Assembly (NCBI RefSeq): GCF_026965535.1
Contig: NZ_CP114039.1
Span: forward strand, 806,001-870,000
Direction: 5' to 3'
Length of the DNA stretch: 64,000 bases
Origin: Corallococcus sp. NCRR
GTDB lineage: Bacteria; Myxococcota; Myxococcia; Myxococcales; Myxococcaceae
Shown: one piece after another, positions 1 through 64,000 of the stretch
Layout of the letters: each line of letters opens with the position of its first letter
Numbering within the stretch: the first letter of the stretch is position 1
Position numbers and translations under genes: made by a program
Notes under the pieces: model-generated
The model's input: only the letters and a program-made list of their open reading frames with translations
Database searches by the model: none
What the model was told of the DNA's origin: nothing

Positions 1-44
1 GGGCCCTGCCGCGTCAGGCCCCCGAGGCTCCGGCTTCGCGATAG
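1..44 (+). CDS. possible 3' end of an upstream gene (partial)
   Basis: In the third forward frame the window opens with 13 sense codons (ALPRQAPEAPASR) ending in TAG at 42-44. It is followed 20 bases later by a strong hairpin at 65-111, which fits the tail of a gene whose body lies left of the window. The piece is too short to recognise a family, and in DNA this GC-rich a short open stretch can be chance. Confidence 0.25.
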   Translation, partial: ALPRQAPEAPASR

Positions 45-64
45 GCCCCGGATGTGGAAGTGAA

Positions 65-111
65 GGAGGCCCCCGGTCCGGCGTGTCATCCGCGCCAGAC
101 CGGGGGCCTCC
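65..111. terminator. perfect 13-bp inverted repeat, probable terminator
   Basis: GGAGGCCCCCGGT at 65-77 is mirrored exactly by ACCGGGGGCCTCC at 99-111, with a 21-base loop. There is no T-run on either side, so it is not a textbook intrinsic terminator. A hairpin this stable between a probable upstream gene end and the next gene probably ends transcription or stabilises the 3' end of the mRNA. Confidence 0.55.
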
Positions 112-264
112 TGCGTCGCGCACGAAGCCGCCACCGTGCGCTGCCTCACGTTCGCGCGCGCATGGAGCGCCGCCCCCTTGTCGCGAGCAGCGGCCGTCCC
201 GACACATCCCCCGTCGACACGCACTCACCGTCCCTGCGTGCGACATCGATTGCTGGGGAACATC

Positions 265-3096
265 ATGCGTTTGAAGCCGTCGCGGAGTGTGCTGACCACC
301 TTCCTCCTCACCCTGGGCGCGAGCCTCGGATGCGGGTCACCGTCCGAGCCGGAGCCCGGGCCCCCTCCAGAGGCCTCCGGGCCCCAGGAACCCGGCCCCG
401 CGCCCCAGGAGGAACAGGAGCAGCCGGACCCGGTGACGGAGGCGGAGGCGCCGTTACCCACGCCGCTCCTGTTGAAGGACATCCTCCCCGGGGTTCCGAG
501 CGCCCCCGAGCTGAGCCCCGCCAGCTTCGTCGCGCTGGGCGCGACCCAGTTCTTCACGATGGATGACGGCATCCATGGACCGGAGCTGTGGCGGACGGAC
601 GGAACGCCGGAAGGCACGGCGATGGTGGCGGACCTGATGCCAGGGGCGCTGGGGTCGAACCCGGCCTCGCTCATCCCGATGGGGGACCGGCTGTACTTCG
701 TGGCCCGGACGCTGACGGACCCCTACATGCCCGCGAAGTTCAACGGCAGCGACCTGCATGGCCTGTGGCGCACGGACGGCACCGCGCAGGGCACCGAGCA
801 GGTGGTGGCCCTGGGCGGCGCCGCGTCCTTCATCACCGAGCACCAGGGGGCCCTCTACTTCGAGGCCCCGACCGTGGGTGAGCCCCACCGCGCCCACCTC
901 TGGCGCAGCGACGGCACCCCCGAGGGCACCCGGGAGCTGCACGAGGTCGGAGCGAAGCGGCACGCGGCCCTGACTCCGGCCTGGCTGGGGGACTCGCTCT
1001 TCTTCCGGGCCACGGGCCACGACGAGCGCCCGGAGCTGTGGAAGACGGACGGCACGCCCGAGGGCACCGTCCGCGTCGCGCGCTTCCTGGACGGCCTGGG
1101 CCCCGCCGCGCCCCAGCACCTCACCACGCTGGGCGGCAGGGTCCTCTTCTGGGCCTGGAGCGAGGGGCGGCCCTCCCCCATCCCGTGGACGTCCGACGGC
1201 ACGGAGGCGGGCACCACCCCGCTGAAGGACCTCTTGATGAGCCGCGGCTACCACGCACAGCCCGAGCGCTTCGTCGTCCTGGGGAACACGGCCTTCTTCA
1301 GCGCCTGGGACGCCGAGGGCGGACAGGAGCCGTGGAAGACGGACGGCACGCCCGCGGGCACCGTCCGCGTCAAGGACCTGTGGCCGGGCCCCGAGGGCAG
1401 CAACCCCGGTGAGCTCATCGCGCGGGACGGGCGCGTCTACTTCAGCGCGACGGCGCGTGGGTACGCCCCGGGGGTGTGGCGGACGGATGGAACGGAGGAG
1501 GGGACCGTGGTGCTCGCGCCCATGTCGGGTGGGGACCCGGCGGTGCTGACGTCCTGGTCCGTGCTCCCGGACGGCTCCGGGCAGGTCATCTACAGCGACT
1601 GGTTCCAGGAGGGAGGCCACCGGGTCTGGCGCACGAACACCACCGCCTCGGGCCCGGATCCGCTCGTCCCTGCCTCGGACACCCATGAATTCAAGCTGAA
1701 GGGCTGGGGCCTGGGCCTCCAGTACTTCACGTCCACGGACGGGACGCTCTGGGCGACGGATGGCACCGCGGAGGGGACGCGCGTGCTGCGGCGCTTCTCC
1801 GCGGACCGCGAGGACGTCTACTCCTCGGAGTTCACCGAGTCCGTGGCGCTGGACGGCGCGTACTACTTCACCCGGCCGCAAAGGCTCCTCTTGAAGCCGG
1901 GGCAGGAGGGCGTCGTCCCGGTGCTCTGGCGCACGGACGGCACGCCGGAAGGAACGCGCCAGGTGAGCCGTAGGGCCCCGGGTGTCTTCGAGCAAGCGCC
2001 CACCTCCCTCACCCCGGTGAACGGCCAGCTGTTGTTCGTGGACGCGCACGACCGCAAGACGCTCTGGACCCTGGACGCCCGGACCGAGGAGGTCCGCCCG
2101 CTGACGGACCTGCCCCAGGGCGACGAAAGCCTCGCGCTCACCTCCACGGGCACGCAGGCGTGGTTCGTCCGAAAGCTGTCGACCTCCCTCCAGGAGCTGT
2201 GGCGGACGGACGGCACGCCCGAGGGCACGGTGCGCGTGGCGGCCACGCCCATGGACTCGCCTGGAGGATGGACGCCGCGGCTGCTCACGCCGGTGGGCGG
2301 GACGCTCTACTTCGCCTCGCACGATGACGTGGAGCTGCGCGACTCGCTGTGGAAGACGGACGGCACACCCGAGGGCACGGTGAAGCTCAAGTCCTTCGTG
2401 CGCGGCCCCGCCGGAGTGGAGCTGCTGGCCATCTACCCGGTGGGCTCGCGCGTGTACTTCCGGGTCCGGGCGGAGACCCACCAGCTCTGGCTCACGGACG
2501 GCACCGCCGAAAGCAGCCGCATCGTGTCCGAGCTGCCCGGGGCCGGCCTGTTCGTCCCGCGCAGGGTCGAATGGGCCGCGGTGGGTGACACGCTGTTCCT
2601 CTCGTTCGAATCCTTTGGCGGCGAGGCTCCGAGGTTGTGGAAGACGGACGGGAAGAGCTCGGGGGTCGTGCGCGCCCTGCCCCAGGCGAACGTGGCCGCG
2701 CCGCCCACGCGCCTCACCGCGAACGGGGACCACCTGCTGTTCTGGTGGACGGACGGCGCGAGCGGCTTCGAGCTCTGGAAGAGCGACGGCACGGAGGCGG
2801 GCACGGTGCCCGTGAAGGACCTGCACCCCGGCGCCGCGGGCAGCGTGGGCATCCCCGGGCCGCTGGTGCCGCTGGGCCCGAAGGGGCCGTGGGTGTTCGC
2901 GGCCTCGGACGGCGCCACGGGCGTGGAGCTGTGGCGGACGGACGGCACGGCGCGAGGAACGAAGCCGCTCGCGGACGCGCTGCCCGGCCCCATGTCCTCG
3001 TCCCCCGCGAACCTGGTGGTCGCGGGCGACAAGGTCTTCTTCTCCGCGTGGACGCCGGAGACGGGCCGCGAGCCCTGGGTGCTGCCCCTGCGCTGA
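265..3096 (+). CDS. ELWxxDGT-repeat lipoprotein (943 aa)
   Basis: Predicted secreted or surface lipoprotein built almost entirely of the ELWxxDGT repeat typical of myxobacteria. About 17 copies or degenerate copies are visible (ELWRTDGTPEGT, GLWRTDGTAQGT, EPWKTDGTPAGT and others), spaced roughly 45-60 residues apart, as expected for blades of a beta-propeller-like fold. The ATG at 265 was chosen over the longer open frame from 136 because it gives a basic start, a hydrophobic core and a Cys near residue 23 (GASLGC); the lipobox is imperfect. A Pro/Glu-rich linker of about 40 residues precedes the repeats. The C-terminus ends in GREPWVLPLR, matching the neighbour downstream. The role is unknown; repeat proteins of this kind are inferred to bind surfaces or ligands. 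Confidence 0.88.
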   Translation: MRLKPSRSVLTTFLLTLGASLGCGSPSEPEPGPPPEASGPQEPGPAPQEEQEQPDPVTEAEAPLPTPLLLKDILPGVPSAPELSPASFVALGATQFFTMDDGIHGPELWRTDGTPEGTAMVADLMPGALGSNPASLIPMGDRLYFVARTLTDPYMPAKFNGSDLHGLWRTDGTAQGTEQVVALGGAASFITEHQGALYFEAPTVGEPHRAHLWRSDGTPEGTRELHEVGAKRHAALTPAWLGDSLFFRATGHDERPELWKTDGTPEGTVRVARFLDGLGPAAPQHLTTLGGRVLFWAWSEGRPSPIPWTSDGTEAGTTPLKDLLMSRGYHAQPERFVVLGNTAFFSAWDAEGGQEPWKTDGTPAGTVRVKDLWPGPEGSNPGELIARDGRVYFSATARGYAPGVWRTDGTEEGTVVLAPMSGGDPAVLTSWSVLPDGSGQVIYSDWFQEGGHRVWRTNTTASGPDPLVPASDTHEFKLKGWGLGLQYFTSTDGTLWATDGTAEGTRVLRRFSADREDVYSSEFTESVALDGAYYFTRPQRLLLKPGQEGVVPVLWRTDGTPEGTRQVSRRAPGVFEQAPTSLTPVNGQLLFVDAHDRKTLWTLDARTEEVRPLTDLPQGDESLALTSTGTQAWFVRKLSTSLQELWRTDGTPEGTVRVAATPMDSPGGWTPRLLTPVGGTLYFASHDDVELRDSLWKTDGTPEGTVKLKSFVRGPAGVELLAIYPVGSRVYFRVRAETHQLWLTDGTAESSRIVSELPGAGLFVPRRVEWAAVGDTLFLSFESFGGEAPRLWKTDGKSSGVVRALPQANVAAPPTRLTANGDHLLFWWTDGASGFELWKSDGTEAGTVPVKDLHPGAAGSVGIPGPLVPLGPKGPWVFAASDGATGVELWRTDGTARGTKPLADALPGPMSSSPANLVVAGDKVFFSAWTPETGREPWVLPLR

Positions 3097-3108
3097 CGCC
3101 CGCGAAAG

Positions 3109-3160
3109 CCTATCGGTTCGCCGGAGCGTGTCTGTCCAAGGCTCCGTCGGATTTGATAGG
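3109..3160 (+). terminator. imperfect hairpin between the two ELWxxDGT genes
   Basis: CCTATC at 3109-3114 pairs with GATAGG at 3155-3160, and inside it GGAGC pairs with GCTCC. The structure is interrupted and lacks a T-run. It could attenuate read-through from the first repeat gene into the second, but it may be incidental. Confidence 0.25.
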
Positions 3161-3213
3161 GATTCCCCGCCACGCGGGCCCCGCCATCGCGGGTCCAGCG
3201 CAGAGGGGGATGC

Positions 3214-5955
3214 ATGACGTCGAAGTCCGTGAAGATGCTGCTGACGGGTGCGCTGGTCCTGGGGACGGCCTGCGGCGAGAAGAGCACGCCGCAAGAAGGT
3301 CCCCGGGACGCGTACCCCGTCTGGGATGGACAGACGGGCGACCGTCCCGGGAAGAGGACGAGCGCGCCCCGCGACCTGATGGACCTGGGCACCACGCTCC
3401 TGTTCACCCAGGACGACGGCGTCCACGGCCGCGAGCTCTGGACGACCGACGGCTCCGCGCAGGGGACCGCGATGCTGCTGGACCTGCTGCCCGGGTTCCC
3501 GGGCTCCGAGCCGGACACCTTCACGCGCGCGGACGACGGCAGCGTCTACTTCGTGGCCCGGACGACCTACGCGCTCGACACCGTGATTCCTCGCGGCGCG
3601 GACACCTTCGCGCTGTTCCGCACCCGGGGAACCGCGGAGAGCACCACCCTGGTGCTGGCGCTGCCCCGCCGCCCGGGCTTCCTCGTCGCCGCGAGCGGCG
3701 GCGTCTACCTGTCGGCGCCGGACTTCACGGACTCCGGCGAGGACGCGGCCTCGCTCTGGTTCAGCGACGGTACGCCCGGGGGCAGCCGGAAGGTGGCGCT
3801 GCCACCCGACGCCCGCCTCTCCCTGAAGGACTCGAGCGCCGCGACGCTGGGCAACGCGGTGCTGGTCACCGCCCGGTCCTCCGTGGGGGGCTGGCAGCTG
3901 GTGAGGGCGGACGGGACGATGGAGGGGACGCGGCGGCTGGCGCTCCTGCCCCCCTATGGGAACGTGGAGACGCCCCGGCGGCTCACCCGGCTGGGCAACC
4001 AGGTGATCTTCTGGGCGCAGGCCCTGGGAGGCCTCAGCAGGGTGGTCCTCTGGCACTCGGATGGAACGGAGGACGGCACCGTCCCGTTCGCGGACGTCGC
4101 CCCGGACCGCGACCAGGACGGCTTCTTCGTGCGGGACGGCATGGCGTTCTTCAGCGGAGAGGACCCGCTGACCGGCAGCGAGCCCTGGCGGACGGATGGC
4201 ACGACGCAGGGCACCACCCTCATCGCCGACATGAACCCCGGCACCGCGAGCTCCCACCCCACCGCGTTCACGCGCCAGGGCCTCTCCGTCTACTTCACCG
4301 CGCGCACGGAGGTCGGGACGCGCCTGTTCCGCACCCTCGGGGCCGGGGAGAACACGACGCGCGTGAACGTCTGGGATGACGGCGCACAGCAGACGCCGCA
4401 ACCCACCGGGGGACGGATGGTCGCCACCGAGGACGCCCTGTTCTTCCTCGCCACCACGCCGGCGGACACGTCGCTCCGGCTGTGGCGCGTGGGAGCGACC
4501 ACCGCCGAGGCGAAGGCCGTGTCGGCGCCGCTCGCCGTGCCCATGGGCCTGGAGATGCGGGCGCGAGGCGTCCTCTATCTCAGCAGCCTGGAGGACGGGC
4601 TCTGGACGCACAATGGAAGCACCGGCCCCGCGACCCAGGTCGCGCCGCCGTCTCCCCTGCCCGCGGACTCGTGGGATGCGCTCACGGAGGCGGTGGACCT
4701 GGGAGGCACGCTGTACTTCACCCAGCGCGACCCCACCCGGATGGACACCTGGCGGCTGTGGAAGAGCGATGGCACGGCGGAGGGAACGGTCCAGGCGAAG
4801 CCTCCCGTCACGGGCGAGGACGGCCGCGTGCGGCTGTCACCGGAGATGCTCACCGTCGTGAACGGGCAGCTCCTGTTCGCGTCCGCGGCCCCGGAGCTCG
4901 GGGTGCCCTACTCCCTCTGGCACTACGCCCCGGCGTCCGGGAGCGCCACGCGGCTCGCGTCCTCGCTGAGCCGCTGGGTCTCGTCGGGGGGCCCGGAGAT
5001 GTTCACCTCCCGCCCCCTCCTCACGGAGGGCCCCGCGTACTTCCTGGTCGACTCCGGAAAGGCGGGCAGCGTCCAGCACGAGCTGTGGAAGACGGACGGG
5101 ACGGAAAGGGGCACCGTGCGGCTGAAGGCCGGCCTCACCCCCTACCTCGCGACGAACCTCATGCCCGTGGGCCGGCGGCTCTTCTTCGCGGTGACCCCGA
5201 GCATGGAGAGCTCCGAGCTGTGGACCAGCGACGGCACCGAGGCGGGCACCGTGCAACTGCTGCCCCCGGAGTCCTACCGGGTCATCTTCGGAGGCGCCGC
5301 CGTGGGCGACCGCCTCTTCTTCTGGACCGGCTACCAGAGCGACCCGCTCACCCTCTGGAAGAGCGACGGCACGCCCGAGGGCACGGTGCCCCTGGGCGTC
5401 ATGCCCGGCGCCCACCCGTCGCTGACGGATCCCGGCGTGGCCCTTGGGGACGCGCTCTACTTCCCCTGCGGCTTTGGCCAGGGCGCGCCCCAGCTGTGCC
5501 GGACGGACGGACAGGTCGTGAACGCGATGACGGGCACCTTCGGGCCGGAAGGCACGCCCCTGTGGCCCAGCCACCTGACGGTGCAGGACGACCACCTGCT
5601 CTTCTGGGCCGCGACCCCCACGAACGGCTACGCGCTGTGGCGCGCGGGGCCCGGGGGCGAGCCCACCCTGTTGATGCAGGCGCAAGGGGGACTCAGCGCG
5701 GTGGCGACACCGGGCCCGCTCGTGCGGAGCAGGCCCGGAGGCCCCTTCCTCTTCGCCGCGTCGGACGGCGCCTCCGGCCTGGAGCTCTGGAGGACGGACG
5801 GCACGCCCGAAGGCACGGTGCGCGCCGCGGACATCGCGCCGGGGCCCCTGTCCTCCGCGCCCGCCTGGCCCCTGGTGCCCTCGGGCGACCGCGTCTTCTT
5901 CCCGGCCTGGACGCCCACCCACGGCCGGGAGCTGTGGGCCCTGCCCATGCCGTGA
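3214..5955 (+). CDS. ELWxxDGT-repeat lipoprotein, paralogue of the preceding gene (913 aa)
   Basis: Second ELWxxDGT protein in tandem with the first, 117 bp downstream and on the same strand. The start is supported by a purine-rich AGAGGGGG just upstream and a short lipoprotein-like signal (MLLTGALVLGTACG), with the probable lipidated Cys near residue 22. About 17 repeat positions are visible, but many are decayed (RLFRTLGAGENT, SLWHYAPASGSA, QLCRTDGQVVNA), more so than in the upstream copy. It ends in GRELWALPMP, closely like its neighbour. The pair looks like an old tandem duplication that has diverged. It converges on fumC, with only 10 bp between the two stop codons. Confidence 0.88.
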   Translation: MTSKSVKMLLTGALVLGTACGEKSTPQEGPRDAYPVWDGQTGDRPGKRTSAPRDLMDLGTTLLFTQDDGVHGRELWTTDGSAQGTAMLLDLLPGFPGSEPDTFTRADDGSVYFVARTTYALDTVIPRGADTFALFRTRGTAESTTLVLALPRRPGFLVAASGGVYLSAPDFTDSGEDAASLWFSDGTPGGSRKVALPPDARLSLKDSSAATLGNAVLVTARSSVGGWQLVRADGTMEGTRRLALLPPYGNVETPRRLTRLGNQVIFWAQALGGLSRVVLWHSDGTEDGTVPFADVAPDRDQDGFFVRDGMAFFSGEDPLTGSEPWRTDGTTQGTTLIADMNPGTASSHPTAFTRQGLSVYFTARTEVGTRLFRTLGAGENTTRVNVWDDGAQQTPQPTGGRMVATEDALFFLATTPADTSLRLWRVGATTAEAKAVSAPLAVPMGLEMRARGVLYLSSLEDGLWTHNGSTGPATQVAPPSPLPADSWDALTEAVDLGGTLYFTQRDPTRMDTWRLWKSDGTAEGTVQAKPPVTGEDGRVRLSPEMLTVVNGQLLFASAAPELGVPYSLWHYAPASGSATRLASSLSRWVSSGGPEMFTSRPLLTEGPAYFLVDSGKAGSVQHELWKTDGTERGTVRLKAGLTPYLATNLMPVGRRLFFAVTPSMESSELWTSDGTEAGTVQLLPPESYRVIFGGAAVGDRLFFWTGYQSDPLTLWKSDGTPEGTVPLGVMPGAHPSLTDPGVALGDALYFPCGFGQGAPQLCRTDGQVVNAMTGTFGPEGTPLWPSHLTVQDDHLLFWAATPTNGYALWRAGPGGEPTLLMQAQGGLSAVATPGPLVRSRPGGPFLFAASDGASGLELWRTDGTPEGTVRAADIAPGPLSSAPAWPLVPSGDRVFFPAWTPTHGRELWALPMP

Positions 5956-5965
5956 GGCGAGAGGC

Positions 5966-7363
5966 CTAGAGGTTCCCGGTCATCTTCTCCGGGCGCACCC
6001 ACTGGTCGAACTGCTCGGCGGTGACGAGCCCCAGCTCCACCGCCACCTCCTTCAGCGTCTTGCCCTGCTTGTGGGCCGTCTTGGCGATCTTCGCCGCGTT
6101 GTCGTAGCCGATGTGCGGGTTGAGCGCGGTGACGAGCATCAGGCTGCGCTGGAGGTTCTCCTGGAGGCGCGGGAGGTTGGGCTCGATGCCCACCGCGCAG
6201 TTCAGGCGGAAGCTGCGCATGCCGTCCGCGAGCAGGCGGCAGCTCTGCAGGAAGTTCTGGATGATGAGTGGCTTGAAGACGTTGAGCTCGAAGTTGCCGG
6301 ACGCGCCGCCCAGGGAGATGGCCACGTCGTTGCCCATCACCTGGGCGGACAGCATGGTGAGCGCCTCGCTCTGCGTAGGGTTCACCTTGCCCGGCATGAT
6401 GGAGCTGCCCGGCTCGTTCTCCGGGATGTTGATTTCACCAATGCCCGAGCGCGGCCCCGAAGACAGCCAGCGGATGTCATTGGCCACCTTGAACAGCACC
6501 GCCGCCAGGCCCTTGAGCGCGCCGTGCCCCTGCACCAGCGCGTCGTTGGCGGCCAGCGCCTCGAACTTGTTGGGCGCGGTGACGAAGGCGTGGCCGGTGA
6601 GCTTCGCGATCTCCGCCGCCACGCGCTCGGCGTAGCCCGGGGGCGCGTTGAGGCCGGTGCCCACGGCGGTGCCGCCCAGCGCCAGCTCCAGCATGTGCGG
6701 CAGGGCCGCCTCGATGTGGCCCTTCGCGCGGTCCAGCTGCGCCACGTAGCCGCTGAACTCCTGGCCCAGGGTGAGCGGCGTCGCGTCCTGCAGGTGCGTG
6801 CGGCCAATCTTCACGATGGACTGGAAGGCCTGGGACTTCTGGGCGAGCACGTCGCGCAGGGCCACCAACTCCGGCAGCACGTGCTTCACCACGGCCTCCA
6901 CGGCGGCCACGTTCATCGCGGTGGGGAACACGTCGTTGGAGCTCTGGCCCTTGTTGACGTCGTCGTTGGCGTGGACCTTGCGCCCTTCGCCCCGCTCGCC
7001 GCCCAACAGCTCCGAGGCGCGGTTGGCCAGCACCTCGTTGCAGTTCATGTTCGTCTGCGTGCCGCTGCCCGTCTGCCACACCAGCAGGGGGAACTCCTCG
7101 TCATGCTGGCCGGCGAGCACCTCGTCCGCGGCCTTCACGATGGCCTGGGCCTTCTGCTGGGAGAGGGAGCCGTTCTCCTGGTTCACGAGCGCGGCGGCCT
7201 TCTTCACGAGCACCAGCGCGTGCACGAGCGCCAGCGGCATGCGCTCCGAGGAGATGGCGAAGTTCTGGCGGCTGCGCTGGGTCTGCGCGCCCCAGAGCCG
7301 GTCGGCGGGGACTTCGATGGGACCAAAGGTGTCCTTCTCGATGCGAACATTCTTCGTGCTCAC
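5966..7363 (-). CDS. fumC: fumarate hydratase class II
   Basis: Converts fumarate to L-malate in the TCA cycle; an iron-independent, cytosolic, homotetrameric enzyme. The family signature [13 protein letters not shown] lies at residues 319-331 and holds the catalytic Ser of the flexible loop. The active-site segment [10 protein letters not shown] is at 188-197 (His190) and the substrate-binding [10 protein letters not shown] at 99-108. The length of 465 residues is normal for class II. The start [14 protein letters not shown] fits the usual N-terminus of the family. It stands alone on the minus strand, divergent from the MOSC gene with about 100 bp between. Nothing seen explains a link to the repeat lipoproteins. 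Confidence 0.98.
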
Positions 7364-7463
7364 GGGTGCGGCCTCCGCGCAAAAGGAACGATGTCCCGCG
7401 CGATTAACACCGCCGCGCTGGCGTGGCAGGACAGAGTGAAGGACCGGGCGTTAGTGTCACGTC

Positions 7464-7943
7464 GTGAGCACCGCTGGAATCATCAAGGCCCTCTTCCTCG
7501 CCCAGGAGCGAGGCACGCCCATGCGCCGCGTCCCGGAGGCACGGGCCGTGGAGCAGCACGGCTTCGAGGGCGACCGTCACCAGCGAAGGGCGGTGGGACA
7601 CAAGCGTCAGCTCCTGCTCATGGACGAAGCGCAGCGCCAGTCGCTGGACGTGCCCGGAGGCGCGCTCAAGGAGAACGTGCTGGTGGAGGGTCTGCCCCTG
7701 GACGCGCTGCCGCCGGGACAGCGGCTGGCGCTGGGAGGCGAGGTGGTGGTGGAGCTGACCGAACCCTGCGTGCCCTGCTGGAAGCTGGACGCCCTGCGCC
7801 CCGGCCTGCTGAAGGACAGCTGGGGCAGAAGGGGTCAGCTCGCCCGGGTGCTGAAGGCAGGCACCGTGCACGAAGGCGACACCGTGCGCCTGCTGGACGT
7901 GAACCCGGACGCCCCGCGCATCATCCGACCCAGGCTGCCCTGA
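7464..7943 (+). CDS. MOSC domain protein
   Basis: A compact 159-residue protein formed by a single MOSC (Mo-cofactor sulfurase C-terminal) beta-barrel domain. The segment EPCVPCWKLD near residues 94-103 carries the conserved Cys expected to take up sulfur or contact the molybdenum cofactor, and GFEGDRHQ near residue 34 is the usual N-terminal MOSC motif. Stand-alone MOSC proteins of the YiiM type detoxify N-hydroxylated compounds, but the substrate here cannot be read from the sequence. The start codon is GTG at 7464. The gene ends 4 bp before the stop of the convergent Uma2 gene. Confidence 0.85.
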   Translation: MSTAGIIKALFLAQERGTPMRRVPEARAVEQHGFEGDRHQRRAVGHKRQLLLMDEAQRQSLDVPGGALKENVLVEGLPLDALPPGQRLALGGEVVVELTEPCVPCWKLDALRPGLLKDSWGRRGQLARVLKAGTVHEGDTVRLLDVNPDAPRIIRPRLP

Positions 7944-7947
7944 GCGG

Positions 7948-8526
7948 TCACCGGCTCCAGAGCCTGCCCAGGTTCAGGGGCACCGCATCGAAGGGGACAG
8001 CATTCACGGTGCCACTTCCAAGGTGGACCTCGTGCACGCGCCACTGGCCTTCCTGGAGACGGTGGATCTCCAACCCTTTCGCCAGCGGGTCGATGAACCA
8101 CAGCCACTCCACGCCCGCGCGCGCATAGACGCGCATCTTCGGGCCCCGGTCCCAGCGGTAGGTGGACGGTGACAACACCTCGCAGATCCAATCCGGAGCC
8201 AGGGAGAAGACAGGGGTGTTTGGAATGCGCGGCATGCGGTCGCGGCGCCATCCCGCGAGGTCCGGCACCAGCGCATCCCCCGTCCCCGAGAAGCGCAGCT
8301 CCGGTTCATCCAGGATGACCCATCCACCGGGACCATCGCTGCCCTCGTCGAACGGCCCATCCAGCCAGCCACCGAGCTTCGTCGCCGCCCGCGCGTGGGG
8401 AGACGCCGGCCTGGGACTGACGACCAGCTCCCCTTCGATGATCTCCCCCACCTTCGTCGGCGGCACGTCCTCCAGGACGGCGTACGACACCGACTTCCCC
8501 TTCCCGCTCCCGTTTCCATCGCCCAT
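7948..8526 (-). CDS. Uma2 family endonuclease-like protein (DUF820)
   Basis: A 192-residue protein of the Uma2/DUF820 family, a PD-(D/E)XK nuclease fold that is common in multiple copies in cyanobacteria and myxobacteria. The hallmarks are EGELVVSPRP near the N-terminus, ALVPDLAGW with the first acidic residue, and the following WICEVLSPST with the conserved Glu before the SPST turn, then YARAGVEWLWFIDP. The ATG at 8526 was preferred over upstream ATGs at 8556 and 8589 because a GGGGG run lies at a workable distance and the extra N-terminal residues do not resemble the family. The cellular role of these proteins is not established. Confidence 0.82.
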   Translation of the reverse strand: MGDGNGSGKGKSVSYAVLEDVPPTKVGEIIEGELVVSPRPASPHARAATKLGGWLDGPFDEGSDGPGGWVILDEPELRFSGTGDALVPDLAGWRRDRMPRIPNTPVFSLAPDWICEVLSPSTYRWDRGPKMRVYARAGVEWLWFIDPLAKGLEIHRLQEGQWRVHEVHLGSGTVNAVPFDAVPLNLGRLWSR

Positions 8527-8643
8527 GCGCGCAAGGATGCCCCCTACCCCTGACATCCTCAAGCCGAGGGCCGACCATGCCCGGCGCATGGAGGCAGGAA
8601 GACAGGCCCGTGCAATGCCGTCTGCCCTGAACCCGATGAAAAC

Positions 8644-8666
8644 AAGCTTTGCTTGAATTATTCAAA
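8644..8666. promoter_or_regulatory. AT-rich overlapping palindromes upstream of the chemosensory pair
   Basis: CAAGC-TTT-GCTTG (8644-8656) overlaps TTGAAT-T-ATTCAA (8654-8666). Both are perfect inverted repeats in an otherwise very GC-rich sequence, about 80 bp before the start of the sensor gene at 8748 and 118 bp upstream of the divergent Uma2 start. This looks like a promoter region with an operator, but no regulator can be assigned. Confidence 0.4.
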
Positions 8667-8747
8667 TCACGCCTGCCTGGGTGACGCCGCCAGGGCGGCC
8701 GTGACACACTTTTCTCAATCGTTCTCACGGCTCCTGGGGGCGCCTGA

Positions 8748-9299
8748 ATGTCCATGCAATGGCTGGGTTTGGCGCTGGCCATCGGGGGCCAGCTTCCTCC
8801 CGACGGTGTCGCGCAGCTCCACAAGGTGGAGGGCGTGATGCCCCACCTGCGGCGTCTGGCAGAGGACCCCGAAGTGGTGCGTGCCCTTCGCGCCCAGAAC
8901 GCGCGCCGCACGCCGCTCGCCACCATCCAACAGCTGGACGCGGAATGGCTGGCGACCCCGTCCCTCACGCCCCACAAGCAGCACGTGCTGGACGGCCCCT
9001 GCACGGGCGCGCTCCTCCGCCTGCGCGAGCGCCTGGGCCCGGCGATGGCGGAGGCCTTCGCCATGGATGACCAGGGCGCGCTCGTCTGCGCCAGCCGGCG
9101 CACGTCCGACTACTGGCAGGGCGACGAGGACAAGTGGCGCCTCACCTACGCCCGGGGCCGCGGCGGCCCCGCGCTGAGGGAAGCCCCCTTCTTCGACGAG
9201 TCCTCCCAGGCCTACGTCATCCAGGTGTCCCTCCCCGTCCGCGACGGCGCCCGGGTGATTGGCGCGCTCACCGTGGGCCTGTCCCTGCTCGACCTGTGA
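8748..9299 (+). CDS. stand-alone PDC/Cache-type sensor protein
   Basis: A 183-residue protein that resembles the extracytoplasmic sensing half of a chemoreceptor without any transmembrane output domain. After a short hydrophobic start (MSMQWLGLALAIGG) it has a helix followed by the PDC/Cache pattern: FAMDDQGALVCASRRTSDYW near 105-125, an acidic QGDEDKW, and a final VSLPVRDGARVIGALTVGL strand pair. It ends 29 bp before the chemoreceptor gene on the same strand, so the two are almost certainly co-transcribed. It probably binds a small ligand outside the membrane and may present it to the neighbouring receptor; that partnership is inference. The hydrophobic start is weak as a signal peptide. Confidence 0.65.
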   Translation: MSMQWLGLALAIGGQLPPDGVAQLHKVEGVMPHLRRLAEDPEVVRALRAQNARRTPLATIQQLDAEWLATPSLTPHKQHVLDGPCTGALLRLRERLGPAMAEAFAMDDQGALVCASRRTSDYWQGDEDKWRLTYARGRGGPALREAPFFDESSQAYVIQVSLPVRDGARVIGALTVGLSLLDL

Positions 9300-9328
9300 C
9301 ACCGACCGTCCACCCTGGGTCCTCACGC

Positions 9329-11236
9329 ATGCGACTGCTGTCCGGATTGAAGTTGCGCGGCCGCCTCACGCTGTGGATCTGCCTGCTGCTCGCCGCGGCC
9401 CTCCTCCCCGCCGTCGGCGCCGGGGTCCACACCCTCCGCCGCAACCTGGAGCAGCAGGTGCACGGCGTCCTCCAGGTGGAGGCGGACGGCCTGCAGGACC
9501 TCATCGAAGCCTCGCTGCACGAGCGCGAAGCGAACGCCCGCGCCTGGACCGAGGACGCCATCGTGCGCGGCGCGCTCCTCTTCGACACCTATGCCAAGAG
9601 CGACGCGGTGCTCGCGTCGCTGAACGGCCGGCACACCAGCTTCGCCGCGCTGGTGCTGTTCACCCCCGACGGGCGCGCCGTCTCCGCGAGCCGGCCGGAG
9701 CTGCGCCAGGCCTTCGCCGGCCGCGAACAGGAGGTGCGCGCCGCGCCCTGGTTCCAGACCGCGCTGGAGGACCGCCTGGACGCGGGCGTCCTCACGGGCG
9801 CGCTCACGAAGAAGGACCCCTTCCTCGACCGCCCCGTGATGCCCCTGGCCCTGCCCGTGCTCAGCCCCCTCTCCGGCGCGCGGGTGGGCGTGCTGCTGGC
9901 CGCGTATGACTGGGGCCAGTTGGAGCAGGTGGTCGCGGGCGCGCTCCAGCGGGCCCAGGACCGGGGCCAGAAGAGCTTCACCCTGGAGATCCTCGCCCCG
10001 GACGGCGCCCGCCTCTTCAGCGCCCGCGCCGAGGGCACGCCGAGCCTCGCGAACCCCGTGCGGGCCGAGGTCCACAACGACGCCGCCCACCGCTTCGCCG
10101 CGGGCGAGGACTGGCGCTTCGTGGCGGCGATGGAGGCGGACGAGGCCTACCTGCCCCTGCGGCGCTTCCTGCAACTGAGCCTGCTCGCGGGGGCCCTGCT
10201 CCTGGGGCTCGCCGCCCTGGCCGCCTGGGCCCTGGCGCGAGGGGTGACGCGGCCCATCGCCACGCTGAGCGAGCTGGTGTCCCGCGTGGTGCGCGAGGGC
10301 GACCTCACCCAGAAGGTGGAGGCCCACGGCCACCAGGACGAAGTGGGCGAACTGGCCTCCGCCTTCTCCCGGATGATGGACCACCTGCGCGAGTCCACCA
10401 CCAGCCTCCAGCAGGCCACCCGCGTGCTGGGGCAAACGGTGAGCGAGCTCACCGAGGCCACCGAGCAGCAGGAGCGCAACCTCATCCGGCAGGGCACCGC
10501 CATCCAGGAGACGCAGGTCACCGCGAAGGAGATTCAGCAGACCTCGCAGCTGGCCGCGGAGCGCTCGCAGGCGGTGCTCGCGCTGGTGGCGCGCGCGCGT
10601 GAAGCAGGCGGCTCCGGCCAGACGGCGCTCGGCGCCAGCCTGGACGGCTTCGAACAACTGCGCGAGCACGGCGCGCGCCTGGCGGAGGGCATCTCCTCCC
10701 TCAACGAGCGCACGCGCCAGATTGGTGGCATCACCCAGACGGTGAAGGACCTGGCGGACCAGTCCAACATGCTCGCGCTCAACGCGGCCATCGAAGCGGC
10801 GCGCTCCGGCGAGCACGGCAGGGGCTTTGGCGTGGTGGCGAGGGAGATCCGCGGCCTCGCGGACCAGTCCATCCAGGCCACCAGCCGGGTGCGCGACATC
10901 CTGGACGCCATCCGCGGCGGCATCCACGACACCGTGGCGCTGTCAGAAGAGGGCCAGCGCCGCTCCGAGGCGGGCCTGGCCCAGGTGCGCGAGAGCGGTC
11001 AGAGCCTCGCCGCGCTGACGGACATCATCCAGGACAACGCATCCGCGGCCCAGCAGATCGCCGCCGCCGTCATCCAGCAGAACGCCGGCATCGCCCAGAT
11101 CTTCACCGCCGTCACGGACCTGTCCCGGATGATGGACGACACCCTCCAGGCCATGCACGGCACCCAGCGCATGACGCACGCCCTGCGCGGCGCGGCCGAG
11201 CGCATGGAGTCCGTGGCCGGCGTCTGGCGCGTCTAG
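9329..11236 (+). CDS. methyl-accepting chemotaxis protein with periplasmic Cache domain
   Basis: Membrane chemoreceptor of 635 residues. TM1 spans about residues 13-32, followed by a periplasmic dCache-like region of about 245 residues, TM2 (about 281-303), HAMP (about 300-356) and the cytoplasmic signalling helices. The highly conserved hairpin tip that docks CheA/CheW is at about 474-511 (DLADQSNMLALNAAIEAA and following GVVAREIRGLAD). It starts at the ATG at 9329; the longer frame from 9134 would overlap the sensor gene and bury TM1. No CheA, CheW, CheR or CheB gene lies nearby, so it must use a kinase encoded elsewhere. The adjacent stand-alone sensor gene is a possible accessory ligand binder. 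Confidence 0.93.
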   Translation: MRLLSGLKLRGRLTLWICLLLAAALLPAVGAGVHTLRRNLEQQVHGVLQVEADGLQDLIEASLHEREANARAWTEDAIVRGALLFDTYAKSDAVLASLNGRHTSFAALVLFTPDGRAVSASRPELRQAFAGREQEVRAAPWFQTALEDRLDAGVLTGALTKKDPFLDRPVMPLALPVLSPLSGARVGVLLAAYDWGQLEQVVAGALQRAQDRGQKSFTLEILAPDGARLFSARAEGTPSLANPVRAEVHNDAAHRFAAGEDWRFVAAMEADEAYLPLRRFLQLSLLAGALLLGLAALAAWALARGVTRPIATLSELVSRVVREGDLTQKVEAHGHQDEVGELASAFSRMMDHLRESTTSLQQATRVLGQTVSELTEATEQQERNLIRQGTAIQETQVTAKEIQQTSQLAAERSQAVLALVARAREAGGSGQTALGASLDGFEQLREHGARLAEGISSLNERTRQIGGITQTVKDLADQSNMLALNAAIEAARSGEHGRGFGVVAREIRGLADQSIQATSRVRDILDAIRGGIHDTVALSEEGQRRSEAGLAQVRESGQSLAALTDIIQDNASAAQQIAAAVIQQNAGIAQIFTAVTDLSRMMDDTLQAMHGTQRMTHALRGAAERMESVAGVWRV

Positions 11237-11257
11237 CGGGACGCGCCAGCGGCCCCG

Positions 11258-11617
11258 TCAGACGCGCTTCTCCCAGCGAGGCGTGTCGTCGTCCACGGGC
11301 GTGTTCGCGACCTTGGACACCCAGTCCAGCGTCCCCTGCAGCGGCGCCCGGCCGTACGCCTTCGCCGGGATGAACGCCCAGAGCAGCAGGTAGAGCGCCG
11401 CGCTCATCCCCGCGGACGCGAACAGCATCAGCACGAACGCCACCCGCACCAGCGAAACGTCCACGCCCAGCTCGCGCGCCAGCGCCGAGCAGACCCCCAG
11501 GAGCGCCCGCCCCTCGCCCCGGTGCATCGGCACCGTCCGCGCACGGCAGTGCGGGCAGCGCGGCGCCTCCCCGGACAGTTCCTTCGAACAGGCCCTGCAG
11601 CGTGTCGTGACGTCCAT
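11258..11617 (-). CDS. PspC-domain membrane protein with N-terminal zinc ribbon
   Basis: A 119-residue protein with an N-terminal CxxC...CxxC zinc ribbon (CRACSKELSGEAPRCPHC, residues 7-24) and then a PspC domain: RALLGVCSALARELGVD followed by a transmembrane segment (VLMLFASAGMSAALYLLLWAF). PspC-family proteins are membrane-stress sensors or effectors in the phage-shock response. The combination with a zinc ribbon is common in Deltaproteobacteria. A GGGAGG ribosome-binding site lies just upstream of the ATG. It converges on the chemoreceptor gene, with 21 bp between stops. Confidence 0.85.
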   Translation of the reverse strand: MDVTTRCRACSKELSGEAPRCPHCRARTVPMHRGEGRALLGVCSALARELGVDVSLVRVAFVLMLFASAGMSAALYLLLWAFIPAKAYGRAPLQGTLDWVSKVANTPVDDDTPRWEKRV

Positions 11618-11775
11618 GAGGTGACCTCCCAGTCAGGCCCCCGCTTGGCACGATGGGGGTCCCATCCCTACCTACGGACCCCACCGCCCGCGATTGCACC
11701 CGCCCTCCAATGTCGTGATTCCGGGGGGTTCTGGCCGGCTGCGTCAGTCGATTTACAGATTTAATCCAGGTGATG

Positions 11776-11806
11776 TTGACAGCCTTACAGGCAAGCAGCT
11801 TCTAAT
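11776..11806 (+). promoter_or_regulatory. candidate housekeeping promoter for aceB-aceA
   Basis: TTGACA at 11776-11781 and TCTAAT at 11801-11806 are separated by 19 bp, slightly longer than ideal. They lie about 85 bp upstream of the aceB ATG in a notably AT-rich patch (about 11740-11820) of an otherwise GC-rich sequence. The position and base composition fit the promoter of the glyoxylate shunt operon. This was not verified experimentally. Confidence 0.45.
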
Positions 11807-11891
11807 TCACCAAGGCTTCCCTTCCCTAGACGGGAGGGACATCTTTCAGCCCGTTGAGCCGCTTTTACAACGCATCTCGTCAGGAGCCGAT

Positions 11892-13514
<1,623 letters not shown>

Positions 13515-13576
13515 CGCTCTTCAACCGCTTCCACGAAGTCTTCTCAACCCTTCACCGCAGCCCGAGGAGTCCTGGC

Positions 13577-14863
<1,287 letters not shown>

Positions 14864-14899
14864 GCCCGGCGGATCATCCCTGCGCCTGAAGAGGCGCTG

Positions 14900-14945
14900 A
14901 AGGCCGCGGCGTCCCGGGGGAAATTCCCTGGGATTTCGCGGCCTT
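14900..14945. terminator. long imperfect palindrome after aceA
   Basis: AAGGCCGCG at 14900-14908 is mirrored by CGCGGCCTT at 14937-14945, with TCCC/GGGA pairing and a GGGAAATTCCC-like core between. It lies 37 bp after the aceA stop and probably acts as a terminator or mRNA-end hairpin. Confidence 0.6.
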
Positions 14946-15073
14946 CGCCGTTCGTTGGGCGAATCAGGCAACTTCCCCGGCGTCGGGGCGATAATGCAGG
15001 GAACGAACTTGAAGCCCCACAGGCACGCCTCCGGGTGTGCCGTGCAGACCGGGGCCTTTTGACGGGAGCCGCC

Positions 15074-15484
15074 ATGAACCGCATCACGTCTCTCTCCGGT
15101 CCTCGGGTGCAGCCGGCCACGACGAACACCCCCTCCTCCGTGTCGGGCAGCCGCTTCGGCTCGCTGATGTCGGGCGCGGCCGCGCAGCCCAAGGTGGGCG
15201 CGCAGGTGACGGGGGGTTCGGTGGTGTCGTCGGCGCTGGCGCAGATGGGGGCCACGCCGCACGGCGGGCTGCTGAACGCCTACACCGCGGGCGCCACCTC
15301 CACGCCCATCAACGTCTCGGGCAACCAGCCCCAGCAGCAGCAGGCCGCGGCCTCGCAGACGGGCGCGGAGCCCAAGAGCGAGGAGATGCAGGCCATCGAG
15401 GACCTGGCCATCATGTCGTCGGTGTCCATGTCCCAGTCCATCCTGCACATGGGCGGCATGAAGCTGGACCTGGAGCGCGAGTAG
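15074..15484 (+). CDS. hypothetical protein, Ser/Gly/Gln-rich (136 aa)
   Basis: Not recognised. The ATG at 15074 follows GGGAG and is preferred over the frame opening at 15035. The first 100 residues are low-complexity, rich in Ser, Thr, Gly, Ala and Gln (NQPQQQQAAASQTG), with no signal peptide or membrane segment. The last 30 residues are a probable amphipathic helix rich in Met (MQAIEDLAIMSSVSMSQSIL). It is followed by a clear intrinsic terminator at 15526-15555, so it is probably a single-gene transcript. Such a disordered body with a C-terminal helix could be a secreted or filament-associated protein, but that is speculation. Confidence 0.6.
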   Translation: MNRITSLSGPRVQPATTNTPSSVSGSRFGSLMSGAAAQPKVGAQVTGGSVVSSALAQMGATPHGGLLNAYTAGATSTPINVSGNQPQQQQAAASQTGAEPKSEEMQAIEDLAIMSSVSMSQSILHMGGMKLDLERE

Positions 15485-15525
15485 TCCCCTCGCCCCAGGC
15501 CGTCCTTCACAGCCTTGATTTCAAG

Positions 15526-15555
15526 AAGCCCTGGGGGAGACCTCAGGGCTTTTTC
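15526..15555 (+). terminator. intrinsic terminator
   Basis: AAGCCCTG (15526-15533) pairs with CAGGGCTT (15544-15551), with a 10-base loop, and runs into TTTTT. It ends the Ser/Gln-rich gene on the plus strand and overlaps the last codons of the convergent gene at 15543-15788. Confidence 0.85.
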
Positions 15556-15788
15556 TTGTCGCTGTCGTCGCTGTACTGGTCGCGGATGCCGGCGTGCCGG
15601 TGCCGCGTGTCGTTCCAGGGCTTGTCCACGTCGGAGCGCTGGCCGCCGTTCTGCCCGGTGACGTCGTTGAGTTCTTCGGAGCGCCCTTCCGCGGGCACCC
15701 GGTCGCCGTCCTCGTCCGGATCCTTCTGCTTGCTGGGGTCCAGCGGGATGCCGGCGCTCTTCTTGAGGTATTCGTCCTTGGGGTCCAT
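15543..15788 (-). CDS. small hydrophilic hypothetical protein (81 aa)
   Basis: Not recognised. Highly charged and Asp/Lys/Arg-rich (DPKDEYLKKSAG, KQKDPDEDGD) with no hydrophobic core, so probably intrinsically disordered. The ATG at 15788 is preceded by GGGAGGA at a good distance; the open frame beyond it (to 15815) is not needed. Its 3' end is buried in the terminator of the convergent gene. Composition resembles small stress-associated disordered proteins, but no family can be named. Confidence 0.55.
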   Translation of the reverse strand: MDPKDEYLKKSAGIPLDPSKQKDPDEDGDRVPAEGRSEELNDVTGQNGGQRSDVDKPWNDTRHRHAGIRDQYSDDSDKKKP

Positions 15789-15869
15789 GCCGTCATTCCT
15801 CCCTTGAGCCCTCAAGGTGGTGACGGAGTGCCGGACCGGGAGCGGCCGGGCGGCCAGGGGGACGGCTCC

Positions 15870-16205
15870 TCAGTTGAGGTACTGCGGCTTCCTGGCGACG
15901 TCCGGGGGCTGGGCCTTCATCATCTCCAGGCCCTGGCGGGTGAGCACGAAGCGGACGACGCCGGAGCCGCGCTCGGTCTCGATTTCAGCCTCGAAGGCGG
16001 GCCCGGCGATGCCGCCCAGGGACACGTCCTTGCGCAGGTTGCTCACGCGGCCGGAGAGCAGATCGCCGCCCACCTCGCGTGAGCCCTCGCCGCGCGTGTA
16101 CAGCTCGAAGGCGGCCTCGTGCAGCGTCATGGCCAGCGCCGGAGTGAGGGGCTGGGAGCTGAAGAGCACGGAGATGAGGAGCCAGTAGGGCGTCTGTTCA
16201 GCCAT
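15870..16205 (-). CDS. hypothetical protein (111 aa)
   Basis: Not recognised. The start is the ATG at 16205 (MAEQTPYWLLISVLF). A weakly hydrophobic N-terminus of about 25 residues is followed by a compact alpha/beta-like domain ending in KPQYLN. It is separated by 22 bp from the downstream end of the radical SAM gene on the same strand, which ends at 16228, so it could be the last gene of that transcript. No catalytic motif is visible. Confidence 0.55.
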   Translation of the reverse strand: MAEQTPYWLLISVLFSSQPLTPALAMTLHEAAFELYTRGEGSREVGGDLLSGRVSNLRKDVSLGGIAGPAFEAEIETERGSGVVRFVLTRQGLEMMKAQPPDVARKPQYLN

Positions 16206-16227
16206 CGCTGGAGTGTAACGGGTGCGG

Positions 16228-17514
16228 CTAGCGGGCGCGCGGCTGTCTGCGAGCGGCGATGGCCTCCGCGAGCACGCCCTGCGCCCTCCAGTGGCCATAC
16301 AGGCGGCCCTGGGACGCGAGGAAATCCAGCCGCTGCTGGGTGCGCGCGTCCAGGCGGCCGGGGGCCGCGTCGCGGTAGGGCGTGCCGGGCAGCGGCATGA
16401 AGGTGTGGCCGTGCACGCGGGCGCCCAGGTCGGACAGCCGCTGCATGAGGTCCAGCGTGGCGTCCACGTCCGCGGGCTCCTCCCCGGGCAGGCCCAGGAT
16501 GAAGTCCACGTTGGGCACGAAGCCGCCCTCCACGGCGAGCCGCGCGGCGCGCACCACGGTCTCCACGTCGTGGCCGCGCCGGGTGGCCTGGAGGATGCGC
16601 TCGGAGCCGGACTGCCCGCCGATGATGAGGTTGTCGTTGGCCACGTAGCGCTTGAGCAGCGCCAGGGACTCCGGCGTGACGTGCTCCGGGCGCACCTCCG
16701 AGGGGAAGGTGCCGTAGTAGATGCGCCCGTCCGGGGCCATGGCCTCCGTCACCGCGGCGAGCAGTTCCTCCACGGCGGCCAGGTTCACGGCCTCGTCGGG
16801 GGTGCCGTAGGACAGGGACGTGGGGGTGATGAAGCGCAGGTCGCGCCGGCCCGCGCGGCGCAGCTCGCGAGCCCAGTGGGCGATGTTGGCGACGGTGCGG
16901 TGCCGGAAGCGCGCCTTGGACATGAAGGGCGTCTGGCAGAAGCGGCAGGCGTAGATGCAGCCGCGGGTGATCTCGATGGCGCCGAACTTCACGTGCTTCG
17001 CGGCGAACGGAGGGAAGTCGTCCAGGCGCACGCCCTCGCCGTGGCCGTGCTGCACGAGCTTGCCGTCCCGGAGGTGCGCGGTGCCGTGCGTGGTGCGCGG
17101 GTCCTCACCCTCGAGGACGCGGGCCAGGAGGGCGCGCAGGGTGTGCTCGCCCTCGCCCACGGCGACGAGGTCGAAGCCGGCCTGGAGCGTCTGGAGTGTT
17201 TCAGCGGTGGCGTGCACGCCGCCCGCGATGCAGAGGACGTCGCGGCCCTCCAGCCGTTCGCGCACCCAGTGGAGTTCCTCCACGGAGGGGCCGAAGCTGG
17301 CGGAGTAGAAGGACCACGCGGCGACGACGGTGTCGCCCGCGTCCACGCGCTCGCGCACGGTGGTCAGCAGGTCCTCGCGGTTGCGAGGGAAATGCAGGGA
17401 CACGTCCGAGAGCGCGGGGTCCGCCTCCACGGCGCCAGCGAGCACGGTGAAGGCGTACTTGCCGGGGTACTGGTAGCTCAGGACGAGCGAGACCTTGCGA
17501 GGCGGCTGCGACAT
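16228..17514 (-). CDS. B12-binding-domain radical SAM protein
   Basis: A 428-residue radical SAM enzyme. The [4Fe-4S] motif CIYACRFC is at residues 186-193 (CxxxCxxC). The N-terminal 150 residues have the Rossmann-like layout of a cobalamin-binding domain (LSYQYPGKYAF, DTVVAAWSFYSA, VLCIAGGVHAT, DLVAVGEGEHTL). The C-terminal half continues the SAM barrel (IIGGQSGSERIL, FILGLPGEEPADVD). It probably belongs to the archaeal/deltaproteobacterial B12-radical SAM group of unknown substrate. The start ATG at 17514 was chosen because the residues before it are low-complexity antisense-type sequence. Confidence 0.85.
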   Translation of the reverse strand: MSQPPRKVSLVLSYQYPGKYAFTVLAGAVEADPALSDVSLHFPRNREDLLTTVRERVDAGDTVVAAWSFYSASFGPSVEELHWVRERLEGRDVLCIAGGVHATAETLQTLQAGFDLVAVGEGEHTLRALLARVLEGEDPRTTHGTAHLRDGKLVQHGHGEGVRLDDFPPFAAKHVKFGAIEITRGCIYACRFCQTPFMSKARFRHRTVANIAHWARELRRAGRRDLRFITPTSLSYGTPDEAVNLAAVEELLAAVTEAMAPDGRIYYGTFPSEVRPEHVTPESLALLKRYVANDNLIIGGQSGSERILQATRRGHDVETVVRAARLAVEGGFVPNVDFILGLPGEEPADVDATLDLMQRLSDLGARVHGHTFMPLPGTPYRDAAPGRLDARTQQRLDFLASQGRLYGHWRAQGVLAEAIAARRQPRAR

Positions 17515-17542
17515 GACGGTCGCGGATGATGCCACAGCGCGG

Positions 17543-18460
17543 TCAGAGGAAGCGGCGCTCCCACTGGCGGACCTCGGCTTCCGTGAGGTCGCCCCAGGAG
17601 CCCTTGTGTGCATAGAGCCACGGCTCCAGCACGCGAGCCAGCTCACGGTACGCGGGCAGGATGTCACCGGCCTCCAGGTCCCCCGCTTCAGGAGCAGGTC
17701 CCAGGGAGACCACGGCGCGTTCTGGAGACAGGGCTTCCACCCGGGTCGAGGGTGAGTGCAGCCGGGAGCGCAAGCCCTCCGCGCCACCCAATTCGTTGAG
17801 CACGGGCGGCCCCAGGAACGTGAGCCATGTTGGCCCCCAGAGCCGTGTCCCCAGTTCCAGCGCCAGGGTCTCCAATCCTGGCAGCAGAAGGCCAGGATGC
17901 CGGAATCCCTTCTGCTTCATCACCGGCGTGGTGGACTCCGCCCAGCCCCAGGCGTCGAAGGACAGTCCCACGTAGCCAGAGTGGAAGGGCAGCTCTCGCC
18001 CCAGTTCGAAGGCCAATGCACGCACCCAGTCCGGACCTGGATGCTCCAGGAACTCGACGGGGAGCCAGAACTCCGCGGCGAAGGTGCCATGCGGTGTGAG
18101 TTGGAAGAAGGGTTGTTGAGGCAGCCCTCGGCCCCGGTACTTGAACCGGATCCCCGTCACGGAGTCGGGTTTCTCGCTCGCTTCAATGCGCCCGGTCGCC
18201 GGGTGCATCAACTCCCCGCTCAGGAATGCGTCAGCCTCTTCGGCCAGGGGACTCCAATCGCCGTGGCGGTCCACGTACCAATCCAGGGAATGGGGCTCGA
18301 TGGCACGCCGGTAACGTTCCAGAGCGCGGCAGAGTGGCAAGGCCAGCTCCTCGTGGGGCCCGCCCATGTAGAAGGCGATGCTCACCGCCTCGCGCAGGAC
18401 GACGATCGACTCACCTTCGATGTCGAGGGTGACACGGCTTTCTGGATAGCGAGTGGCCAT
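17543..18460 (-). CDS. DUF3396 (type VI immunity family) protein
   Basis: A 305-residue protein of the DUF3396 family, named from neighbourhoods as immunity proteins to type VI or polymorphic toxins. Family-like segments are AFYMGGPHEELALPLC near the N-terminus, GTFAAEFWLPVEFLEHPG in the middle and PFHSGYVGLSFDAWGW. No signal peptide, so probably cytosolic. The ATG at 18460 overlaps the upstream stop as TGATG; GGGAG lies 7 bases away, which favours it over the GTG at 18463. Tight overlap with the preceding lipoprotein gene, a candidate toxin, makes a toxin-immunity pair the best reading. Confidence 0.8.
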   Translation of the reverse strand: MATRYPESRVTLDIEGESIVVLREAVSIAFYMGGPHEELALPLCRALERYRRAIEPHSLDWYVDRHGDWSPLAEEADAFLSGELMHPATGRIEASEKPDSVTGIRFKYRGRGLPQQPFFQLTPHGTFAAEFWLPVEFLEHPGPDWVRALAFELGRELPFHSGYVGLSFDAWGWAESTTPVMKQKGFRHPGLLLPGLETLALELGTRLWGPTWLTFLGPPVLNELGGAEGLRSRLHSPSTRVEALSPERAVVSLGPAPEAGDLEAGDILPAYRELARVLEPWLYAHKGSWGDLTEAEVRQWERRFL

Positions 18461-19269
18461 CACCTGACTCCCAGATTCGGAGACACGAGACGAGGAGAAG
18501 TGTCTCTACCAAGGAGCAGTGAGTAGACCTCGCCCTGCTCCTTCTTCGCGAAAGGATGTCCTTCAGGATAGGTGTCCCACCTGGGAGGGTTCGTCACGGG
18601 ACACGGGAACTTGAAGTCATAGACCCGCTGCGCTTGGAGTGGGTTGCCCAACGCGTGCAGTACCACATCCGGCGCGATGCTCCCCGTGAGCAGGTGGAAC
18701 AGGCCATCCCGCAGCCATTGCGCCACCTCCTCCGGCGCCAACCACCGCGTCTGCCCGGTCTTCGCGTCCCGCAGATAGCGCGGCTCCAGGCTGAACCGTC
18801 CTTCATCCGTGGCGCCCAGCGCGCGCTGCACGCACTCCAGCGCGGCCGAATGCTTGGCCTCTCCCAGTTGCATGGCCCGAGTGATTTCCCTGCCGTTCGC
18901 GTCCACCACCTTCTCCCGGCACACCTGGGGAGACGTCCGCTTCCCGGGCCCCAACAGGCGCTCGTTCACGTCGAAGTTCGCCTGCTTCGCGCACTCCACC
19001 AGCACGCTCTCCACACGGGCCACCTCCGCCGCTTCCCACAGGCGCATCACCGTCGCGGCCTGCGCCGCACGGGCCGCCGCGCGTGACAGCCACGGCAGGA
19101 TGGCGTCCTGCCCCACCTGGGATGCGCACGCCGGATTGCGCAGGCATCCCGACGTCGCGGAGTCCATTGCCGCCTGGGAGTAACTTGAGGGCCTGCGCAC
19201 CTCTGGGCCCGCGCACGCGGTCCACAGCAGGAGGCAGCACAGCCACCGCATCCAACGGGGAGGAGTCAT
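18460..19269 (-). CDS. lipoprotein with C-terminal PD-(D/E)XK-like domain, candidate toxin
   Basis: A 269-residue protein with a lipoprotein-type start (MTPPRWMRWLCCLLLWTACAG, probable lipidated Cys19; the lipobox is weak). The middle is helical with several Cys (residues 42, 48, 93, 117 and 146). The C-terminal third carries a nuclease-like pattern: Pro200-Asp201, then Asp218-Phe-Lys220 inside RVYDFKFPC, then Gln245...Tyr249. That is the PD-x(n)-DxK arrangement of restriction-endonuclease-fold toxins. It overlaps the DUF3396 immunity gene by 1 base (TGATG). Toxin activity is inferred from the motif and the partner; no delivery marker such as PAAR, Rhs or VgrG is seen. Confidence 0.65.
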   Translation of the reverse strand: MTPPRWMRWLCCLLLWTACAGPEVRRPSSYSQAAMDSATSGCLRNPACASQVGQDAILPWLSRAAARAAQAATVMRLWEAAEVARVESVLVECAKQANFDVNERLLGPGKRTSPQVCREKVVDANGREITRAMQLGEAKHSAALECVQRALGATDEGRFSLEPRYLRDAKTGQTRWLAPEEVAQWLRDGLFHLLTGSIAPDVVLHALGNPLQAQRVYDFKFPCPVTNPPRWDTYPEGHPFAKKEQGEVYSLLLGRDTSPRLVSPNLGVR

Positions 19270-19360
19270 TCCGCGCCTCCTCGCATGGAGGCGCGGGCTC
19301 CTTCAACCCACCTCCCGCCCCAGGCGCACCGGAGCGGGAGGGTCCATCATTCACCGACGC

Positions 19361-20389
19361 TCAGCTCCGGCGGCGGCGCGCACGCGCCAGGCCCAGCAGG
19401 CCCAGCAGCGAGAACGCGGCCAGCGAACCCCCGCTCGCGGAGCAGCCGCCGCGGAAGTCGGCGTCGCCCTCGGTCTCGTCCAGCGGCGCGGGCTTCACGC
19501 CCGTGTTCGTGCCCGCGTCCACCACGGGGGCGGGGTCCACGGGCGAGCCCGCGTCCACCACCGGCTCCGGCTCCACCGGGCTGCCCGCGTCCACCACCGG
19601 GTCCGGGTCCACCGGGCTGCCCGCGTCCACCACCGGGTCCGGCTCCTGCGGCGAACCCGCGTCCACCACGGGCTCAGGGTCGGGCTGCACCACCGGGAAC
19701 ACGTCCTCGCGCTTCGTCGCCTGGATCATCCCGTCGTGGTAGACGACGCCCACCGGCTTGATGGTGTCCGCCCGGTACAGGCCCAGCTTCAGGTAGTTGT
19801 TCTGGCCGGAGAACATCGTCTTGCCGTAGGTCTTCTTCAGCACCTGGGCGCCGTTGTGCCAGAGCTCCACGTAGCCCACGGATGAGTCCGGGGACCACTT
19901 CACGTGGAAGATGAACTCCTGCCACGCGCCGCGCTTGAGCGCCGTGCTCCACACCGTGCCGCTGTCGTTCAGCGTCAGGCGGATGAGCTCGCCCTTCACG
20001 AAGAACTCGATCGGCGGCGACCCGCAGCACCCGTCGTGGTGCCACTGCGTGAAGAGCTGCCACGCGTCCACGCTGGGGAAGTCGTTCGCGAACATCACCT
20101 TCCAGCGGTACCAGTACTCCGACCCCACCTTCTCGTTGCTCAGGTAGACGAGCTCGTTGCGGTTGCCGCTGGAGTTGATGGGGTCATCGCCCTGCTTCAC
20201 CGTCGCCTTGAGGGCGTACTTTCCTTCCGACACCGGACTCGTCACCACCTGGAGCCGGTCCGAGCTCACCATTTGTTCCACGCTGTATTGGGAACGGTTT
20301 CCCGTCTCGAAATCGCCCCGCCAGACGATTTCCGCCGCAGCGAGGCTCGGGAGCAGACAGGCCACGAGCCAGAGGTGCAGTGCTTTCAA
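19361..20389 (-). CDS. polysaccharide lyase (heparin lyase I family) with MYXO-CTERM tail
   Basis: Predicted surface enzyme that cleaves an acidic polysaccharide. The catalytic part (about residues 22-245) matches the heparin-lyase-I-like fold: VWRGDFETGN, SGNRNELVYL, LFTQWHHDG, FHVKWSPDSSVGYVELWHNG and YLKLGLYRAD. Next come five 12-residue Pro/Val/Asp repeats (P-x-P-V-V-D-A-G-S-P) as a spacer, then a MYXO-CTERM signal: GGCSASGG, a hydrophobic helix and ARARRRRS. TTG at 20389 is the likely start: AGGA lies 7 bases upstream and it leaves a clean signal peptide ending SLAAA. The frame continues 21 codons further (ATG at 20452), which would place extra residues before the signal peptide. Confidence 0.82.
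   Translation of the reverse strand: MKALHLWLVACLLPSLAAAEIVWRGDFETGNRSQYSVEQMVSSDRLQVVTSPVSEGKYALKATVKQGDDPINSSGNRNELVYLSNEKVGSEYWYRWKVMFANDFPSVDAWQLFTQWHHDGCCGSPPIEFFVKGELIRLTLNDSGTVWSTALKRGAWQEFIFHVKWSPDSSVGYVELWHNGAQVLKKTYGKTMFSGQNNYLKLGLYRADTIKPVGVVYHDGMIQATKREDVFPVVQPDPEPVVDAGSPQEPDPVVDAGSPVDPDPVVDAGSPVEPEPVVDAGSPVDPAPVVDAGTNTGVKPAPLDETEGDADFRGGCSASGGSLAAFSLLGLLGLARARRRRS
19511..19690 (-). repeat. five 36-bp tandem repeats encoding the P-x-P-V-V-D-A-G-S-P linker
   Basis: The core GCCCGCGTCC (plus strand) recurs at 19511, 19547, 19583, 19619 and, with one change, at 19655: an exact 36-bp period. The repeats code for the proline-rich linker between the lyase domain and the MYXO-CTERM tail. 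Exact periodicity suggests recent expansion and possible length variation between strains. Confidence 0.85.
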
Positions 20390-20729
20390 TGCTGAATCCT
20401 TGGGGGAGGTGGAAGGGGAGGGGCTGATGCTTTGACAGCAAAGCTTTGACAAACATTACCCCAAACCATTCCCTCACTTCATTCCCCCACCAAACCATTC
20501 CAAGACGCCTGACAACACAGCATGCAGCCAGACAGGCCCTCCCCTGGATTGAGACATGTTTCACGTCGAGGCCGGGCTGCCCGTACCCACCGAGCGGACG
20601 GCGGAGCGATGTCCTGAACGCAACGCGTCATTGACAGGGGAGCATGCAAGAGGCTGACGGGACGGGGGCGTGGTGTAAGGTCACGGGCCCTTCCGGCGCT
20701 CCCTTCCCGGGGCGCCCTTCGTGTGCCCC
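20390..20729. promoter_or_regulatory. 340-bp divergent intergenic region with direct repeats
   Basis: This gap separates the divergent lyase and astA genes and contains no convincing gene. It is unusually AT-rich between about 20430 and 20540. Two direct repeats are visible: TTTGACA at 20431-20437 and 20445-20451 (14-bp period), and CCAAACCATTCC at 20461-20472 and 20490-20501 (29-bp period). The periods are near one and a half and three helical turns. They look like binding sites for a regulator of one or both genes. Confidence 0.45.
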
Positions 20730-21755
20730 ATGCTCGTGCTGCGAGACGTCCAGAAAACCGATTTGCCCGGCCTGAAGCGTCTTGCCGCGGTGCTGAACAC
20801 GGTCAACCTGCCGAACAACGAGGAGACGCTCGAGGCCATCATCGACAAGTCGGTGAAGAGCTTCGCCGGCAAGGTGAAGGACCCGTTCGAGCGCGAGTAC
20901 CTCTTCGTGCTGGAGGACGTGCGCAACAACCTCATCATCGGCACGTCGATGATCATCGCCCAGCACGGCACGTACGACGCGCCCCACATCTATTATGAGG
21001 TGAGTGAGCGCGAGCACTACTCCGCCTCGCTGGAGCGGCACCTGCGGCACAAGGTGCTGTCCATCGCGTACAACTACGAGGGCCCCACGGAGATTGGCGG
21101 CCTGGTGGTGGACCCGCCCTACCGCGCGACGCCGGACAAGCCCGGCAAGCAGCTGTCCTTCGTGCGCTTCCTCTTCATCGCCATGCACCGGCGGCTGTTC
21201 CGGCCGCGCGTGCTGGCGGAGCTGCTCCCGCCGCTGCTCCCGGACGGGCGCAGCCTCCTGTGGGAGGCCTGCGGCAAGAAGTTCACCGGCCTCACCTACC
21301 TGGAGGCCGACCGGCTGAGCCGCCAGAACAAGGAGTTCATCAAGGAGTTGTTCCCCGCGTCGGACATCTACGCGTCGCTGTTCCCGGACCGCGTGCAGAA
21401 GGTGCTGGGCGAAGTGGGCCCGGCCACGCGCGGCGTGCAGCGGATGCTGGAGCGGGTGGGCTTCCGGTACGTGGAGCGCATCGACCCGTTCGACGGCGGC
21501 CCGCACTTCGAGGCGGACACGGCGGACATCTCCCTGGTGCGCCGCTACCGCACGATGAAGCTGGCGGAAGAGGACTTCGAGCTGGTGGGAGACGACGTGC
21601 TGGTCGCCGCCGAGCGCGAATCCGGCCGCAACCGCTTCCGCTCCGTGCGCTGCCAGGCCCGGCTGGACAACACCGTCATCCACCTGCCCGCCCGCGCCAA
21701 GGAGATCCTCGAAGTGAAGCCCGGCGCGAAGCTGTCCGTCATTCCTTTCGAGTAG
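20730..21755 (+). CDS. astA: arginine N-succinyltransferase
   Basis: Transfers succinyl from succinyl-CoA to the alpha-amino group of arginine, the first step of the AST arginine catabolic pathway. The protein has 341 residues, normal for the family, with a GNAT-like N-terminal half (MLVLRDVQKTDLPGLKRLA, NLIIGTSMIIAQHG). Family segments include PHIYYEVSEREHYSASL, GPTEIGGLVVDPPYR, LLWEACGKKFTGLTYLEAD and EAIIDKSVKSF. ATG 20730 was preferred over GTG 20721 because it fits the usual N-terminus; no strong ribosome-binding site is visible for either. The other ast genes are not in this window. Its last 17 bases overlap the convergent transglutaminase-like gene. Confidence 0.9.
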   Translation: MLVLRDVQKTDLPGLKRLAAVLNTVNLPNNEETLEAIIDKSVKSFAGKVKDPFEREYLFVLEDVRNNLIIGTSMIIAQHGTYDAPHIYYEVSEREHYSASLERHLRHKVLSIAYNYEGPTEIGGLVVDPPYRATPDKPGKQLSFVRFLFIAMHRRLFRPRVLAELLPPLLPDGRSLLWEACGKKFTGLTYLEADRLSRQNKEFIKELFPASDIYASLFPDRVQKVLGEVGPATRGVQRMLERVGFRYVERIDPFDGGPHFEADTADISLVRRYRTMKLAEEDFELVGDDVLVAAERESGRNRFRSVRCQARLDNTVIHLPARAKEILEVKPGAKLSVIPFE

Positions 21756-22776
21756 CGCGCACCACCCGGAAGTCCCCGCGCAGGAGCGACAGCCAGCGCT
21801 CCCCTGCCTCCAGCGCGGGGCCCTCCGGCGGCACCAGCGCCAGCGCCAGGTGCGTGTCCGGGCGCACGGGGTCCAGGGACGTGGGGTCCAAATCCAACGT
21901 CCCGCCGCCCTTGAGCGCCACCCGCACCCAGGCGTGCGGCCGGGCGGGGCCGCCGTCCACCACCAGCAGCCCGTGCACCAGCCCCACCCGCTGGCCCCGG
22001 CCGCGTGCGAGGGACGCGTAGCGCAGGGCATGGGCCAGACAGCCTCCGGCCTCGCCCTCCCCTCCCGCGCGCCAGTCCGCCGCCGAGGGCCCCTTGTCCG
22101 GAAAGGCCGCGTGCACCTTCGCGGACAGGGCGCGGGCCTCGGCCGGCGTCCACTCCGTCATCTCCGGCAGCCGGGTGGGGACCGTCCCGCTGGGAACGAG
22201 CCTCAGCGCGCCCTCCGCGCCGCCCTCCACGGGCACCCCTTCCGCGAAGAGCTCTGGCGGCGCTCGCAGCCGCGCCCCGGGGGCCGCACGGGTGAAGCGG
22301 GAGTCGCCCACCTCCAGCGCCTGGAGCTCTCCCCGTTCGTCATAGCGGGCGCGGAAGCGGGCGCCCAGCATCGTGCCCTCGGCGCTCGTGGGGCCTCTCG
22401 CCGTGACGCAGTGGGGGCCCTCCTGGCCGGACAGCTCCTCGCGGCCCGTGACGCAGCCCTCGGGGGGTGGGCCCCGCCACAGCCACAGCGCCTGGGGCAC
22501 CGCGTCCGAGTCCGTCACGCGGCCCGCCGCGTCCACCCGCAGGGCCACCTCTCGCACGCGCTCGCCCGCGTGGCCGTCACGCACGTGCAGGTGCCGGCTG
22601 GTGTACGTGAACCGCCCCGCCTCCAGGGACAGGCCCACCGTGCCCACCGGCACGCCCCGCCACGCGAACACGAACCGGGCCGGACTTGTAGCCCTGGCGG
22701 CCCTGGCGGTCTCGGCTCCCGTGCTGGCGGGGTTTACGGGGAGCGCCAGCATGGCGATGGCGAGCAGGGCCTTCAT
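21739..22776 (-). CDS. transglutaminase-like secreted protein
   Basis: A 345-residue protein with a signal-peptide-like start (MKALLAIAMLALPVNPAST) and a C-terminal papain-fold transglutaminase-like core. The probable catalytic triad is Cys246 (EAGGCLAHALRYASLARG), His281 (PARPHAWVRV) and Asp295 or Asp297 (GTLDLDPTS). The N-terminal 200 residues look beta-rich and may be a recognition domain. Proteins of this layout can be proteases, transglutaminases or peptidoglycan-linked amidases; the sequence does not decide. It is divergent from the chemoreceptor fusion gene and overlaps astA tail-to-tail by 17 bp, an unusual convergent overlap. Confidence 0.8.
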   Translation of the reverse strand: MKALLAIAMLALPVNPASTGAETARAARATSPARFVFAWRGVPVGTVGLSLEAGRFTYTSRHLHVRDGHAGERVREVALRVDAAGRVTDSDAVPQALWLWRGPPPEGCVTGREELSGQEGPHCVTARGPTSAEGTMLGARFRARYDERGELQALEVGDSRFTRAAPGARLRAPPELFAEGVPVEGGAEGALRLVPSGTVPTRLPEMTEWTPAEARALSAKVHAAFPDKGPSAADWRAGGEGEAGGCLAHALRYASLARGRGQRVGLVHGLLVVDGGPARPHAWVRVALKGGGTLDLDPTSLDPVRPDTHLALALVPPEGPALEAGERWLSLLRGDFRVVRATRKE

Positions 22777-22841
22777 GTCTCATGAAGCATGCGTCGAAAT
22801 CAGGACCGGCGCGAGAAGGCGGGTTAGCGTCCACCCCGTCC

Positions 22842-25800
22842 ATGGGCGCCAAACGGTACCTCTTCTCGTTCGGGCTGGTGGCGGCCCTGGTCTCCGCCCT
22901 CATCCTGGGCTTCGTGCTGTTCTGGGTGACGGGCAAGCCGGATGACACGGCCGGCTGGGCGGTGCTGCTGCTCGGCGTGCCGTTCCTCTGGCTCATCGGC
23001 AGCTACCTGTCGTGGTTTCGCTTCGCGGCCATGCGGCGGCGCGAGCGGCGCGACCTGATGTCCCGGCTGGCGGAGGGCGACCTCACCACGCCCATCCACA
23101 CCGGCTTCGAGGGCCAGGAGGACCTGCGCCGCCTCATCCTGTCCCTGCGCCGGGCCATGTCCCAGGTGCAGCGCGTGACGAGCAACCTGCACCGCACCGG
23201 CAACGGCGTGAGCGAGCAGGCCCGCATGCTGCTGGAGGCCGCGCGCCGGCAGGGCGGCGCCGTGGAGCGCACGCTCACCGCCGTGGGCGGCAACGGCACC
23301 AGCCTCCAGGTGGCCATCAAGCGCGTGCAGCACATCGAGACCTTCGCGCACGAGACGACGGGCGCCCTGCTGGAGATGACCGAGCGGCTGCACCAGGTGG
23401 TGGACGGCCTGGAGACCGTCAACGACTTCAGCCAGCGCACCAGCGGCCTCACCCAGGCGATGACGGAGCGGCTGACCCACATCGCCGCGTCCGGAGATGA
23501 GCTGGGCCGCTTCGCTTCGGAGGCGGAGGACTTCGTCGCGCTGGTGGAGGGCGGCATCGACGCCGTGCGCCGCCGCGCCACGGAGACCAACAGCATGGCC
23601 ATCGCCGTCACCGCCACCGCCCAGCGCGGCGAGGCGCTGGTGGGCGACAGCGTGCAGGGCATGTACCGGGTGGAGGAGACGGTGCGCAAGGCGGCCGAGC
23701 TGATGGAGATGCTCGGCACGCGGTCGCTGGAGATTGGCCGCATCGTGGACGTCATCCAGGAGATCGCCGACCAGACGAACCTCCTGGCCCTCAACGCCGC
23801 CATCATCGCCGCGCAGGCCGGCGAGCACGGCCGCCCCTTCGGCGTGGTGGCCAACGAAATCCGGAGCCTCGCCGAGCGCACCACGCGCTCCACGCGCGAG
23901 ATTGGCACCATGGTCACCGGCATCCGCGACGCGGTGGAGACCGCGGTGGCGCTGGTGCAGGAGGGCCGCGAGCAGGCCACCGCGGGCGTGGCCCTGGGCG
24001 ACCGCGCGTCGGAAGCCCTCAGTGAGATCCGCTCCATCACCCAGCGCACCTTCGCCGCCGTGGAGGCCACGGTAATGGAGACGCAGCGGCTGGAGGCGCA
24101 GGGCGCCACCGTCGTGGAGGCCAGCAAGCGCGTGGCCCGGCGCGTGGAGGACATCACGCGCATGGCCATCGAGCAGTCCGGCAACGCGCGGGACCTGGTG
24201 CGCCAGATTCAAGAGATGTCGCGCGTGGGCCAGAGCGCCGGCCAGAAGGCCGAGGCCCAGGCGCGCACCGGCCGCGACCTGTCCGAGGCGGTCATGCGCC
24301 TGAGCGCGGCCATCGAGGAGCTGAGGGCCGCGCACCAGGTGCTCACCCGGGGTGATGCGTCCATCCGTGAAGAGGTCGCGCAGGTGCGCGAGGACGCGCG
24401 CCGGGTCATCCGCATTGGCGACGGGCTGGACCGCACGGTGGACCAGTTGGGTCACGAGACGGCGAGCCTGGAGGCGGAGGTGTTCCGCTTCCAGCTGCCG
24501 CGGGCCCGCGTGGGCGGCACGCTGAGGGTGGGCCTGCATCAGTCGGGCTCGCTGCGCGCGCGGCAGACGGTGGATCCGCTGTTCTCCGTGGAGAACCAGA
24601 TGACGGAGCTGACAGCGTGCCTCTTCTCCTGCCTCGTGCGGCTGGAGGACGGCATCCTGGTGCCCGACCTGGCCGAGCGCTGGGACGCGGATCCGTCCGC
24701 GCGCCGCTACCGCTTCTACCTGCGCCGGGGCGTCACCTTCCACGACGGCGCCCTGCTCACCGCGCAGGACGTGAAGCGCCACCTGGAGCGGTTGATGGAC
24801 CCGGCGCTGCGCTCGCCGGACCGCAGCCTGCTGGAGGACGTGGAGGGCGCGCGCGAGTACGCCAGCGGCATGGCCCGCGAGGTGACGGGCATCGAGGTCC
24901 TGGACGAGGGCACGCTGGAGATCCGCCTGCGCGAGCCCAAGGCGTTCTTCCTCCAGCTCATGGCGCTGACCGCCACGGCGGTGGCGAAGATGGACCCGAC
25001 GGGCAAGCTGGTGGGCACGGGGCCGTTCCGCGTCGTGGGCATGCAGGCGGACCGGATGGTGCTGGAGCGCAACGCCACCTACTGGCGCGGCGGGCTTCCG
25101 CTGTTGGACCGGTTGGAGTTCGTCCTCACGGAGACGCGTCCGCAGGCGGTGCGGCAGTTGCTGGACGGACAGGTGGACCTCGTGTCGTTCCTGCACGTGG
25201 AGCACACGGAGGCGCATGGGCTGGACGCGCACCAGGTGGTGACCAGCACCACGCCCTCCACGGCGTTCCTGGGGCTCAACCTGAACGAGGCGCCCTACAA
25301 CGACGTGCGCGTGCGGCGGGCGCTGCGCGCGGGCATGGACATCCCGAGCGTGGTGGAGCAGTTCCACCCGGGCGCTCGCGTGGCCCGCACCTTCACGCCG
25401 CCGGAGCTGCTGGACGGGGCACAGGAGCTGGGGCCCACGCCGGTGCCGGACCTGACGCTGGCGGAGCGGCTGTTGCGCGAGGCGGGCGTGCGGCGGTTGC
25501 AGCTCACCCTGCACCACGCGGTGGGCCGCGACACGGCCGCCGAGGACGCGGTGCTCTTCCGGCCGTTGATCCAGGCGGGGCTGCTGGAGCTGCGGCATGA
25601 GCAGCTGCCACCGGAGGAGTACCTGGCGCGCCTGCGCGAGGGGAAGGTCCCGGCGTTCCGCACGCTGTGGCTGGCGGACTTCCCGGACCCGGACGCGTTC
25701 CTGCACTTCCTGCTCAACTCCAGCGCGCAGACGGTGTACCCGCTGGGCTACCGCAACCCGGAGCTGGACCGGCTCACCGCCGAGGCGCGCGTGTCCATCG

Positions 25801-25991
25801 ACCCGGAGCTGCGCTCGCAGCTGTACCGGCGCGCGGAGATGCTGGCGCGCGAGGACTGCCCGCTCATCCCGCTGTACCACGACCGAACGCACGCGGTGGC
25901 GGTGGCCTCCGTGCAGAACCTGCGGCTGCACCAGACTCCACCGCAGGTCCGCTTCGAGGACCTCTGGGTGGACCCCGCCGCGGGCGGCTGA
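22842..25991 (+). CDS. chemoreceptor fused to a family-5 solute-binding-protein domain
   Basis: A 1049-residue fusion. Two transmembrane helices at about residues 7-29 and 39-59 are joined by only about 9 residues. A very basic RFAAMRRRERRD follows, then a HAMP-like segment and a chemoreceptor signalling domain with the conserved tip EIADQTNLLALNAAIIAAQA (about 307-326). From about residue 558 to the end is a complete oligopeptide/dipeptide-binding-protein (SBP_bac_5) domain: GGTLRVGLHQSG, VTFHDGALLTAQDVKRHLE, VGTGPFRVV and LGLNLNEAPYNDVRVRRALR. The positive charges after TM2 place both large domains in the cytoplasm. The start at ATG 22842 is likelier than 22782, which would leave only 5 bp to the divergent gene. 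Confidence 0.85.
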   Translation: MGAKRYLFSFGLVAALVSALILGFVLFWVTGKPDDTAGWAVLLLGVPFLWLIGSYLSWFRFAAMRRRERRDLMSRLAEGDLTTPIHTGFEGQEDLRRLILSLRRAMSQVQRVTSNLHRTGNGVSEQARMLLEAARRQGGAVERTLTAVGGNGTSLQVAIKRVQHIETFAHETTGALLEMTERLHQVVDGLETVNDFSQRTSGLTQAMTERLTHIAASGDELGRFASEAEDFVALVEGGIDAVRRRATETNSMAIAVTATAQRGEALVGDSVQGMYRVEETVRKAAELMEMLGTRSLEIGRIVDVIQEIADQTNLLALNAAIIAAQAGEHGRPFGVVANEIRSLAERTTRSTREIGTMVTGIRDAVETAVALVQEGREQATAGVALGDRASEALSEIRSITQRTFAAVEATVMETQRLEAQGATVVEASKRVARRVEDITRMAIEQSGNARDLVRQIQEMSRVGQSAGQKAEAQARTGRDLSEAVMRLSAAIEELRAAHQVLTRGDASIREEVAQVREDARRVIRIGDGLDRTVDQLGHETASLEAEVFRFQLPRARVGGTLRVGLHQSGSLRARQTVDPLFSVENQMTELTACLFSCLVRLEDGILVPDLAERWDADPSARRYRFYLRRGVTFHDGALLTAQDVKRHLERLMDPALRSPDRSLLEDVEGAREYASGMAREVTGIEVLDEGTLEIRLREPKAFFLQLMALTATAVAKMDPTGKLVGTGPFRVVGMQADRMVLERNATYWRGGLPLLDRLEFVLTETRPQAVRQLLDGQVDLVSFLHVEHTEAHGLDAHQVVTSTTPSTAFLGLNLNEAPYNDVRVRRALRAGMDIPSVVEQFHPGARVARTFTPPELLDGAQELGPTPVPDLTLAERLLREAGVRRLQLTLHHAVGRDTAAEDAVLFRPLIQAGLLELRHEQLPPEEYLARLREGKVPAFRTLWLADFPDPDAFLHFLLNSSAQTVYPLGYRNPELDRLTAEARVSIDPELRSQLYRRAEMLAREDCPLIPLYHDRTHAVAVASVQNLRLHQTPPQVRFEDLWVDPAAGG

Positions 25992-26137
25992 GCGGATCAC
26001 CCAGGCCGCCATCTTCGCAATCACCCTCACCCACTCCATCTCCGCCACCCTCCCCGCCCAAGCCTCGCCATCCAACCCGAGGGGTCTGACATGGACTCGA
26101 GGCTCCGGCGTCCTCGCCCTCCGGTGGCGAAGCGCGG

Positions 26138-26166
26138 AAACCTGTCCGACTGTCGGACAGGTTTTT
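26138..26166 (+). terminator. intrinsic terminator, same hairpin as the array at 57356-57879
   Basis: AAACCTGTCCGA and TCGGACAGGTTT form a 12-bp stem with a CTG loop and continue into TTTTT. It sits between convergent genes (ends at 25991 and 26211). It is near-identical to the hairpin that is repeated eight times at 57356-57879, which gives a clue to that element's origin. Confidence 0.85.
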
Positions 26167-26210
26167 GGCGGACGGCCGCCCGGAGGGTGCCGCTTGTCCG
26201 TGCATCCCGG

Positions 26211-28412
26211 CTACGGCACGGCACGGCGCGTGCCCGCGGGACTGGCGTTGCGCTGGGGCCAGCCCCGGACTTCGGTGCGTCCACCGAGGGGATAGGACTC
26301 CAGCCACCAGACGCCGTCGCGGCGCAGGGCCACGTGCAGCAGGTCTCCGGCGAACACCGCTCCCGCCACCTCCACGCGGCCCTTCAGCGAGCACTGGTTG
26401 AGCTTGTTGCCGAAGGCGATCCATTCGAGCCACGCCTGGCGCTGACCGTTCGGCAGCTCCGCTTCCGCGAGCACGCCCACCGTGTTCTGCTCCAGCAGCG
26501 CGGCTTCGTGGAACGCACCGGGCAGCAGCAGCGAGGGCAGCACGTCCACCTCCGTGAGGAAGTGTCCATCATCGGAGCTGAACGAGCGCAGCACCGTGCG
26601 CAGTTCCGCACCGGTGCAAGGAGTTCCGTCCGTGTGGTCGCACGCGGACGCGAACGCATGACCGACCATGCCTCCGGGGGACATGAGCACCGGCTCGGCC
26701 AGGGGCGAAAGCGTGCGCGTGCCCGCGTCCCAATCCAGCGCGGTGAGCACACCTCCATCCGTGTCCAAGAAGGCCTGCGTGCCCACGAGCAACCGTCCCG
26801 ACGCGAGCGCCAGTGACGGCGCGCCACCGGGGACACCCGCGTCGAGCGGTTCGAGGCTCAGCGATGCGATGCCTCCGTCTTCGGGCGCGTCACCGAAGGA
26901 CGGGTCTGGCCGCGCCATGAGTGTCCCGCCGTCCGTGCTCACTTCAGGCAATGCCCAGTTCGTGAAGGCCAGCCGCCCATCCCACGGCGTGTAGAGGTAC
27001 ACGCCGCGCGCGTCGTCCACGGCGAGCCTCGCCGCTCCGCCGCCGTCCTCCTCTGGCCCCATCGCCAGCGGCGCGCCCGCGTCCGCGCTCAGCAACACCA
27101 GCCGGGAGTGCTGCGGCTCCATGCCCGCGTCGTCGCTCCACGTGACGTATGTCAGCACATCCCCTTCCTTCGTGAGCGCCACCCTCCCCGCTCCCGTCGT
27201 GCCGGGCATGACCTCCGGTGTCCCTCCGTCCAGCGCCGCATCCGCGAACGTCAGCGACGTGCGCCAGCGCAGCTCGCCTACGCCTCGCGGCGCGTATGAC
27301 TCCAGCGCTTCCGGCGCCAACACCACCACTCCCGCGTCCGATGCCGCGAGCAGCGTCCTCGCGCCTCCGTCCTCGTAGGGCGACTCGTAGCGCAGCAGTC
27401 CGCTCTCCGTGTACGCGGCAAGCCAGCAGCCCGCGTCCTCACCGCACACCGACACGTAGACCGTCCCGTCGTCCACGAGCAGCACCGGCCCGCCGTCCTC
27501 CGCGATGGGCGCCCCGCCCAGCTCCGCGCTGAAGTCGGGTTCCAGGTCTCCCGCGTCCGGGCGCACGCACTCGCCCGCGTTGCACTTGCCTTCTTCCTGA
27601 CAGGGCGTGGCTGGCGCGCAGACGAAGCCGTCCGGCGGCGTCACCGACCGGCACGTGCCGCTGAAGCAGACCCGCGCCGCCTTGCAGCTCACCGCGCCGC
27701 AGGGGCTGAAGTCCGCCACGTCCACCTCCTGGCAGCCCGAGTTGCGGTCGCACACGCCCACCTTGCAGGGGTCGCTCGGCACCGGGCACGCGACGTTCGC
27801 CGTCACACAGCCCTGCGTCGGCGAACAACTGTCCACCGTGCACGGGTTGTCGTCATTGCACCTTCGCGGCTGCCCCACGCAGACGCCCGCCTGGCAGAGG
27901 CCGTTCTCCTGGCAGCGGCTGCTCGGGATGCATGACGCTCCATCCCCCAGTGGGGACTCGACGCACTGGCCGGAGTCCAGGTCGAAGCGCGAGTCGCGGC
28001 ACTCGCCCCGCGGCACGCACGTCAGCGGACGCACGCCCACGCCGGTGAGCTTCACCTTCGCCGTGGTGCGCCCCGCGGTGAGCACCAGCTCCCCCTCCAC
28101 CGGCGTGTTGCCCGCGGAGAACAGGATGTCCACCGTGCCCGTGCCGCTGCCCCCCACGACAATCTGGGACACGACGACGAAGAAGGGCGCGTCCGTCACC
28201 GCGTCCACCGTGACGCCCGCGCGGCCGGTGGCCACCAGCGTCAGCGAGCGGCGCACCTGCGTGCCCTCCAGCACCCGGCCGAAGTCCACCACCTCCTCCT
28301 GCGACCGGAAGCTGGCGCTCGCACCGCCCACGTTGGGGTCGTCGCCACAGCGGCACCCTCCCACCAGGACGAGCACCAGGAGCAGCCACCAGCGAGCACG
28401 GGCGCGGAACAT
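26211..28412 (-). CDS. large lipoprotein with Hydin-like, Cys-rich and propeller-like regions (733 aa)
   Basis: Secreted lipoprotein (lipobox VGGC, Cys20). Residues about 40-125 resemble a choice-of-anchor/ASPM-SPD-2-Hydin beta-sandwich (VDFGRVLEGTQVRRSLTLVA). Residues about 130-290 are a Cys-rich repeat region (CNDDNPCTVDSCSPTQGC, CKVGVCDRNSGC, CKAARVCFSGTC) of the type seen in many myxobacterial lipoproteins. The remaining 440 residues are beta-rich with repeated Asp/Gly/Ala turns (DGTVYVSVCGEDAGCWLAAY) and look like a PQQ-type beta-propeller. The function is unknown. The gene converges on the chemoreceptor fusion with an intrinsic terminator between them. Confidence 0.82.
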   Translation of the reverse strand: MFRARARWWLLLVLVLVGGCRCGDDPNVGGASASFRSQEEVVDFGRVLEGTQVRRSLTLVATGRAGVTVDAVTDAPFFVVVSQIVVGGSGTGTVDILFSAGNTPVEGELVLTAGRTTAKVKLTGVGVRPLTCVPRGECRDSRFDLDSGQCVESPLGDGASCIPSSRCQENGLCQAGVCVGQPRRCNDDNPCTVDSCSPTQGCVTANVACPVPSDPCKVGVCDRNSGCQEVDVADFSPCGAVSCKAARVCFSGTCRSVTPPDGFVCAPATPCQEEGKCNAGECVRPDAGDLEPDFSAELGGAPIAEDGGPVLLVDDGTVYVSVCGEDAGCWLAAYTESGLLRYESPYEDGGARTLLAASDAGVVVLAPEALESYAPRGVGELRWRTSLTFADAALDGGTPEVMPGTTGAGRVALTKEGDVLTYVTWSDDAGMEPQHSRLVLLSADAGAPLAMGPEEDGGGAARLAVDDARGVYLYTPWDGRLAFTNWALPEVSTDGGTLMARPDPSFGDAPEDGGIASLSLEPLDAGVPGGAPSLALASGRLLVGTQAFLDTDGGVLTALDWDAGTRTLSPLAEPVLMSPGGMVGHAFASACDHTDGTPCTGAELRTVLRSFSSDDGHFLTEVDVLPSLLLPGAFHEAALLEQNTVGVLAEAELPNGQRQAWLEWIAFGNKLNQCSLKGRVEVAGAVFAGDLLHVALRRDGVWWLESYPLGGRTEVRGWPQRNASPAGTRRAVP

Positions 28413-28505
28413 GCCCCCGACTCAACCGCGCCACCCCGGGCCCACGCAACGTGCGCCCCAGCCTGTCGGGTCGTCCCCGCACACTTCCCTGCCCGGCCGG
28501 GCCCG

Positions 28506-29129
28506 CTACGGTTCCACGGCGGACTCACGCCGCCGCGTCAGCGCCCTCACACCGAACGCCAGCGCCGCCACCCCGAGCAGCCCGATGACCGCGTACTGGT
28601 AGCGGGACACCAGCACCGTCAGCCGCTCCAGGTTGCCGCCCACCGCCATGCCCAGCGCCAGGATGAGCCCGCTGTGCGCCAGCGCGGAGATGGCCCCCAG
28701 TACCAGCGCGTTGAAGCGCGGCATCCGCGCCGCTCCCGCCGCGATGAAGATGACGCCCCGGATGCCCGGCAGGAACCGGTTCACCAGCAGCAGCCACGGC
28801 CCCGCGTGCCGCATCCGCGCCTGCACCTGCTCCAGCCTCGCGTGCGTGAGCCCGAAGAAGGAGCGCCCGGGCTGCTGTTCGAAGCGCTTCGCCAGCCAGT
28901 GGCCCACCGTGTAGTTGATGAACGCGCCCACCACGCTGCCCGCAGTCACCACCGCGAGCACCAGCCACCAGGGCTTCTCCCCGCGCACGGCGTAGATGCC
29001 GCCCATGAGCACGATGGTGTCCCCGGGAAATGGCGGCACCACGTACTCCAGCATCGCCGCCACGCCGAGCACCAGGAACCCGAATGGCCCCAGCGTCCCA
29101 ATCAGCTTGTCGACGTGCTCGATCCACAT
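28506..29129 (-). CDS. DedA/VTT family membrane protein
   Basis: A 207-residue polytopic inner-membrane protein of the DedA superfamily, involved in lipid-carrier (undecaprenyl or phospholipid) flipping and in membrane-stress and drug resistance. Visible marks are EYVVPPFPGDTIVLMGG in the first re-entrant region and the family motif NRFLPGIRGVIFIAAGAARM, including the conserved Arg residues. Four to five hydrophobic stretches follow the usual layout and a basic tail ends the protein. The start MWIEHVDKLIG is at 29129. Its neighbours do not suggest an operon. Confidence 0.9.
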   Translation of the reverse strand: MWIEHVDKLIGTLGPFGFLVLGVAAMLEYVVPPFPGDTIVLMGGIYAVRGEKPWWLVLAVVTAGSVVGAFINYTVGHWLAKRFEQQPGRSFFGLTHARLEQVQARMRHAGPWLLLVNRFLPGIRGVIFIAAGAARMPRFNALVLGAISALAHSGLILALGMAVGGNLERLTVLVSRYQYAVIGLLGVAALAFGVRALTRRRESAVEP

Positions 29130-29256
29130 CGGCGCGGTGCCCTCCAGGGCCGGAATCCCTCCGCGCGAGACTTAAGTCGTCTCCCCGCCCGGCGGAACCC
29201 GTATCCTCCACCACCCGCGCGACGGTGAACACGGGCGGGCCTTGGTCCCCCTGGCC

Positions 29257-30009
29257 TCAGCCGAGCGAGACGCCTCCATCGGCCGTGAGGACACTTCCCG
29301 TGACGAACGACGCCTCCCCGCTCGCGAGGAAGACGGCCGCGTTGGCGATCTCCTCCGGGTTCGCGACGCGCTGGAGCGCATGCAGCCGGGCGGCGGCGGC
29401 GCGCTGTTCCTCGGAGCCGTTCCAGAGCCGGAACATGGGCGTGTCCGCGCCGCCGGAGACGAGCACGTTCGCGCGGATGCCCTGCGGGGCGTACTCCGCC
29501 GCGACGGTGCGCGTGAGCCCGATGAGGCCCGTCTTCGCGGCGGCGTAGCCGGACGTCCCGGGGATGGCCTTCGTGTGCCCAACGAAGGTCCCGATGTTGA
29601 TGACGCTCCCCCCGCCGGACTTCAACATCGCGGCCACCTCGTGCTTCGTCGACAGGAACGCGCTCACCAGGTACCCGTCGATCCACTCCCGGAACGACGC
29701 CGTGTCCAACGTGTGCGTGGGCCCGCCGCCGAACGTTCCCCCCGCCGCGTTGACGCCCACGTCGAGCCTCCCGAACGTCTCCAGCGTGAAGCGGACCAGG
29801 GCCTCGACGTCGTCCTCCTTCGTCACGTCCGCGGCGCGGGCCACCACGTGCCCTCCCGCCATGCGCACGGTTTCTTCGAGCGGCTCCACGCGTCTGCCCG
29901 CCGCCACCACCCGCGCGCCCTCCCGGGCCAACGCGAGCGCCGTCGCACGGCCAATCCCTGAACCCGCCCCTGTCACCAGGGCGACCTTGCCTTCCAATCG
30001 ATGCGTCAT
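29257..30009 (-). CDS. short-chain dehydrogenase/reductase
   Basis: A 250-residue NAD(P)-dependent oxidoreductase of the classical SDR type. TGAGSGIG (about residues 14-21) binds the cofactor, NAAGG is near 86-90 and the active-site YAAAK is at about 151-155. The usual catalytic Ser, about 13 residues before the Tyr, is not obvious: the segment reads NIGTFVGHTKAIPGTSGY, so a Thr may serve. The C-terminus (TADGGVSLG) is typical. The ATG at 30009 is the right start (MTHRLEGKVALVTG). The substrate cannot be told. Confidence 0.9.
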   Translation of the reverse strand: MTHRLEGKVALVTGAGSGIGRATALALAREGARVVAAGRRVEPLEETVRMAGGHVVARAADVTKEDDVEALVRFTLETFGRLDVGVNAAGGTFGGGPTHTLDTASFREWIDGYLVSAFLSTKHEVAAMLKSGGGSVINIGTFVGHTKAIPGTSGYAAAKTGLIGLTRTVAAEYAPQGIRANVLVSGGADTPMFRLWNGSEEQRAAAARLHALQRVANPEEIANAAVFLASGEASFVTGSVLTADGGVSLG

Positions 30010-30211
30010 CCGACGGTTCTCCCAGACACGGGCCCGCTCATGAGGTCGCGCCCGCGGGGCCCTCTCGCCGCGGCGCACGGTCCTCGTAGCGCCGCGAGCC
30101 CCGGGCCCGCGCTCCGGTTCTTGCCGTCGAAATCACAAGCCCCGCGCGAAGCCGCGAGCGCCTCACCTCCCGCCGCCGGGCACCCAGGCCCAGGCCGGCG
30201 GAACGTGGACC

Positions 30212-31282
30212 TCAGGCCTGACGGGGCAAAGCCACGGGCGTCGGCAGCACCGTGCCGCCGTACTGGCTCGCCGCCAGCGTGCCGCACGCGGCGCCAATCT
30301 CCTTGCCGCCCGAATAGCGCCGCGCGATGGGCGCCTTCAGGATCTGAAGGTGGTCCCGGAACGCGCTCAACTCCTCCGCCGTGGGCGGCAGGTACTTGCC
30401 CGTCGGATCCGTCACGTCGATGAGGTCCACCTTGATGGGGATGCCCTCGAACGCCGCCTTCAGCGCCTCCGCGTCCTCGCGCTCCAGGTTGAAGCCCTGG
30501 ATGGCCACGTAGGCGATCATCGCCCGCTCGCGCCGCGCCTCGCTGTACTCACGGATGGCTTGAATCAGCTCCGGCAGCGGGTGCGTCTTCTCGATGGGGA
30601 GCACCTTCGCGCGCTTCTCCGGGATGGCGCTCGTCACGCTGAACGCCAGGCGGAACGGGTGCCCTTCCTTCGTGTAGCGGCGGATCGCGGGCACGTGCCC
30701 CGCAGTGGAGAACGTGATGGCCGTGCCGGAGATGGAGAACCCGGCCGGGTGCGACAGGATCTGCGCCGCGCGGATGGTCTCCTTGTAGTTGAGCAGCGGC
30801 TCGCCCATCCCCATGAACACCACGCCGCCCACGCGCCGGTCCGCCTCCGCGCGCACCTGCATCACCTGGTCCAGGATCTCCCAGGTCTGGAGGTTGCGCT
30901 GGAAGCCCAGCTTGCCCGTCATGCAGAAGTCGCACGCCAACGCACAGCCCACCTGGCTGGACACGCAGACGACGTACTTCTCCTCGAAGATGGGGATGCG
31001 CACCGCCTCGATGCGGCCGCCCAGCGGCGACTCGAAGAGGTACTTCACGAAGCCGTCTTCCGCCTGCCGCCGCTCGACGACCTTGAGGGAGGGCATCTCC
31101 GCCTGCGCGCGGAGCAGGTCCGCGACACGGCGCGGCACCTGGGGCGCCAGCGCGACGGCGTCCACCGTGGGACGGGCGTGGGCGAAGACGCCCGCGAACA
31201 CCTTGCGGACCGCGGTCGCGGACGGCTGGGCCGGCGCGAGCGCCGCTTCCAGTTCCGGCAGCGACAGTTGTTTCAGGTTCAC
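30212..31282 (-). CDS. rlmN: dual-specificity 23S rRNA/tRNA adenine C2-methyltransferase
   Basis: Radical SAM enzyme that methylates C2 of A2503 in 23S rRNA, and A37 in some tRNAs. The iron-sulfur motif CALACDFC is at 113-120 (Cys113, 117, 120). GVVFMGMGEPLLNYKE is the SAM-binding GGE-type motif, and the catalytic Cys333 lies in SGGKEIGAACGTLAA near the C-terminus. The length of 356 is normal. Translation begins at a GTG that overlaps the stop of the anti-sigma-factor gene as GTGA, so the two are translationally coupled. It is the last gene of a sigma/anti-sigma/rlmN unit. Confidence 0.95.
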   Translation of the reverse strand: MNLKQLSLPELEAALAPAQPSATAVRKVFAGVFAHARPTVDAVALAPQVPRRVADLLRAQAEMPSLKVVERRQAEDGFVKYLFESPLGGRIEAVRIPIFEEKYVVCVSSQVGCALACDFCMTGKLGFQRNLQTWEILDQVMQVRAEADRRVGGVVFMGMGEPLLNYKETIRAAQILSHPAGFSISGTAITFSTAGHVPAIRRYTKEGHPFRLAFSVTSAIPEKRAKVLPIEKTHPLPELIQAIREYSEARRERAMIAYVAIQGFNLEREDAEALKAAFEGIPIKVDLIDVTDPTGKYLPPTAEELSAFRDHLQILKAPIARRYSGGKEIGAACGTLAASQYGGTVLPTPVALPRQA

Positions 31283-31518
31283 GAGCAGGACTTGATCTTC
31301 GAGCGCAGGAACTCGGTCAGCTTCGCCGACACCTCCCGCGGCATCTTCAGCGCCATGGCGCGCTTGCAGAGGCCGGGAGTCGCCCGATAGGTGCTGAGGA
31401 ATTCCTCGCAGGGCTTGCAGCCCGACAGGTGCTCCTGCAGGTGCCGCGCCTCCTCCTCTGGCATCTCACCTTCGAGAAACTCCAGCAGGAGGTTGATGGA
31501 ATCTTTGCAGGTATACAT
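31279..31518 (-). CDS. zinc-binding anti-sigma factor
   Basis: A 79-residue ZAS-type anti-sigma protein. The pattern is an early Cys in MYTCKD, then HLQEHLSGCKPC (HxxxCxxC), which binds zinc and senses oxidation. There is no transmembrane helix, so it is a soluble one like RsrA or ChrR-type. The ATG at 31518 has GAGG at a 7-base spacing and lies 65 bp after the ECF sigma gene that it should control; the longer frame from 31587 is not needed. It overlaps rlmN by 4 bases. It probably holds its sigma factor until a redox or metal signal releases it. Confidence 0.88.
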   Translation of the reverse strand: MYTCKDSINLLLEFLEGEMPEEEARHLQEHLSGCKPCEEFLSTYRATPGLCKRAMALKMPREVSAKLTEFLRSKIKSCS

Positions 31519-31583
31519 CCGAACCTCGGCTGGCTGCGGCTCCCCTCGTTCCAGTTCGAAGATGCCGAGGCGCCCTGGGGGTT

Positions 31584-32213
31584 TCACACCCCGCGATTGT
31601 CCCGGTTGTAGAACAGGTCGATGGCCTCTCGCAGCGCGAGCCGTGCCCGGTGCAGGCGGCTCTTGATGGCGGGGATGGAATCCCCCGTCACTTCTGCGAT
31701 CTGTTCGTAGCTGAGGCCGTCCACGTCTTTCAAGAGGAAGACTTCCCGGTAGCCCTCAGGCAGGCGGTCGGCCGCCTGCTGGATGGCCTGCCCCAGCTCC
31801 GCGTCCAGCGCCTTCTCCTCGGCGTCCCGGCTCCAGTCCGTGACGGGGTAGTCCGCCAGGGTGCCCCGCTCCGTGAATTCAGGGGCCTGGAGCTCCGCCT
31901 CCGCCGCCTGGGCCACCCGGCGGTGACGCAGGCGCATGAGGGCGTGGTTGGCCGCGATGCGGTGCACCCAGGACCCGAAGGCCGCCTCGCCCCGGAAGTC
32001 CTTCAGGTGTTGGTAGGCGGACAGGAAGGTGTCCTGGGTGATTTCCGCCGCGTCCGCCTCCGAGCGCGTCATCCGCAGCGCCAGGCCGTAGACCCGGTCC
32101 TGGTGCAGGCCCACGAGGGCCTCGAAGGCGGACACGTCACCGTCCTGGGCCCGCGTCAGGAGCCGCCGGTCTTCTTCCTGCCGGTCTTCTTCCTGGGGAG
32201 CCTCTTGGGACAT
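31584..32213 (-). CDS. ECF-family RNA polymerase sigma factor
   Basis: A 209-residue sigma-70-family, extracytoplasmic-function factor. Region 2 is at about residues 24-100 (FEALVGLHQDRVYGLALRMT, DAAEITQDTFLSAYQHLKDF, SWVHRIAANHALMRLRHRR). Region 4 is at about 145-200 (LPEGYREVFLLKDVDGLSYE and EVTGDSIPAIKSRLHRARLAL). The N-terminal tail contains the charged repeat EEDRQEEDRR. The ATG at 32213 is 35 bp from the end of the glycosylase gene, so it may share a transcript with that upstream gene. Its anti-sigma factor follows immediately, so it probably controls its own operon. Confidence 0.94.
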   Translation of the reverse strand: MSQEAPQEEDRQEEDRRLLTRAQDGDVSAFEALVGLHQDRVYGLALRMTRSEADAAEITQDTFLSAYQHLKDFRGEAAFGSWVHRIAANHALMRLRHRRVAQAAEAELQAPEFTERGTLADYPVTDWSRDAEEKALDAELGQAIQQAADRLPEGYREVFLLKDVDGLSYEQIAEVTGDSIPAIKSRLHRARLALREAIDLFYNRDNRGV

Positions 32214-32248
32214 GGCGTTTCCCACCCAACCAGTCGAAACGTTCCGCG

Positions 32249-32833
32249 TCAAGGCCGACGGCGAGGCCGCCGGGAGACGAAGCGGCTGACGTGTCCACTG
32301 TCCCGGTCCCACAGCCGGAAGGGTTCAGCGGCCCACGCCCCGGCGTACTCCACGCCGATACGGGGCCCCCGCTCCACCCGCGCGTCCGGCACCGGCGTCC
32401 CCGCCAAGAGGTGCAGCCCTTCTGAGTCCAGCTTCAGGCCGTTGTGGTTCAGGTTCACCCCCATCACCCGGCACAGCCTCCCTGGCCCGTCCGTCCGCTC
32501 GCCGGGCGGGATGCCCTCCACCGGCTCCACGCCCCGCACCAGCACCGCCGCCGCCACCCCGGGTGCGTCCGTCACCACGTTGAAGCAGTGGTGCATTCCA
32601 TAGATGAGATAGACGTACGAGCGCCCCGCCGGCCCGAACATCACCTCCGTGCGCGGCGTGCGGCCCTTGGACGAGTGACAGGCCAGGTCGTGCTCGCCCA
32701 GGTAGGCCTCCACCTCCACGATGCGGCCCACGCGCCGGCCCCGGACGCCATCCACCACCAGCAGGGTGCCCAGGAGGTCGCGCGCCACCTCCAGGGTGGG
32801 CCGGGCGTAGAAGGACAGGGGGAGCGGTTTCAC
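32249..32833 (-). CDS. mpg: DNA-3-methyladenine glycosylase (AAG/MPG family)
   Basis: Removes alkylated purines such as 3-methyladenine from DNA as the first step of base-excision repair. The family is recognised by ARDLLGTLLVV, IVEVEAYLGEHDLACHSSKG with the catalytic Glu, and AGRSYVYLIYGMHHCFNVV. The GTG start at 32833, with AGGAAGGA about 9 bases upstream, gives 194 residues, the normal size. Longer frames reaching ATGs at 32875 or 32908 lack such a site. The gene precedes the ECF sigma gene by 35 bp and diverges from malQ. Confidence 0.93.
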   Translation of the reverse strand: MKPLPLSFYARPTLEVARDLLGTLLVVDGVRGRRVGRIVEVEAYLGEHDLACHSSKGRTPRTEVMFGPAGRSYVYLIYGMHHCFNVVTDAPGVAAAVLVRGVEPVEGIPPGERTDGPGRLCRVMGVNLNHNGLKLDSEGLHLLAGTPVPDARVERGPRIGVEYAGAWAAEPFRLWDRDSGHVSRFVSRRPRRRP

Positions 32834-32979
32834 GGGGTCGGTCCTTCCTGCCTCATGGGGGTGTTCGTCAACCATTGAGCGTCTCGGGACCCATGGCGGG
32901 CCCGACAAGCAAGCGGGTGTGCACCGCGCCGCGACAGCAGTTCACACCGGGGCGGGGCTGGGGCAGATTGCGCCGCATC

Positions 32980-34533
32980 ATGTCCACTCCTGGCCGGCTC
33001 TCCGGTCTCCTGCTGCCTCTCTTCTCCCTGCGCTCGCGAACGGACTTCGGCATCGGTGATTTCGGTGCCATGGACGGGCTCTTCTCCTGGATGAAGGCCG
33101 CGCGTCAGCGAATGCTGATGGTGCTGCCCCTCCTCCCCACCGCGCCTGGCGACCCGAGCCCCTACGCCACGCGGTCCGCGTTCGGGCTGAACCCGCTCTT
33201 CATCGACCTGAACCAGGTGCCGGAGTTCCAGGCCACCGGCGGCGAGGGCGCGCTGGGCGACGCGCAGAAGCAGCAGTTGGCGGAGGCCCGCGCCGCGGCG
33301 CGCGTGCGCTACGACCTGGTGTTCCCGCTGAAGGACGCCGCGTTCGCGCGCGCGTTCGACCACTTCGAGAAGCACGAGTGGGCCCCGCGCACGCCGCGCG
33401 CCCAGGAGTTCCAGAAGTGGCGCGAGGCGCAGGGCGAGTGGCTGGAGAGCTACGCCCTCTTCACCGCCATCAGCGAGAAGGAGGACCGCCGTCCCTGGTG
33501 GCAGTGGCCCGAGGGGCTGCGCACGCGCCAGCCGGACGCGCTGCTCGCCATCCAGAAGGAAGGCCTGGAGCGCCGCGTGCGCTACCACGCGTGGCTCCAG
33601 TGGCTGGCGGAGGCGCAGTGGAACCAGGTCCGCGCGCAGGCCAAAGCGAAGGACGTGCTGCTGTGCGGGGATGAGCCCTTCATCATCGGGCAGGACAGCT
33701 CCGACTGCTGGGCCCACCCGGACATCCTGCGCCGCGACGCGCGCCTGGGCGTGCCGCCGGACGACTTCTCCGCCACGGGCCAGGACTGGGGCCTGCCCTA
33801 CTTCGACTTCGCCGCGATGGAGAAGGACGACTACGCGTGGCTGAAGAAGCGCGCGGCCAAGGCGGCCAGCTACTACGACCTGCGCCGCGTGGACCACGCG
33901 GTGGGCTACTTCCGCCAGTGGATCCGCGACGAGAAGAACCCCACCGGCTACTTCGTCCCCGGGGACGAGCCCACCTGGCGCCGCCAGGGTGAGAAGCATT
34001 TCCGCCTCCTGTCGGAGGGCGCGGGCATCGTCGCCGAGGACCTGGGCGTGATTCCCCCGTTCGTGCGGCAAATCCTGGCGGACCTGAAGCTGCCCGGCTA
34101 CCGGGTGCTGCGCTGGGAGCGCGACGACAACACCTACCGCGACCCGCACCAGTTCCCCGCCGTGTCGCTGGTCACCACCGGCACGCACGACACGGAGCCG
34201 CAGGCGGAGTGGTGGGAGCAGGCGCAGGAGCACGAGCGCCAGAGCGCCGCGCGCGCGTGGCCGGAGTTCCAAGGCGTGGCGGTGACGCGCGAGTTCACCC
34301 CGGACATCCACCGCGCCACGCTGGCCGCCGCGCTCAACGCGGGCTCGGACCTGTGCGTGCTGCCGTGGCAGGACGTGCTGGGCACGCGCGACCGCATCAA
34401 CCTGCCCGGCACCATGGGCGACGCCAACTGGGCCTACCGCATCGCGCAGAACACGGACGCGCTGCTCACGGAAGCCCAGACGAAGGACGCCGCGGAGCGC
34501 CTGGCGTGGCTCACCGCCTCGTCGCGCCGCTAG
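32980..34533 (+). CDS. malQ: 4-alpha-glucanotransferase (amylomaltase, GH77)
   Basis: Transfers maltodextrin segments between glucans in glycogen and maltodextrin metabolism; cytosolic. The 517 residues follow the GH77 layout: SPYATRSAFGLNPLFIDL near the N-terminus, ADDFSATGQDWGLP-like DFSATGQDWGLPYFDF, RRVDHAVGYFRQWI with the catalytic Asp nucleophile, AEDLGVIPPFVRQIL with the acid/base Glu and VTTGTHDTEPQAEWW with the third acidic residue. ATG 32980 fits the family's start; an upstream in-frame ATG at 32875 overlaps the divergent gene's promoter region. No other glycogen gene is adjacent. Confidence 0.94.
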   Translation: MSTPGRLSGLLLPLFSLRSRTDFGIGDFGAMDGLFSWMKAARQRMLMVLPLLPTAPGDPSPYATRSAFGLNPLFIDLNQVPEFQATGGEGALGDAQKQQLAEARAAARVRYDLVFPLKDAAFARAFDHFEKHEWAPRTPRAQEFQKWREAQGEWLESYALFTAISEKEDRRPWWQWPEGLRTRQPDALLAIQKEGLERRVRYHAWLQWLAEAQWNQVRAQAKAKDVLLCGDEPFIIGQDSSDCWAHPDILRRDARLGVPPDDFSATGQDWGLPYFDFAAMEKDDYAWLKKRAAKAASYYDLRRVDHAVGYFRQWIRDEKNPTGYFVPGDEPTWRRQGEKHFRLLSEGAGIVAEDLGVIPPFVRQILADLKLPGYRVLRWERDDNTYRDPHQFPAVSLVTTGTHDTEPQAEWWEQAQEHERQSAARAWPEFQGVAVTREFTPDIHRATLAAALNAGSDLCVLPWQDVLGTRDRINLPGTMGDANWAYRIAQNTDALLTEAQTKDAAERLAWLTASSRR

Positions 34534-34546
34534 CCTGAAGCCTGGA

Positions 34547-34571
34547 GCCCCGGGGCCGCGCCGCCCCGGGG
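34547..34571. terminator. GC-rich hairpin after malQ
   Basis: GCCCCGGGGC at 34547-34556 pairs with GCCCCGGGG at 34563-34571. Without a T-run it is only a probable terminator. It sits between malQ and the convergent small lipoprotein gene (34594). Confidence 0.5.
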
Positions 34572-34593
34572 TCGCTGGACGACGGCCCTATCC

Positions 34594-34905
34594 CTACTGG
34601 CCGTTGTCCTCGATGCACTTCACCTGGCCGGGGAAGCCGTCGAACACGGCGCAGCGGCGGCCCGCCTTCGCGCACTCCAGCCGGTCGCAGATGTTGTCCA
34701 CGACGCACAGGGGCGGCGAGCGGCCGAACTCCAGGAACAGCTCCGCGCAGAAGCGGAATGGATCCGCGCACCCGAGCGAGCCGCAGTACGGCGTGTCGGA
34801 GAGGTTCTCTCCCTCCTTGAGTTGGACCACTTCGTCTTCGCTCACGCCGCAGCCGGTGGCGAACACCAGCGTGGCCGACAGCAGGAGTGCGATTCGCCGG
34901 ACCAT
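34594..34905 (-). CDS. small Cys-rich lipoprotein (103 aa)
   Basis: A 103-residue hypothetical lipoprotein. The signal is MVRRIALLLSATLVFATGCG, with the probable lipidated Cys19. The mature part has eight further Cys residues (YCGSLGCADPF, FCAEL, CVVDNICDRLECAKAGRRC, KCIEDNGQ), which suggests four disulfides and a small extracellular domain. ATG 34905 was chosen over the frame start at 35019 because it begins the signal peptide. It is convergent with malQ and divergent from tamA. No family recognised. Confidence 0.65.
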   Translation of the reverse strand: MVRRIALLLSATLVFATGCGVSEDEVVQLKEGENLSDTPYCGSLGCADPFRFCAELFLEFGRSPPLCVVDNICDRLECAKAGRRCAVFDGFPGQVKCIEDNGQ

Positions 34906-35072
34906 AGGGGCCCGAATCTGACGCACCCCGGGCCCGGTTGCACGCGCCACGGCGGAACCCGGGGGTCTGGCGGACACTGACCCCGTCCCCGAGGTCGTGG
35001 AATGCGACATTCGCCGCACAAAGAAACATTGCGAAACGCGTCAGGGGCTGGCCATCCGGTAAGAAACGTGAC

Positions 35073-37250
35073 GTGGCCGACGTCCGACTCCTCCGATTCC
35101 GCTCCGCCGTGCCCCTCGCGCTGGCCGTGCTGCTCACGGCGTGCGCCACCACCTCCAATCAGCCCACCGGTCCGAAGGTGAAGTCCCTGGACATCGAGGG
35201 GACGAAGCAGGTGGACGACGGGGACATCAAGGACCGCATCCTCACGTCCTCCACGCCCTGGTACGCGTTCTGGCCCTTCGGCAAGGCGCACTACTTCGAC
35301 ACCAACGCGTGGCAGGCGGACCTGCGCCGCATCGAGCGCTTCTACCAGGCGCAGGGCTTCTACCAGGCGCAGGTGGAGTCCAACGAGGTCATCCCCGAAG
35401 GCGACAAGGCCGTGCGCCTCAAGGTGGTGGTCAACGAGGGCGCGCCCACCGTCATCGACCGCGTCGAAACGCACGGCCTGGAGTCCCTGGGCGAAGGGCC
35501 GGACCAGCCCTCGCAGCGCGAGCGGGAGCGCGTCCTGGAGGAGCTGCCGGTCAGGACCGGCGACGTGTTCCGCGAGGAGACGTGGACGGCCACCAAGGAG
35601 CTGGTGCTCCAGCGGCTCAAGGACCTGGGGTACGCGGAGGCGGAGGTGGGCGGCGAGGTGCGCGTGGACGTGGCCACGCAGAAGGCCGTGGTGGACCTGC
35701 AGATCGCCCCGGGCCTGCGCTACCGCTTCGGCAACATCTTCATCGCCACGGACGCGAACCCGCAGGTGCCGCCCCGCCGCATCATCGAACAGGCGCAGGG
35801 CGCGGTCATCAAGGGCGCCTTCTTCAGCGAAGCGGCGCTGGCGGAGGCGCAGGCGCGCGTCTTCCGCATGGGCGTGTTCGGCGCGGTGAAGGTGAACCGG
35901 GGCGCGCCGGACCGGCAGAACGCCACGGTGCCGGTGGTGGTGGACGTGCGTGAGTCGCCCTTCCACTCGCTGCGGCTGGGCGGCGGTATCGGCGTGGACG
36001 CCGCGCGGCAGGAAGCCCGCGTGCTGGGGGAGTGGACCAACCGCAACTTCCGCGGCGGCCTGCGCAGGCTCACGCTGCGCGGGCGCGTGGGCTACGCGTT
36101 CATCCCCAACGTGCTGGCGGCCCTCCGGAACGATGAGGGCTCCCAGGAGGCCCCCGTCTTCACCTTCACCACGGAGTTCGAGCAGCCGCGCTTCCTCTTC
36201 CGAGACGTGGCCCTGCAGGCCTCCATCACCGCGGAGAAGGGCCTCCAGCAGGCCTATTCGTTCTACGGCGGCTACCTCAAGACGGGCGTCATCTGGACGC
36301 CCCACCCGTCCTTCTCCGTCTTCCCCTCGTACAACCTGCAGCTCTACCGGCTGACCGGGCAGGTGAACCTGGAGGAGGGCGTCCCGCCCATCACCCTCGG
36401 CTGCGTGAACACGAACGCCCAGGGCAAGTGCGACCAGGCGCTGAGCTTCCTGGAGGTGGCGTTCGCCTGGGACCGCCGGGACGACCGCACCGAGCCGCGC
36501 GACGGCTACTACGTGGGCTTCTCCATCCAGAAGGGCGGCGGCCCCTTCTTCGGGCAGTACGACTACGTCCGGCTGCTGCCGGACCTGCGCTACTACCACT
36601 CCATTGGCGAGAAGAAGGAGCTGACGCTCGCGGTGAAGGTGCGCGCGGGAACGCTGGACCCGGCGGGCGGCGGCCAGAGCTCCATCGTCACCCGCTTCTT
36701 CTCCGGCGGCGCCACCGCGATGCGCGGCTTCAACGGCCAGCGGCTGTCCCCCATGACGCCGCTCCCGCCGACCTACAAGAAGGACGACGACGGCAACGTC
36801 CTGCTGGACGCGAACGGCAACCCCATCCTGGATTCCTGGGACACCGTGCCCGTGGGCGGTAACAGCCTCTTCGAGACCGCCGTGGAGCTGCGCTACATGC
36901 TCACGGACAGCCTGATGCTCGCCATCTTCTATGACTCCGGCCTCGTAGGCACGGAGGCGCTGTTCGGCAAGAACTCCGCCAGGCTGTTCGGTCCCGAGCA
37001 CTACCACGCGGTGGGCGCCGGCCTGCGCTACCTCACGGTGGTGGGCCCCATCCGACTGGACCTTGCCCGGCGCTTGAACATCGGGCGGGGATTGCCCGTC
37101 AGCGATCCCGGATACATCTATCCGTCCTCGGGTGGATGCCTGGGCTTCGGACGCAAGTTCGACAAGGCCTCGACGTCCGCGGATGCAGCGTACGCGGGCG
37201 CCCCGGAAGGGCTCTGCGCGGTCCATATCTCCATCGGAGAGGCGTTTTGA
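35073..37250 (+). CDS. tamA: TamA-like outer-membrane assembly protein (Omp85) with lipoprotein signal
   Basis: Omp85-superfamily barrel that works with TamB in outer-membrane assembly. The mature N-terminus carries several POTRA-like domains (VKSLDIEGTKQVDDGDIKD, IERFYQAQGFYQAQVE, VNEGAPTVIDRVETHGL, RYRFGNIFIATDANPQV, ARVFRMGVFGAVKV). The C-terminal barrel has the Surface antigen D15 pattern (GGGIGVDAARQEARVL, RRDDRTEPRDGYYVGF, RFFSGGATAMRGFNGQRLSP with the RGF motif). The GTG start at 35073 yields a canonical lipobox, LLTAC, so it is predicted to be lipidated, unusual for this family; the ribosome-binding site is weak. It overlaps tamB by 4 bases. Confidence 0.85.
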   Translation: MADVRLLRFRSAVPLALAVLLTACATTSNQPTGPKVKSLDIEGTKQVDDGDIKDRILTSSTPWYAFWPFGKAHYFDTNAWQADLRRIERFYQAQGFYQAQVESNEVIPEGDKAVRLKVVVNEGAPTVIDRVETHGLESLGEGPDQPSQRERERVLEELPVRTGDVFREETWTATKELVLQRLKDLGYAEAEVGGEVRVDVATQKAVVDLQIAPGLRYRFGNIFIATDANPQVPPRRIIEQAQGAVIKGAFFSEAALAEAQARVFRMGVFGAVKVNRGAPDRQNATVPVVVDVRESPFHSLRLGGGIGVDAARQEARVLGEWTNRNFRGGLRRLTLRGRVGYAFIPNVLAALRNDEGSQEAPVFTFTTEFEQPRFLFRDVALQASITAEKGLQQAYSFYGGYLKTGVIWTPHPSFSVFPSYNLQLYRLTGQVNLEEGVPPITLGCVNTNAQGKCDQALSFLEVAFAWDRRDDRTEPRDGYYVGFSIQKGGGPFFGQYDYVRLLPDLRYYHSIGEKKELTLAVKVRAGTLDPAGGGQSSIVTRFFSGGATAMRGFNGQRLSPMTPLPPTYKKDDDGNVLLDANGNPILDSWDTVPVGGNSLFETAVELRYMLTDSLMLAIFYDSGLVGTEALFGKNSARLFGPEHYHAVGAGLRYLTVVGPIRLDLARRLNIGRGLPVSDPGYIYPSSGGCLGFGRKFDKASTSADAAYAGAPEGLCAVHISIGEAF

Positions 37251-40200
37251 GCGAACCCACGACCCCCGCCCCCTCCGCCCCGCCCCACCGGCGCAAGCGC
37301 TGGGGACAGCGGCTGTTGTGGGGGCTGCTTGGCCTGCTGGGGCTCATCGTCCTGCTGGTGGCGGGCGTGCTCGTGTACGCCACCAGTCCCGGTGGCTCCG
37401 CCCGCATCGCCCGCTTCGGCGTGGACCTGGCGAACAAGCAGTTCGCCGGCCGGCTGGAGCTGGGCGGGTTCGACCTGGACTTCAACGGCGCGGTCCTCAC
37501 CGGCATCAAGCTGTACACGCCGGAAGGCGACCTGGCGGCGGAGATCGCCCGCGTGGAGGCGCGGCTGAACCTGTCGCCGCTGTTGGGCCAGCAGGTGGAC
37601 CTGACGAAGGTCCGCATCGAGACGCCCCGCCTGTACCTGGTGCAGGACGAGCGCGGCCTCAACCTGATGCGCGCGCTGGAGCCCCGGGAGCCCAAGCCCG
37701 AGGAGCCTCCCACGGAGAGCCAGAGCGCCCTGCGCATCAACCTCAAGGACTTCGAGCTGAGCCACGGCTACGTGGACTTCCAGCAGGAGCTGCCGGACGG
37801 CGGCGAGCGCCAGGTGCGCCTGGAGGAGCTCGGCGCGAAGGGTGAGGGCCACTACGCGCTGGCGGACATGGACTTCGCCGCGGACCTCCAGGCCACGGGC
37901 GGCCTCACCCGTCCGCTCCAGGGGCCCGTGCGGCTGGTGCTCAAGGGCCAGGGCAAGGACGTGGTGCGCCAGGTGGACGCGCAGCTGGGGCTGGCGGGCA
38001 TCGAGGCGGACCTGGGCGCGAAGCAGACGGGCGAGACGGCCGCGGCCGTGGAGCTGCGCCGGCTGGCCGTGCCGCCGGAGCCGGTGAAGGCCTTCGTGCC
38101 CGCGTACCCGCTGGTGGTGCCCATCGAGGCGAAGGGCACCGCGTCCATGGACGGCGACCTCGCGAAGGCGAAGCTGGGCGCGTCCGCGGGCAAGGCCACG
38201 CTGGACCTCACGGGCGACGTGAACCTCAAGACGTTCCGCACCTCGGAGACCACCGTGAAGGCGCGCGGGGTCAACCTGGCGGAGCTGATGGAGAACGGCA
38301 TCCCCACCAACATCGCGGCGGACCTCGTCGCGCACGGCGGTGGCGACAGCGTGGAGACGCTGGACGGCGACGTGGCCCTCACGGTGACGCCGTCCGAGTT
38401 CCGCGGCCAGTCGGTGGGCCCCATCGAGATGAAGGCCAGCGCCAAGGACGGCCGCTACAACGTGGCCAACCTGCGCGTGATGATGCCGGGCGCGGCGTTC
38501 GTCGCGTCCGGCGAAGGCACCGCGAAGGCGCTGGAGGCGCGCGGCAGCCTGTCCGCGGGCAACCTGAAGCTCCTGTCGCAGGCGCTGGACAAGCTGTTGC
38601 CCGGCGGCACCGTGCCGCCCATGTCCGGCAGCGGCTCGCTGGAGCTCCAAGTGCGGGGGCCGCCGCGATCGCCGGGGGTGAAGGCGGACGGCAACTTCGT
38701 GGCGCTGAACTACGGCGACATCGCCATCCAGGACCTGTCGCTCAAGGCGAAAGTGCCGGACGTGACGCGCCCGCTCACCACCGACGCCACCGTGCTGGTG
38801 AGCCAGCTGAAGACCGCGGGCAAGACGTTCCGCGACCTGTCGCTGGCGCTCACCACCGACGACAACCGCGAGCTGAAGGCCAGCGTGCGCGTAGACGGCG
38901 ACGCGCAAATCGCGCTGGGCGTGGAGGGCACGGTGGACGAGGACAACGAGGGGCTGGCCATGCGCGCCTTCTCGCTGTCCTGGCCGGAGGCCACCTGGAC
39001 GCTCCAGCAGCCCACGCACCTGGCCTTCGGGGGCGGGCGCATCGCGCTGGAGCCGCCGCTGGCGCTCGCGTCGGGGCCGCAGACCCTGAAGCTCGCCGCG
39101 GTGAAGGACGGCGAGCGCGTGGACGCGCGCATCGACCTGGGCGCCTTCGACTTGTCGAAGCTGCCGCGCATCGCGGTGCCGGAGGACCTGGGCCTGGGCG
39201 GCACGCTGTCCGGCCATGTCGCGGCGAAGGGCCGGATGGCGCGGCCGGACGCGGACGTGGACCTCACCCTCGCGGACGGCAAGGCGCGCGGCTACGAGGG
39301 CCTGGGGCTCCAGGTGAAGGCACAATATGTGAAGGACCGCGCCACCGGCACGCTGGGCGCGGAGTTGAACGCGGCGCGCGTGTCGTCCAAGTTCGACGTG
39401 CCCGTGCAGGGCGTGCTGCGCCGGCGCAACGAGCCCCTGTCCCTGACGGTGAACCTGGAGAAGCTGGACGTCGCGGAGGTGCTGAAGCTGGCGAACCAGC
39501 CGCCCGGCCCCTCCGGCCAGGTCACCGGCACGCTGGTGGTGGACGGCTCCGCGAAGGACCCTCGGCTGGACTTGAAGGTGGTGGGCGCGGAGATGCGCTA
39601 CCCCGGCCGGCCGGAGGCGCTCTTCGCGCAGGCGCTGGGCTTCGAGCTGCGCGCGAACTCCGACGCGAACGACGCCACGCTGGGCGCGCGGCTGGACGTG
39701 AAGGGCGTGGCGCCCCAGGCCTACGTCCTGGTGAAGACGCCCTTCACGCTGGGCGCGGTCATCGCGAAGCCGCCCACGCCCGCGCAGGCGCTGGAGGCGC
39801 CGCTGCACCTGGAGGCGCTGGTGGCGGAGCTGCCCCTGAAGCTGCTCCAGGGCGCGGAGGGCGTGGACAAGCCGGACGGCACGCTGACGCTGAAGGCGGA
39901 CGTGAACGGAAGCGCGCTCGCGCCGCAGGGCCGCGTGGAGCTGCGGGCGAAGGGCGTCACCGCCAACGGCCTGCCGCCCCTCAACGGCACCGCGCTGGCG
40001 CTGGCGGGCAACGAGGACGTGAAGCTGACGCTGGACGTGCAGCGCCCCAACGGGCCGCTGGCCACGCTGGAGGCGCGCGTGCTGGCGCCGCTGGCCGCGC
40101 TCCAGGACCGCGAGGTGGTCAGCCGCGTGCCCTTCCGCATGAAGGGGCGCGTGGGGCCCGTGCCCCTGAACGAGATTCCCGGCATGGCGGTGGAGCCCGC

Positions 40201-41983
40201 GCAGGGCAACCGAGGCCCGCAGGGCGTGCTGTCCATGGAGCTGGTGGCGCGCGGCACGCCGGAGGCTCCGGAGCTGGAGCTGAACGCGGGCATGCAGCGC
40301 CTGGGCGTGGCGCAGACGGCGCTGGGCCAGGCGCGGCTGCACTACTCCTACTCGCAGGCGAAGTCCCTCTTCGACGCGATGCTCACCGCGCCCGGCGGCG
40401 GGTCGCTGCTCCTGGGCGGCACCATGGACCTGGACCTGTCGCTGCCCGCGTTCCAGTCCGCGCAGGGGCCCGCGAAGAAGGCGGAGCGGGCGCCGGTGGA
40501 GGTGTCGCTGCGCGCGCGCCGCTTCGACCCGACGTTCCTCTCCGGCATCTCCCCGTACGTGCGCTCGCTGGGCGGCATCATGCAGGCGGACGCGAACCTG
40601 GGCGGCACCGTGGGCGCGCCCACCTTCAAGGGCGACCTGGAGTGGAAGGACGGCCGGCTGGGGCTGATGGGCTTCGGCGAGTACCACGACATCCAGCTCG
40701 CGCTGAACGCGTCGCAGGAGCGCATCGACCTCAAGAAGCTCACCGCGAAGTCCGGCAACGGCACGCTGGAATTGACGGCCACCGCGAACCGCCAGGGCAA
40801 GAGCGGCGAGTTCGCGCTGGTGGGCAAGGGCCACACCAAGAACCTGCCCATCGTGGTGGAGGACCAGCTCATGGCCCTGCTGACGCTGAACCTGTCCATG
40901 AAGGGCAGCCTCACCGAACGGCTGGTGAACATCAGCGAGCTGTCCATCCCGGAGGCGCACGTCGAGTTGCCGGAGGCCAAGCGCAAGGACCTGCAGCCCC
41001 TGGAGCGCCCCGTGGACGTGGTGATGGTCCGCAACGGCGTGCCGGTGGACAAGCGCAAGAAGAAGGAGAAGGCGCCCACGCAGGTGGCCACGTCGCAGAA
41101 GGCGGAGAACCCCCGCAACGCACCGGACTCGCCCGGCATGCCCGGCAACCCGGAGCCCACCGTGGGCAGCGGCGGCGCGGGCGGACCCACGTCGCAGGCG
41201 GAGGCCGAGGCCCTGGCGGAGGACGGCGAGGAGGAGGCGCCGCAGCGCCAGTTCTGGGTGAACATCAACGCGCCCCGCAACCTGTGGGTGCGCGGCACGG
41301 ACCTCAACGTCCAGTTGGGCCTGTCCGAGGGCTTCCGCGTCGAGTACGCCAACGAGGCGCGCATGTTCGGCGAGGTGATGGTGCTCCTGGGCCGCGTGGA
41401 CGTGCTGGGCCGCCGCTTCGACGTGCAGCGCGACAGCCAGGTGCGCTTCACCGGCCCCGTGATGATGCCATACATCAACGTCACCGCCGAGCACCGCAAC
41501 GACAACGCGAACGTCACCGTCTTCGTCACCGTGCGCGGCCAGGGCAAGGAGGTCACGCTGAAGACGACGAGCGAGCCGGCCCTGCCGGAGTCGGAAATCT
41601 ACACGCTGCTCGCAACCGGCCGGCGCACGCTGGAGCGCGGCTCCGGTGCGTCCATGAACGCGGGCGCGCAGGCCGCTTCCGTGGTGGGCTCGTTCGTCGC
41701 CAACGAGGCGCGCAAGGCCATCGCCGCGAAGCTGCCCCTGGACGTGCTCTCCATCGAAGCGGGGGACAGCGGCATCGCCGGCACCAAGCTGGAGGTGGGC
41801 ACGTACGTGACGGATAAAATCTACGTGGGCTACACCGGCCGCGTGGGCGCCAACCTCCAGAAGGGTGAGAACGCCAACGCCGTGCGCTTCCAGTACCTCT
41901 TCAGCCCGCGCTGGAGCCTGGAAGGCATGTACGGCGACGCGCGCTCCGGCGGCCTGGACCTCATCTGGACCAAGGACTACTGA
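37247..41983 (+). CDS. tamB: TamB-like translocation and assembly module protein
   Basis: A giant 1578-residue inner-membrane-anchored protein that spans the periplasm, with an anchor helix at about residues 20-43 (LLWGLLGLLGLIVLLVAGVLVYA). Its repetitive beta-rich body alternates short strands, as in AsmA/TamB proteins that form a hydrophobic groove for lipid or protein transport. The C-terminal DUF490 domain ends with GYTGRVGANLQ, YLFSPRWSLEGMYGD and LDLIWTKDY, the family's characteristic last residues. TTG at 37247 is the start: GGAG 7 bases away and a TTGA overlap with tamA. A disordered Pro/Gly/Glu insert interrupts the protein at about residues 1265-1330. Confidence 0.9.
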   Translation: MSEPTTPAPSAPPHRRKRWGQRLLWGLLGLLGLIVLLVAGVLVYATSPGGSARIARFGVDLANKQFAGRLELGGFDLDFNGAVLTGIKLYTPEGDLAAEIARVEARLNLSPLLGQQVDLTKVRIETPRLYLVQDERGLNLMRALEPREPKPEEPPTESQSALRINLKDFELSHGYVDFQQELPDGGERQVRLEELGAKGEGHYALADMDFAADLQATGGLTRPLQGPVRLVLKGQGKDVVRQVDAQLGLAGIEADLGAKQTGETAAAVELRRLAVPPEPVKAFVPAYPLVVPIEAKGTASMDGDLAKAKLGASAGKATLDLTGDVNLKTFRTSETTVKARGVNLAELMENGIPTNIAADLVAHGGGDSVETLDGDVALTVTPSEFRGQSVGPIEMKASAKDGRYNVANLRVMMPGAAFVASGEGTAKALEARGSLSAGNLKLLSQALDKLLPGGTVPPMSGSGSLELQVRGPPRSPGVKADGNFVALNYGDIAIQDLSLKAKVPDVTRPLTTDATVLVSQLKTAGKTFRDLSLALTTDDNRELKASVRVDGDAQIALGVEGTVDEDNEGLAMRAFSLSWPEATWTLQQPTHLAFGGGRIALEPPLALASGPQTLKLAAVKDGERVDARIDLGAFDLSKLPRIAVPEDLGLGGTLSGHVAAKGRMARPDADVDLTLADGKARGYEGLGLQVKAQYVKDRATGTLGAELNAARVSSKFDVPVQGVLRRRNEPLSLTVNLEKLDVAEVLKLANQPPGPSGQVTGTLVVDGSAKDPRLDLKVVGAEMRYPGRPEALFAQALGFELRANSDANDATLGARLDVKGVAPQAYVLVKTPFTLGAVIAKPPTPAQALEAPLHLEALVAELPLKLLQGAEGVDKPDGTLTLKADVNGSALAPQGRVELRAKGVTANGLPPLNGTALALAGNEDVKLTLDVQRPNGPLATLEARVLAPLAALQDREVVSRVPFRMKGRVGPVPLNEIPGMAVEPAQGNRGPQGVLSMELVARGTPEAPELELNAGMQRLGVAQTALGQARLHYSYSQAKSLFDAMLTAPGGGSLLLGGTMDLDLSLPAFQSAQGPAKKAERAPVEVSLRARRFDPTFLSGISPYVRSLGGIMQADANLGGTVGAPTFKGDLEWKDGRLGLMGFGEYHDIQLALNASQERIDLKKLTAKSGNGTLELTATANRQGKSGEFALVGKGHTKNLPIVVEDQLMALLTLNLSMKGSLTERLVNISELSIPEAHVELPEAKRKDLQPLERPVDVVMVRNGVPVDKRKKKEKAPTQVATSQKAENPRNAPDSPGMPGNPEPTVGSGGAGGPTSQAEAEALAEDGEEEAPQRQFWVNINAPRNLWVRGTDLNVQLGLSEGFRVEYANEARMFGEVMVLLGRVDVLGRRFDVQRDSQVRFTGPVMMPYINVTAEHRNDNANVTVFVTVRGQGKEVTLKTTSEPALPESEIYTLLATGRRTLERGSGASMNAGAQAASVVGSFVANEARKAIAAKLPLDVLSIEAGDSGIAGTKLEVGTYVTDKIYVGYTGRVGANLQKGENANAVRFQYLFSPRWSLEGMYGDARSGGLDLIWTKDY

Positions 41984-42014
41984 CCGCCCGGACACGTGAG
42001 TCCCGTCCGGGCGG
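41984..42014. terminator. perfect 10-bp hairpin after tamB
   Basis: CCGCCCGGAC at 41984-41993 is mirrored by GTCCGGGCGG at 42005-42014, with an 11-base loop. It starts directly at the tamB stop and serves a convergent pair of genes (tamB and the lysozyme-like gene ending at 42027). There is no T-run. Confidence 0.65.
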
Positions 42015-42026
42015 CGGTGGGATGCC

Positions 42027-43076
42027 CTACAGCGCGTACGCCGCGTAGCACGTGCCCATGGGCCCCACGCCCGTGGTGCCCGCGCCCGGCGCGTCCCGCC
42101 ACGCGCCCTCCGCGCCGCACTGCTGCCAGAGGGTGCTGCTCACCTGCACGCAGGTGCGCACGGGCACGCCGCGGCCCAGGCGCGTGGAGACGCAGTACGG
42201 GAAGGACACGTTGCAGTTGGACGGCTTCGTGGCGGTGCCGCCAATGAAGACGCCCTGCGAGCACTGACGCCACAGCGCGTCCGACGAACTCTGCACGCAC
42301 GAGCCCTCCGGCACCGTGGCGTCCACCGTGCCGGAGTAGCAGCCCTCCGTCGTGCTGGTCAGCGTCCACGGGTACGCCGTCTTGTAGCGGTTGTAGATGG
42401 ACGCCATCAGCGACGAGCCGCCCACCGTGGTGCGGCCACACTGGATGGCGTACGCGCCCACCCAGGGCGTGTACGTGTAGAGCGCGGCGGTGGCGTGGTT
42501 CACCGGCTTCACCGAGCACGGGTCGGACGTGGACTTCGTCACGCCCGTCTTCCAGCCGGAGATGGTGGCCCGGCCCGCCTCCAGGTCGGTGAGGTAGCCG
42601 CGCATCTTCTTCGCCGCGCACTCCACCTGCTTGCCGAAGCCCACGTATTGCGCGTCACAGCCGCTGGTGTCCGGACAGCCACAGCCGGTGGCCTTGCTCA
42701 GGTTGGTGGACGTGCCGCTCTGGATGAGGCTGGACTCGCCCTGGATGCGCGCCAGCATGTAGAGCGGGCTGATGTTGCTCGCCCGCGAGCGCTCCACGAT
42801 GAGCGTCGCCGCCGTCTTGCCGTAGGCCGGGTCCGTGTAGCCCGCCAGGTACGAGCCCTGCTGCTGGAGGAACGCCTGCACCTGCGCCGGCGTGATGCCC
42901 GTCCCACCCGTGACGTCCGAGTCCTCCAGCAGGCGGTGCATGTCGTACTTCGTCGTCGCCTCCTGGAGCACCTGCCCGGTCAGTTCGTCAATCACGGGCT
43001 CGGGGGTCTCATCCAGGGGACCGCAGCCGGCCGCCAGCAGCGCCGGCACCAGCAGCACACACAAACGGAGCTTCAT
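42027..43076 (-). CDS. lipoprotein with lysozyme-like domain
   Basis: A 349-residue secreted lipoprotein (lipobox LAAGC, near residue 18). The core at about residues 90-210 resembles a lysozyme-superfamily peptidoglycan hydrolase that I recall from actinobacterial proteins: ISPLYMLARIQGESSLIQSG with the likely catalytic Glu, KATGCGCPDTSGCDAQYVGF, CAAKKMRGYL and AALYTYTPWVGAY. The C-terminal 130 residues are Cys-rich, with repeated SxxLWxQC-like turns (ALWRQCSQGVF, TLWQQCGAEGAW). The ATG at 43076 fits AGAGG 8 bases upstream better than the GTG at 43085. Probably cleaves or binds cell wall, possibly that of prey. Confidence 0.65.
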   Translation of the reverse strand: MKLRLCVLLVPALLAAGCGPLDETPEPVIDELTGQVLQEATTKYDMHRLLEDSDVTGGTGITPAQVQAFLQQQGSYLAGYTDPAYGKTAATLIVERSRASNISPLYMLARIQGESSLIQSGTSTNLSKATGCGCPDTSGCDAQYVGFGKQVECAAKKMRGYLTDLEAGRATISGWKTGVTKSTSDPCSVKPVNHATAALYTYTPWVGAYAIQCGRTTVGGSSLMASIYNRYKTAYPWTLTSTTEGCYSGTVDATVPEGSCVQSSSDALWRQCSQGVFIGGTATKPSNCNVSFPYCVSTRLGRGVPVRTCVQVSSTLWQQCGAEGAWRDAPGAGTTGVGPMGTCYAAYAL

Positions 43077-43204
43077 CACGCGCACCTCTCGAGGGGAACG
43101 CCGGCCGGGGGGCCGACGGGGCGAGCATGACTCAAGACTTTCCCGGAACGTGAGAATAACCCTCCAGCAGGGTGGGAGGAGGGCGGAGTAGAGTTCTGGA
43201 CATC

Positions 43205-44521
43205 ATGCGGACCCCTGCCCTGTTTCGTCGGAAGTGTTGGCCGTTCCTCGCCGCGGGCCTGCTGGCCGTGGCGGGCTGTTCGGATTCGAGTGAGCCCGGG
43301 GAGGAACCCGGGCCGGGCACGGACGGGCCCGGGGTGACGCCGGGCGACGGCTCGGAGTGCCTGGGCGCGAAGTTCCTCACCCCGCTGGGCAAGAGCACGG
43401 TGCTGGTGGGCGCGCAGATGGAGGACGACACCGCGAAGGCCGCGCCCTTCGACGTGCGCTACCTGTACCTCGCGGCGGGCCTGTTCGATTCGAAGGACGC
43501 GTGTAACTCGTGCGCGTCCGGGTGCACGTCCGACGGCGCGTCGTGCTCCAACAGCGGCGGCGGCTGCGGGTGGTGGGGCTGCTGGCAGTACGACCAGGAG
43601 CCGCCCGGTGCCTACGTGCGCGACTTCATCAAGGCCGCGCAGTCGAACGGGCAGATTCCCTTCATCACCTACTACGAGGCGTTCCAGGCCAGCGGCTACA
43701 CCGAGGGCGAGGAGCAGCTGAAGGCGCTCAACGACTCGGCGTTCCTGGGCCGCTACCTCGCGGACTGGCGCTTCCTCTTGAAGCAGGTGGGCCAGGAGAA
43801 GGCGCTGCTGCAGATCGAGCCGGACATGTGGGCCTACCTCCAGTTCTTCCCCAAGGACGGCAAGGCGACCTCCACGCCCGTCGCGGTGAAGGCGGCGAAC
43901 CCCACGGACTGCGGCACCCAGGAGAACAACGGGGCGGGCCTGGGCAGGTGCATGATCGCCATGGTGCGCAAGTACGCGCCCAACGCGAAGGTGGGCCTGC
44001 ACGCGAGCGCGTGGGCGACGAAGACGGACGTGTCCCAGAATACGGATGCGTCGTTCGACGTGGCGGGCGAGGCGAACAAGGTCGCGGACTTCCTGCTGTC
44101 CGTGGGCGCGGGCGACACGGACTTCGTCACGGTGGAGGCGTCCGACCGCGACGCGGGCTGGTACGAGAAGACGACGGGCAGCGCGGCCTGGTGGGATCCG
44201 GAGAACCGCAAGCTGCCGCACTTCCAGCAGGCCTTCGGTTGGGCGAAGGCCGTGTCCACGCGGCTGGGCAAGCCGCACATCTGGTGGCAGCTGCCGGTGG
44301 GCAACATGTCCCTGCCCAACACCAATCAGAAGTGGCGCGACAACCGCGTGGACTACTTCCTCACGCACCCGGGTGAAGTGGCCGCCGCGGGCGGCGTGGG
44401 CATGCTCTTCGGCGCGGGCAACTACGAGCAGACCACGCCGGAGACGGACGGCGGCAACCTGGTGAAGCGCGTGAAGGCGTACAAGGACGCGGGTGGCCAG
44501 GCCGCGTGCGTGAAGAACTGA
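43205..44521 (+). CDS. hypothetical lipoprotein, possible TIM-barrel glycosidase
   Basis: A 438-residue secreted lipoprotein (lipobox VAGC, Cys25) with an acidic Gly/Pro linker of about 25 residues. A Cys-rich patch (CNSCASGCTSDGASCSN, CGWWGCWQYD) follows at about 98-125. The rest alternates predicted strands and helices in the way of a beta/alpha barrel: IPFITYYEAF, LLQIEPDMWAYLQF, VGLHASAWATKTD, FVTVEASDRDAGWYEK, HIWWQLPVGN. The conserved-looking Glu and Asp at strand ends would suit a glycoside hydrolase, but no family is recognised. Divergent from the lysozyme-like gene with about 130 bp between. Confidence 0.6.
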   Translation: MRTPALFRRKCWPFLAAGLLAVAGCSDSSEPGEEPGPGTDGPGVTPGDGSECLGAKFLTPLGKSTVLVGAQMEDDTAKAAPFDVRYLYLAAGLFDSKDACNSCASGCTSDGASCSNSGGGCGWWGCWQYDQEPPGAYVRDFIKAAQSNGQIPFITYYEAFQASGYTEGEEQLKALNDSAFLGRYLADWRFLLKQVGQEKALLQIEPDMWAYLQFFPKDGKATSTPVAVKAANPTDCGTQENNGAGLGRCMIAMVRKYAPNAKVGLHASAWATKTDVSQNTDASFDVAGEANKVADFLLSVGAGDTDFVTVEASDRDAGWYEKTTGSAAWWDPENRKLPHFQQAFGWAKAVSTRLGKPHIWWQLPVGNMSLPNTNQKWRDNRVDYFLTHPGEVAAAGGVGMLFGAGNYEQTTPETDGGNLVKRVKAYKDAGGQAACVKN

Positions 44522-44736
44522 GCCGCTGAAGCAGTGCCGTGCGCCCGGCCTTCGCGCCGGGCGCCCCCGGACCGCCGTCGCCCCGCCGGGCTTTGATGGC
44601 GTCCAGATTCTCCCAGGGTCATCGCGCGCGCGGGATTCCGACAGCACTAGCTCAAACGAGTGACTGTCACTCCCCCTGTCCCTTCTCCAACTTGCGGCCC
44701 GTGAAGGGTGGAGGTCGCACCTGCGGGGGGGAAGCG

Positions 44737-45936
44737 ATGACCAGCGCTGAGTACCTGTCCGATGTGGAGTCCCTCGACGCCATGGACCCCTGGGAGGGCG
44801 CGGATGCCCTCCAGGAGTTGGAGGACCTGGCGGATGAGTTCAGCGAGCTGGAGTCCTTCGAGGCGGAGGGCTTCGAGGAGGACCCCTTCGCCCCGGAGGG
44901 CTTCGAGCCCTCGGGCTTCGAGGATGACGGCTTCGAGGAGCTGTTCGCCGAGGCCGAGGCGGAGGACGCCTTCCTGGAGGAGGACGGCTTCGACGGCTTC
45001 GAGCCGAGCCCGACCAGCGGCCTGTTCGTGCCGGCCACCAGCAACCGGCTGGTGTCCGGTCCCGCCGCGGTGACGCTCGCGCGGGCGCTCAACCCCTTCG
45101 TCCTGGAGTCCATGGACGCGGATGACGCCGAGGCCTTCTTCCGCGGCATCACCCGGCGCATCCGCGGCGCCGCGCGAGGCATCGCCCGGGGCGTGCGGCG
45201 GGCGGGCCAGCTGGGGGCCGCGGCGCTGCGCCGCGCGGGTCCGTTGATTGCCCGTGCGCTGCCGGTGGTCCAGCGCGTGGCGGGGCTCGCGGGGCCGTGG
45301 GGACGCGTGGTCGCGGCGGGCATTGGCGCGGCGCAGGGGCTGCTGCGCGGACAGGGATTGCGCGGTGCGCTCGCGGGGGCGGTGGGTGGCCTGATTCCAG
45401 GCGTGGGCGGGCGCATCGCGTCCTCTGTCTTGCGCGGCGACGGCGCGGATGATGACGCGTCGCTGGACGCGCTGGCGGACATGGCGGACGCGCGGCAGGT
45501 GCCGGCCGCCGTGGCCCTGCCCCTGGGCGCGGGGCTCGCGGCGCGGGTGGTGACGCGGCAGGCGGTGCCCATGAGCACCGCGCTCGGTGGCGCCGCCCAG
45601 GGCGTGCTGCGAGCGCGCACGCGCGGCGTGGAGCAGCTCCTGATGCGGCTCTGCCATCAAACGCCGGGCACCGCGGGCCGGCGGCTGCGGCTGATGCGCC
45701 TCATCGCCCGGCTGGCGGCGGGGAACCTGCGCCTGCGCGGCCCGGGCGGCGCCATCACCGCCCTGCCGAGGGTGGTGCGGGGCGCGGGGCGCCGGGTGCT
45801 CACGCGCGCGGTCCAGGTGCCCTCGATGGGCGTCGTTCCGCCGCGCCTGGCCGCGCGGCGGGTGCATGCCCGGCGGCACGCGCTGCGCCACATCCCCGTC
45901 TCCGTGGTCAGCGCCGCGAGCGTCCGGCGCGCCTAG
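44737..45936 (+). CDS. acidic-head, basic-tail protein 1
   Basis: Not recognised as a named family. 399 residues in two opposite halves. Residues 1-95 are strongly acidic with repeated Phe-Glu-x-x-Gly-Phe motifs (FEAEGFEEDPF, GFEPSGFEDDGFEE, EAEAEDAFLEEDGFDGFE). The rest is rich in Arg, Ala and Gly with amphipathic helices (ITRRIRGAARGIARGVRRAG, VVAAGIGAAQGLLRGQGL) and an Arg-studded tail. The motif MDADDAEAFFRGITRRI recurs in the next gene, so the two are paralogues. The ATG at 44737 follows a GGGGGGAAG site. It heads a six-gene run on the plus strand. There is no signal peptide. Opposite charges suggest self-condensation or a scaffold role, which is inference. Confidence 0.75.
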   Translation: MTSAEYLSDVESLDAMDPWEGADALQELEDLADEFSELESFEAEGFEEDPFAPEGFEPSGFEDDGFEELFAEAEAEDAFLEEDGFDGFEPSPTSGLFVPATSNRLVSGPAAVTLARALNPFVLESMDADDAEAFFRGITRRIRGAARGIARGVRRAGQLGAAALRRAGPLIARALPVVQRVAGLAGPWGRVVAAGIGAAQGLLRGQGLRGALAGAVGGLIPGVGGRIASSVLRGDGADDDASLDALADMADARQVPAAVALPLGAGLAARVVTRQAVPMSTALGGAAQGVLRARTRGVEQLLMRLCHQTPGTAGRRLRLMRLIARLAAGNLRLRGPGGAITALPRVVRGAGRRVLTRAVQVPSMGVVPPRLAARRVHARRHALRHIPVSVVSAASVRRA

Positions 45937-45978
45937 GTGAACCCACTCAAGAAGTCTTCAGGACAAGGAGGAGGACCC

Positions 45979-47043
45979 ATGCAACCGCAGCCTTTCGAAG
46001 AGGAGTTTTCGAGCCAGGGCGATGAGATGTCCGACCTGTTGGCAGAGGGCGAGGAGGGCTTCGAGGACGAAGGCATGGAGGAGGGCTTCGAGGGCGAGGG
46101 CTTCGAGGCCGAGGGCATGATGGAGGAGGGCTTCGAGGGCGAGGGCTTCGAGGCCGAGGGCATGGAGGAGGGCTTCGAGGCCGAGGGCTTCGAGGCCGAG
46201 GGCATGGAGGAGGGCTTCGAGGAGAACCCCACCAACATGGAGGAGCCCTTCGAGGGCGAAGGCTTCGAGATGGACAACCCCAACGCCCTGGAGGACGCCT
46301 TCGCGGACGCGATGGACGCCCAGGACGAGGACGAGTTCCTCCGCCGCCTGGCGGCCGGCGCGCGAAGGCTCGCCACCGTGGCCGGGCCCACCTTCCAGCG
46401 CATCCGCCGCAGGGCCATGCCCATCGCCATGAGGCTCATCCGCCAGGCCGCGCCCCGGCTGGGCGGCATCGCGGGCCAGGAGATTGGCCGCACCCTGGGA
46501 GGGCTGCTCCGCGCGGACGCGATGGACGCCTTCGCGGACGCCGCCGGTGACTACGCCAGCGACGAGGACATGGACGCCTTCAACCGCGTGCTGGGCGGGC
46601 TGGCGGCGCGGCACGTGGTGCGCTCCACCCTGTCTCCCGCGCGCCGCCGGCAGTCGCCCCAGCAGGCCCGGGCGCTGGGACGCGCGGTGGGCCAGATGAC
46701 GACGCAGCTCGCCTCGCGCATCAGCCAGCGCTACGGCCCGCGGGCCCTGCCGGCGGTGACGCGCGTGGTGCGCCAGGTGACGCGGCTGGTGCGCCAGCAG
46801 GGCGCGAGCCCCCAGGCGGTGCCGCGGATGCTGCGCCGCATTGGCGGGCGCGTCATCTCCAACCCGCGCGTGGTGCGCCGCCTGGCCCGCACGAGCGCCG
46901 CCGTGCGGCAGCTCCGGGCGCGCGCGGGCCTGCGCCGGACGGGGCCGCGCGGCCGGACGAATCCCATGATGGGCGGCGGCCCCGGCCTGCGCCGGCTGCG
47001 GACCGTCACGCTGCGGGGGCCGGTGCGCGTCATCGTTCGGTGA
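45979..47043 (+). CDS. acidic-head, basic-tail protein 2
   Basis: Paralogue of the preceding protein, 354 residues. Residues 1-110 are nearly pure Glu/Gly/Phe/Met repeats (EGFEGEGFEAEGM in tandem, the last part diverging), followed by DAMDAQDEDEFLRRLAAGAR, the shared boundary motif. The remaining 230 residues are rich in Arg and Ala, with helices and a very basic C-terminus (RRTGPRGRTNPM, GLRRLRTVTLRGPVRVIVR). The ATG at 45979 has a strong AGGAGGAGG just upstream. It lies 42 bp after the first paralogue. The DNA encoding the acidic part is a tandem repeat (46081-46223). No homologue family can be named from memory with confidence. Confidence 0.75.
   Translation: MQPQPFEEEFSSQGDEMSDLLAEGEEGFEDEGMEEGFEGEGFEAEGMMEEGFEGEGFEAEGMEEGFEAEGFEAEGMEEGFEENPTNMEEPFEGEGFEMDNPNALEDAFADAMDAQDEDEFLRRLAAGARRLATVAGPTFQRIRRRAMPIAMRLIRQAAPRLGGIAGQEIGRTLGGLLRADAMDAFADAAGDYASDEDMDAFNRVLGGLAARHVVRSTLSPARRRQSPQQARALGRAVGQMTTQLASRISQRYGPRALPAVTRVVRQVTRLVRQQGASPQAVPRMLRRIGGRVISNPRVVRRLARTSAAVRQLRARAGLRRTGPRGRTNPMMGGGPGLRRLRTVTLRGPVRVIVR
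46081..46223 (+). repeat. tandem repeat encoding EGFEGEGFEAEGM units
   Basis: Three imperfect units of 42-45 bp with near-identical wording (GAGGGCTTCGAGG and GAGGGCATGGAG elements) followed by a partial fourth. Each encodes 14-15 residues of alternating EGFE and EAEG. Such repeats can gain or lose copies by slippage, so the length of the acidic head may vary between strains. Confidence 0.85.
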
Positions 47044-47079
47044 ACCAGGGGGCGTGGGCGGCAAGGGGGAGGCGGGCAC

Positions 47080-48384
47080 ATGGCGGACACGCTTCAGCGG
47101 TTCCTGCGGGCCAAGGTCCAGAGCATCACGTTCCGGGCGGGGCGGCTGTCGCGCCTCACGCCACAGGACGTGGGCATCCGGCCCCGGGACGTCCCCTACG
47201 CCCCCTCCGCCGCGCACTTCGCCGCGGCCAACACGCGCCTGGGCGAAATCGACCGGGACGTGCGCCGCGCCCTGGCGCGGCTCAACGGCCGGCTGCGCGA
47301 CGCCCCGCTCAGCTCCGAGGAGGTGCTGGAGCGCAACGCGCTGCTGGAGCGCGAAATCGACCGCGCCCGCCGCGCCTACGGCCTCTTCTTCGACGTCTTC
47401 AGCCAGCGGGGCACGCGGTTCGCGCCAGCGCTGGCGGCCTGCGACGCCATCGCGGTGGACTGCTTCCAGGCGGTGCGCCAGGCCGCGCCAGGCCTCCTGG
47501 ACGGCCCCGTGCTCAAGCCGCTCACCTACCTGGAGCACGGCTTCTCTCCGGCCACCTTCCGGCGCGGCGTGTTGCTGAGCCGGCTGCTCGGGGAGCGCAA
47601 CCCCTTCCCGCTCATCCGCGTGCCCTACGAGCGCGTGGAGGCCCCGTGGGGCATGGGCGTCATCCTCCACGAAATCGGCCACAACCTGCAGGCCGACCTG
47701 GGCATCTGGCAGGAGACGCAGGTGGCGCTCCAGCGGCGGGTGCTGCACGCCACCGGCAACCCGTGGCTCACGCGCCTGTGGGGCCGCTGGCACAAGGAGA
47801 TCTTCGCGGACCTCATCGCGTGCCTGCTCGGAGGGCCCGCGTCGGTGCACTCGATGAAGGACTTCCTCGCGTACCCGTCGTCGCGGGTGCTGACGTTCCA
47901 TCCGCTCAGCGCGCACCCCACGCCCTTCCTGCGGGTCTTCATCCAGGCGGAGATGCTCCGGCGCATGGGCTTCATCCACCGGGCCTGCGACGTGCGCGAC
48001 AACTGGGACCGGCTGTACCGCGCGCGGCTGCCCTTCGCGCGCATCCCACGGCTGCTCCTGAGCACGGCGACGCGGCTCATCCCCCATGTCGTGGATGAGA
48101 TTGCGTTCCAGCCCCGCCGGGGCCTGGCACAGCGCGCGCTGGTGGACGTGGTGCCCTTCTGGCCGTCGGACCAGGAGCGCATCGACCGGGGCGCGGAGTC
48201 ATTGGCGCGCGGGCACATCCCGCCGGGCCTTCCGCCGCGCCACGTGGTGAGCGCCAGCCGCGAGGCGCTCGAACGAAGGCTGGCCTCGCCCGAGCGCATC
48301 TCGCGCACGGTGCTCAATCATCTGGTGAAGCTCGGCACGCGCAACGCGCGGATGCCGGGCATGGGCGTCACCCTGGCCGCATGA
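47080..48384 (+). CDS. putative gluzincin-type metalloprotease-like protein
   Basis: A 434-residue protein with a zinc-protease motif HEIGH at residues 197-201, followed 39 residues later by KEIFAD, in which Glu240-x-x-x-Asp244 matches the third ligand pattern (ExxxD) of gluzincins. The spacing is longer than in thermolysin, so the fold is uncertain. The N-terminal 160 residues are helical and Arg/Ala-rich (EVLERNALLEREIDRARRAY). No signal peptide and no propeptide are obvious, so it may act in the cytosol or be exported by another route. The ATG is preceded by GGGGGAGG. It sits 36 bp after the acidic/basic paralogues, and a role in processing or releasing them is plausible but unproven. Confidence 0.7.
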   Translation: MADTLQRFLRAKVQSITFRAGRLSRLTPQDVGIRPRDVPYAPSAAHFAAANTRLGEIDRDVRRALARLNGRLRDAPLSSEEVLERNALLEREIDRARRAYGLFFDVFSQRGTRFAPALAACDAIAVDCFQAVRQAAPGLLDGPVLKPLTYLEHGFSPATFRRGVLLSRLLGERNPFPLIRVPYERVEAPWGMGVILHEIGHNLQADLGIWQETQVALQRRVLHATGNPWLTRLWGRWHKEIFADLIACLLGGPASVHSMKDFLAYPSSRVLTFHPLSAHPTPFLRVFIQAEMLRRMGFIHRACDVRDNWDRLYRARLPFARIPRLLLSTATRLIPHVVDEIAFQPRRGLAQRALVDVVPFWPSDQERIDRGAESLARGHIPPGLPPRHVVSASREALERRLASPERISRTVLNHLVKLGTRNARMPGMGVTLAA

Positions 48385-48405
48385 CAGGACCTCAAGGGAG
48401 GGACG

Positions 48406-50400
48406 ATGTACGAGAACGTGAAGGGGAGAAGCCCCGCCGCGACCATCGAGTTGGCCTCGAGCGCGAAGTCGAAGTTCGACGAGTTCCTGCGCCGTCAGCT
48501 CGGCGTGTCCGACGCGCGTGACCCTCAGGCGGTGGTGTACGCGCTGCGCAAGCTCTACCCGACCACGGCCGCGCGCCTGGACGACGAGAGCCGCGGCCAG
48601 CCCATCCGCGTCTCGGCCACGCCCGAGCCGGCCATGACCCCGATGACCGGCATCCTGGACTCGCCGGGCCAGCGGCGCTTCCGCCAGGAGCGCAAGGCGC
48701 TGGTGGACGACCTGGAGATCGCGGTGAACCTGGCCTCCAACCGCGACTTCAAGGCGCCGATGTGCGGCTGGCGCGACTCCATCCTCGCGGAGCTGGATGA
48801 AGGCGAGGCCGCGGCGAACCTGGCGGTGGACCCCGTGTCGCGCGACCGGGCCTTCTATTCCATCCGCAAGCTGGGGGACACCGCGCGCGTGGCGCGCCTG
48901 GTGGGGATGGTGAACCCCACGGTGGTCCAGGAGTTCGGCCGGCTCGCGGCGACCATTGACGACAACGCCACGCTCCTGCGCATCCTGGCGGGCGAGGCGC
49001 TCTTCCGCGCGGGCTTCGACAAGGGCGGCACGGTGTTCCAGGTGGCGCTCCAGGACCTGCGCCAGCGCCGCGAGGCGCTCATCAACTCGCTGGAGCAGCT
49101 CACCGCCACCTCCATCCAGGAGGGCTACGACGACTGGGGTGACGGCCAGGCGTCCTACGGCAAGCTGTTGGATCAGCTGCGCGCCCGGGGGCAGTCGGAC
49201 CTGCGCGCCATCGTCCGGCCGGATGCCATGTCGCGGCTGTTGGACGTGCTCCTGAACCACGCGCCCCGGCAGAATTCAGAGGACATGCGCGGCATCGCGT
49301 CCGCGGTGCCCGTGGAGCTCATCCAACTGCGGCGCCTGCGGGACGTGGCCGGCAGCCTGCTGGACACGTCCACCACCTCCTTCTCCAACTCCAACGGCAC
49401 CAGCCGGGGCGTCGCGCTGAACGCGAAGGTCCAGGGAGCCTCCGCGCCCCTGGCCGCCTTCGTGGAAGCGCTGACGCTCTTCATCGACGCGTTCGACCGG
49501 CCCAACGCTGGGGCGCGGCTGCTCAACCTGGTGCTCCCCGTCCCGCTGACCTTCCGGGACCTGACGGGCAAGGAGCAGGAGCTGAACGACAAGTTCCGGG
49601 AGCGCAACGACACCCAGGAGCTCATCGAGGACCTCCTGATGGACCCCAGCACGTCGGTGGAGTTCTGGAAGGAGCTGGCCCGGTTGGACCGCAAGCTCTA
49701 CCACATCGACCGGATCATCGACCTGTTCCTCCTGGACTACGACGAGGCCGTGGTGCCGGGCGGCAACCGCGTGGACCTCCACGAGGAGATGATCGAGCAG
49801 TTGGACGACAACGTGGACGTCTTCAACGTGAGCCCGGCCTTCCTGCGGGAGCAGTGCGGCCTGGAGGAGGACTCGCTGGAGCTGGCGAAGACGCTGACCC
49901 AGGAGGCGCCCGGTCAGGCGGAGGAGATCGAGGACGACCGGAACCACAAGTACGGCTTCCCGGAGGGAGCGCACTGCAACACCGGCGAGCCGTTCACGGT
50001 GCCTCCGCCGATCCGCGTCTCGCTGGACCGCATCGAGAAGGACCTGGAGCCGCGCATCATCAACCCCGGGGCCGTGGAGCACCCGATGGAAGCGGAAGGC
50101 GGCGAGCGGGAGGCGCCTGCCTCCGCCACGGTGGGCAACGGGGCCAGCATGGACGACGTGGCCTCGCTCATCGAGAGGAGCCGGGCGCGCATCATGACGG
50201 ACGTGAAGCAGCAGCTGGAGGCCCAGGGGCCGGAGCTGGCCCGTCAGCTGGAGCAGGCGTTCTCGGATCAGCTCAAGGCCGTGGAGCGCATCATCGCCGG
50301 CAAGGAGCGGCACGGCGCGGACAGCCGGCCCACGCCGTCCAACGGGCACGCCAAGTCGGGCCACACGCGCCGCCATGTCCGCCACGCGCGCAAGCCGTGA
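48406..50400 (+). CDS. hypothetical protein of the acidic/basic cluster (664 aa)
   Basis: Not recognised. A large, mainly helical, soluble protein without a signal peptide. The C-terminal third contains an amphipathic coiled-coil-like stretch (residues about 590-640: LIERSRARIMTDVKQQLEAQ and EQAFSDQLKAVERIIAG) and ends in a His/Arg tail (RRHVRHARKP). The acidic MIEQLDDNVDVFNV segment lies before it. It begins 21 bp after the protease gene with AGGGAGGG upstream, so it is co-transcribed. Its size and layout suggest a structural or scaffold subunit of whatever complex this operon makes. Confidence 0.7.
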   Translation: MYENVKGRSPAATIELASSAKSKFDEFLRRQLGVSDARDPQAVVYALRKLYPTTAARLDDESRGQPIRVSATPEPAMTPMTGILDSPGQRRFRQERKALVDDLEIAVNLASNRDFKAPMCGWRDSILAELDEGEAAANLAVDPVSRDRAFYSIRKLGDTARVARLVGMVNPTVVQEFGRLAATIDDNATLLRILAGEALFRAGFDKGGTVFQVALQDLRQRREALINSLEQLTATSIQEGYDDWGDGQASYGKLLDQLRARGQSDLRAIVRPDAMSRLLDVLLNHAPRQNSEDMRGIASAVPVELIQLRRLRDVAGSLLDTSTTSFSNSNGTSRGVALNAKVQGASAPLAAFVEALTLFIDAFDRPNAGARLLNLVLPVPLTFRDLTGKEQELNDKFRERNDTQELIEDLLMDPSTSVEFWKELARLDRKLYHIDRIIDLFLLDYDEAVVPGGNRVDLHEEMIEQLDDNVDVFNVSPAFLREQCGLEEDSLELAKTLTQEAPGQAEEIEDDRNHKYGFPEGAHCNTGEPFTVPPPIRVSLDRIEKDLEPRIINPGAVEHPMEAEGGEREAPASATVGNGASMDDVASLIERSRARIMTDVKQQLEAQGPELARQLEQAFSDQLKAVERIIAGKERHGADSRPTPSNGHAKSGHTRRHVRHARKP

Positions 50401-50459
50401 GCGCGCGCGCACCGGACTGAAACCCTTTCCTTCAACGTCATTGACCCAGGTGGCATGCC

Positions 50460-51557
50460 ATGAGCATCGGTACGGCAGAAGCCCTTCAGCGGCTGTTCTC
50501 GCAGTGGAAGCGGGAAGTCCTCGCCAACGTCACGTCGGATGAGCAGCGCTCGGAGCTGCAGAAGCAGCTGGCGCTCCGGGAGGAGGAGCTGCTCGCCAGC
50601 GCCTCCGACGGCTCGACGGCGTCGCTCTTCTCCGACCTGATGGGGTTGGACAAGAACGGCGCGCCCTCCTTCGACTCCATCAGCCGGCCGGTGCTCGTCC
50701 AGGACTTCGACGAGTCCGTCATCGAGACGCAGCTCCACGCGACCGCGGAGCTCTATTACATCTACCAGCACGAGCGGATGAAGGTGTTCCAGGTGGCGGG
50801 CGTGCTCCTGCGCCTCTTCCACGACGGGCGCATGCGCATCCAGCGGGGCCCCGGCGCGCGGGCGCTGTACCTGATGGAGAAGCACCAGCCGCTGCGCTAC
50901 AAGCCGCGCGACCGGCAGCTCGCGTACCGGCGCGCCTTCAACTACGGCAGCCTGGCGGCGCCGCCGGGCGCGGTGATGTTCCGCAACTTCCACCGCGAGT
51001 TCGTCGCCTTCGTGTCCGCCATCGCGCAGTACTTCCGCGACCTGCTCATCGGTGAGGTCATCCGCGGCTCGCAGCAGCTCAACGAGCGGCCCTTCGCGAG
51101 CCAGGCCACCATCCAGCGGCTGGGCACGGACATCCGCTGGCAGATTGACCGCGCCACCTACGGCAACATCCTGGCGCTCACCGTGGAGGTGGGCGAGTAC
51201 CTCAAGACCATCCTCGACGCGATGGAGACGCCGGACATCAAGAAGGCCTTCGACGCGAACACCAAGTGGGACGTGATTGAAGTGGTGTCGCAGCGCTACC
51301 TGGGCGGCACGGGGGAGATTTCGCAGCGCTCGAAGATGGCGGACGCGGGGCGCCTGCTGCTCAACTTCATCGCGGACAACCCGTTCAAGACGCGCGACTT
51401 CAGGGACTTCCAGACGGAGGTGATGCCGCTGGGCCCGGTGGCCGAAGAGTGGATCGCCGCGTACCGGATGACGCCGGATGGCCGCTCGTTCCGGGGCGTG
51501 TCCCCCACCCTGCGCACGACGCTGGGCATCACCAGCCCCGCGCCGGCGATCCGCTGA
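50460..51557 (+). CDS. hypothetical protein of the acidic/basic cluster (365 aa)
   Basis: Not recognised. Mostly alpha-helical, soluble and rich in Phe, Tyr and Arg (VIETQLHATAELYYIYQHER, MFRNFHREFVAFVSAIAQYF, LLRLFHDGRMRIQRGPG). It resembles an all-helical scaffold rather than an enzyme; no catalytic motif is visible. The upstream ribosome-binding site is weak (CAGGTGG). It lies 59 bp after the 664-residue gene and 16 bp before the DUF4438 gene on the same strand, so it belongs to the same transcript. A structural role is inference from composition only. Confidence 0.7.
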   Translation: MSIGTAEALQRLFSQWKREVLANVTSDEQRSELQKQLALREEELLASASDGSTASLFSDLMGLDKNGAPSFDSISRPVLVQDFDESVIETQLHATAELYYIYQHERMKVFQVAGVLLRLFHDGRMRIQRGPGARALYLMEKHQPLRYKPRDRQLAYRRAFNYGSLAAPPGAVMFRNFHREFVAFVSAIAQYFRDLLIGEVIRGSQQLNERPFASQATIQRLGTDIRWQIDRATYGNILALTVEVGEYLKTILDAMETPDIKKAFDANTKWDVIEVVSQRYLGGTGEISQRSKMADAGRLLLNFIADNPFKTRDFRDFQTEVMPLGPVAEEWIAAYRMTPDGRSFRGVSPTLRTTLGITSPAPAIR

Positions 51558-51573
51558 AGAAGGGAGGCGCGCC

Positions 51574-52554
51574 ATGGACATCCCGCTGCAACCCCTGATG
51601 GAGGCGAGCACGGGGGCCGCCTCGGCGCCGCGCACCAACGTGTCGCGGATGGTGGCCTCGGCGGTGGCGGGCCAGGTGTCGCACCCCATCGTGCGTGCGT
51701 CGCCGTACCGCATTGGCCGGGATGGGGTGCCCCGGCTGGTGCCGGGCAGCGGCGGCATCGTGCTCAACCGCCGCGTGGGAGACCGCGCGGTGGGGCTGGC
51801 GGCGGACCACATGGAAGCGGGTGTGTCGCTGCACAACACGGGGAAGGACGACGTCGGCCAGCGCGGCGGCTCCAACCGGGCGCTGATGTTCTATGCGTGC
51901 GTGGGCAACCGCGCGCGCGTGACGACCGGCCCCGCGAGGGGCGCCGTGGGCACGGTGGTGGGCAAGCACGGCGGCATCAACCACGTCATCGTGGACTTCC
52001 CGCCCGCTGTGAAGCGCCGGCTGTGCATCGGGGACCGCGTGCAGTTGGATGCGTATGGCCAGGGGCTGGAGCTGCCGGACTTCCCGCGGGTGCGGGCGCT
52101 GAACCTGTCGCCCCGGCTGCTGCGGCGCTGGGGCATCCGGACGGAAGCGGGGCGGTTGGTGGTCCCCGTGACGCACACGGTGCCGGCGGAGCTGATGGGC
52201 TCGGGCTTCGGGCGTTCGGAGGGCGTGCTGGGGGACCTGGACATCCAGTTGTCGGATGCACGGCGGGTGCGCAGGCACCGGCTGGACGCGCTCCGGCTGG
52301 GGGACCTGGTGGCCATCTGCCCGTTGGACTACCGCTTCGGGCCCTCGCGGCGGGCGGGCATCGTCACCGTGGGGGTGGTGGTGCATTCGGACAGCAAGGT
52401 GGCGGGGCACGGGCCCGGGGTGACGCCGCTGCTCATCTGTCCGGCGGAGTGCGTGCGGCTGGCGTGCCGGCCGCAGGCCAACGTGGCGCTCGTGCTGGGG
52501 CTGCGCCGGAGCGTGGCGCCTCCAGCGCGCGGGCCTTCACGGGGTCCGTGGTAG
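51574..52554 (+). CDS. DUF4438 domain protein
   Basis: A 326-residue protein of the DUF4438 family, known from Thermotoga structural-genomics work and of unknown function. The family-type sequence is VSHPIVRASPYRIGRDG, PGSGGIVLNRRVGDRAVGLA, DHMEAGVSLHNT, YACVGNRARVTTGPARGAVG and VVGKHGGINHVIVDFPPAV, then the VLNLSPRLLRRWGIR-like LNLSPRLLRRWGI. No signal peptide. The start ATG 51574 has AGGGAGG close upstream. It is the last gene of the six-gene cluster and overlaps the end of the convergent LuxR-type gene by 18 bp. Its conserved Gly-rich core would suit a small-molecule-binding enzyme. Confidence 0.75.
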   Translation: MDIPLQPLMEASTGAASAPRTNVSRMVASAVAGQVSHPIVRASPYRIGRDGVPRLVPGSGGIVLNRRVGDRAVGLAADHMEAGVSLHNTGKDDVGQRGGSNRALMFYACVGNRARVTTGPARGAVGTVVGKHGGINHVIVDFPPAVKRRLCIGDRVQLDAYGQGLELPDFPRVRALNLSPRLLRRWGIRTEAGRLVVPVTHTVPAELMGSGFGRSEGVLGDLDIQLSDARRVRRHRLDALRLGDLVAICPLDYRFGPSRRAGIVTVGVVVHSDSKVAGHGPGVTPLLICPAECVRLACRPQANVALVLGLRRSVAPPARGPSRGPW

Positions 52555-52926
52555 GGACACCGCGCCCAGGCAGCGCGACACCATGGCCGCGCGGGTGTCC
52601 ACGCCCAGCTTGACGAAGATGCGTCGCAGGTGGGCCGCCACGGTCCACGTGCTGATGTGGAGCTTCGTGGCGATCTCCTTGTTGCCCCAGCCCGCGCAGA
52701 CGCATGAGACGACCTGCAGCTCGCGCGAGGTGAGCAGCCGAGCCTCGGCCGCGGGCGTCGTCGTCGGAGGGTTCGCGGAGTCCTCCGCGGGCACCAGGTG
52801 GTAGCGCTGACCGTTGAGGATGAGCTCGCCGGCCAGGGCGCGGTTCTGCTCCTGGGGCGCGGCCGGGGCGTTGGGGTCGGGGACCACGAGCAGGACATGG
52901 CTCCCGGGTGGAAGAGGCGTCCGCAT
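52537..52926 (-). CDS. small LuxR-type HTH regulator
   Basis: A 129-residue protein whose C-terminal 62 residues are a LuxR/FixJ HTH: RLLTSRELQVVSCVCAGWGN, KEIATKLHISTWTVAAHLRR and IFVKLGVDTRAAM. The first 60 residues (VLLVVPDPNAPAAPQEQNRA) are not a receiver domain, as no phospho-acceptor pattern is present. It starts 8 bp after the stop of the 825-residue repeat gene, so the two form one unit. It also overlaps the DUF4438 gene tail-to-tail by 18 bp. It may control the neighbouring cluster; this is inference. Confidence 0.85.
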   Translation of the reverse strand: MRTPLPPGSHVLLVVPDPNAPAAPQEQNRALAGELILNGQRYHLVPAEDSANPPTTTPAAEARLLTSRELQVVSCVCAGWGNKEIATKLHISTWTVAAHLRRIFVKLGVDTRAAMVSRCLGAVSLPRTP

Positions 52927-52934
52927 GGCGTGCG

Positions 52935-55412
52935 CTAGGCCGGATCCGCCAGCTCGGGAGAGGTGAGGATGCGCCAGACCTCGGAGGCTTCGCGTGAGCG
53001 GCCGGAGGCGCGCAGGTCCTCCGCGAGGTGTTCTCCCGCGGCGGGTGGCTCCGGCCGTTCGCGAGCAAGCGTCACGAGCCTCGTGACGCCGCCGTGGCCG
53101 AAGCGAAGCTCGGAGTGGAAGAGCAGCGCCAGCGCGCGGGCCGAGGCGAAGAGTCCACCGGGTGCGTCCACGGCGGTCTCCGCCTGCGCGCAGGAGTCGA
53201 GCATGGGGCGGAGCACGTGCGTGACGAGCGTCTCGAGCTGCGCCCGTTGAGCGCCGCGCTCCCGGCCGGCCCGGGCGAGCGCCGCGATCAGCCGTGGGTC
53301 TTCAGCGAACTGGGCCGTGGCATCGAATCCCAGCCGTCCGAGGCACGCGTCGAATGCCTCGGGTTCATGCTGCTTCCAGTGAGCGAGCGCGGCGATGAGC
53401 GTAGGCCCTGACAAAGGCCAGGCGCCCCATCGGGGCGCTCCGCCGGACGGGGGCTCGGAGGTGACGGAGTCGAACGGGTGCCCGAACCAGGCGAGGACGA
53501 ACTCGAGGGCGCGGGACTGGGGCTCCGTGAGGCCTGACCCCATGAGCGCCTCACGCGAAGGCGCACACGGGCCACGCACCGCGACGGTGCCGCGATGGAT
53601 GGGCCTGCCGCCCTCGCTGCCCAGGACGACTCGCGCGCCATCCGGGAAGGTGACCACGGGCCCCTGGAGCCGGAGCTCCTCACGGGCCGCGCGGAAGGGA
53701 GAGTCCTGCACGTCCGCCGCGCGGAACTGGGACTCGGTGAAGAAGTCGGTTCCGGCTCGGAGGTGGACGTCCTCCTCCAGGGATACGCGGCCCCGTGCCG
53801 GCCCGGACTCCCTGAAGGGGTCCGCACCGGAGCGCGCGTGAGGGTTTGCCTCACGGGCCGAACGACCCGAGGCCACCGCTGGCGTCGCGAACGGATCCGC
53901 GCCACCGTCAGAGTGGCGGTTCTTCTCACGAACCGAACGGGTGGAGGCCATCTCTGGCTCCCTGAATGGATCCGAACCCGAGCGAGCGTAGCGGCCTGCA
54001 TCCTGGGCCGAACGAGCAGCCGCCGCCTCCAGCGCGAACGGGTCCGCATCACTGTTCGAATGGCGGCTCGCCTCACGCCCAGAACGAGCAACATCCTCCC
54101 TTGACGCAGTGAACGGATCCGCCTCGGAGTTCGAATGGCGCCTCATCTCACGCTCCGAACGAACAGCATCTGTCCCAGATGCGAGCAGGTCCGCAGCAGC
54201 GCCCGAATGGCGTCTCCCCTCACGATGCGAATGAGCAGCAGCCGCTTCCGACGCTGGCGGTTCCGCGGCACTGCTCGAATGACGCCTCGCCTCACGCTCT
54301 AAACGAGCACCCGCGGCCTTTGACGCGAACAGATCCGCAGCAGCGCCCGAATGGCGTCTCCCCTCACGATGCGAATGAGGAGCAACCGTTTCCGACACTG
54401 GCGATTCCGCGGCGCTGCTCGAATGGCGCCTCTCCTCTCGCTGCGAGCGAGCAGAAGCCGCAACTGGCGGCGCGAACGGATCCGCGTCGGCGCTCAAGTG
54501 GCGATTTTCATCATGGGCCGGGCGTCCCGATGCCCTCGACATACGGGATGCCCGTTCGCTGAATGGCTCCGACTCAAGGCGACGCTCCTCGCGCGCCGAG
54601 CGAGCGGAATCGACGCGGGGCTGCTGCTCGCCGAATGGAGTCGCTTCGTGCCGGCGCTCCTCACGGGGTGCGCGGGGAGAAGCAGTGGGGCTGTCTTGCG
54701 TCATCCGGGGTCGGGGCGCGGACTCCGCGAGCGAGCCGCGGCTGGGATGCGGAGGGCGCATGCCATCACGGGCCCGACGGGAGGAATCGGAGGGGCCGTC
54801 CTGCATCTCCCTGGAGCGGGACGAAGGCTCATCGCGCGAACCTCGGCCGGGACGTAGAGGGTGCAGGCCCTCACCGGAGGAACGAGACGAAGCAGCGGTT
54901 TCCCCCTGTGTCATCCGGCTTCGAGGCGCGGACTCAGCGGGTGAGCTGGAACCCGCTCGTGGAGGATGCATGCCGTCACGTGCGGCACCAGGGGCATTGG
55001 AAGCAGAAGCAGTACGGGACCTCGCCTCCGAGAACGGCGCACGGTCAGGACGCACAGGGCGCCCCTCTCCCCGGGTCTCGCGAGAGGAGGCATGACGGCT
55101 GGGTCTTGGCTCAGCGAACGGGTCGGAGGCCGGACGAGGAGGACGCAGCGGCAAACCCGCTGTCTCCGGTGCTTCGCCTTCCCGCGTAGAGGAAGGAGGC
55201 CTGGAGCCACGCCGCTCCCGGGCCGCGCGGGAGGAGTCAGCGGGCCCGCCCTGCGTCATCCGGCCGCCTGTGCCGGAGTCATCGAGCGGATCCTCCTGTG
55301 AGAAGGGATCATCCCGTTCGAGGTCGGAGACCCAGCGGTCCAGGAGCGACATCACGCCTTGGGAGGCAACGGGCGCACTGTTCCGCTTCCGCCCCGATTC
55401 ATCACCAGCCAC
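52935..55412 (-). CDS. low-complexity repeat protein with C-terminal folded domain (825 aa)
   Basis: Not recognised. Residues 1-50 include a short structured start (MSLLDRWVSDLERDDPFSQE). Residues about 140-245 hold Ser/Arg/Pro-rich repeats of about 35 residues (SRMTQGETAASSR, MRPPHPSRGSLAESAPR). Residues about 250-570 hold about 13 units of 25 residues on the theme REERRHSSSAADPFA. The last 240 residues look like an ordered alpha-rich domain (VVTFPDGARVVLGSEGGRPI, SRALEFVLAWFGHPFDSV, RSREASEVWRILTSP). No signal peptide. The middle is predicted to be disordered and rich in Ser, Arg and His, which could suit a phosphorylation or scaffold role. Tightly followed by the LuxR-type regulator gene. 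Confidence 0.72.
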   Translation of the reverse strand: MAGDESGRKRNSAPVASQGVMSLLDRWVSDLERDDPFSQEDPLDDSGTGGRMTQGGPADSSRAARERRGSRPPSSTREGEAPETAGLPLRPPRPASDPFAEPRPSRHASSRETRGEGRPVRPDRAPFSEARSRTASASNAPGAARDGMHPPRAGSSSPAESAPRSRMTQGETAASSRSSGEGLHPLRPGRGSRDEPSSRSREMQDGPSDSSRRARDGMRPPHPSRGSLAESAPRPRMTQDSPTASPRAPREERRHEATPFGEQQPRVDSARSAREERRLESEPFSERASRMSRASGRPAHDENRHLSADADPFAPPVAASARSQREERRHSSSAAESPVSETVAPHSHREGRRHSGAAADLFASKAAGARLEREARRHSSSAAEPPASEAAAAHSHREGRRHSGAAADLLASGTDAVRSEREMRRHSNSEADPFTASREDVARSGREASRHSNSDADPFALEAAAARSAQDAGRYARSGSDPFREPEMASTRSVREKNRHSDGGADPFATPAVASGRSAREANPHARSGADPFRESGPARGRVSLEEDVHLRAGTDFFTESQFRAADVQDSPFRAAREELRLQGPVVTFPDGARVVLGSEGGRPIHRGTVAVRGPCAPSREALMGSGLTEPQSRALEFVLAWFGHPFDSVTSEPPSGGAPRWGAWPLSGPTLIAALAHWKQHEPEAFDACLGRLGFDATAQFAEDPRLIAALARAGRERGAQRAQLETLVTHVLRPMLDSCAQAETAVDAPGGLFASARALALLFHSELRFGHGGVTRLVTLARERPEPPAAGEHLAEDLRASGRSREASEVWRILTSPELADPA
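53703..54665 (-). repeat. 75-bp tandem repeats coding the RRHS-DPF units
   Basis: About 13 imperfect 75-bp units (one or two of 72 bp) encode the 25-residue repeats of the 825-residue protein. The conserved DNA core includes CGAATGGCG (plus strand) and GAACGGATCCGC, recurring every unit. The best-preserved units are in the middle; the outer ones are diverged. Confidence 0.7.
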
Positions 55413-55599
55413 GGCAACCTCCCCTGCGAACCAGCCTGCCCACGCACAGTAGGAATCACCCTTGCGCAGGGAAGTTCGACCCGGAGCCGGGTTCCACGGT
55501 TGAGTTCAGGATGGAGGCACCACGGCGGACCGCCAGGACGACAGTGCCCTCATCCCGGAAGGCTGTGCTCACGCCAGGTCGCCTGCTCTCGACGCGTGC

Positions 55600-57294
55600 T
55601 CAGAACAGGCGCGAGTACGTGGACGGAGCCCCGGGCCGTGGCGTCCAGCGCTTCGCATCACGGGGCAGCCACAGGAGCTGGAAGGCTTCGGCGCGCCCTT
55701 CATAGCGAAGGGTGTGCTCGCCCCGGGACAGCGTGAACTCAGGCGTGGTGATGCGCTCGCCATCGATGAACAGCGCACCGGCGTCGAGCGTGCTCGCGGG
55801 CTGGACGAAGTACCGGTCGGCGCGCACCGCGAGGAAGTGATCCTCCAGGGCGCCGGAGCCCGAGGGCACGCGGTAGCGCTGTCCCCACAGGAACAGGTCA
55901 CCGTCGTAGGGCTGGTAGTGCGCGTCGAGGAAGCGGCGCAGCGCCGGAGGAAGACCGGAGGTACGCAGGTCATCCACCCGCAGCACACAGCCCTGCTCCA
56001 CGAGCGCCCGGGGCATCTCGTCGGACAGCAGACCCACGAGCGAGCCGCGCAGATACGCGTCCGTGTAGAAGTAGAAGTGAGAGTGAGGGCGGCTCACATA
56101 GCCCCCCGAGTTGTCGTAGACGACATCCTCCGGTCCCGTGAGCGCGGCGATGCGAGCAAGCACCTCGCGCTGCCGGGCATTGCCGCCGCCGTCCAGCAAG
56201 GCCTCCACCCGCGCGGCCTGGACAACGAACAGGCCGCCCAGCCCGGCAAGCCCCAAGGTCCGCGCAGCGGGGGTGCGCAATCCAGAGAGCACGATGAGGA
56301 GGCCGCGAGCGGCGAGGGGCGCGAGCACGCCCAGAAAGGGCAACAGGCTGTACGGGAACGGAGCGCGCTGGAGCGCATAGGCGCCGAAGGTCGCGGGCAC
56401 GGCCACGACCAGGAGCAGGTCGGGGGTGCGAGGGTGCTTCCGCAAGCGAAGGAACGTGGCGACGAGCCCGACGGTAGCGAGGAGGAAGAACGCGGGTTGT
56501 GCTCCCATCGCCGGCACTAGGTATTCGCGCCAGGAGAAACCCGGATAGTGGCGCTGGTGTTCGGAAGCCCAGACGAAGCACCACCGCCACCATGCGCCCC
56601 ACGAGTCCGTCACCGTGAGGTAGGCGGCCACCGAGCCCGTCGCAACGGCGATGCCCATGAAGAAGGCGCGAGGCGCGGCGATGAGCGAGGGAGAAGCGTT
56701 CCTACGCGGCAGGAGGTCCACCAGGAGCACCGCGGCCACGAGTCCGCCAAAGAAGAGCGCTTTCTGGGAGCCCCACACGGAGGCAACGAGCAAAGCACCT
56801 GAGAGGAACGATGAACGGACGGAGCCGGGCTGCACGGACAGCGCAGCGAGTGCGCCCAGGAAGAGCGCGGCGGTGAGCGCATCCGGGCGCACCTCGGTGG
56901 CGAAGTGCAGGAAGCCAGGGGTGCAGAGCAGCAGCACTGGCGCCAGGAGCGCGGCGATGCGTCCTTCGCGCCGGTTGAGGAAGAACACGGAGACACACGT
57001 CCCCGCGAGCGGCACGAGCATCGCGGCCCGGAGCGCGAGCACGTTGCGCGGATCATCTCCCAGCAGCCGGAACAGAGGCGCCAGCAGTTGGTACACGAGA
57101 GGGAAGTGGACCTCGAAGAAGTCGCGGTAGGGCACCTGCCCGTGGGCCATGAGCCACGCGGCATGGGCGTACTGGAATTCGTCGATGCTGAATGCCTTGT
57201 GCAGTGCGAGGCGCGAGGCCTGGAGCGCGAGCACGCCCAGGACGACACCCAGCCCCCACCGCAAGGCCCGGGGCTCCGTCATCGGCGCCGTCAT
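55600..57294 (-). CDS. glycosyltransferase family 39-type membrane protein
   Basis: A 564-residue polytopic membrane glycosyltransferase of the PMT/ArnT (GT-C) type, which uses a lipid-linked sugar donor. The hallmark acidic pair is Asp38-Glu39 in AFSIDEFQYAHAAW, followed by GQVPYRDFFEVHFPLVYQ (residues 53-70), as in many bacterial family-39-like proteins. About ten hydrophobic helices run to residue 380 or so, and a soluble C-terminal domain of about 180 residues follows (VYDNSGGYVSRPHSHFYFY). No ribosome-binding site is obvious for the ATG at 57294, and the ATG at 57282 is an alternative. The upstream gap holds the eight-copy hairpin array. Confidence 0.85.
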   Translation of the reverse strand: MTAPMTEPRALRWGLGVVLGVLALQASRLALHKAFSIDEFQYAHAAWLMAHGQVPYRDFFEVHFPLVYQLLAPLFRLLGDDPRNVLALRAAMLVPLAGTCVSVFFLNRREGRIAALLAPVLLLCTPGFLHFATEVRPDALTAALFLGALAALSVQPGSVRSSFLSGALLVASVWGSQKALFFGGLVAAVLLVDLLPRRNASPSLIAAPRAFFMGIAVATGSVAAYLTVTDSWGAWWRWCFVWASEHQRHYPGFSWREYLVPAMGAQPAFFLLATVGLVATFLRLRKHPRTPDLLLVVAVPATFGAYALQRAPFPYSLLPFLGVLAPLAARGLLIVLSGLRTPAARTLGLAGLGGLFVVQAARVEALLDGGGNARQREVLARIAALTGPEDVVYDNSGGYVSRPHSHFYFYTDAYLRGSLVGLLSDEMPRALVEQGCVLRVDDLRTSGLPPALRRFLDAHYQPYDGDLFLWGQRYRVPSGSGALEDHFLAVRADRYFVQPASTLDAGALFIDGERITTPEFTLSRGEHTLRYEGRAEAFQLLWLPRDAKRWTPRPGAPSTYSRLF

Positions 57295-57355
57295 ACCGCG
57301 AAAGCAAGCCCGGCATCAGGCGCAGGAAGGGGCACGGTCCGCCCCGAGTGGTCCC

Positions 57356-57879
57356 AAACCTGTCCGACTGTCGGACAAGTTCCCGCAGCCCAAGCCCAGG
57401 TGGACCAGTGGCCCCCGAACCGGGGCCCCAAAACTTGTCCGACTGTCGGACAAGTTCTCGCAGCCCAGGTGGACCAGTGGCCCCCGAGCCGGAGCCTCCA
57501 AACCTGTCCGACTGTCGGACAAGTTCCCGCAGCCCAGGTGGACCAGCAGCCCTGGCGCCGAGTTCCTCCCAACCGGTCCGACTGTTGGACAGGTTCTCCG
57601 CTGCCCGGGTGGACCAGCAGCCAACCCGAGCCGGGGCCTCCAAACCTGTCCGACTGTCGGACAAGTTCCCGCAGGCCAGGTGGACCAATGCTCCCCAAGC
57701 CGAGGTCCTCCCAACCGGTCCGACTGTCGAACAGGTTTTCCGCTGCCCGGGTGGGCCAGCATCCGACCCGAGCCGGGGCCTCCAAACGTGTCCGACTGTC
57801 GGACAAGTTCCCGCAGCCCAGGTGGACCAGCAGCCCTGGAGCCGAGGTCCTTCAAACGGGTGCGACTGTCGGACAGGTT
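57356..57879. repeat. array of eight 26-bp hairpins, period about 70 bp, higher-order period 142 bp
   Basis: Eight copies of a 26-bp element whose core is TGTCCGACTGTCGGACA (arms of 11-12 bp, CTG loop) start at 57356, 57431, 57500, 57570, 57642, 57712, 57784 and 57854. Two spacer types alternate from the third copy on: the A type ends AAGTTCCCGCAGCCCAGGTGG and the B type ends AGGTTCTCCGCTGCCCGGGTGG. Equivalent copies are exactly 142 bp apart (57500-57642-57784 and 57570-57712-57854), so a dimer has been amplified. The array fills the gap between the VWA gene (ending 57991) and the glycosyltransferase start. It is stop-free in several frames, but the unit lengths are not multiples of three. 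Confidence 0.9.
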
Positions 57880-57990
57880 CGTGAGGCTCGCTTGCTGCCG
57901 GGCAGCCCCAGCGGGGTTCTCTCTCGTGGATAGCGTGGCCCTCAGAGGACCTCTGGCGCCGTGCGCGTGCTCGCGCCCGCGCACGTCGGC

Positions 57991-60726
57991 TCAGCGCCCT
58001 GTACGACGCCGTGCCCTTGCCCGCGCGGCCTCCAGTGCGGAGTCCACACCCGCGGGCTTCGGAGGCTCCGGCTTCTGCTCGGCGGGTTCGCCCTGAACAG
58101 GCCGGGGCGCCGCGGAGGGCTTCACGTCCGTGCGCGGCGCTCCCGTGGGCTCACGTGCGCTGACTTCCTTCACGGGCTTTTCCCGCGCCGCCCGCACCCG
58201 CGGCGCGGAGAGGAACCTGCGCACCGCGACCTCCGCCAACATCGCCGCCAGCGCGACCGCGACCAGCCAGGGCGCCAACGCCACGCGGCCCTCCGACTCC
58301 GGCGCCTCCGCGAACAGGCCCGTCATCGACAGCCGCTCCTGCCCTCCGCCCACCGCCGCCAGCGCTCGCAGGAGCTTGAGACCCTCCTTCGCGCTGCCCG
58401 GCTCGAACTCCGGCGCGTATGGCAGCGCCACCGGTGGCGCCCTCAACACGCGTCCACCCCACTTCACCACCGGATGCCAGGTGCCGCTGCCCGTCAGCGG
58501 GTACTCGACCACCAACCTGTCCTCGTCCTCCCAGTGCAGCGGCTTCTCCACTCCCGAGCGCCCGTCGCCCGTCAGCAACACCGCCGTGGGCAACGCGCCC
58601 GGCATCGGCTCGCCCGGCGGCAGGTCCAACGTCACGCGCAGCAGGTTGCCCTGGCGCTCCGAACGCACCACCGCCTCCTCCTTCGGCGTCGGCCGCCCCA
58701 TCGACCAGCGCACCACCGACTCCAACGTCGCCCGCAGCGCGCCCCACTCGCGCAACTCACCCGTGTACCTGCCGTCCACCTCCGCCGTGAGCGCCACCGT
58801 GCGCCCCGCGCCATGCGGCCACAGCGCCAGCACCGGCGCGGCGTTCGTGTCCAACGTGCGCAGCGCCACGTTCGCCCGCGGCTTCAGGTAGGTGAGGTTG
58901 TAGCCGCCCACCTGCGGCAGGCCCGTCGTCGGCAGCGGCCCCAGCAGCGGCAGGTCCGGCGCGGCCTCCAGCGACGCGGGCTCGTCCACGAACGTGGCCC
59001 TCGCCACCGCGAGCGTCTCCTGGCTGAAGATGCGCGGCAGGCTCATGGCGTCCTCCGCGAAGTAGATGCGCCCGGCGCCCCGCCGGGCCACCTCGCGCAG
59101 CAGGTCCGCGTCCGGATCCGTGGGCTTGCCCAGGCCGATGACCGACACCGTCACGTTGGCCGCTCGCAGCGCCGCCAGCGTCTCCTGGTAGTCGCCCGGC
59201 TCCTCGGAGTCCGCCGCGTCGGAGAACAACACCACGTGCCGCGTGGGCTTTTCGCTGCGGAGGATCTCCTTGCTGCCCGCGCGCAGGGCCGTGCCCACGT
59301 AGATGCCGCCGCCTCCGCTGAAGCCTCGCGCCACCTGCTCGAACGGCAGGCCCTTGCTCACCGGACTCAACGGGAAGATTTCATGCGGCTCCGTGTCCAC
59401 CATGTGCACGGAGGCTTCGTCGTTCGCGTTGAGCAACGTGAGCGCCGCCGTGACGCCCTCCGCCGCCAGCTCCATCTTCGTGCGCCCGTCCGGCACCTGC
59501 ATGCCCATGGAGCAACTCGAATCCATGAGCACGCTCATCGCCACCGACGCGCGCCGCTGCTCCTCACGCATCTCCAGCGACACGGGCAGGAGCGGCTCCA
59601 GGGGCGAGCGCCGGTAGCCGCCCTCTCCGAAGCTCGACCGCCCTCCCGTCATCACCAGCCCGCCGCCCGCCTGGTCCACGTAGTCCGCCAGCGCGTTCAA
59701 CCCCGTCTCGCCCAGCGCGTTGGCGTCCACGTTCTCCAGCACCACCACGCCCACCCCGTCGAGCGCCTCCAGCGACAGGTGGAACGGCGCCCTCACCTCC
59801 AGCGCCATCCCCGTCGCCGCCAGCGCCTTCGCCAGTGTTCCCGAAGGCTGCGCGGTGAGCAGCATCACGCGCGGCGGCCCCTCCACGCGCAGCACGCCCA
59901 CGCCCACGTCGTTCTCCGGGACGCCGTCTCCGGGCACCTCCACCGTGAGCCGGTAATGCACCAGCCCCGGCTCCTCCAGCAGGTCGCGCAGGGGCAGCAG
60001 GTTGGGTCCGGGCTTGAAGTCGTACGCCCCCTTCACCAGCACCTTCCCGTCGCGCTCCAGACGCACGGTGCCGGTGACCGCCGAGGTCGCCTGCACCACG
60101 GCGGAGAACTGGAAGGGCTCGCGCACGGAGACCGTGGCGGGCACGTCCAACGACACCACGGCCACGTCCAGCGCGGGCTCCGGCCGGGACACCTGCCGGT
60201 AGTCCACCGCGATGCCCCGCGCCGCCAGCCGCCGCGTCGCGCCCCGCGCGTCCGCTCCCGTGGCCCGGCCGTCGGAGACCACCAGCACCCGGCCCGTGCG
60301 TTCGGGGGGAATGAGCGCGCCCGCCGCGTCCAGCGCGGCCGACAGGTCGGACGCCTCCGCGTCCACCGCCCGCGTGAAGCCACCGAACCGCCCGGACTCC
60401 GACAGCGGGGACTCCACCCGGGCCTCGCGGCCGAAGGTGATGACGCCCACGCGGTCTCCTGGCCGGCGCTGGGACTCCACCAGCGAGACGAGTTCCTGCG
60501 CCACGCGGTCCACGTCCAGCGGCATGGAGCGCGAACGATCCACCACCACGGCCACGTCGCTGCCCGCGTTCGCCAGCCGCAGCTCCGGCCCGGACAGCGC
60601 GCCCACTCCGAGCACCAGCAGCACCCACCGCAGCACCATGGGCGGACCGGGCCTCCGGCCGTAGCGCCACAGGAAGAGGCCCAGCGGCAACAGCAGCAAC
60701 CACGCCTGGGGAAGGGTGAAGGTCAT
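57991..60726 (-). CDS. double-VWA membrane protein of a Bat-like operon
   Basis: A 911-residue membrane protein with two von Willebrand A domains. The first MIDAS is at Asp63-x-Ser65-x-Ser67 (VVDRSRSMPLD); the second is at Asp402-x-Ser404-x-Ser406 (LMDSSCSMGMQ). Between them, at about residue 350, is a glutamine-amidotransferase-like segment (GGGLVMTGGRSSFGEGGY). Transmembrane helices lie at the N-terminus (LLLLPLGLFLW, VLRWVLLVLGVG) and near the C-terminus (LAPWLVAVALAAMLAEVAV), followed by a basic Pro-rich tail. It overlaps the BatA-like gene by 4 bases (ATGA). Such proteins act with a MoxR ATPase in cell-envelope or aerotolerance functions. Confidence 0.9.
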   Translation of the reverse strand: MTFTLPQAWLLLLPLGLFLWRYGRRPGPPMVLRWVLLVLGVGALSGPELRLANAGSDVAVVVDRSRSMPLDVDRVAQELVSLVESQRRPGDRVGVITFGREARVESPLSESGRFGGFTRAVDAEASDLSAALDAAGALIPPERTGRVLVVSDGRATGADARGATRRLAARGIAVDYRQVSRPEPALDVAVVSLDVPATVSVREPFQFSAVVQATSAVTGTVRLERDGKVLVKGAYDFKPGPNLLPLRDLLEEPGLVHYRLTVEVPGDGVPENDVGVGVLRVEGPPRVMLLTAQPSGTLAKALAATGMALEVRAPFHLSLEALDGVGVVVLENVDANALGETGLNALADYVDQAGGGLVMTGGRSSFGEGGYRRSPLEPLLPVSLEMREEQRRASVAMSVLMDSSCSMGMQVPDGRTKMELAAEGVTAALTLLNANDEASVHMVDTEPHEIFPLSPVSKGLPFEQVARGFSGGGGIYVGTALRAGSKEILRSEKPTRHVVLFSDAADSEEPGDYQETLAALRAANVTVSVIGLGKPTDPDADLLREVARRGAGRIYFAEDAMSLPRIFSQETLAVARATFVDEPASLEAAPDLPLLGPLPTTGLPQVGGYNLTYLKPRANVALRTLDTNAAPVLALWPHGAGRTVALTAEVDGRYTGELREWGALRATLESVVRWSMGRPTPKEEAVVRSERQGNLLRVTLDLPPGEPMPGALPTAVLLTGDGRSGVEKPLHWEDEDRLVVEYPLTGSGTWHPVVKWGGRVLRAPPVALPYAPEFEPGSAKEGLKLLRALAAVGGGQERLSMTGLFAEAPESEGRVALAPWLVAVALAAMLAEVAVRRFLSAPRVRAAREKPVKEVSAREPTGAPRTDVKPSAAPRPVQGEPAEQKPEPPKPAGVDSALEAARARARRRTGR

Positions 60727-62456
60727 GCCTTCCTCGTGACGTAGAAGTCCGCCAGCAGCGCGGCCAGCAACACCATCAGGGGCCAGTGCGCGCGCTCATG
60801 GCCGCTGTTCCCTTCCGAGTCCTCGCCCACGTCCTTCGCGGCCACGTCCACGCTGCCCCGGCCCCGCAGGTCCGACTCGCGAGCGTCCAGCGCCAGCACC
60901 TCCAGCGAGTCCACTTCACGGCCCTCGCGCTCCAGCACGTAGCGGCCGGGGCGGGTGGGCGCGGGCAGGCTCAGCGCGCCCGCGCCGAACACGGGCTTGC
61001 GGCCCGAAGGCCCCTTCAGCGCATAGCGTGCACCGGCCTCCGTCACCACGGAGAGCGCTTCGCCCAGGTTGAGCTGACGCCGGGGGAAGCCCTCGCGAAG
61101 CCGCCGTGCTTCGCGCACCACGTTGCCCAGCAGCACGGGCCAGGCGGTGGTCCGCTGGAGGTTGGAGCGCGCCAGGTCCACGTTGAGGTGCAGCCGCCCG
61201 CCCTCCTCTTCCGACACGAGCACGGCTTCGCCCGCGGTCATCAACGGACGGCCTGGAGGGTTCGCGCCCGCCGTCCACCGCACGCCCGAAAGCTGCACGT
61301 CGTCCATCAGCGTGCTGCCCTTCTCCGTGAAGAACGGCCCCACGAAGGTGCGCAGCGGTCCTTCCGCGCCCAGCGTCACGCGGGCCTCCGCGCGCGCGGG
61401 GCCCACGGACAGCACCGGCGCGCCGGGGATAGGAGGGCCGTGCGCCACATCGGGAGACACCGCCAGGAAGCGCTCCAGCGCCTGCTTCGACGCGGGCGAC
61501 AGGCCCTCCGTCAGCCCCACGGACACCGGCATCACGGGGGATGGTGGAAGGCGCACGTGTCCGTCCTCGGGCAGCGCGTCGTCCGGCAGGGACACCTCCA
61601 CGTCGCCAGCCTCGCGGAACATGAGGCGCACGGTCGCGGCGCCCTCTTCCGGCAATGAAATGCGCTCCGTGCGTTCGGTGCCTTCACGCGCGCCGGGGCC
61701 GGGAGCCGCGCGCACGCGGGCTTCAATCTCCGAAGGCCCCGCCCCGAAGCGAGCGACCCGCAGCGTCACCGTGGCCCGGCCACCTTCGTCACGCCGCTGC
61801 GCGGAGACCAGCGCCACATTGCCCTGGGAGTAGCCCAGCGCCGTCCAGCGCACGGAGGGCGGCACGGTCGTGTCCTCGGAGGGCGGCGCGTCGGTGAAGA
61901 AGTGCACGTGCTTGCCCGGGCCCGCCAGCTCCTGCGCCCACAGGAGAGAGGCCATGACGTCATGGTCCGGACCGCGCGCCTCGAAGGACTCCAGCGCGCC
62001 CAGGGCCCGCGACGCATCGGCTTCCGGTCCGGCGAGGACCAGGGGCGCCACGCCACTCGCGAGCACCGTGACGTGCGTCGCGCGTTCCGATTCCACACGC
62101 TTCGCGGCCTCCGTGCGGACGTGCTCCAGCACCGTCTTGCCATCCGGAGTCCGCGCGGACATGGACAGGCTGCCGTCCACGACGAGCACCAGGTGACGGC
62201 GCCGGGCGTTCTCTCCCAGCCGCACGTCCGCCAGGTACAGCGCGGCGGCCAGCACAGCGAGCGCCTCCAGCAGCAGTGACGCCTCACGCGTGAAGCGCTC
62301 CCACCGGGGCCCGCCCTCGGCGCGAGGACGCGGCGTGCGCCACAGGAACAGCGCGCTCACCACCACCGGCTTCTGCCGTCGGCGCAGGAAGTACGCCGCG
62401 ACCAGCGGCACCAGCGCGCCCAACGCCATCAGTCCCCAGGGAAACCCGAAGCTCAC
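60723..62456 (-). CDS. BatA-like membrane protein with VWA domain
   Basis: A 577-residue protein with the BatA N-terminal signature (SFGFPWGLMALGALVPLVAA, then YFLRRRQKPVVVSALFLWR), a second transmembrane helix and a VWA domain whose metal site is Asp94-Gly-Ser96-Leu-Ser98 (VVDGSLSMSA). A C-terminal hydrophobic helix (WPLMVLLAALLADFYV) ends it. The start is GTG at 62456: GGGAGG lies 6 bases upstream and the codon overlaps the stop of a 26-codon reading frame as GTGA. The frame beyond, to 62492, belongs to that leader frame. Second member of a Bat-like operon. Confidence 0.88.
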   Translation of the reverse strand: MSFGFPWGLMALGALVPLVAAYFLRRRQKPVVVSALFLWRTPRPRAEGGPRWERFTREASLLLEALAVLAAALYLADVRLGENARRRHLVLVVDGSLSMSARTPDGKTVLEHVRTEAAKRVESERATHVTVLASGVAPLVLAGPEADASRALGALESFEARGPDHDVMASLLWAQELAGPGKHVHFFTDAPPSEDTTVPPSVRWTALGYSQGNVALVSAQRRDEGGRATVTLRVARFGAGPSEIEARVRAAPGPGAREGTERTERISLPEEGAATVRLMFREAGDVEVSLPDDALPEDGHVRLPPSPVMPVSVGLTEGLSPASKQALERFLAVSPDVAHGPPIPGAPVLSVGPARAEARVTLGAEGPLRTFVGPFFTEKGSTLMDDVQLSGVRWTAGANPPGRPLMTAGEAVLVSEEEGGRLHLNVDLARSNLQRTTAWPVLLGNVVREARRLREGFPRRQLNLGEALSVVTEAGARYALKGPSGRKPVFGAGALSLPAPTRPGRYVLEREGREVDSLEVLALDARESDLRGRGSVDVAAKDVGEDSEGNSGHERAHWPLMVLLAALLADFYVTRKA

Positions 62457-62533
62457 GCCCCGCCTCCCACGACGTACCGCACGCGAGTGCACCCGTGACG
62501 GCGCACGTCGGTGCGAACCGCCTCGCGCTCCAT
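62453..62533 (-). CDS. possible 26-residue coupled peptide between DUF58 and BatA-like genes
   Basis: The gap of 82 bp contains an ATG 5 bases after the DUF58 stop, 26 codons, and a stop that overlaps the BatA-like GTG by GTGA. It would encode an Arg/Val-rich peptide ending in VVGGGA. The DUF58 protein also ends in GGGA, and an 18-bp stretch (GGGAGGCGGGGCGTGAGC) is repeated at 62451-62468 and 62537-62554. It may be a leader that couples translation rather than a functional peptide. Confidence 0.35.
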   Translation of the reverse strand: MEREAVRTDVRRHGCTRVRYVVGGGA

Positions 62534-62538
62534 GCTGC

Positions 62539-63399
62539 TCACGCCCCGCCTCCCGCGATGAACAACGCGCGCAACGGCCCCGCGACCTGCGCGCGCAGTC
62601 CTTCCGCCGCGTTCACGGTGAGCAGCGTTCCCCTCGCCCGCACCGCCGCGCTTCGCAGCGCACGCTGGTGCTCCGCGAAGCGGCGGGCGTAGGAGGCCAG
62701 CACTCCGTCCGTCAGCAGCTCCTCCAGCGCCACGCCACTCTCCGCGTCCACCAGCCGCGCGCCCTCGCCGCCCGTAGGATCCAGGTCCTCCGCGTCCAGC
62801 ACCTGCACCAGGAACAGCGCCGACGCGCCCCGAGACAGCCGGGCGCACAGCGCCTCCAGGTCCGTCTCGAAGAGGAAGTCGCTCACCACCACCCGCAGAC
62901 CACACGGCCGCAACGGCGGCAGCCGCCCCAGCGCCGACGCCAGATCATCCCGCGCCTCGAACTCCGCCCCGCGCAGCGTCGCGCGACACGCCGGCCCCTG
63001 CACCCGCTCCGACCGCGCCCCTCCCCACAGCAGCGTCGGCGTCAGCCCCTGCCGCCCGCCCACCTCCACCGTCAGCAGCGCCACCTCACGAGCCCCCGCC
63101 GCCTTGCGCGGCGACAGCCCCATGCTGCGCGAACCATCCAGCAGCACCTCCACGCGCGGCGACACCTCGTCCTGCCGCACGCGCAGCACCAGCTCCCCCG
63201 TGCGCGCCACCGCGTTCCAGTCCAACTGCCGCAGGTCATCCCCCGGCTGGTACGCGCGGAAGTCATGCAGCTCCATCGCGCTGCCCGCGGACGTGGCGCG
63301 CACCTCGCCCACCCGTCCCCGCTGCGGCAGTCGCGGCAGCGCCAGGCCCAGCCCCGGCGCCAGCCGCGCGACCTCCGCCTCATCCAACATCGCGCTCAC
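62539..63399 (-). CDS. DUF58 domain protein
   Basis: A 286-residue cytosolic protein of the DUF58 family, which is encoded with MoxR ATPases and VWA proteins. The family signature is at about residues 39-66: GSAMELHDFRAYQPGDDLRQ followed by LDWNAVARTGELVLR. A VWA-like segment follows (VEVLLDGSRSMGLS) and then VSDFLFETDLEAL. The start ATG overlaps the stop of the upstream membrane-protein gene by 4 bases (ATGA), so translation is coupled. The MoxR ATPase that usually accompanies this family was not found in the window, but it could lie just beyond the right edge. Confidence 0.92.
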   Translation of the reverse strand: MSAMLDEAEVARLAPGLGLALPRLPQRGRVGEVRATSAGSAMELHDFRAYQPGDDLRQLDWNAVARTGELVLRVRQDEVSPRVEVLLDGSRSMGLSPRKAAGAREVALLTVEVGGRQGLTPTLLWGGARSERVQGPACRATLRGAEFEARDDLASALGRLPPLRPCGLRVVVSDFLFETDLEALCARLSRGASALFLVQVLDAEDLDPTGGEGARLVDAESGVALEELLTDGVLASYARRFAEHQRALRSAAVRARGTLLTVNAAEGLRAQVAGPLRALFIAGGGA

Positions 63400-64000
63400 T
63401 GCTGGTGGACCCGCCGCTCGCGCTCAGCGAGCACCCGGTCCGCGGCGAACGCCGCCAGGAACGCCACCAGCGCCACGCACAGGAGCAGCGACGGCGGCAT
63501 CTTGGCATCGAGGTAGCCGCTGAAGTCATGCTTGCCGAAGTTCGCCGTCCCCAGCACGGGGTTGAGCAGGTTGAGCAACTCATCGCGCCCCTCCAGGTCC
63601 AGGAACACCGCCAGCAGCGGCGGCACGCCCGCCCCCAGGATTCCCACCAGGACGTAGAGCAACCGCACCGACACCGGCGACGCGAACCGCCCCGAGCGCG
63701 GCATCCGCCCCAACAGCAGCGCCACTGACAGGTACAGCACCCCGTAGAGCGCCAGCGCCCCCTGCGACATCGCCATCCGCAGGTTCCCCGTCGCCCGAGG
63801 CGACAGCCACAACAGCACCGCGCACCCCACCGCCCACCCCACCAGCAGCAGCACCGACAGCCGGAAGCCGCGCAGCGCCCCGGGCCGGAACAGCGTCCAC
63901 ATCCGGGTGCCCGCGCGCAGCGGCCGCGACTGCCCGTCCACGTCCGTCGCAATGAAGAGGGTGGCGAAGATGAGGTGCAGCCCTCCGAGGATGCCCATCA
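63396..64000 (-). CDS. membrane protein of the Bat-like operon (partial, 5' end beyond the window)
   Basis: The C-terminal part of a polytopic membrane protein whose start lies right of the window. About five hydrophobic segments are visible (LSVLLLVGWAVGCAVLLWLS, GALALYGVLYLSVALLLG, LLYVLVGILGAGVPPLLAVF, LLLCVALVAFLAAFAAD), and the tail is charged (RVLAERERRVHQQ). It overlaps the DUF58 start by 4 bases, so it is the first gene of the operon seen here. The family is not recognised from this fragment; a permease-like subunit is possible. Confidence 0.7.
   Translation of the reverse strand, partial: MGILGGLHLIFATLFIATDVDGQSRPLRAGTRMWTLFRPGALRGFRLSVLLLVGWAVGCAVLLWLSPRATGNLRMAMSQGALALYGVLYLSVALLLGRMPRSGRFASPVSVRLLYVLVGILGAGVPPLLAVFLDLEGRDELLNLLNPVLGTANFGKHDFSGYLDAKMPPSLLLCVALVAFLAAFAADRVLAERERRVHQQ

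What the first reader, a model, noticed from the sequence alone, without database searches (positions are those of the whole stretch)
57356..57879. Eight-copy hairpin array with a 142-bp higher-order period
A 26-bp hairpin core recurs eight times about 70 bp apart. Two spacer types alternate, and equivalent copies are exactly 142 bp apart, so a dimeric unit was amplified. The one isolated copy in the window (26138) has a T-run and functions plausibly as a terminator; the array copies lack one. The array may be a transcription-blocking wall between the Bat-like operon and the glycosyltransferase, a regulator-binding array, or a mobile REP-like repeat that expanded.
Basis: seen in the sequence. 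Interest (0 to 1): 0.6.

Follow-up and report, generated by a model that had tools for sequence, protein, structure and literature searches.

The report
Arrayed operator repeats tied to GntR
The eight repeats are one array of a repeat family found across Corallococcus genomes; each repeat looks more like a docking site for a many-copy gene-regulator protein than a simple hairpin, and its one asymmetric base tends to point the same way relative to DNA replication.

Summary
The array is real: eight 25-bp cores, 69-75 bp apart; the exact 142-bp period holds for the last six. It is one of 48 clusters (162 cores) found in this Corallococcus genome; the exact core occurs in 16 of 16 genus genomes and 4 of 80 other family genomes. 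The hairpin is not what is conserved: cores show no compensatory pairing, while two overlapping GTC-S-GAC boxes, the FadR-type GntR operator form, are nearly invariant. Cores stay about 90% identical while spacers average about 63%, in 15 of 15 arrays measured. The genome has eight copies of one GntR-family regulator; all eight have a core just upstream, as do 20 of 20 fetched copies in two congeners, and counts correlate across 16 genomes (rho 0.82). The asymmetric centre base faces one way relative to replication (39 v 4 clusters), not transcription; this repeats, more weakly, in three other species. No RAYT/Y1 gene was found in 16 genus genomes, so it is not a standard REP. The window's isolated copy is a ~0.2-kb insertion absent from 11 relatives. 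Best reading: dispersed, locally amplified operator-like repeats of a mobile GntR gene family. Binding and array function are inferred.

The parts
57357..57381 (+). core 1 (25 bp), centre base T on +
57432..57456 (+). core 2
57501..57525 (+). core 3
57571..57595 (+). core 4 (variant, 142 bp before core 6)
57643..57667 (+). core 5
57713..57737 (+). core 6 (variant; followed by TTTT)
57785..57809 (+). core 7
57855..57879 (+). core 8 (variant)
57357..57879 (.). whole array, about 70-bp units; copies 3-8 are three 142-bp dimers; lies between the stop of the VWA-domain gene 57991-60726(-) and the start of gene 55600-57294(-)
26139..26163 (+). isolated core
25992..26208 (-). about 0.2-kb insertion holding the isolated core: core plus leader and start region of the GntR gene, without the gene body; absent at this site in 11 relatives

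Best explanation
The array is a locally amplified member of a dispersed repeat family of Corallococcus. The family is tied to, and probably derives from, the upstream site of a multi-copy, mobile regulator gene of the GntR family (FadR fold). Each 25-bp core is a double operator: two overlapping GTC-S-GAC boxes, 8 bp apart, inside an outer dyad AACCTG...CAGGTT. Copies inserted mostly between genes, away from divergent promoters, and some were amplified in tandem with units of about 57-81 bp, as in this window. The GntR paralogs are proposed to bind the arrays as multi-dimer platforms, regulating their own genes at the gene-linked copies and being buffered or titrated by the rest. SHOWN: family, dispersal, constraint on the boxes, gene linkage, one insertion, replication polarity. 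INFERRED: protein binding, origin and route of mobility, effect of the arrays.
For: 60 exact cores in the genome, 0 in the reversed control; 16 of 16 genus genomes have it, 4 of 80 other family genomes. Of 163 cores 142 have both GTM-N-KAC boxes and 20 one; the GT/AC letters are 97-100% constant, stem pairs no better than shuffled, 1430 v 1436 +- 5.4. PMC4494728 (passages) gives GTM-N0-1-KAC as the FadR-subfamily consensus and reports extra half-sites 7-12 nt from site centres. Cores more conserved than spacers in 15 of 15 arrays measured. 8 of 8 GntR paralogs of this family in the genome, 12 of 12 in G018 and 8 of 8 fetched of 9 in G028 have a core at -107 to -146. GntR and core counts correlate over 16 genomes, rho 0.82. 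In 6 of the 14 paralog pairs listed for this genome the main homology block starts within about 10 bp of the proximal core. E. coli FadR and its DNA complex are fold matches 1 and 2; R45, T47 and R49 are invariant in 28 of 28 aligned members. Insertion absent from 11 relatives.
Against: No binding data. 13 of 44 intergenic clusters lie between convergent genes, where no promoter is expected, so many sites are not ordinary operators. G025 has 5 cores and G006 (another genus) 11 cores without a GntR match at 1e-10. The outer T/A of the TNGTNNNACNA consensus quoted in PMC2230225 is mostly C/G here. Clusters were found by similarity to the core, which inflates core identity somewhat. In 8 of the 14 listed paralog pairs the homology does not start at the proximal core. 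Counts over related species are not independent.
Confidence: 0.6

Rival explanations
1. A purely selfish palindromic repeat (REP/MITE-like). The core is an end or recognition hairpin of a transposable unit, moved as single strand on the lagging-strand template by an enzyme not yet recognised; GntR is a passenger gene; arrays are neutral expansions.
For: Mostly intergenic; arrays with many different periods, about 57-81 bp, which argue against helical phasing; replication polarity 39 v 4 clusters, reminiscent of lagging-strand single-strand transposition (recalled); an insertion with empty sites; GntR units in genome G037 with inverted ends, read by eye.
Against: No Y1/RAYT match in 16 of 16 genus genomes while 5 of 14 controls ring. 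No stem covariation. Cores held at 0.79-0.97 identity while spacers drift to 0.49-0.76, not expected for neutral copies.
Confidence: 0.25
2. Functional, fork-oriented sites (architecture or replication signal): arrays bound by a protein that reads polarity relative to replication, concentrated near the origin.
For: Centre base fixed relative to fork direction in 39 of 43 informative clusters of this genome, independent of transcription (A 13, T 10); 35 v 8 in G028, 37 v 13 in the listed part of G018, 22 v 8 in G022 contig C7. Against a simple mutational skew: T exceeds A in fork direction in 9 of 10 right-arm and 7 of 10 left-arm samples, while the core has A. 34 of 48 clusters lie in the origin-proximal half.
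Against: Copy number varies from 3 to 137 between congeners, odd for an essential signal; polarity reverses at 2.6-4.1 Mb in G018 without a matching GC-skew change; of the core letters only the centre base is strictly polar, with position 17 polar in part.
Confidence: 0.1
3. Bidirectional terminators or mRNA-stabilising hairpins at gene ends.
For: Enriched in convergent gaps (13 of 44 v 16 of 140 background) and depleted in divergent gaps (6 of 44 v 56 of 140); about half of cores have TTTT within 8 nt on some side (9 of 17 isolated, 71 of 146 in arrays).
Against: Stem pairing not conserved; a C-C mismatch at positions 9/17 occurs in 47 of 138 distinct locus-core pairs; arrays of up to 11 copies would be redundant; cores lie upstream of 28 of 28 GntR genes counted; 4 of 48 clusters overlap coding sequence.
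Confidence: 0.05

Closest known systems
REP/BIME/REPIN repeats with RAYT (GTAG and CGTC families, PMC3733652, passages read)
   Same: short palindromes, mostly intergenic, single or in tandem clusters, some families linked to a gene, some copies inside genes
   Different: no RAYT/Y1 match in the genus; linked gene is a multi-copy GntR regulator; no stem covariation; two protein-type boxes per core. The CGTC families of that paper also lack a dedicated transposase, so absence of one is not unique
GntR/FadR operators (GTM-N0-1-KAC, PMC4494728, passages read)
   Same: GTC-S-GAC boxes fit; extra half-sites at 7-12 nt are reported there; regulator gene adjacent
   Different: sites dispersed as 48 clusters with arrays of up to 11, often between convergent genes; eight paralogous regulators
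Mobile insertion cassettes / IS passenger genes (papers seen only as a search listing)
   Same: non-transposase gene dispersed in many copies; in G037 with inverted ends
   Different: no such inverted ends noticed around the Corallococcus copies; not searched systematically
BOX, ERIC, RMX (Myxococcus) repeats (recalled, no call)
   Same: modular palindromic interspersed repeats, some with variable tandem units
   Different: not compared; their sequences were not looked up

Membership tests
RAYT-mobilised REP | RAYT/Y1 transposase in the genome | tested here: not met
   PF01797 in 0 of 16 genus genomes, rings in 5 of 14 controls
RAYT-mobilised REP | conserved GTAG or CGTC tag next to the stem | not tested
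   flanks were printed but no systematic test was run
RAYT-mobilised REP | stem kept by pairing | tested here: not met
   1430 Watson-Crick pairs v 1436 +- 5.4 shuffled, 138 distinct locus-core pairs
GntR/FadR-type operator | GT-N3-AC (GTM-N-KAC) box | tested here: met
   both boxes in 142 of 163 cores, one in 20
GntR/FadR-type operator | outer T and A of TNGTNNNACNA | tested here: not met
   positions 4 and 22 are C and G in most of 163 cores; consensus quoted in PMC2230225
GntR/FadR-type operator | linked regulator gene of FadR fold | tested here: met
   28 of 28 fetched paralogs in three genomes have a core upstream; fold matches FadR and FadR-DNA
GntR/FadR-type operator | bound by the regulator | not testable with these tools
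   needs gel shift, DAP-seq or ChIP-seq
Intrinsic terminator | stable stem plus T-run in transcript direction | tested here: inconclusive
   TTTT on some side in 80 of 163 cores; 1 of 8 on the + strand in the window array; transcript direction not taken into account
Rfam RNA families | match above gathering score | tested here: not met
   0 matches in the window
CRISPR array | unrelated, unique spacers | tested here: not met
   spacers within an array are related, mean identity 0.49-0.76 in 15 arrays

The most novel reading that the evidence does not exclude
A regulator-operator pair that spreads as a unit: mobile GntR genes seed their operator around the chromosome, local amplification builds multi-operator arrays, and the sites are kept in one orientation relative to the replication fork, forming origin-centred nucleoprotein landmarks. 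This would be a repeat-plus-gene system built on a DNA-binding regulator instead of a transposase.
Probability: 0.2. Interest if true: 0.85.

Novelty: new variant of a known kind. Interest (0 to 1): 0.62.

Why it matters
Palindromic repeats in bacteria are commonly explained by hairpins and, for many families, RAYT transposases. Here the conserved feature is a pair of regulator-type boxes, the linked gene is a many-copy GntR regulator, and one base of the repeat tracks replication direction. If binding is confirmed, it offers a tractable case for how operator arrays arise and spread, and a test of why a repeat should be oriented with the replication fork.

Tried and rejected
Plasmid collection: no match to the array. 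Rfam: none. Y1/RAYT transposase: no match in 16 genus genomes. Stem covariation as support for a hairpin: absent. A core or palindrome beside the GntR genes of G037: no core upstream in 20 of 20 loci, one 10-bp palindrome upstream in 1 of 20 (L181) and one distant core-like match in L185; a conserved leader, an in-gene half-palindrome and inverted ends were then read by eye. Transposase-like peptide beside two G037 copies: no significant Pfam match. Literature: searches on Myxococcus repeats, Corallococcus repeats, Corallococcus GntR, myxobacterial REP, mobile cassettes, replication-strand bias and Corallococcus tandem repeats gave no listing that described this family; there only titles and starts of abstracts were seen. 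The RMX repeat paper is recalled; one search did not find it.

Limits and mended points. 58 of 60 exact cores lie in the 46 fetched regions. Clusters whose best core had more than 4 mismatches were dropped. Gene calls come from my own codon-usage script, not a standard gene finder; it missed four of the eight GntR genes, and repeats the context counts with them added (convergent 15 of 45 became 13 of 44, divergent 4 of 45 became 6 of 44, transcription-read centre base 13 v 11 became 13 v 10); the earlier figures are superseded. Two of the 48 clusters are core-like stretches inside GntR genes (L062 at 2416727, L088 at 8664368). Array identities cover 15 of the 17 clusters with four or more copies. 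G018 polarity uses the first 100 of 135 sites; G022 uses one contig; G028 lists 89 sites with T or A at the centre. GntR counts rest on at most 29 scored candidates per genome. In one search five loci (L148, L150, L152, L159, L167) were read on the wrong strand and enter no count. One search used a slightly different core consensus.

Full report
OBSERVATION. The window holds eight 25-bp cores at 57357-57879 and one isolated core at 26139. Nine places match the 17-mer with up to 3 mismatches against 0.20 expected. Spacings are 69-75 bp; the 142-bp period is exact for copies 3-8 only.

SETTING. The window is G000:C1:806001-870000 of a 9.79-Mb single-contig genome. Of the ten loci that encode a relative of the gene next to the array at 81-92% identity, nine are named Corallococcus and one is a Myxococcaceae MAG, so the genus is taken as Corallococcus; the strain itself is not named.

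FAMILY. The 17-mer with any centre base occurs 60 times in the genome and never in the reversed control. It is in 16 of 16 genus genomes at 3-137 copies, and in 4 of 80 other family genomes (1, 2, 11 and 2 copies). I fetched 46 regions, which hold 58 of the 60. With up to 5 mismatches they give 48 clusters and 162 cores: 16 single, 17 with four or more, up to 11. Arrays have their own periods, from about 57 to 81 bp. After adding four GntR genes that my gene caller had missed, 44 of 48 clusters are intergenic and 4 overlap coding sequence. Convergent gaps are enriched (13 of 44 v 16 of 140 background gaps, p 0.008) and divergent gaps depleted (6 of 44 v 56 of 140, p 0.001).

WHAT IS CONSERVED. 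Over 163 cores the letters G6 T7, A11 C12, G14 T15 and A19 C20 are 97-100% constant. Stem pairs do not covary (1430 Watson-Crick pairs v 1436 +- 5.4 in shuffles; 1781 of 2000 shuffles reach the observed value), and position 17 is C instead of G in 59, breaking a pair. Both boxes fit GTM-N-KAC in 142 and one in 20 of 163. That is the FadR-subfamily consensus given in PMC4494728, which also reports extra half-sites 7-12 nt from site centres (passages). PMC2230225 quotes TNGTNNNACNA (passage), whose outer letters are mostly not met. Core identity exceeds spacer identity in all 15 arrays measured (0.79-0.97 v 0.49-0.76). Detection needs a recognisable core, which biases this upward; but units decayed as far as the spacers would have escaped detection, and only 16 of 114 spacings are 110-150 bp.

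THE LINKED GENE. Flanks of several clusters led to a repeated gene. It encodes a GntR-family protein (PF00392, E 1e-12 and 6e-14 for two copies; FCD only below its cut-off). Its model (mean pLDDT 85.5) matches E. coli FadR and the FadR-DNA complex first (TM about 0.6), and R45, T47 and R49 are invariant in 28 of 28 aligned relatives. The genome has 8 copies. All 8, 12 of 12 in G018 and 8 of 8 fetched of 9 in G028 have a core at -107 to -146 from the query start. In 6 of the 14 paralog pairs listed for this genome the main homology block starts within about 10 bp of that core; in the others it starts further upstream. 15 of 28 copies also carry a core-like stretch (up to 7 mismatches) inside the reading frame near the 3' end, in frame 0 in 15 of 15, coding about NLSDCRTG. 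Numbers of GntR genes and cores correlate over 16 genomes (Spearman 0.82), without correction for relatedness. Four relatives in another genus carry changed upstream palindromes; two were found by the core search at 5 mismatches, two by eye. Against the link: G025 has 5 cores and G006 11 cores but no GntR match at 1e-10.

POLARITY. dnaA lies at 2.03 Mb, and the sampled GC skew changes sign near there and at about 7.0-7.5 Mb. The consensus core is symmetric except for its centre base, and position 17 in part. Read in fork direction the majority centre base is A in 39 clusters, T in 4, undecided in 5 (20 v 3 on the right arm, 19 v 1 on the left). Without GntR-adjacent clusters it is 33 v 3. Read along transcription there is no bias (13 v 10). 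In G028 it is 35 v 8; of 32 clusters within 2.5 Mb of the origin 28 fit, 3 tie and 1 is against. In G018 the first 100 of 135 sites give 37 v 13 with the arm boundary at half the genome; many misfits lie at 2.6-4.1 Mb, where sampled GC skew shows no flip. In G022 contig C7 it is 22 v 8. Clusters shared by descent make these genomes non-independent. Clusters lean to the origin-proximal half (34 of 48, p 0.006).

INSERTION. The isolated copy sits between two convergent genes. Of the 16 genus genomes, G016, G018, G022 and G028 have these genes abutting with apparently overlapping stop codons, and seven others (G021, G023-G027, G030) have gaps of 6-28 bp; G020 shares the insertion; G017 and G019 carry a different 456-470-bp insertion; in G029 the two sides are on different contigs. 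The inserted 0.2 kb matches the core and leader of the GntR gene up to about its start. So material of this family has inserted at a new site; how is not shown.

ARRAY HISTORY. In C. carmarthensis the gap between the VWA gene and the same downstream gene has three cores with other spacers; cores lie within 0.7 kb upstream of that gene in 5 of 9 named Corallococcus loci (L113-L116, L118) and not in the other 4 (in L113 and L114 the contig ends within 0.6 kb). Arrays therefore turn over.

MECHANISM. Shown: a dispersed, locally amplified repeat with constrained GT-N3-AC boxes, tied to a many-copy GntR gene, polar with replication. Inferred: the GntR proteins bind it. Most likely the gene-linked copies are operators and the arrays are binding platforms that buffer the regulators; neutral spread of the unit probably explains much of the copy number. 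Polarity is unexplained: insertion on the lagging-strand template or a fork-oriented function would both give it.

NOVELTY. I found no description in the eight searches listed under Tried and rejected, which cover only an open-access library. It resembles REP families in layout but fails the RAYT and stem tests, so I call it a new variant of the dispersed palindromic repeat.

Noticed in passing
Several lie in units with inverted ends, either CTAAGC.C.CGGACAT near stop codons of neighbouring genes or a second, AT-rich inverted end. They look like mobile cassettes without a recognised transposase.
   Followed up: partly
L254 and L255, same gap as window 25992-26208: Two species carry another 456-470-bp insertion with a small open frame between the same convergent genes, suggesting such junctions may be insertion hot spots.
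   Followed up: no
L198, L201 and 13 other GntR loci, about +957 to +1290: A core-like stretch inside the GntR reading frame, in the same frame in 15 of 15, found in 15 of 28 loci.
   Followed up: partly
L210-L220 (G006): Another genus carries 11 exact, single cores with GC-rich flanks that look inverted, but no GntR match at 1e-10.
   Followed up: partly
G018, 2.6-4.1 Mb: Core polarity is reversed over this stretch although sampled GC skew is not.
   Followed up: no
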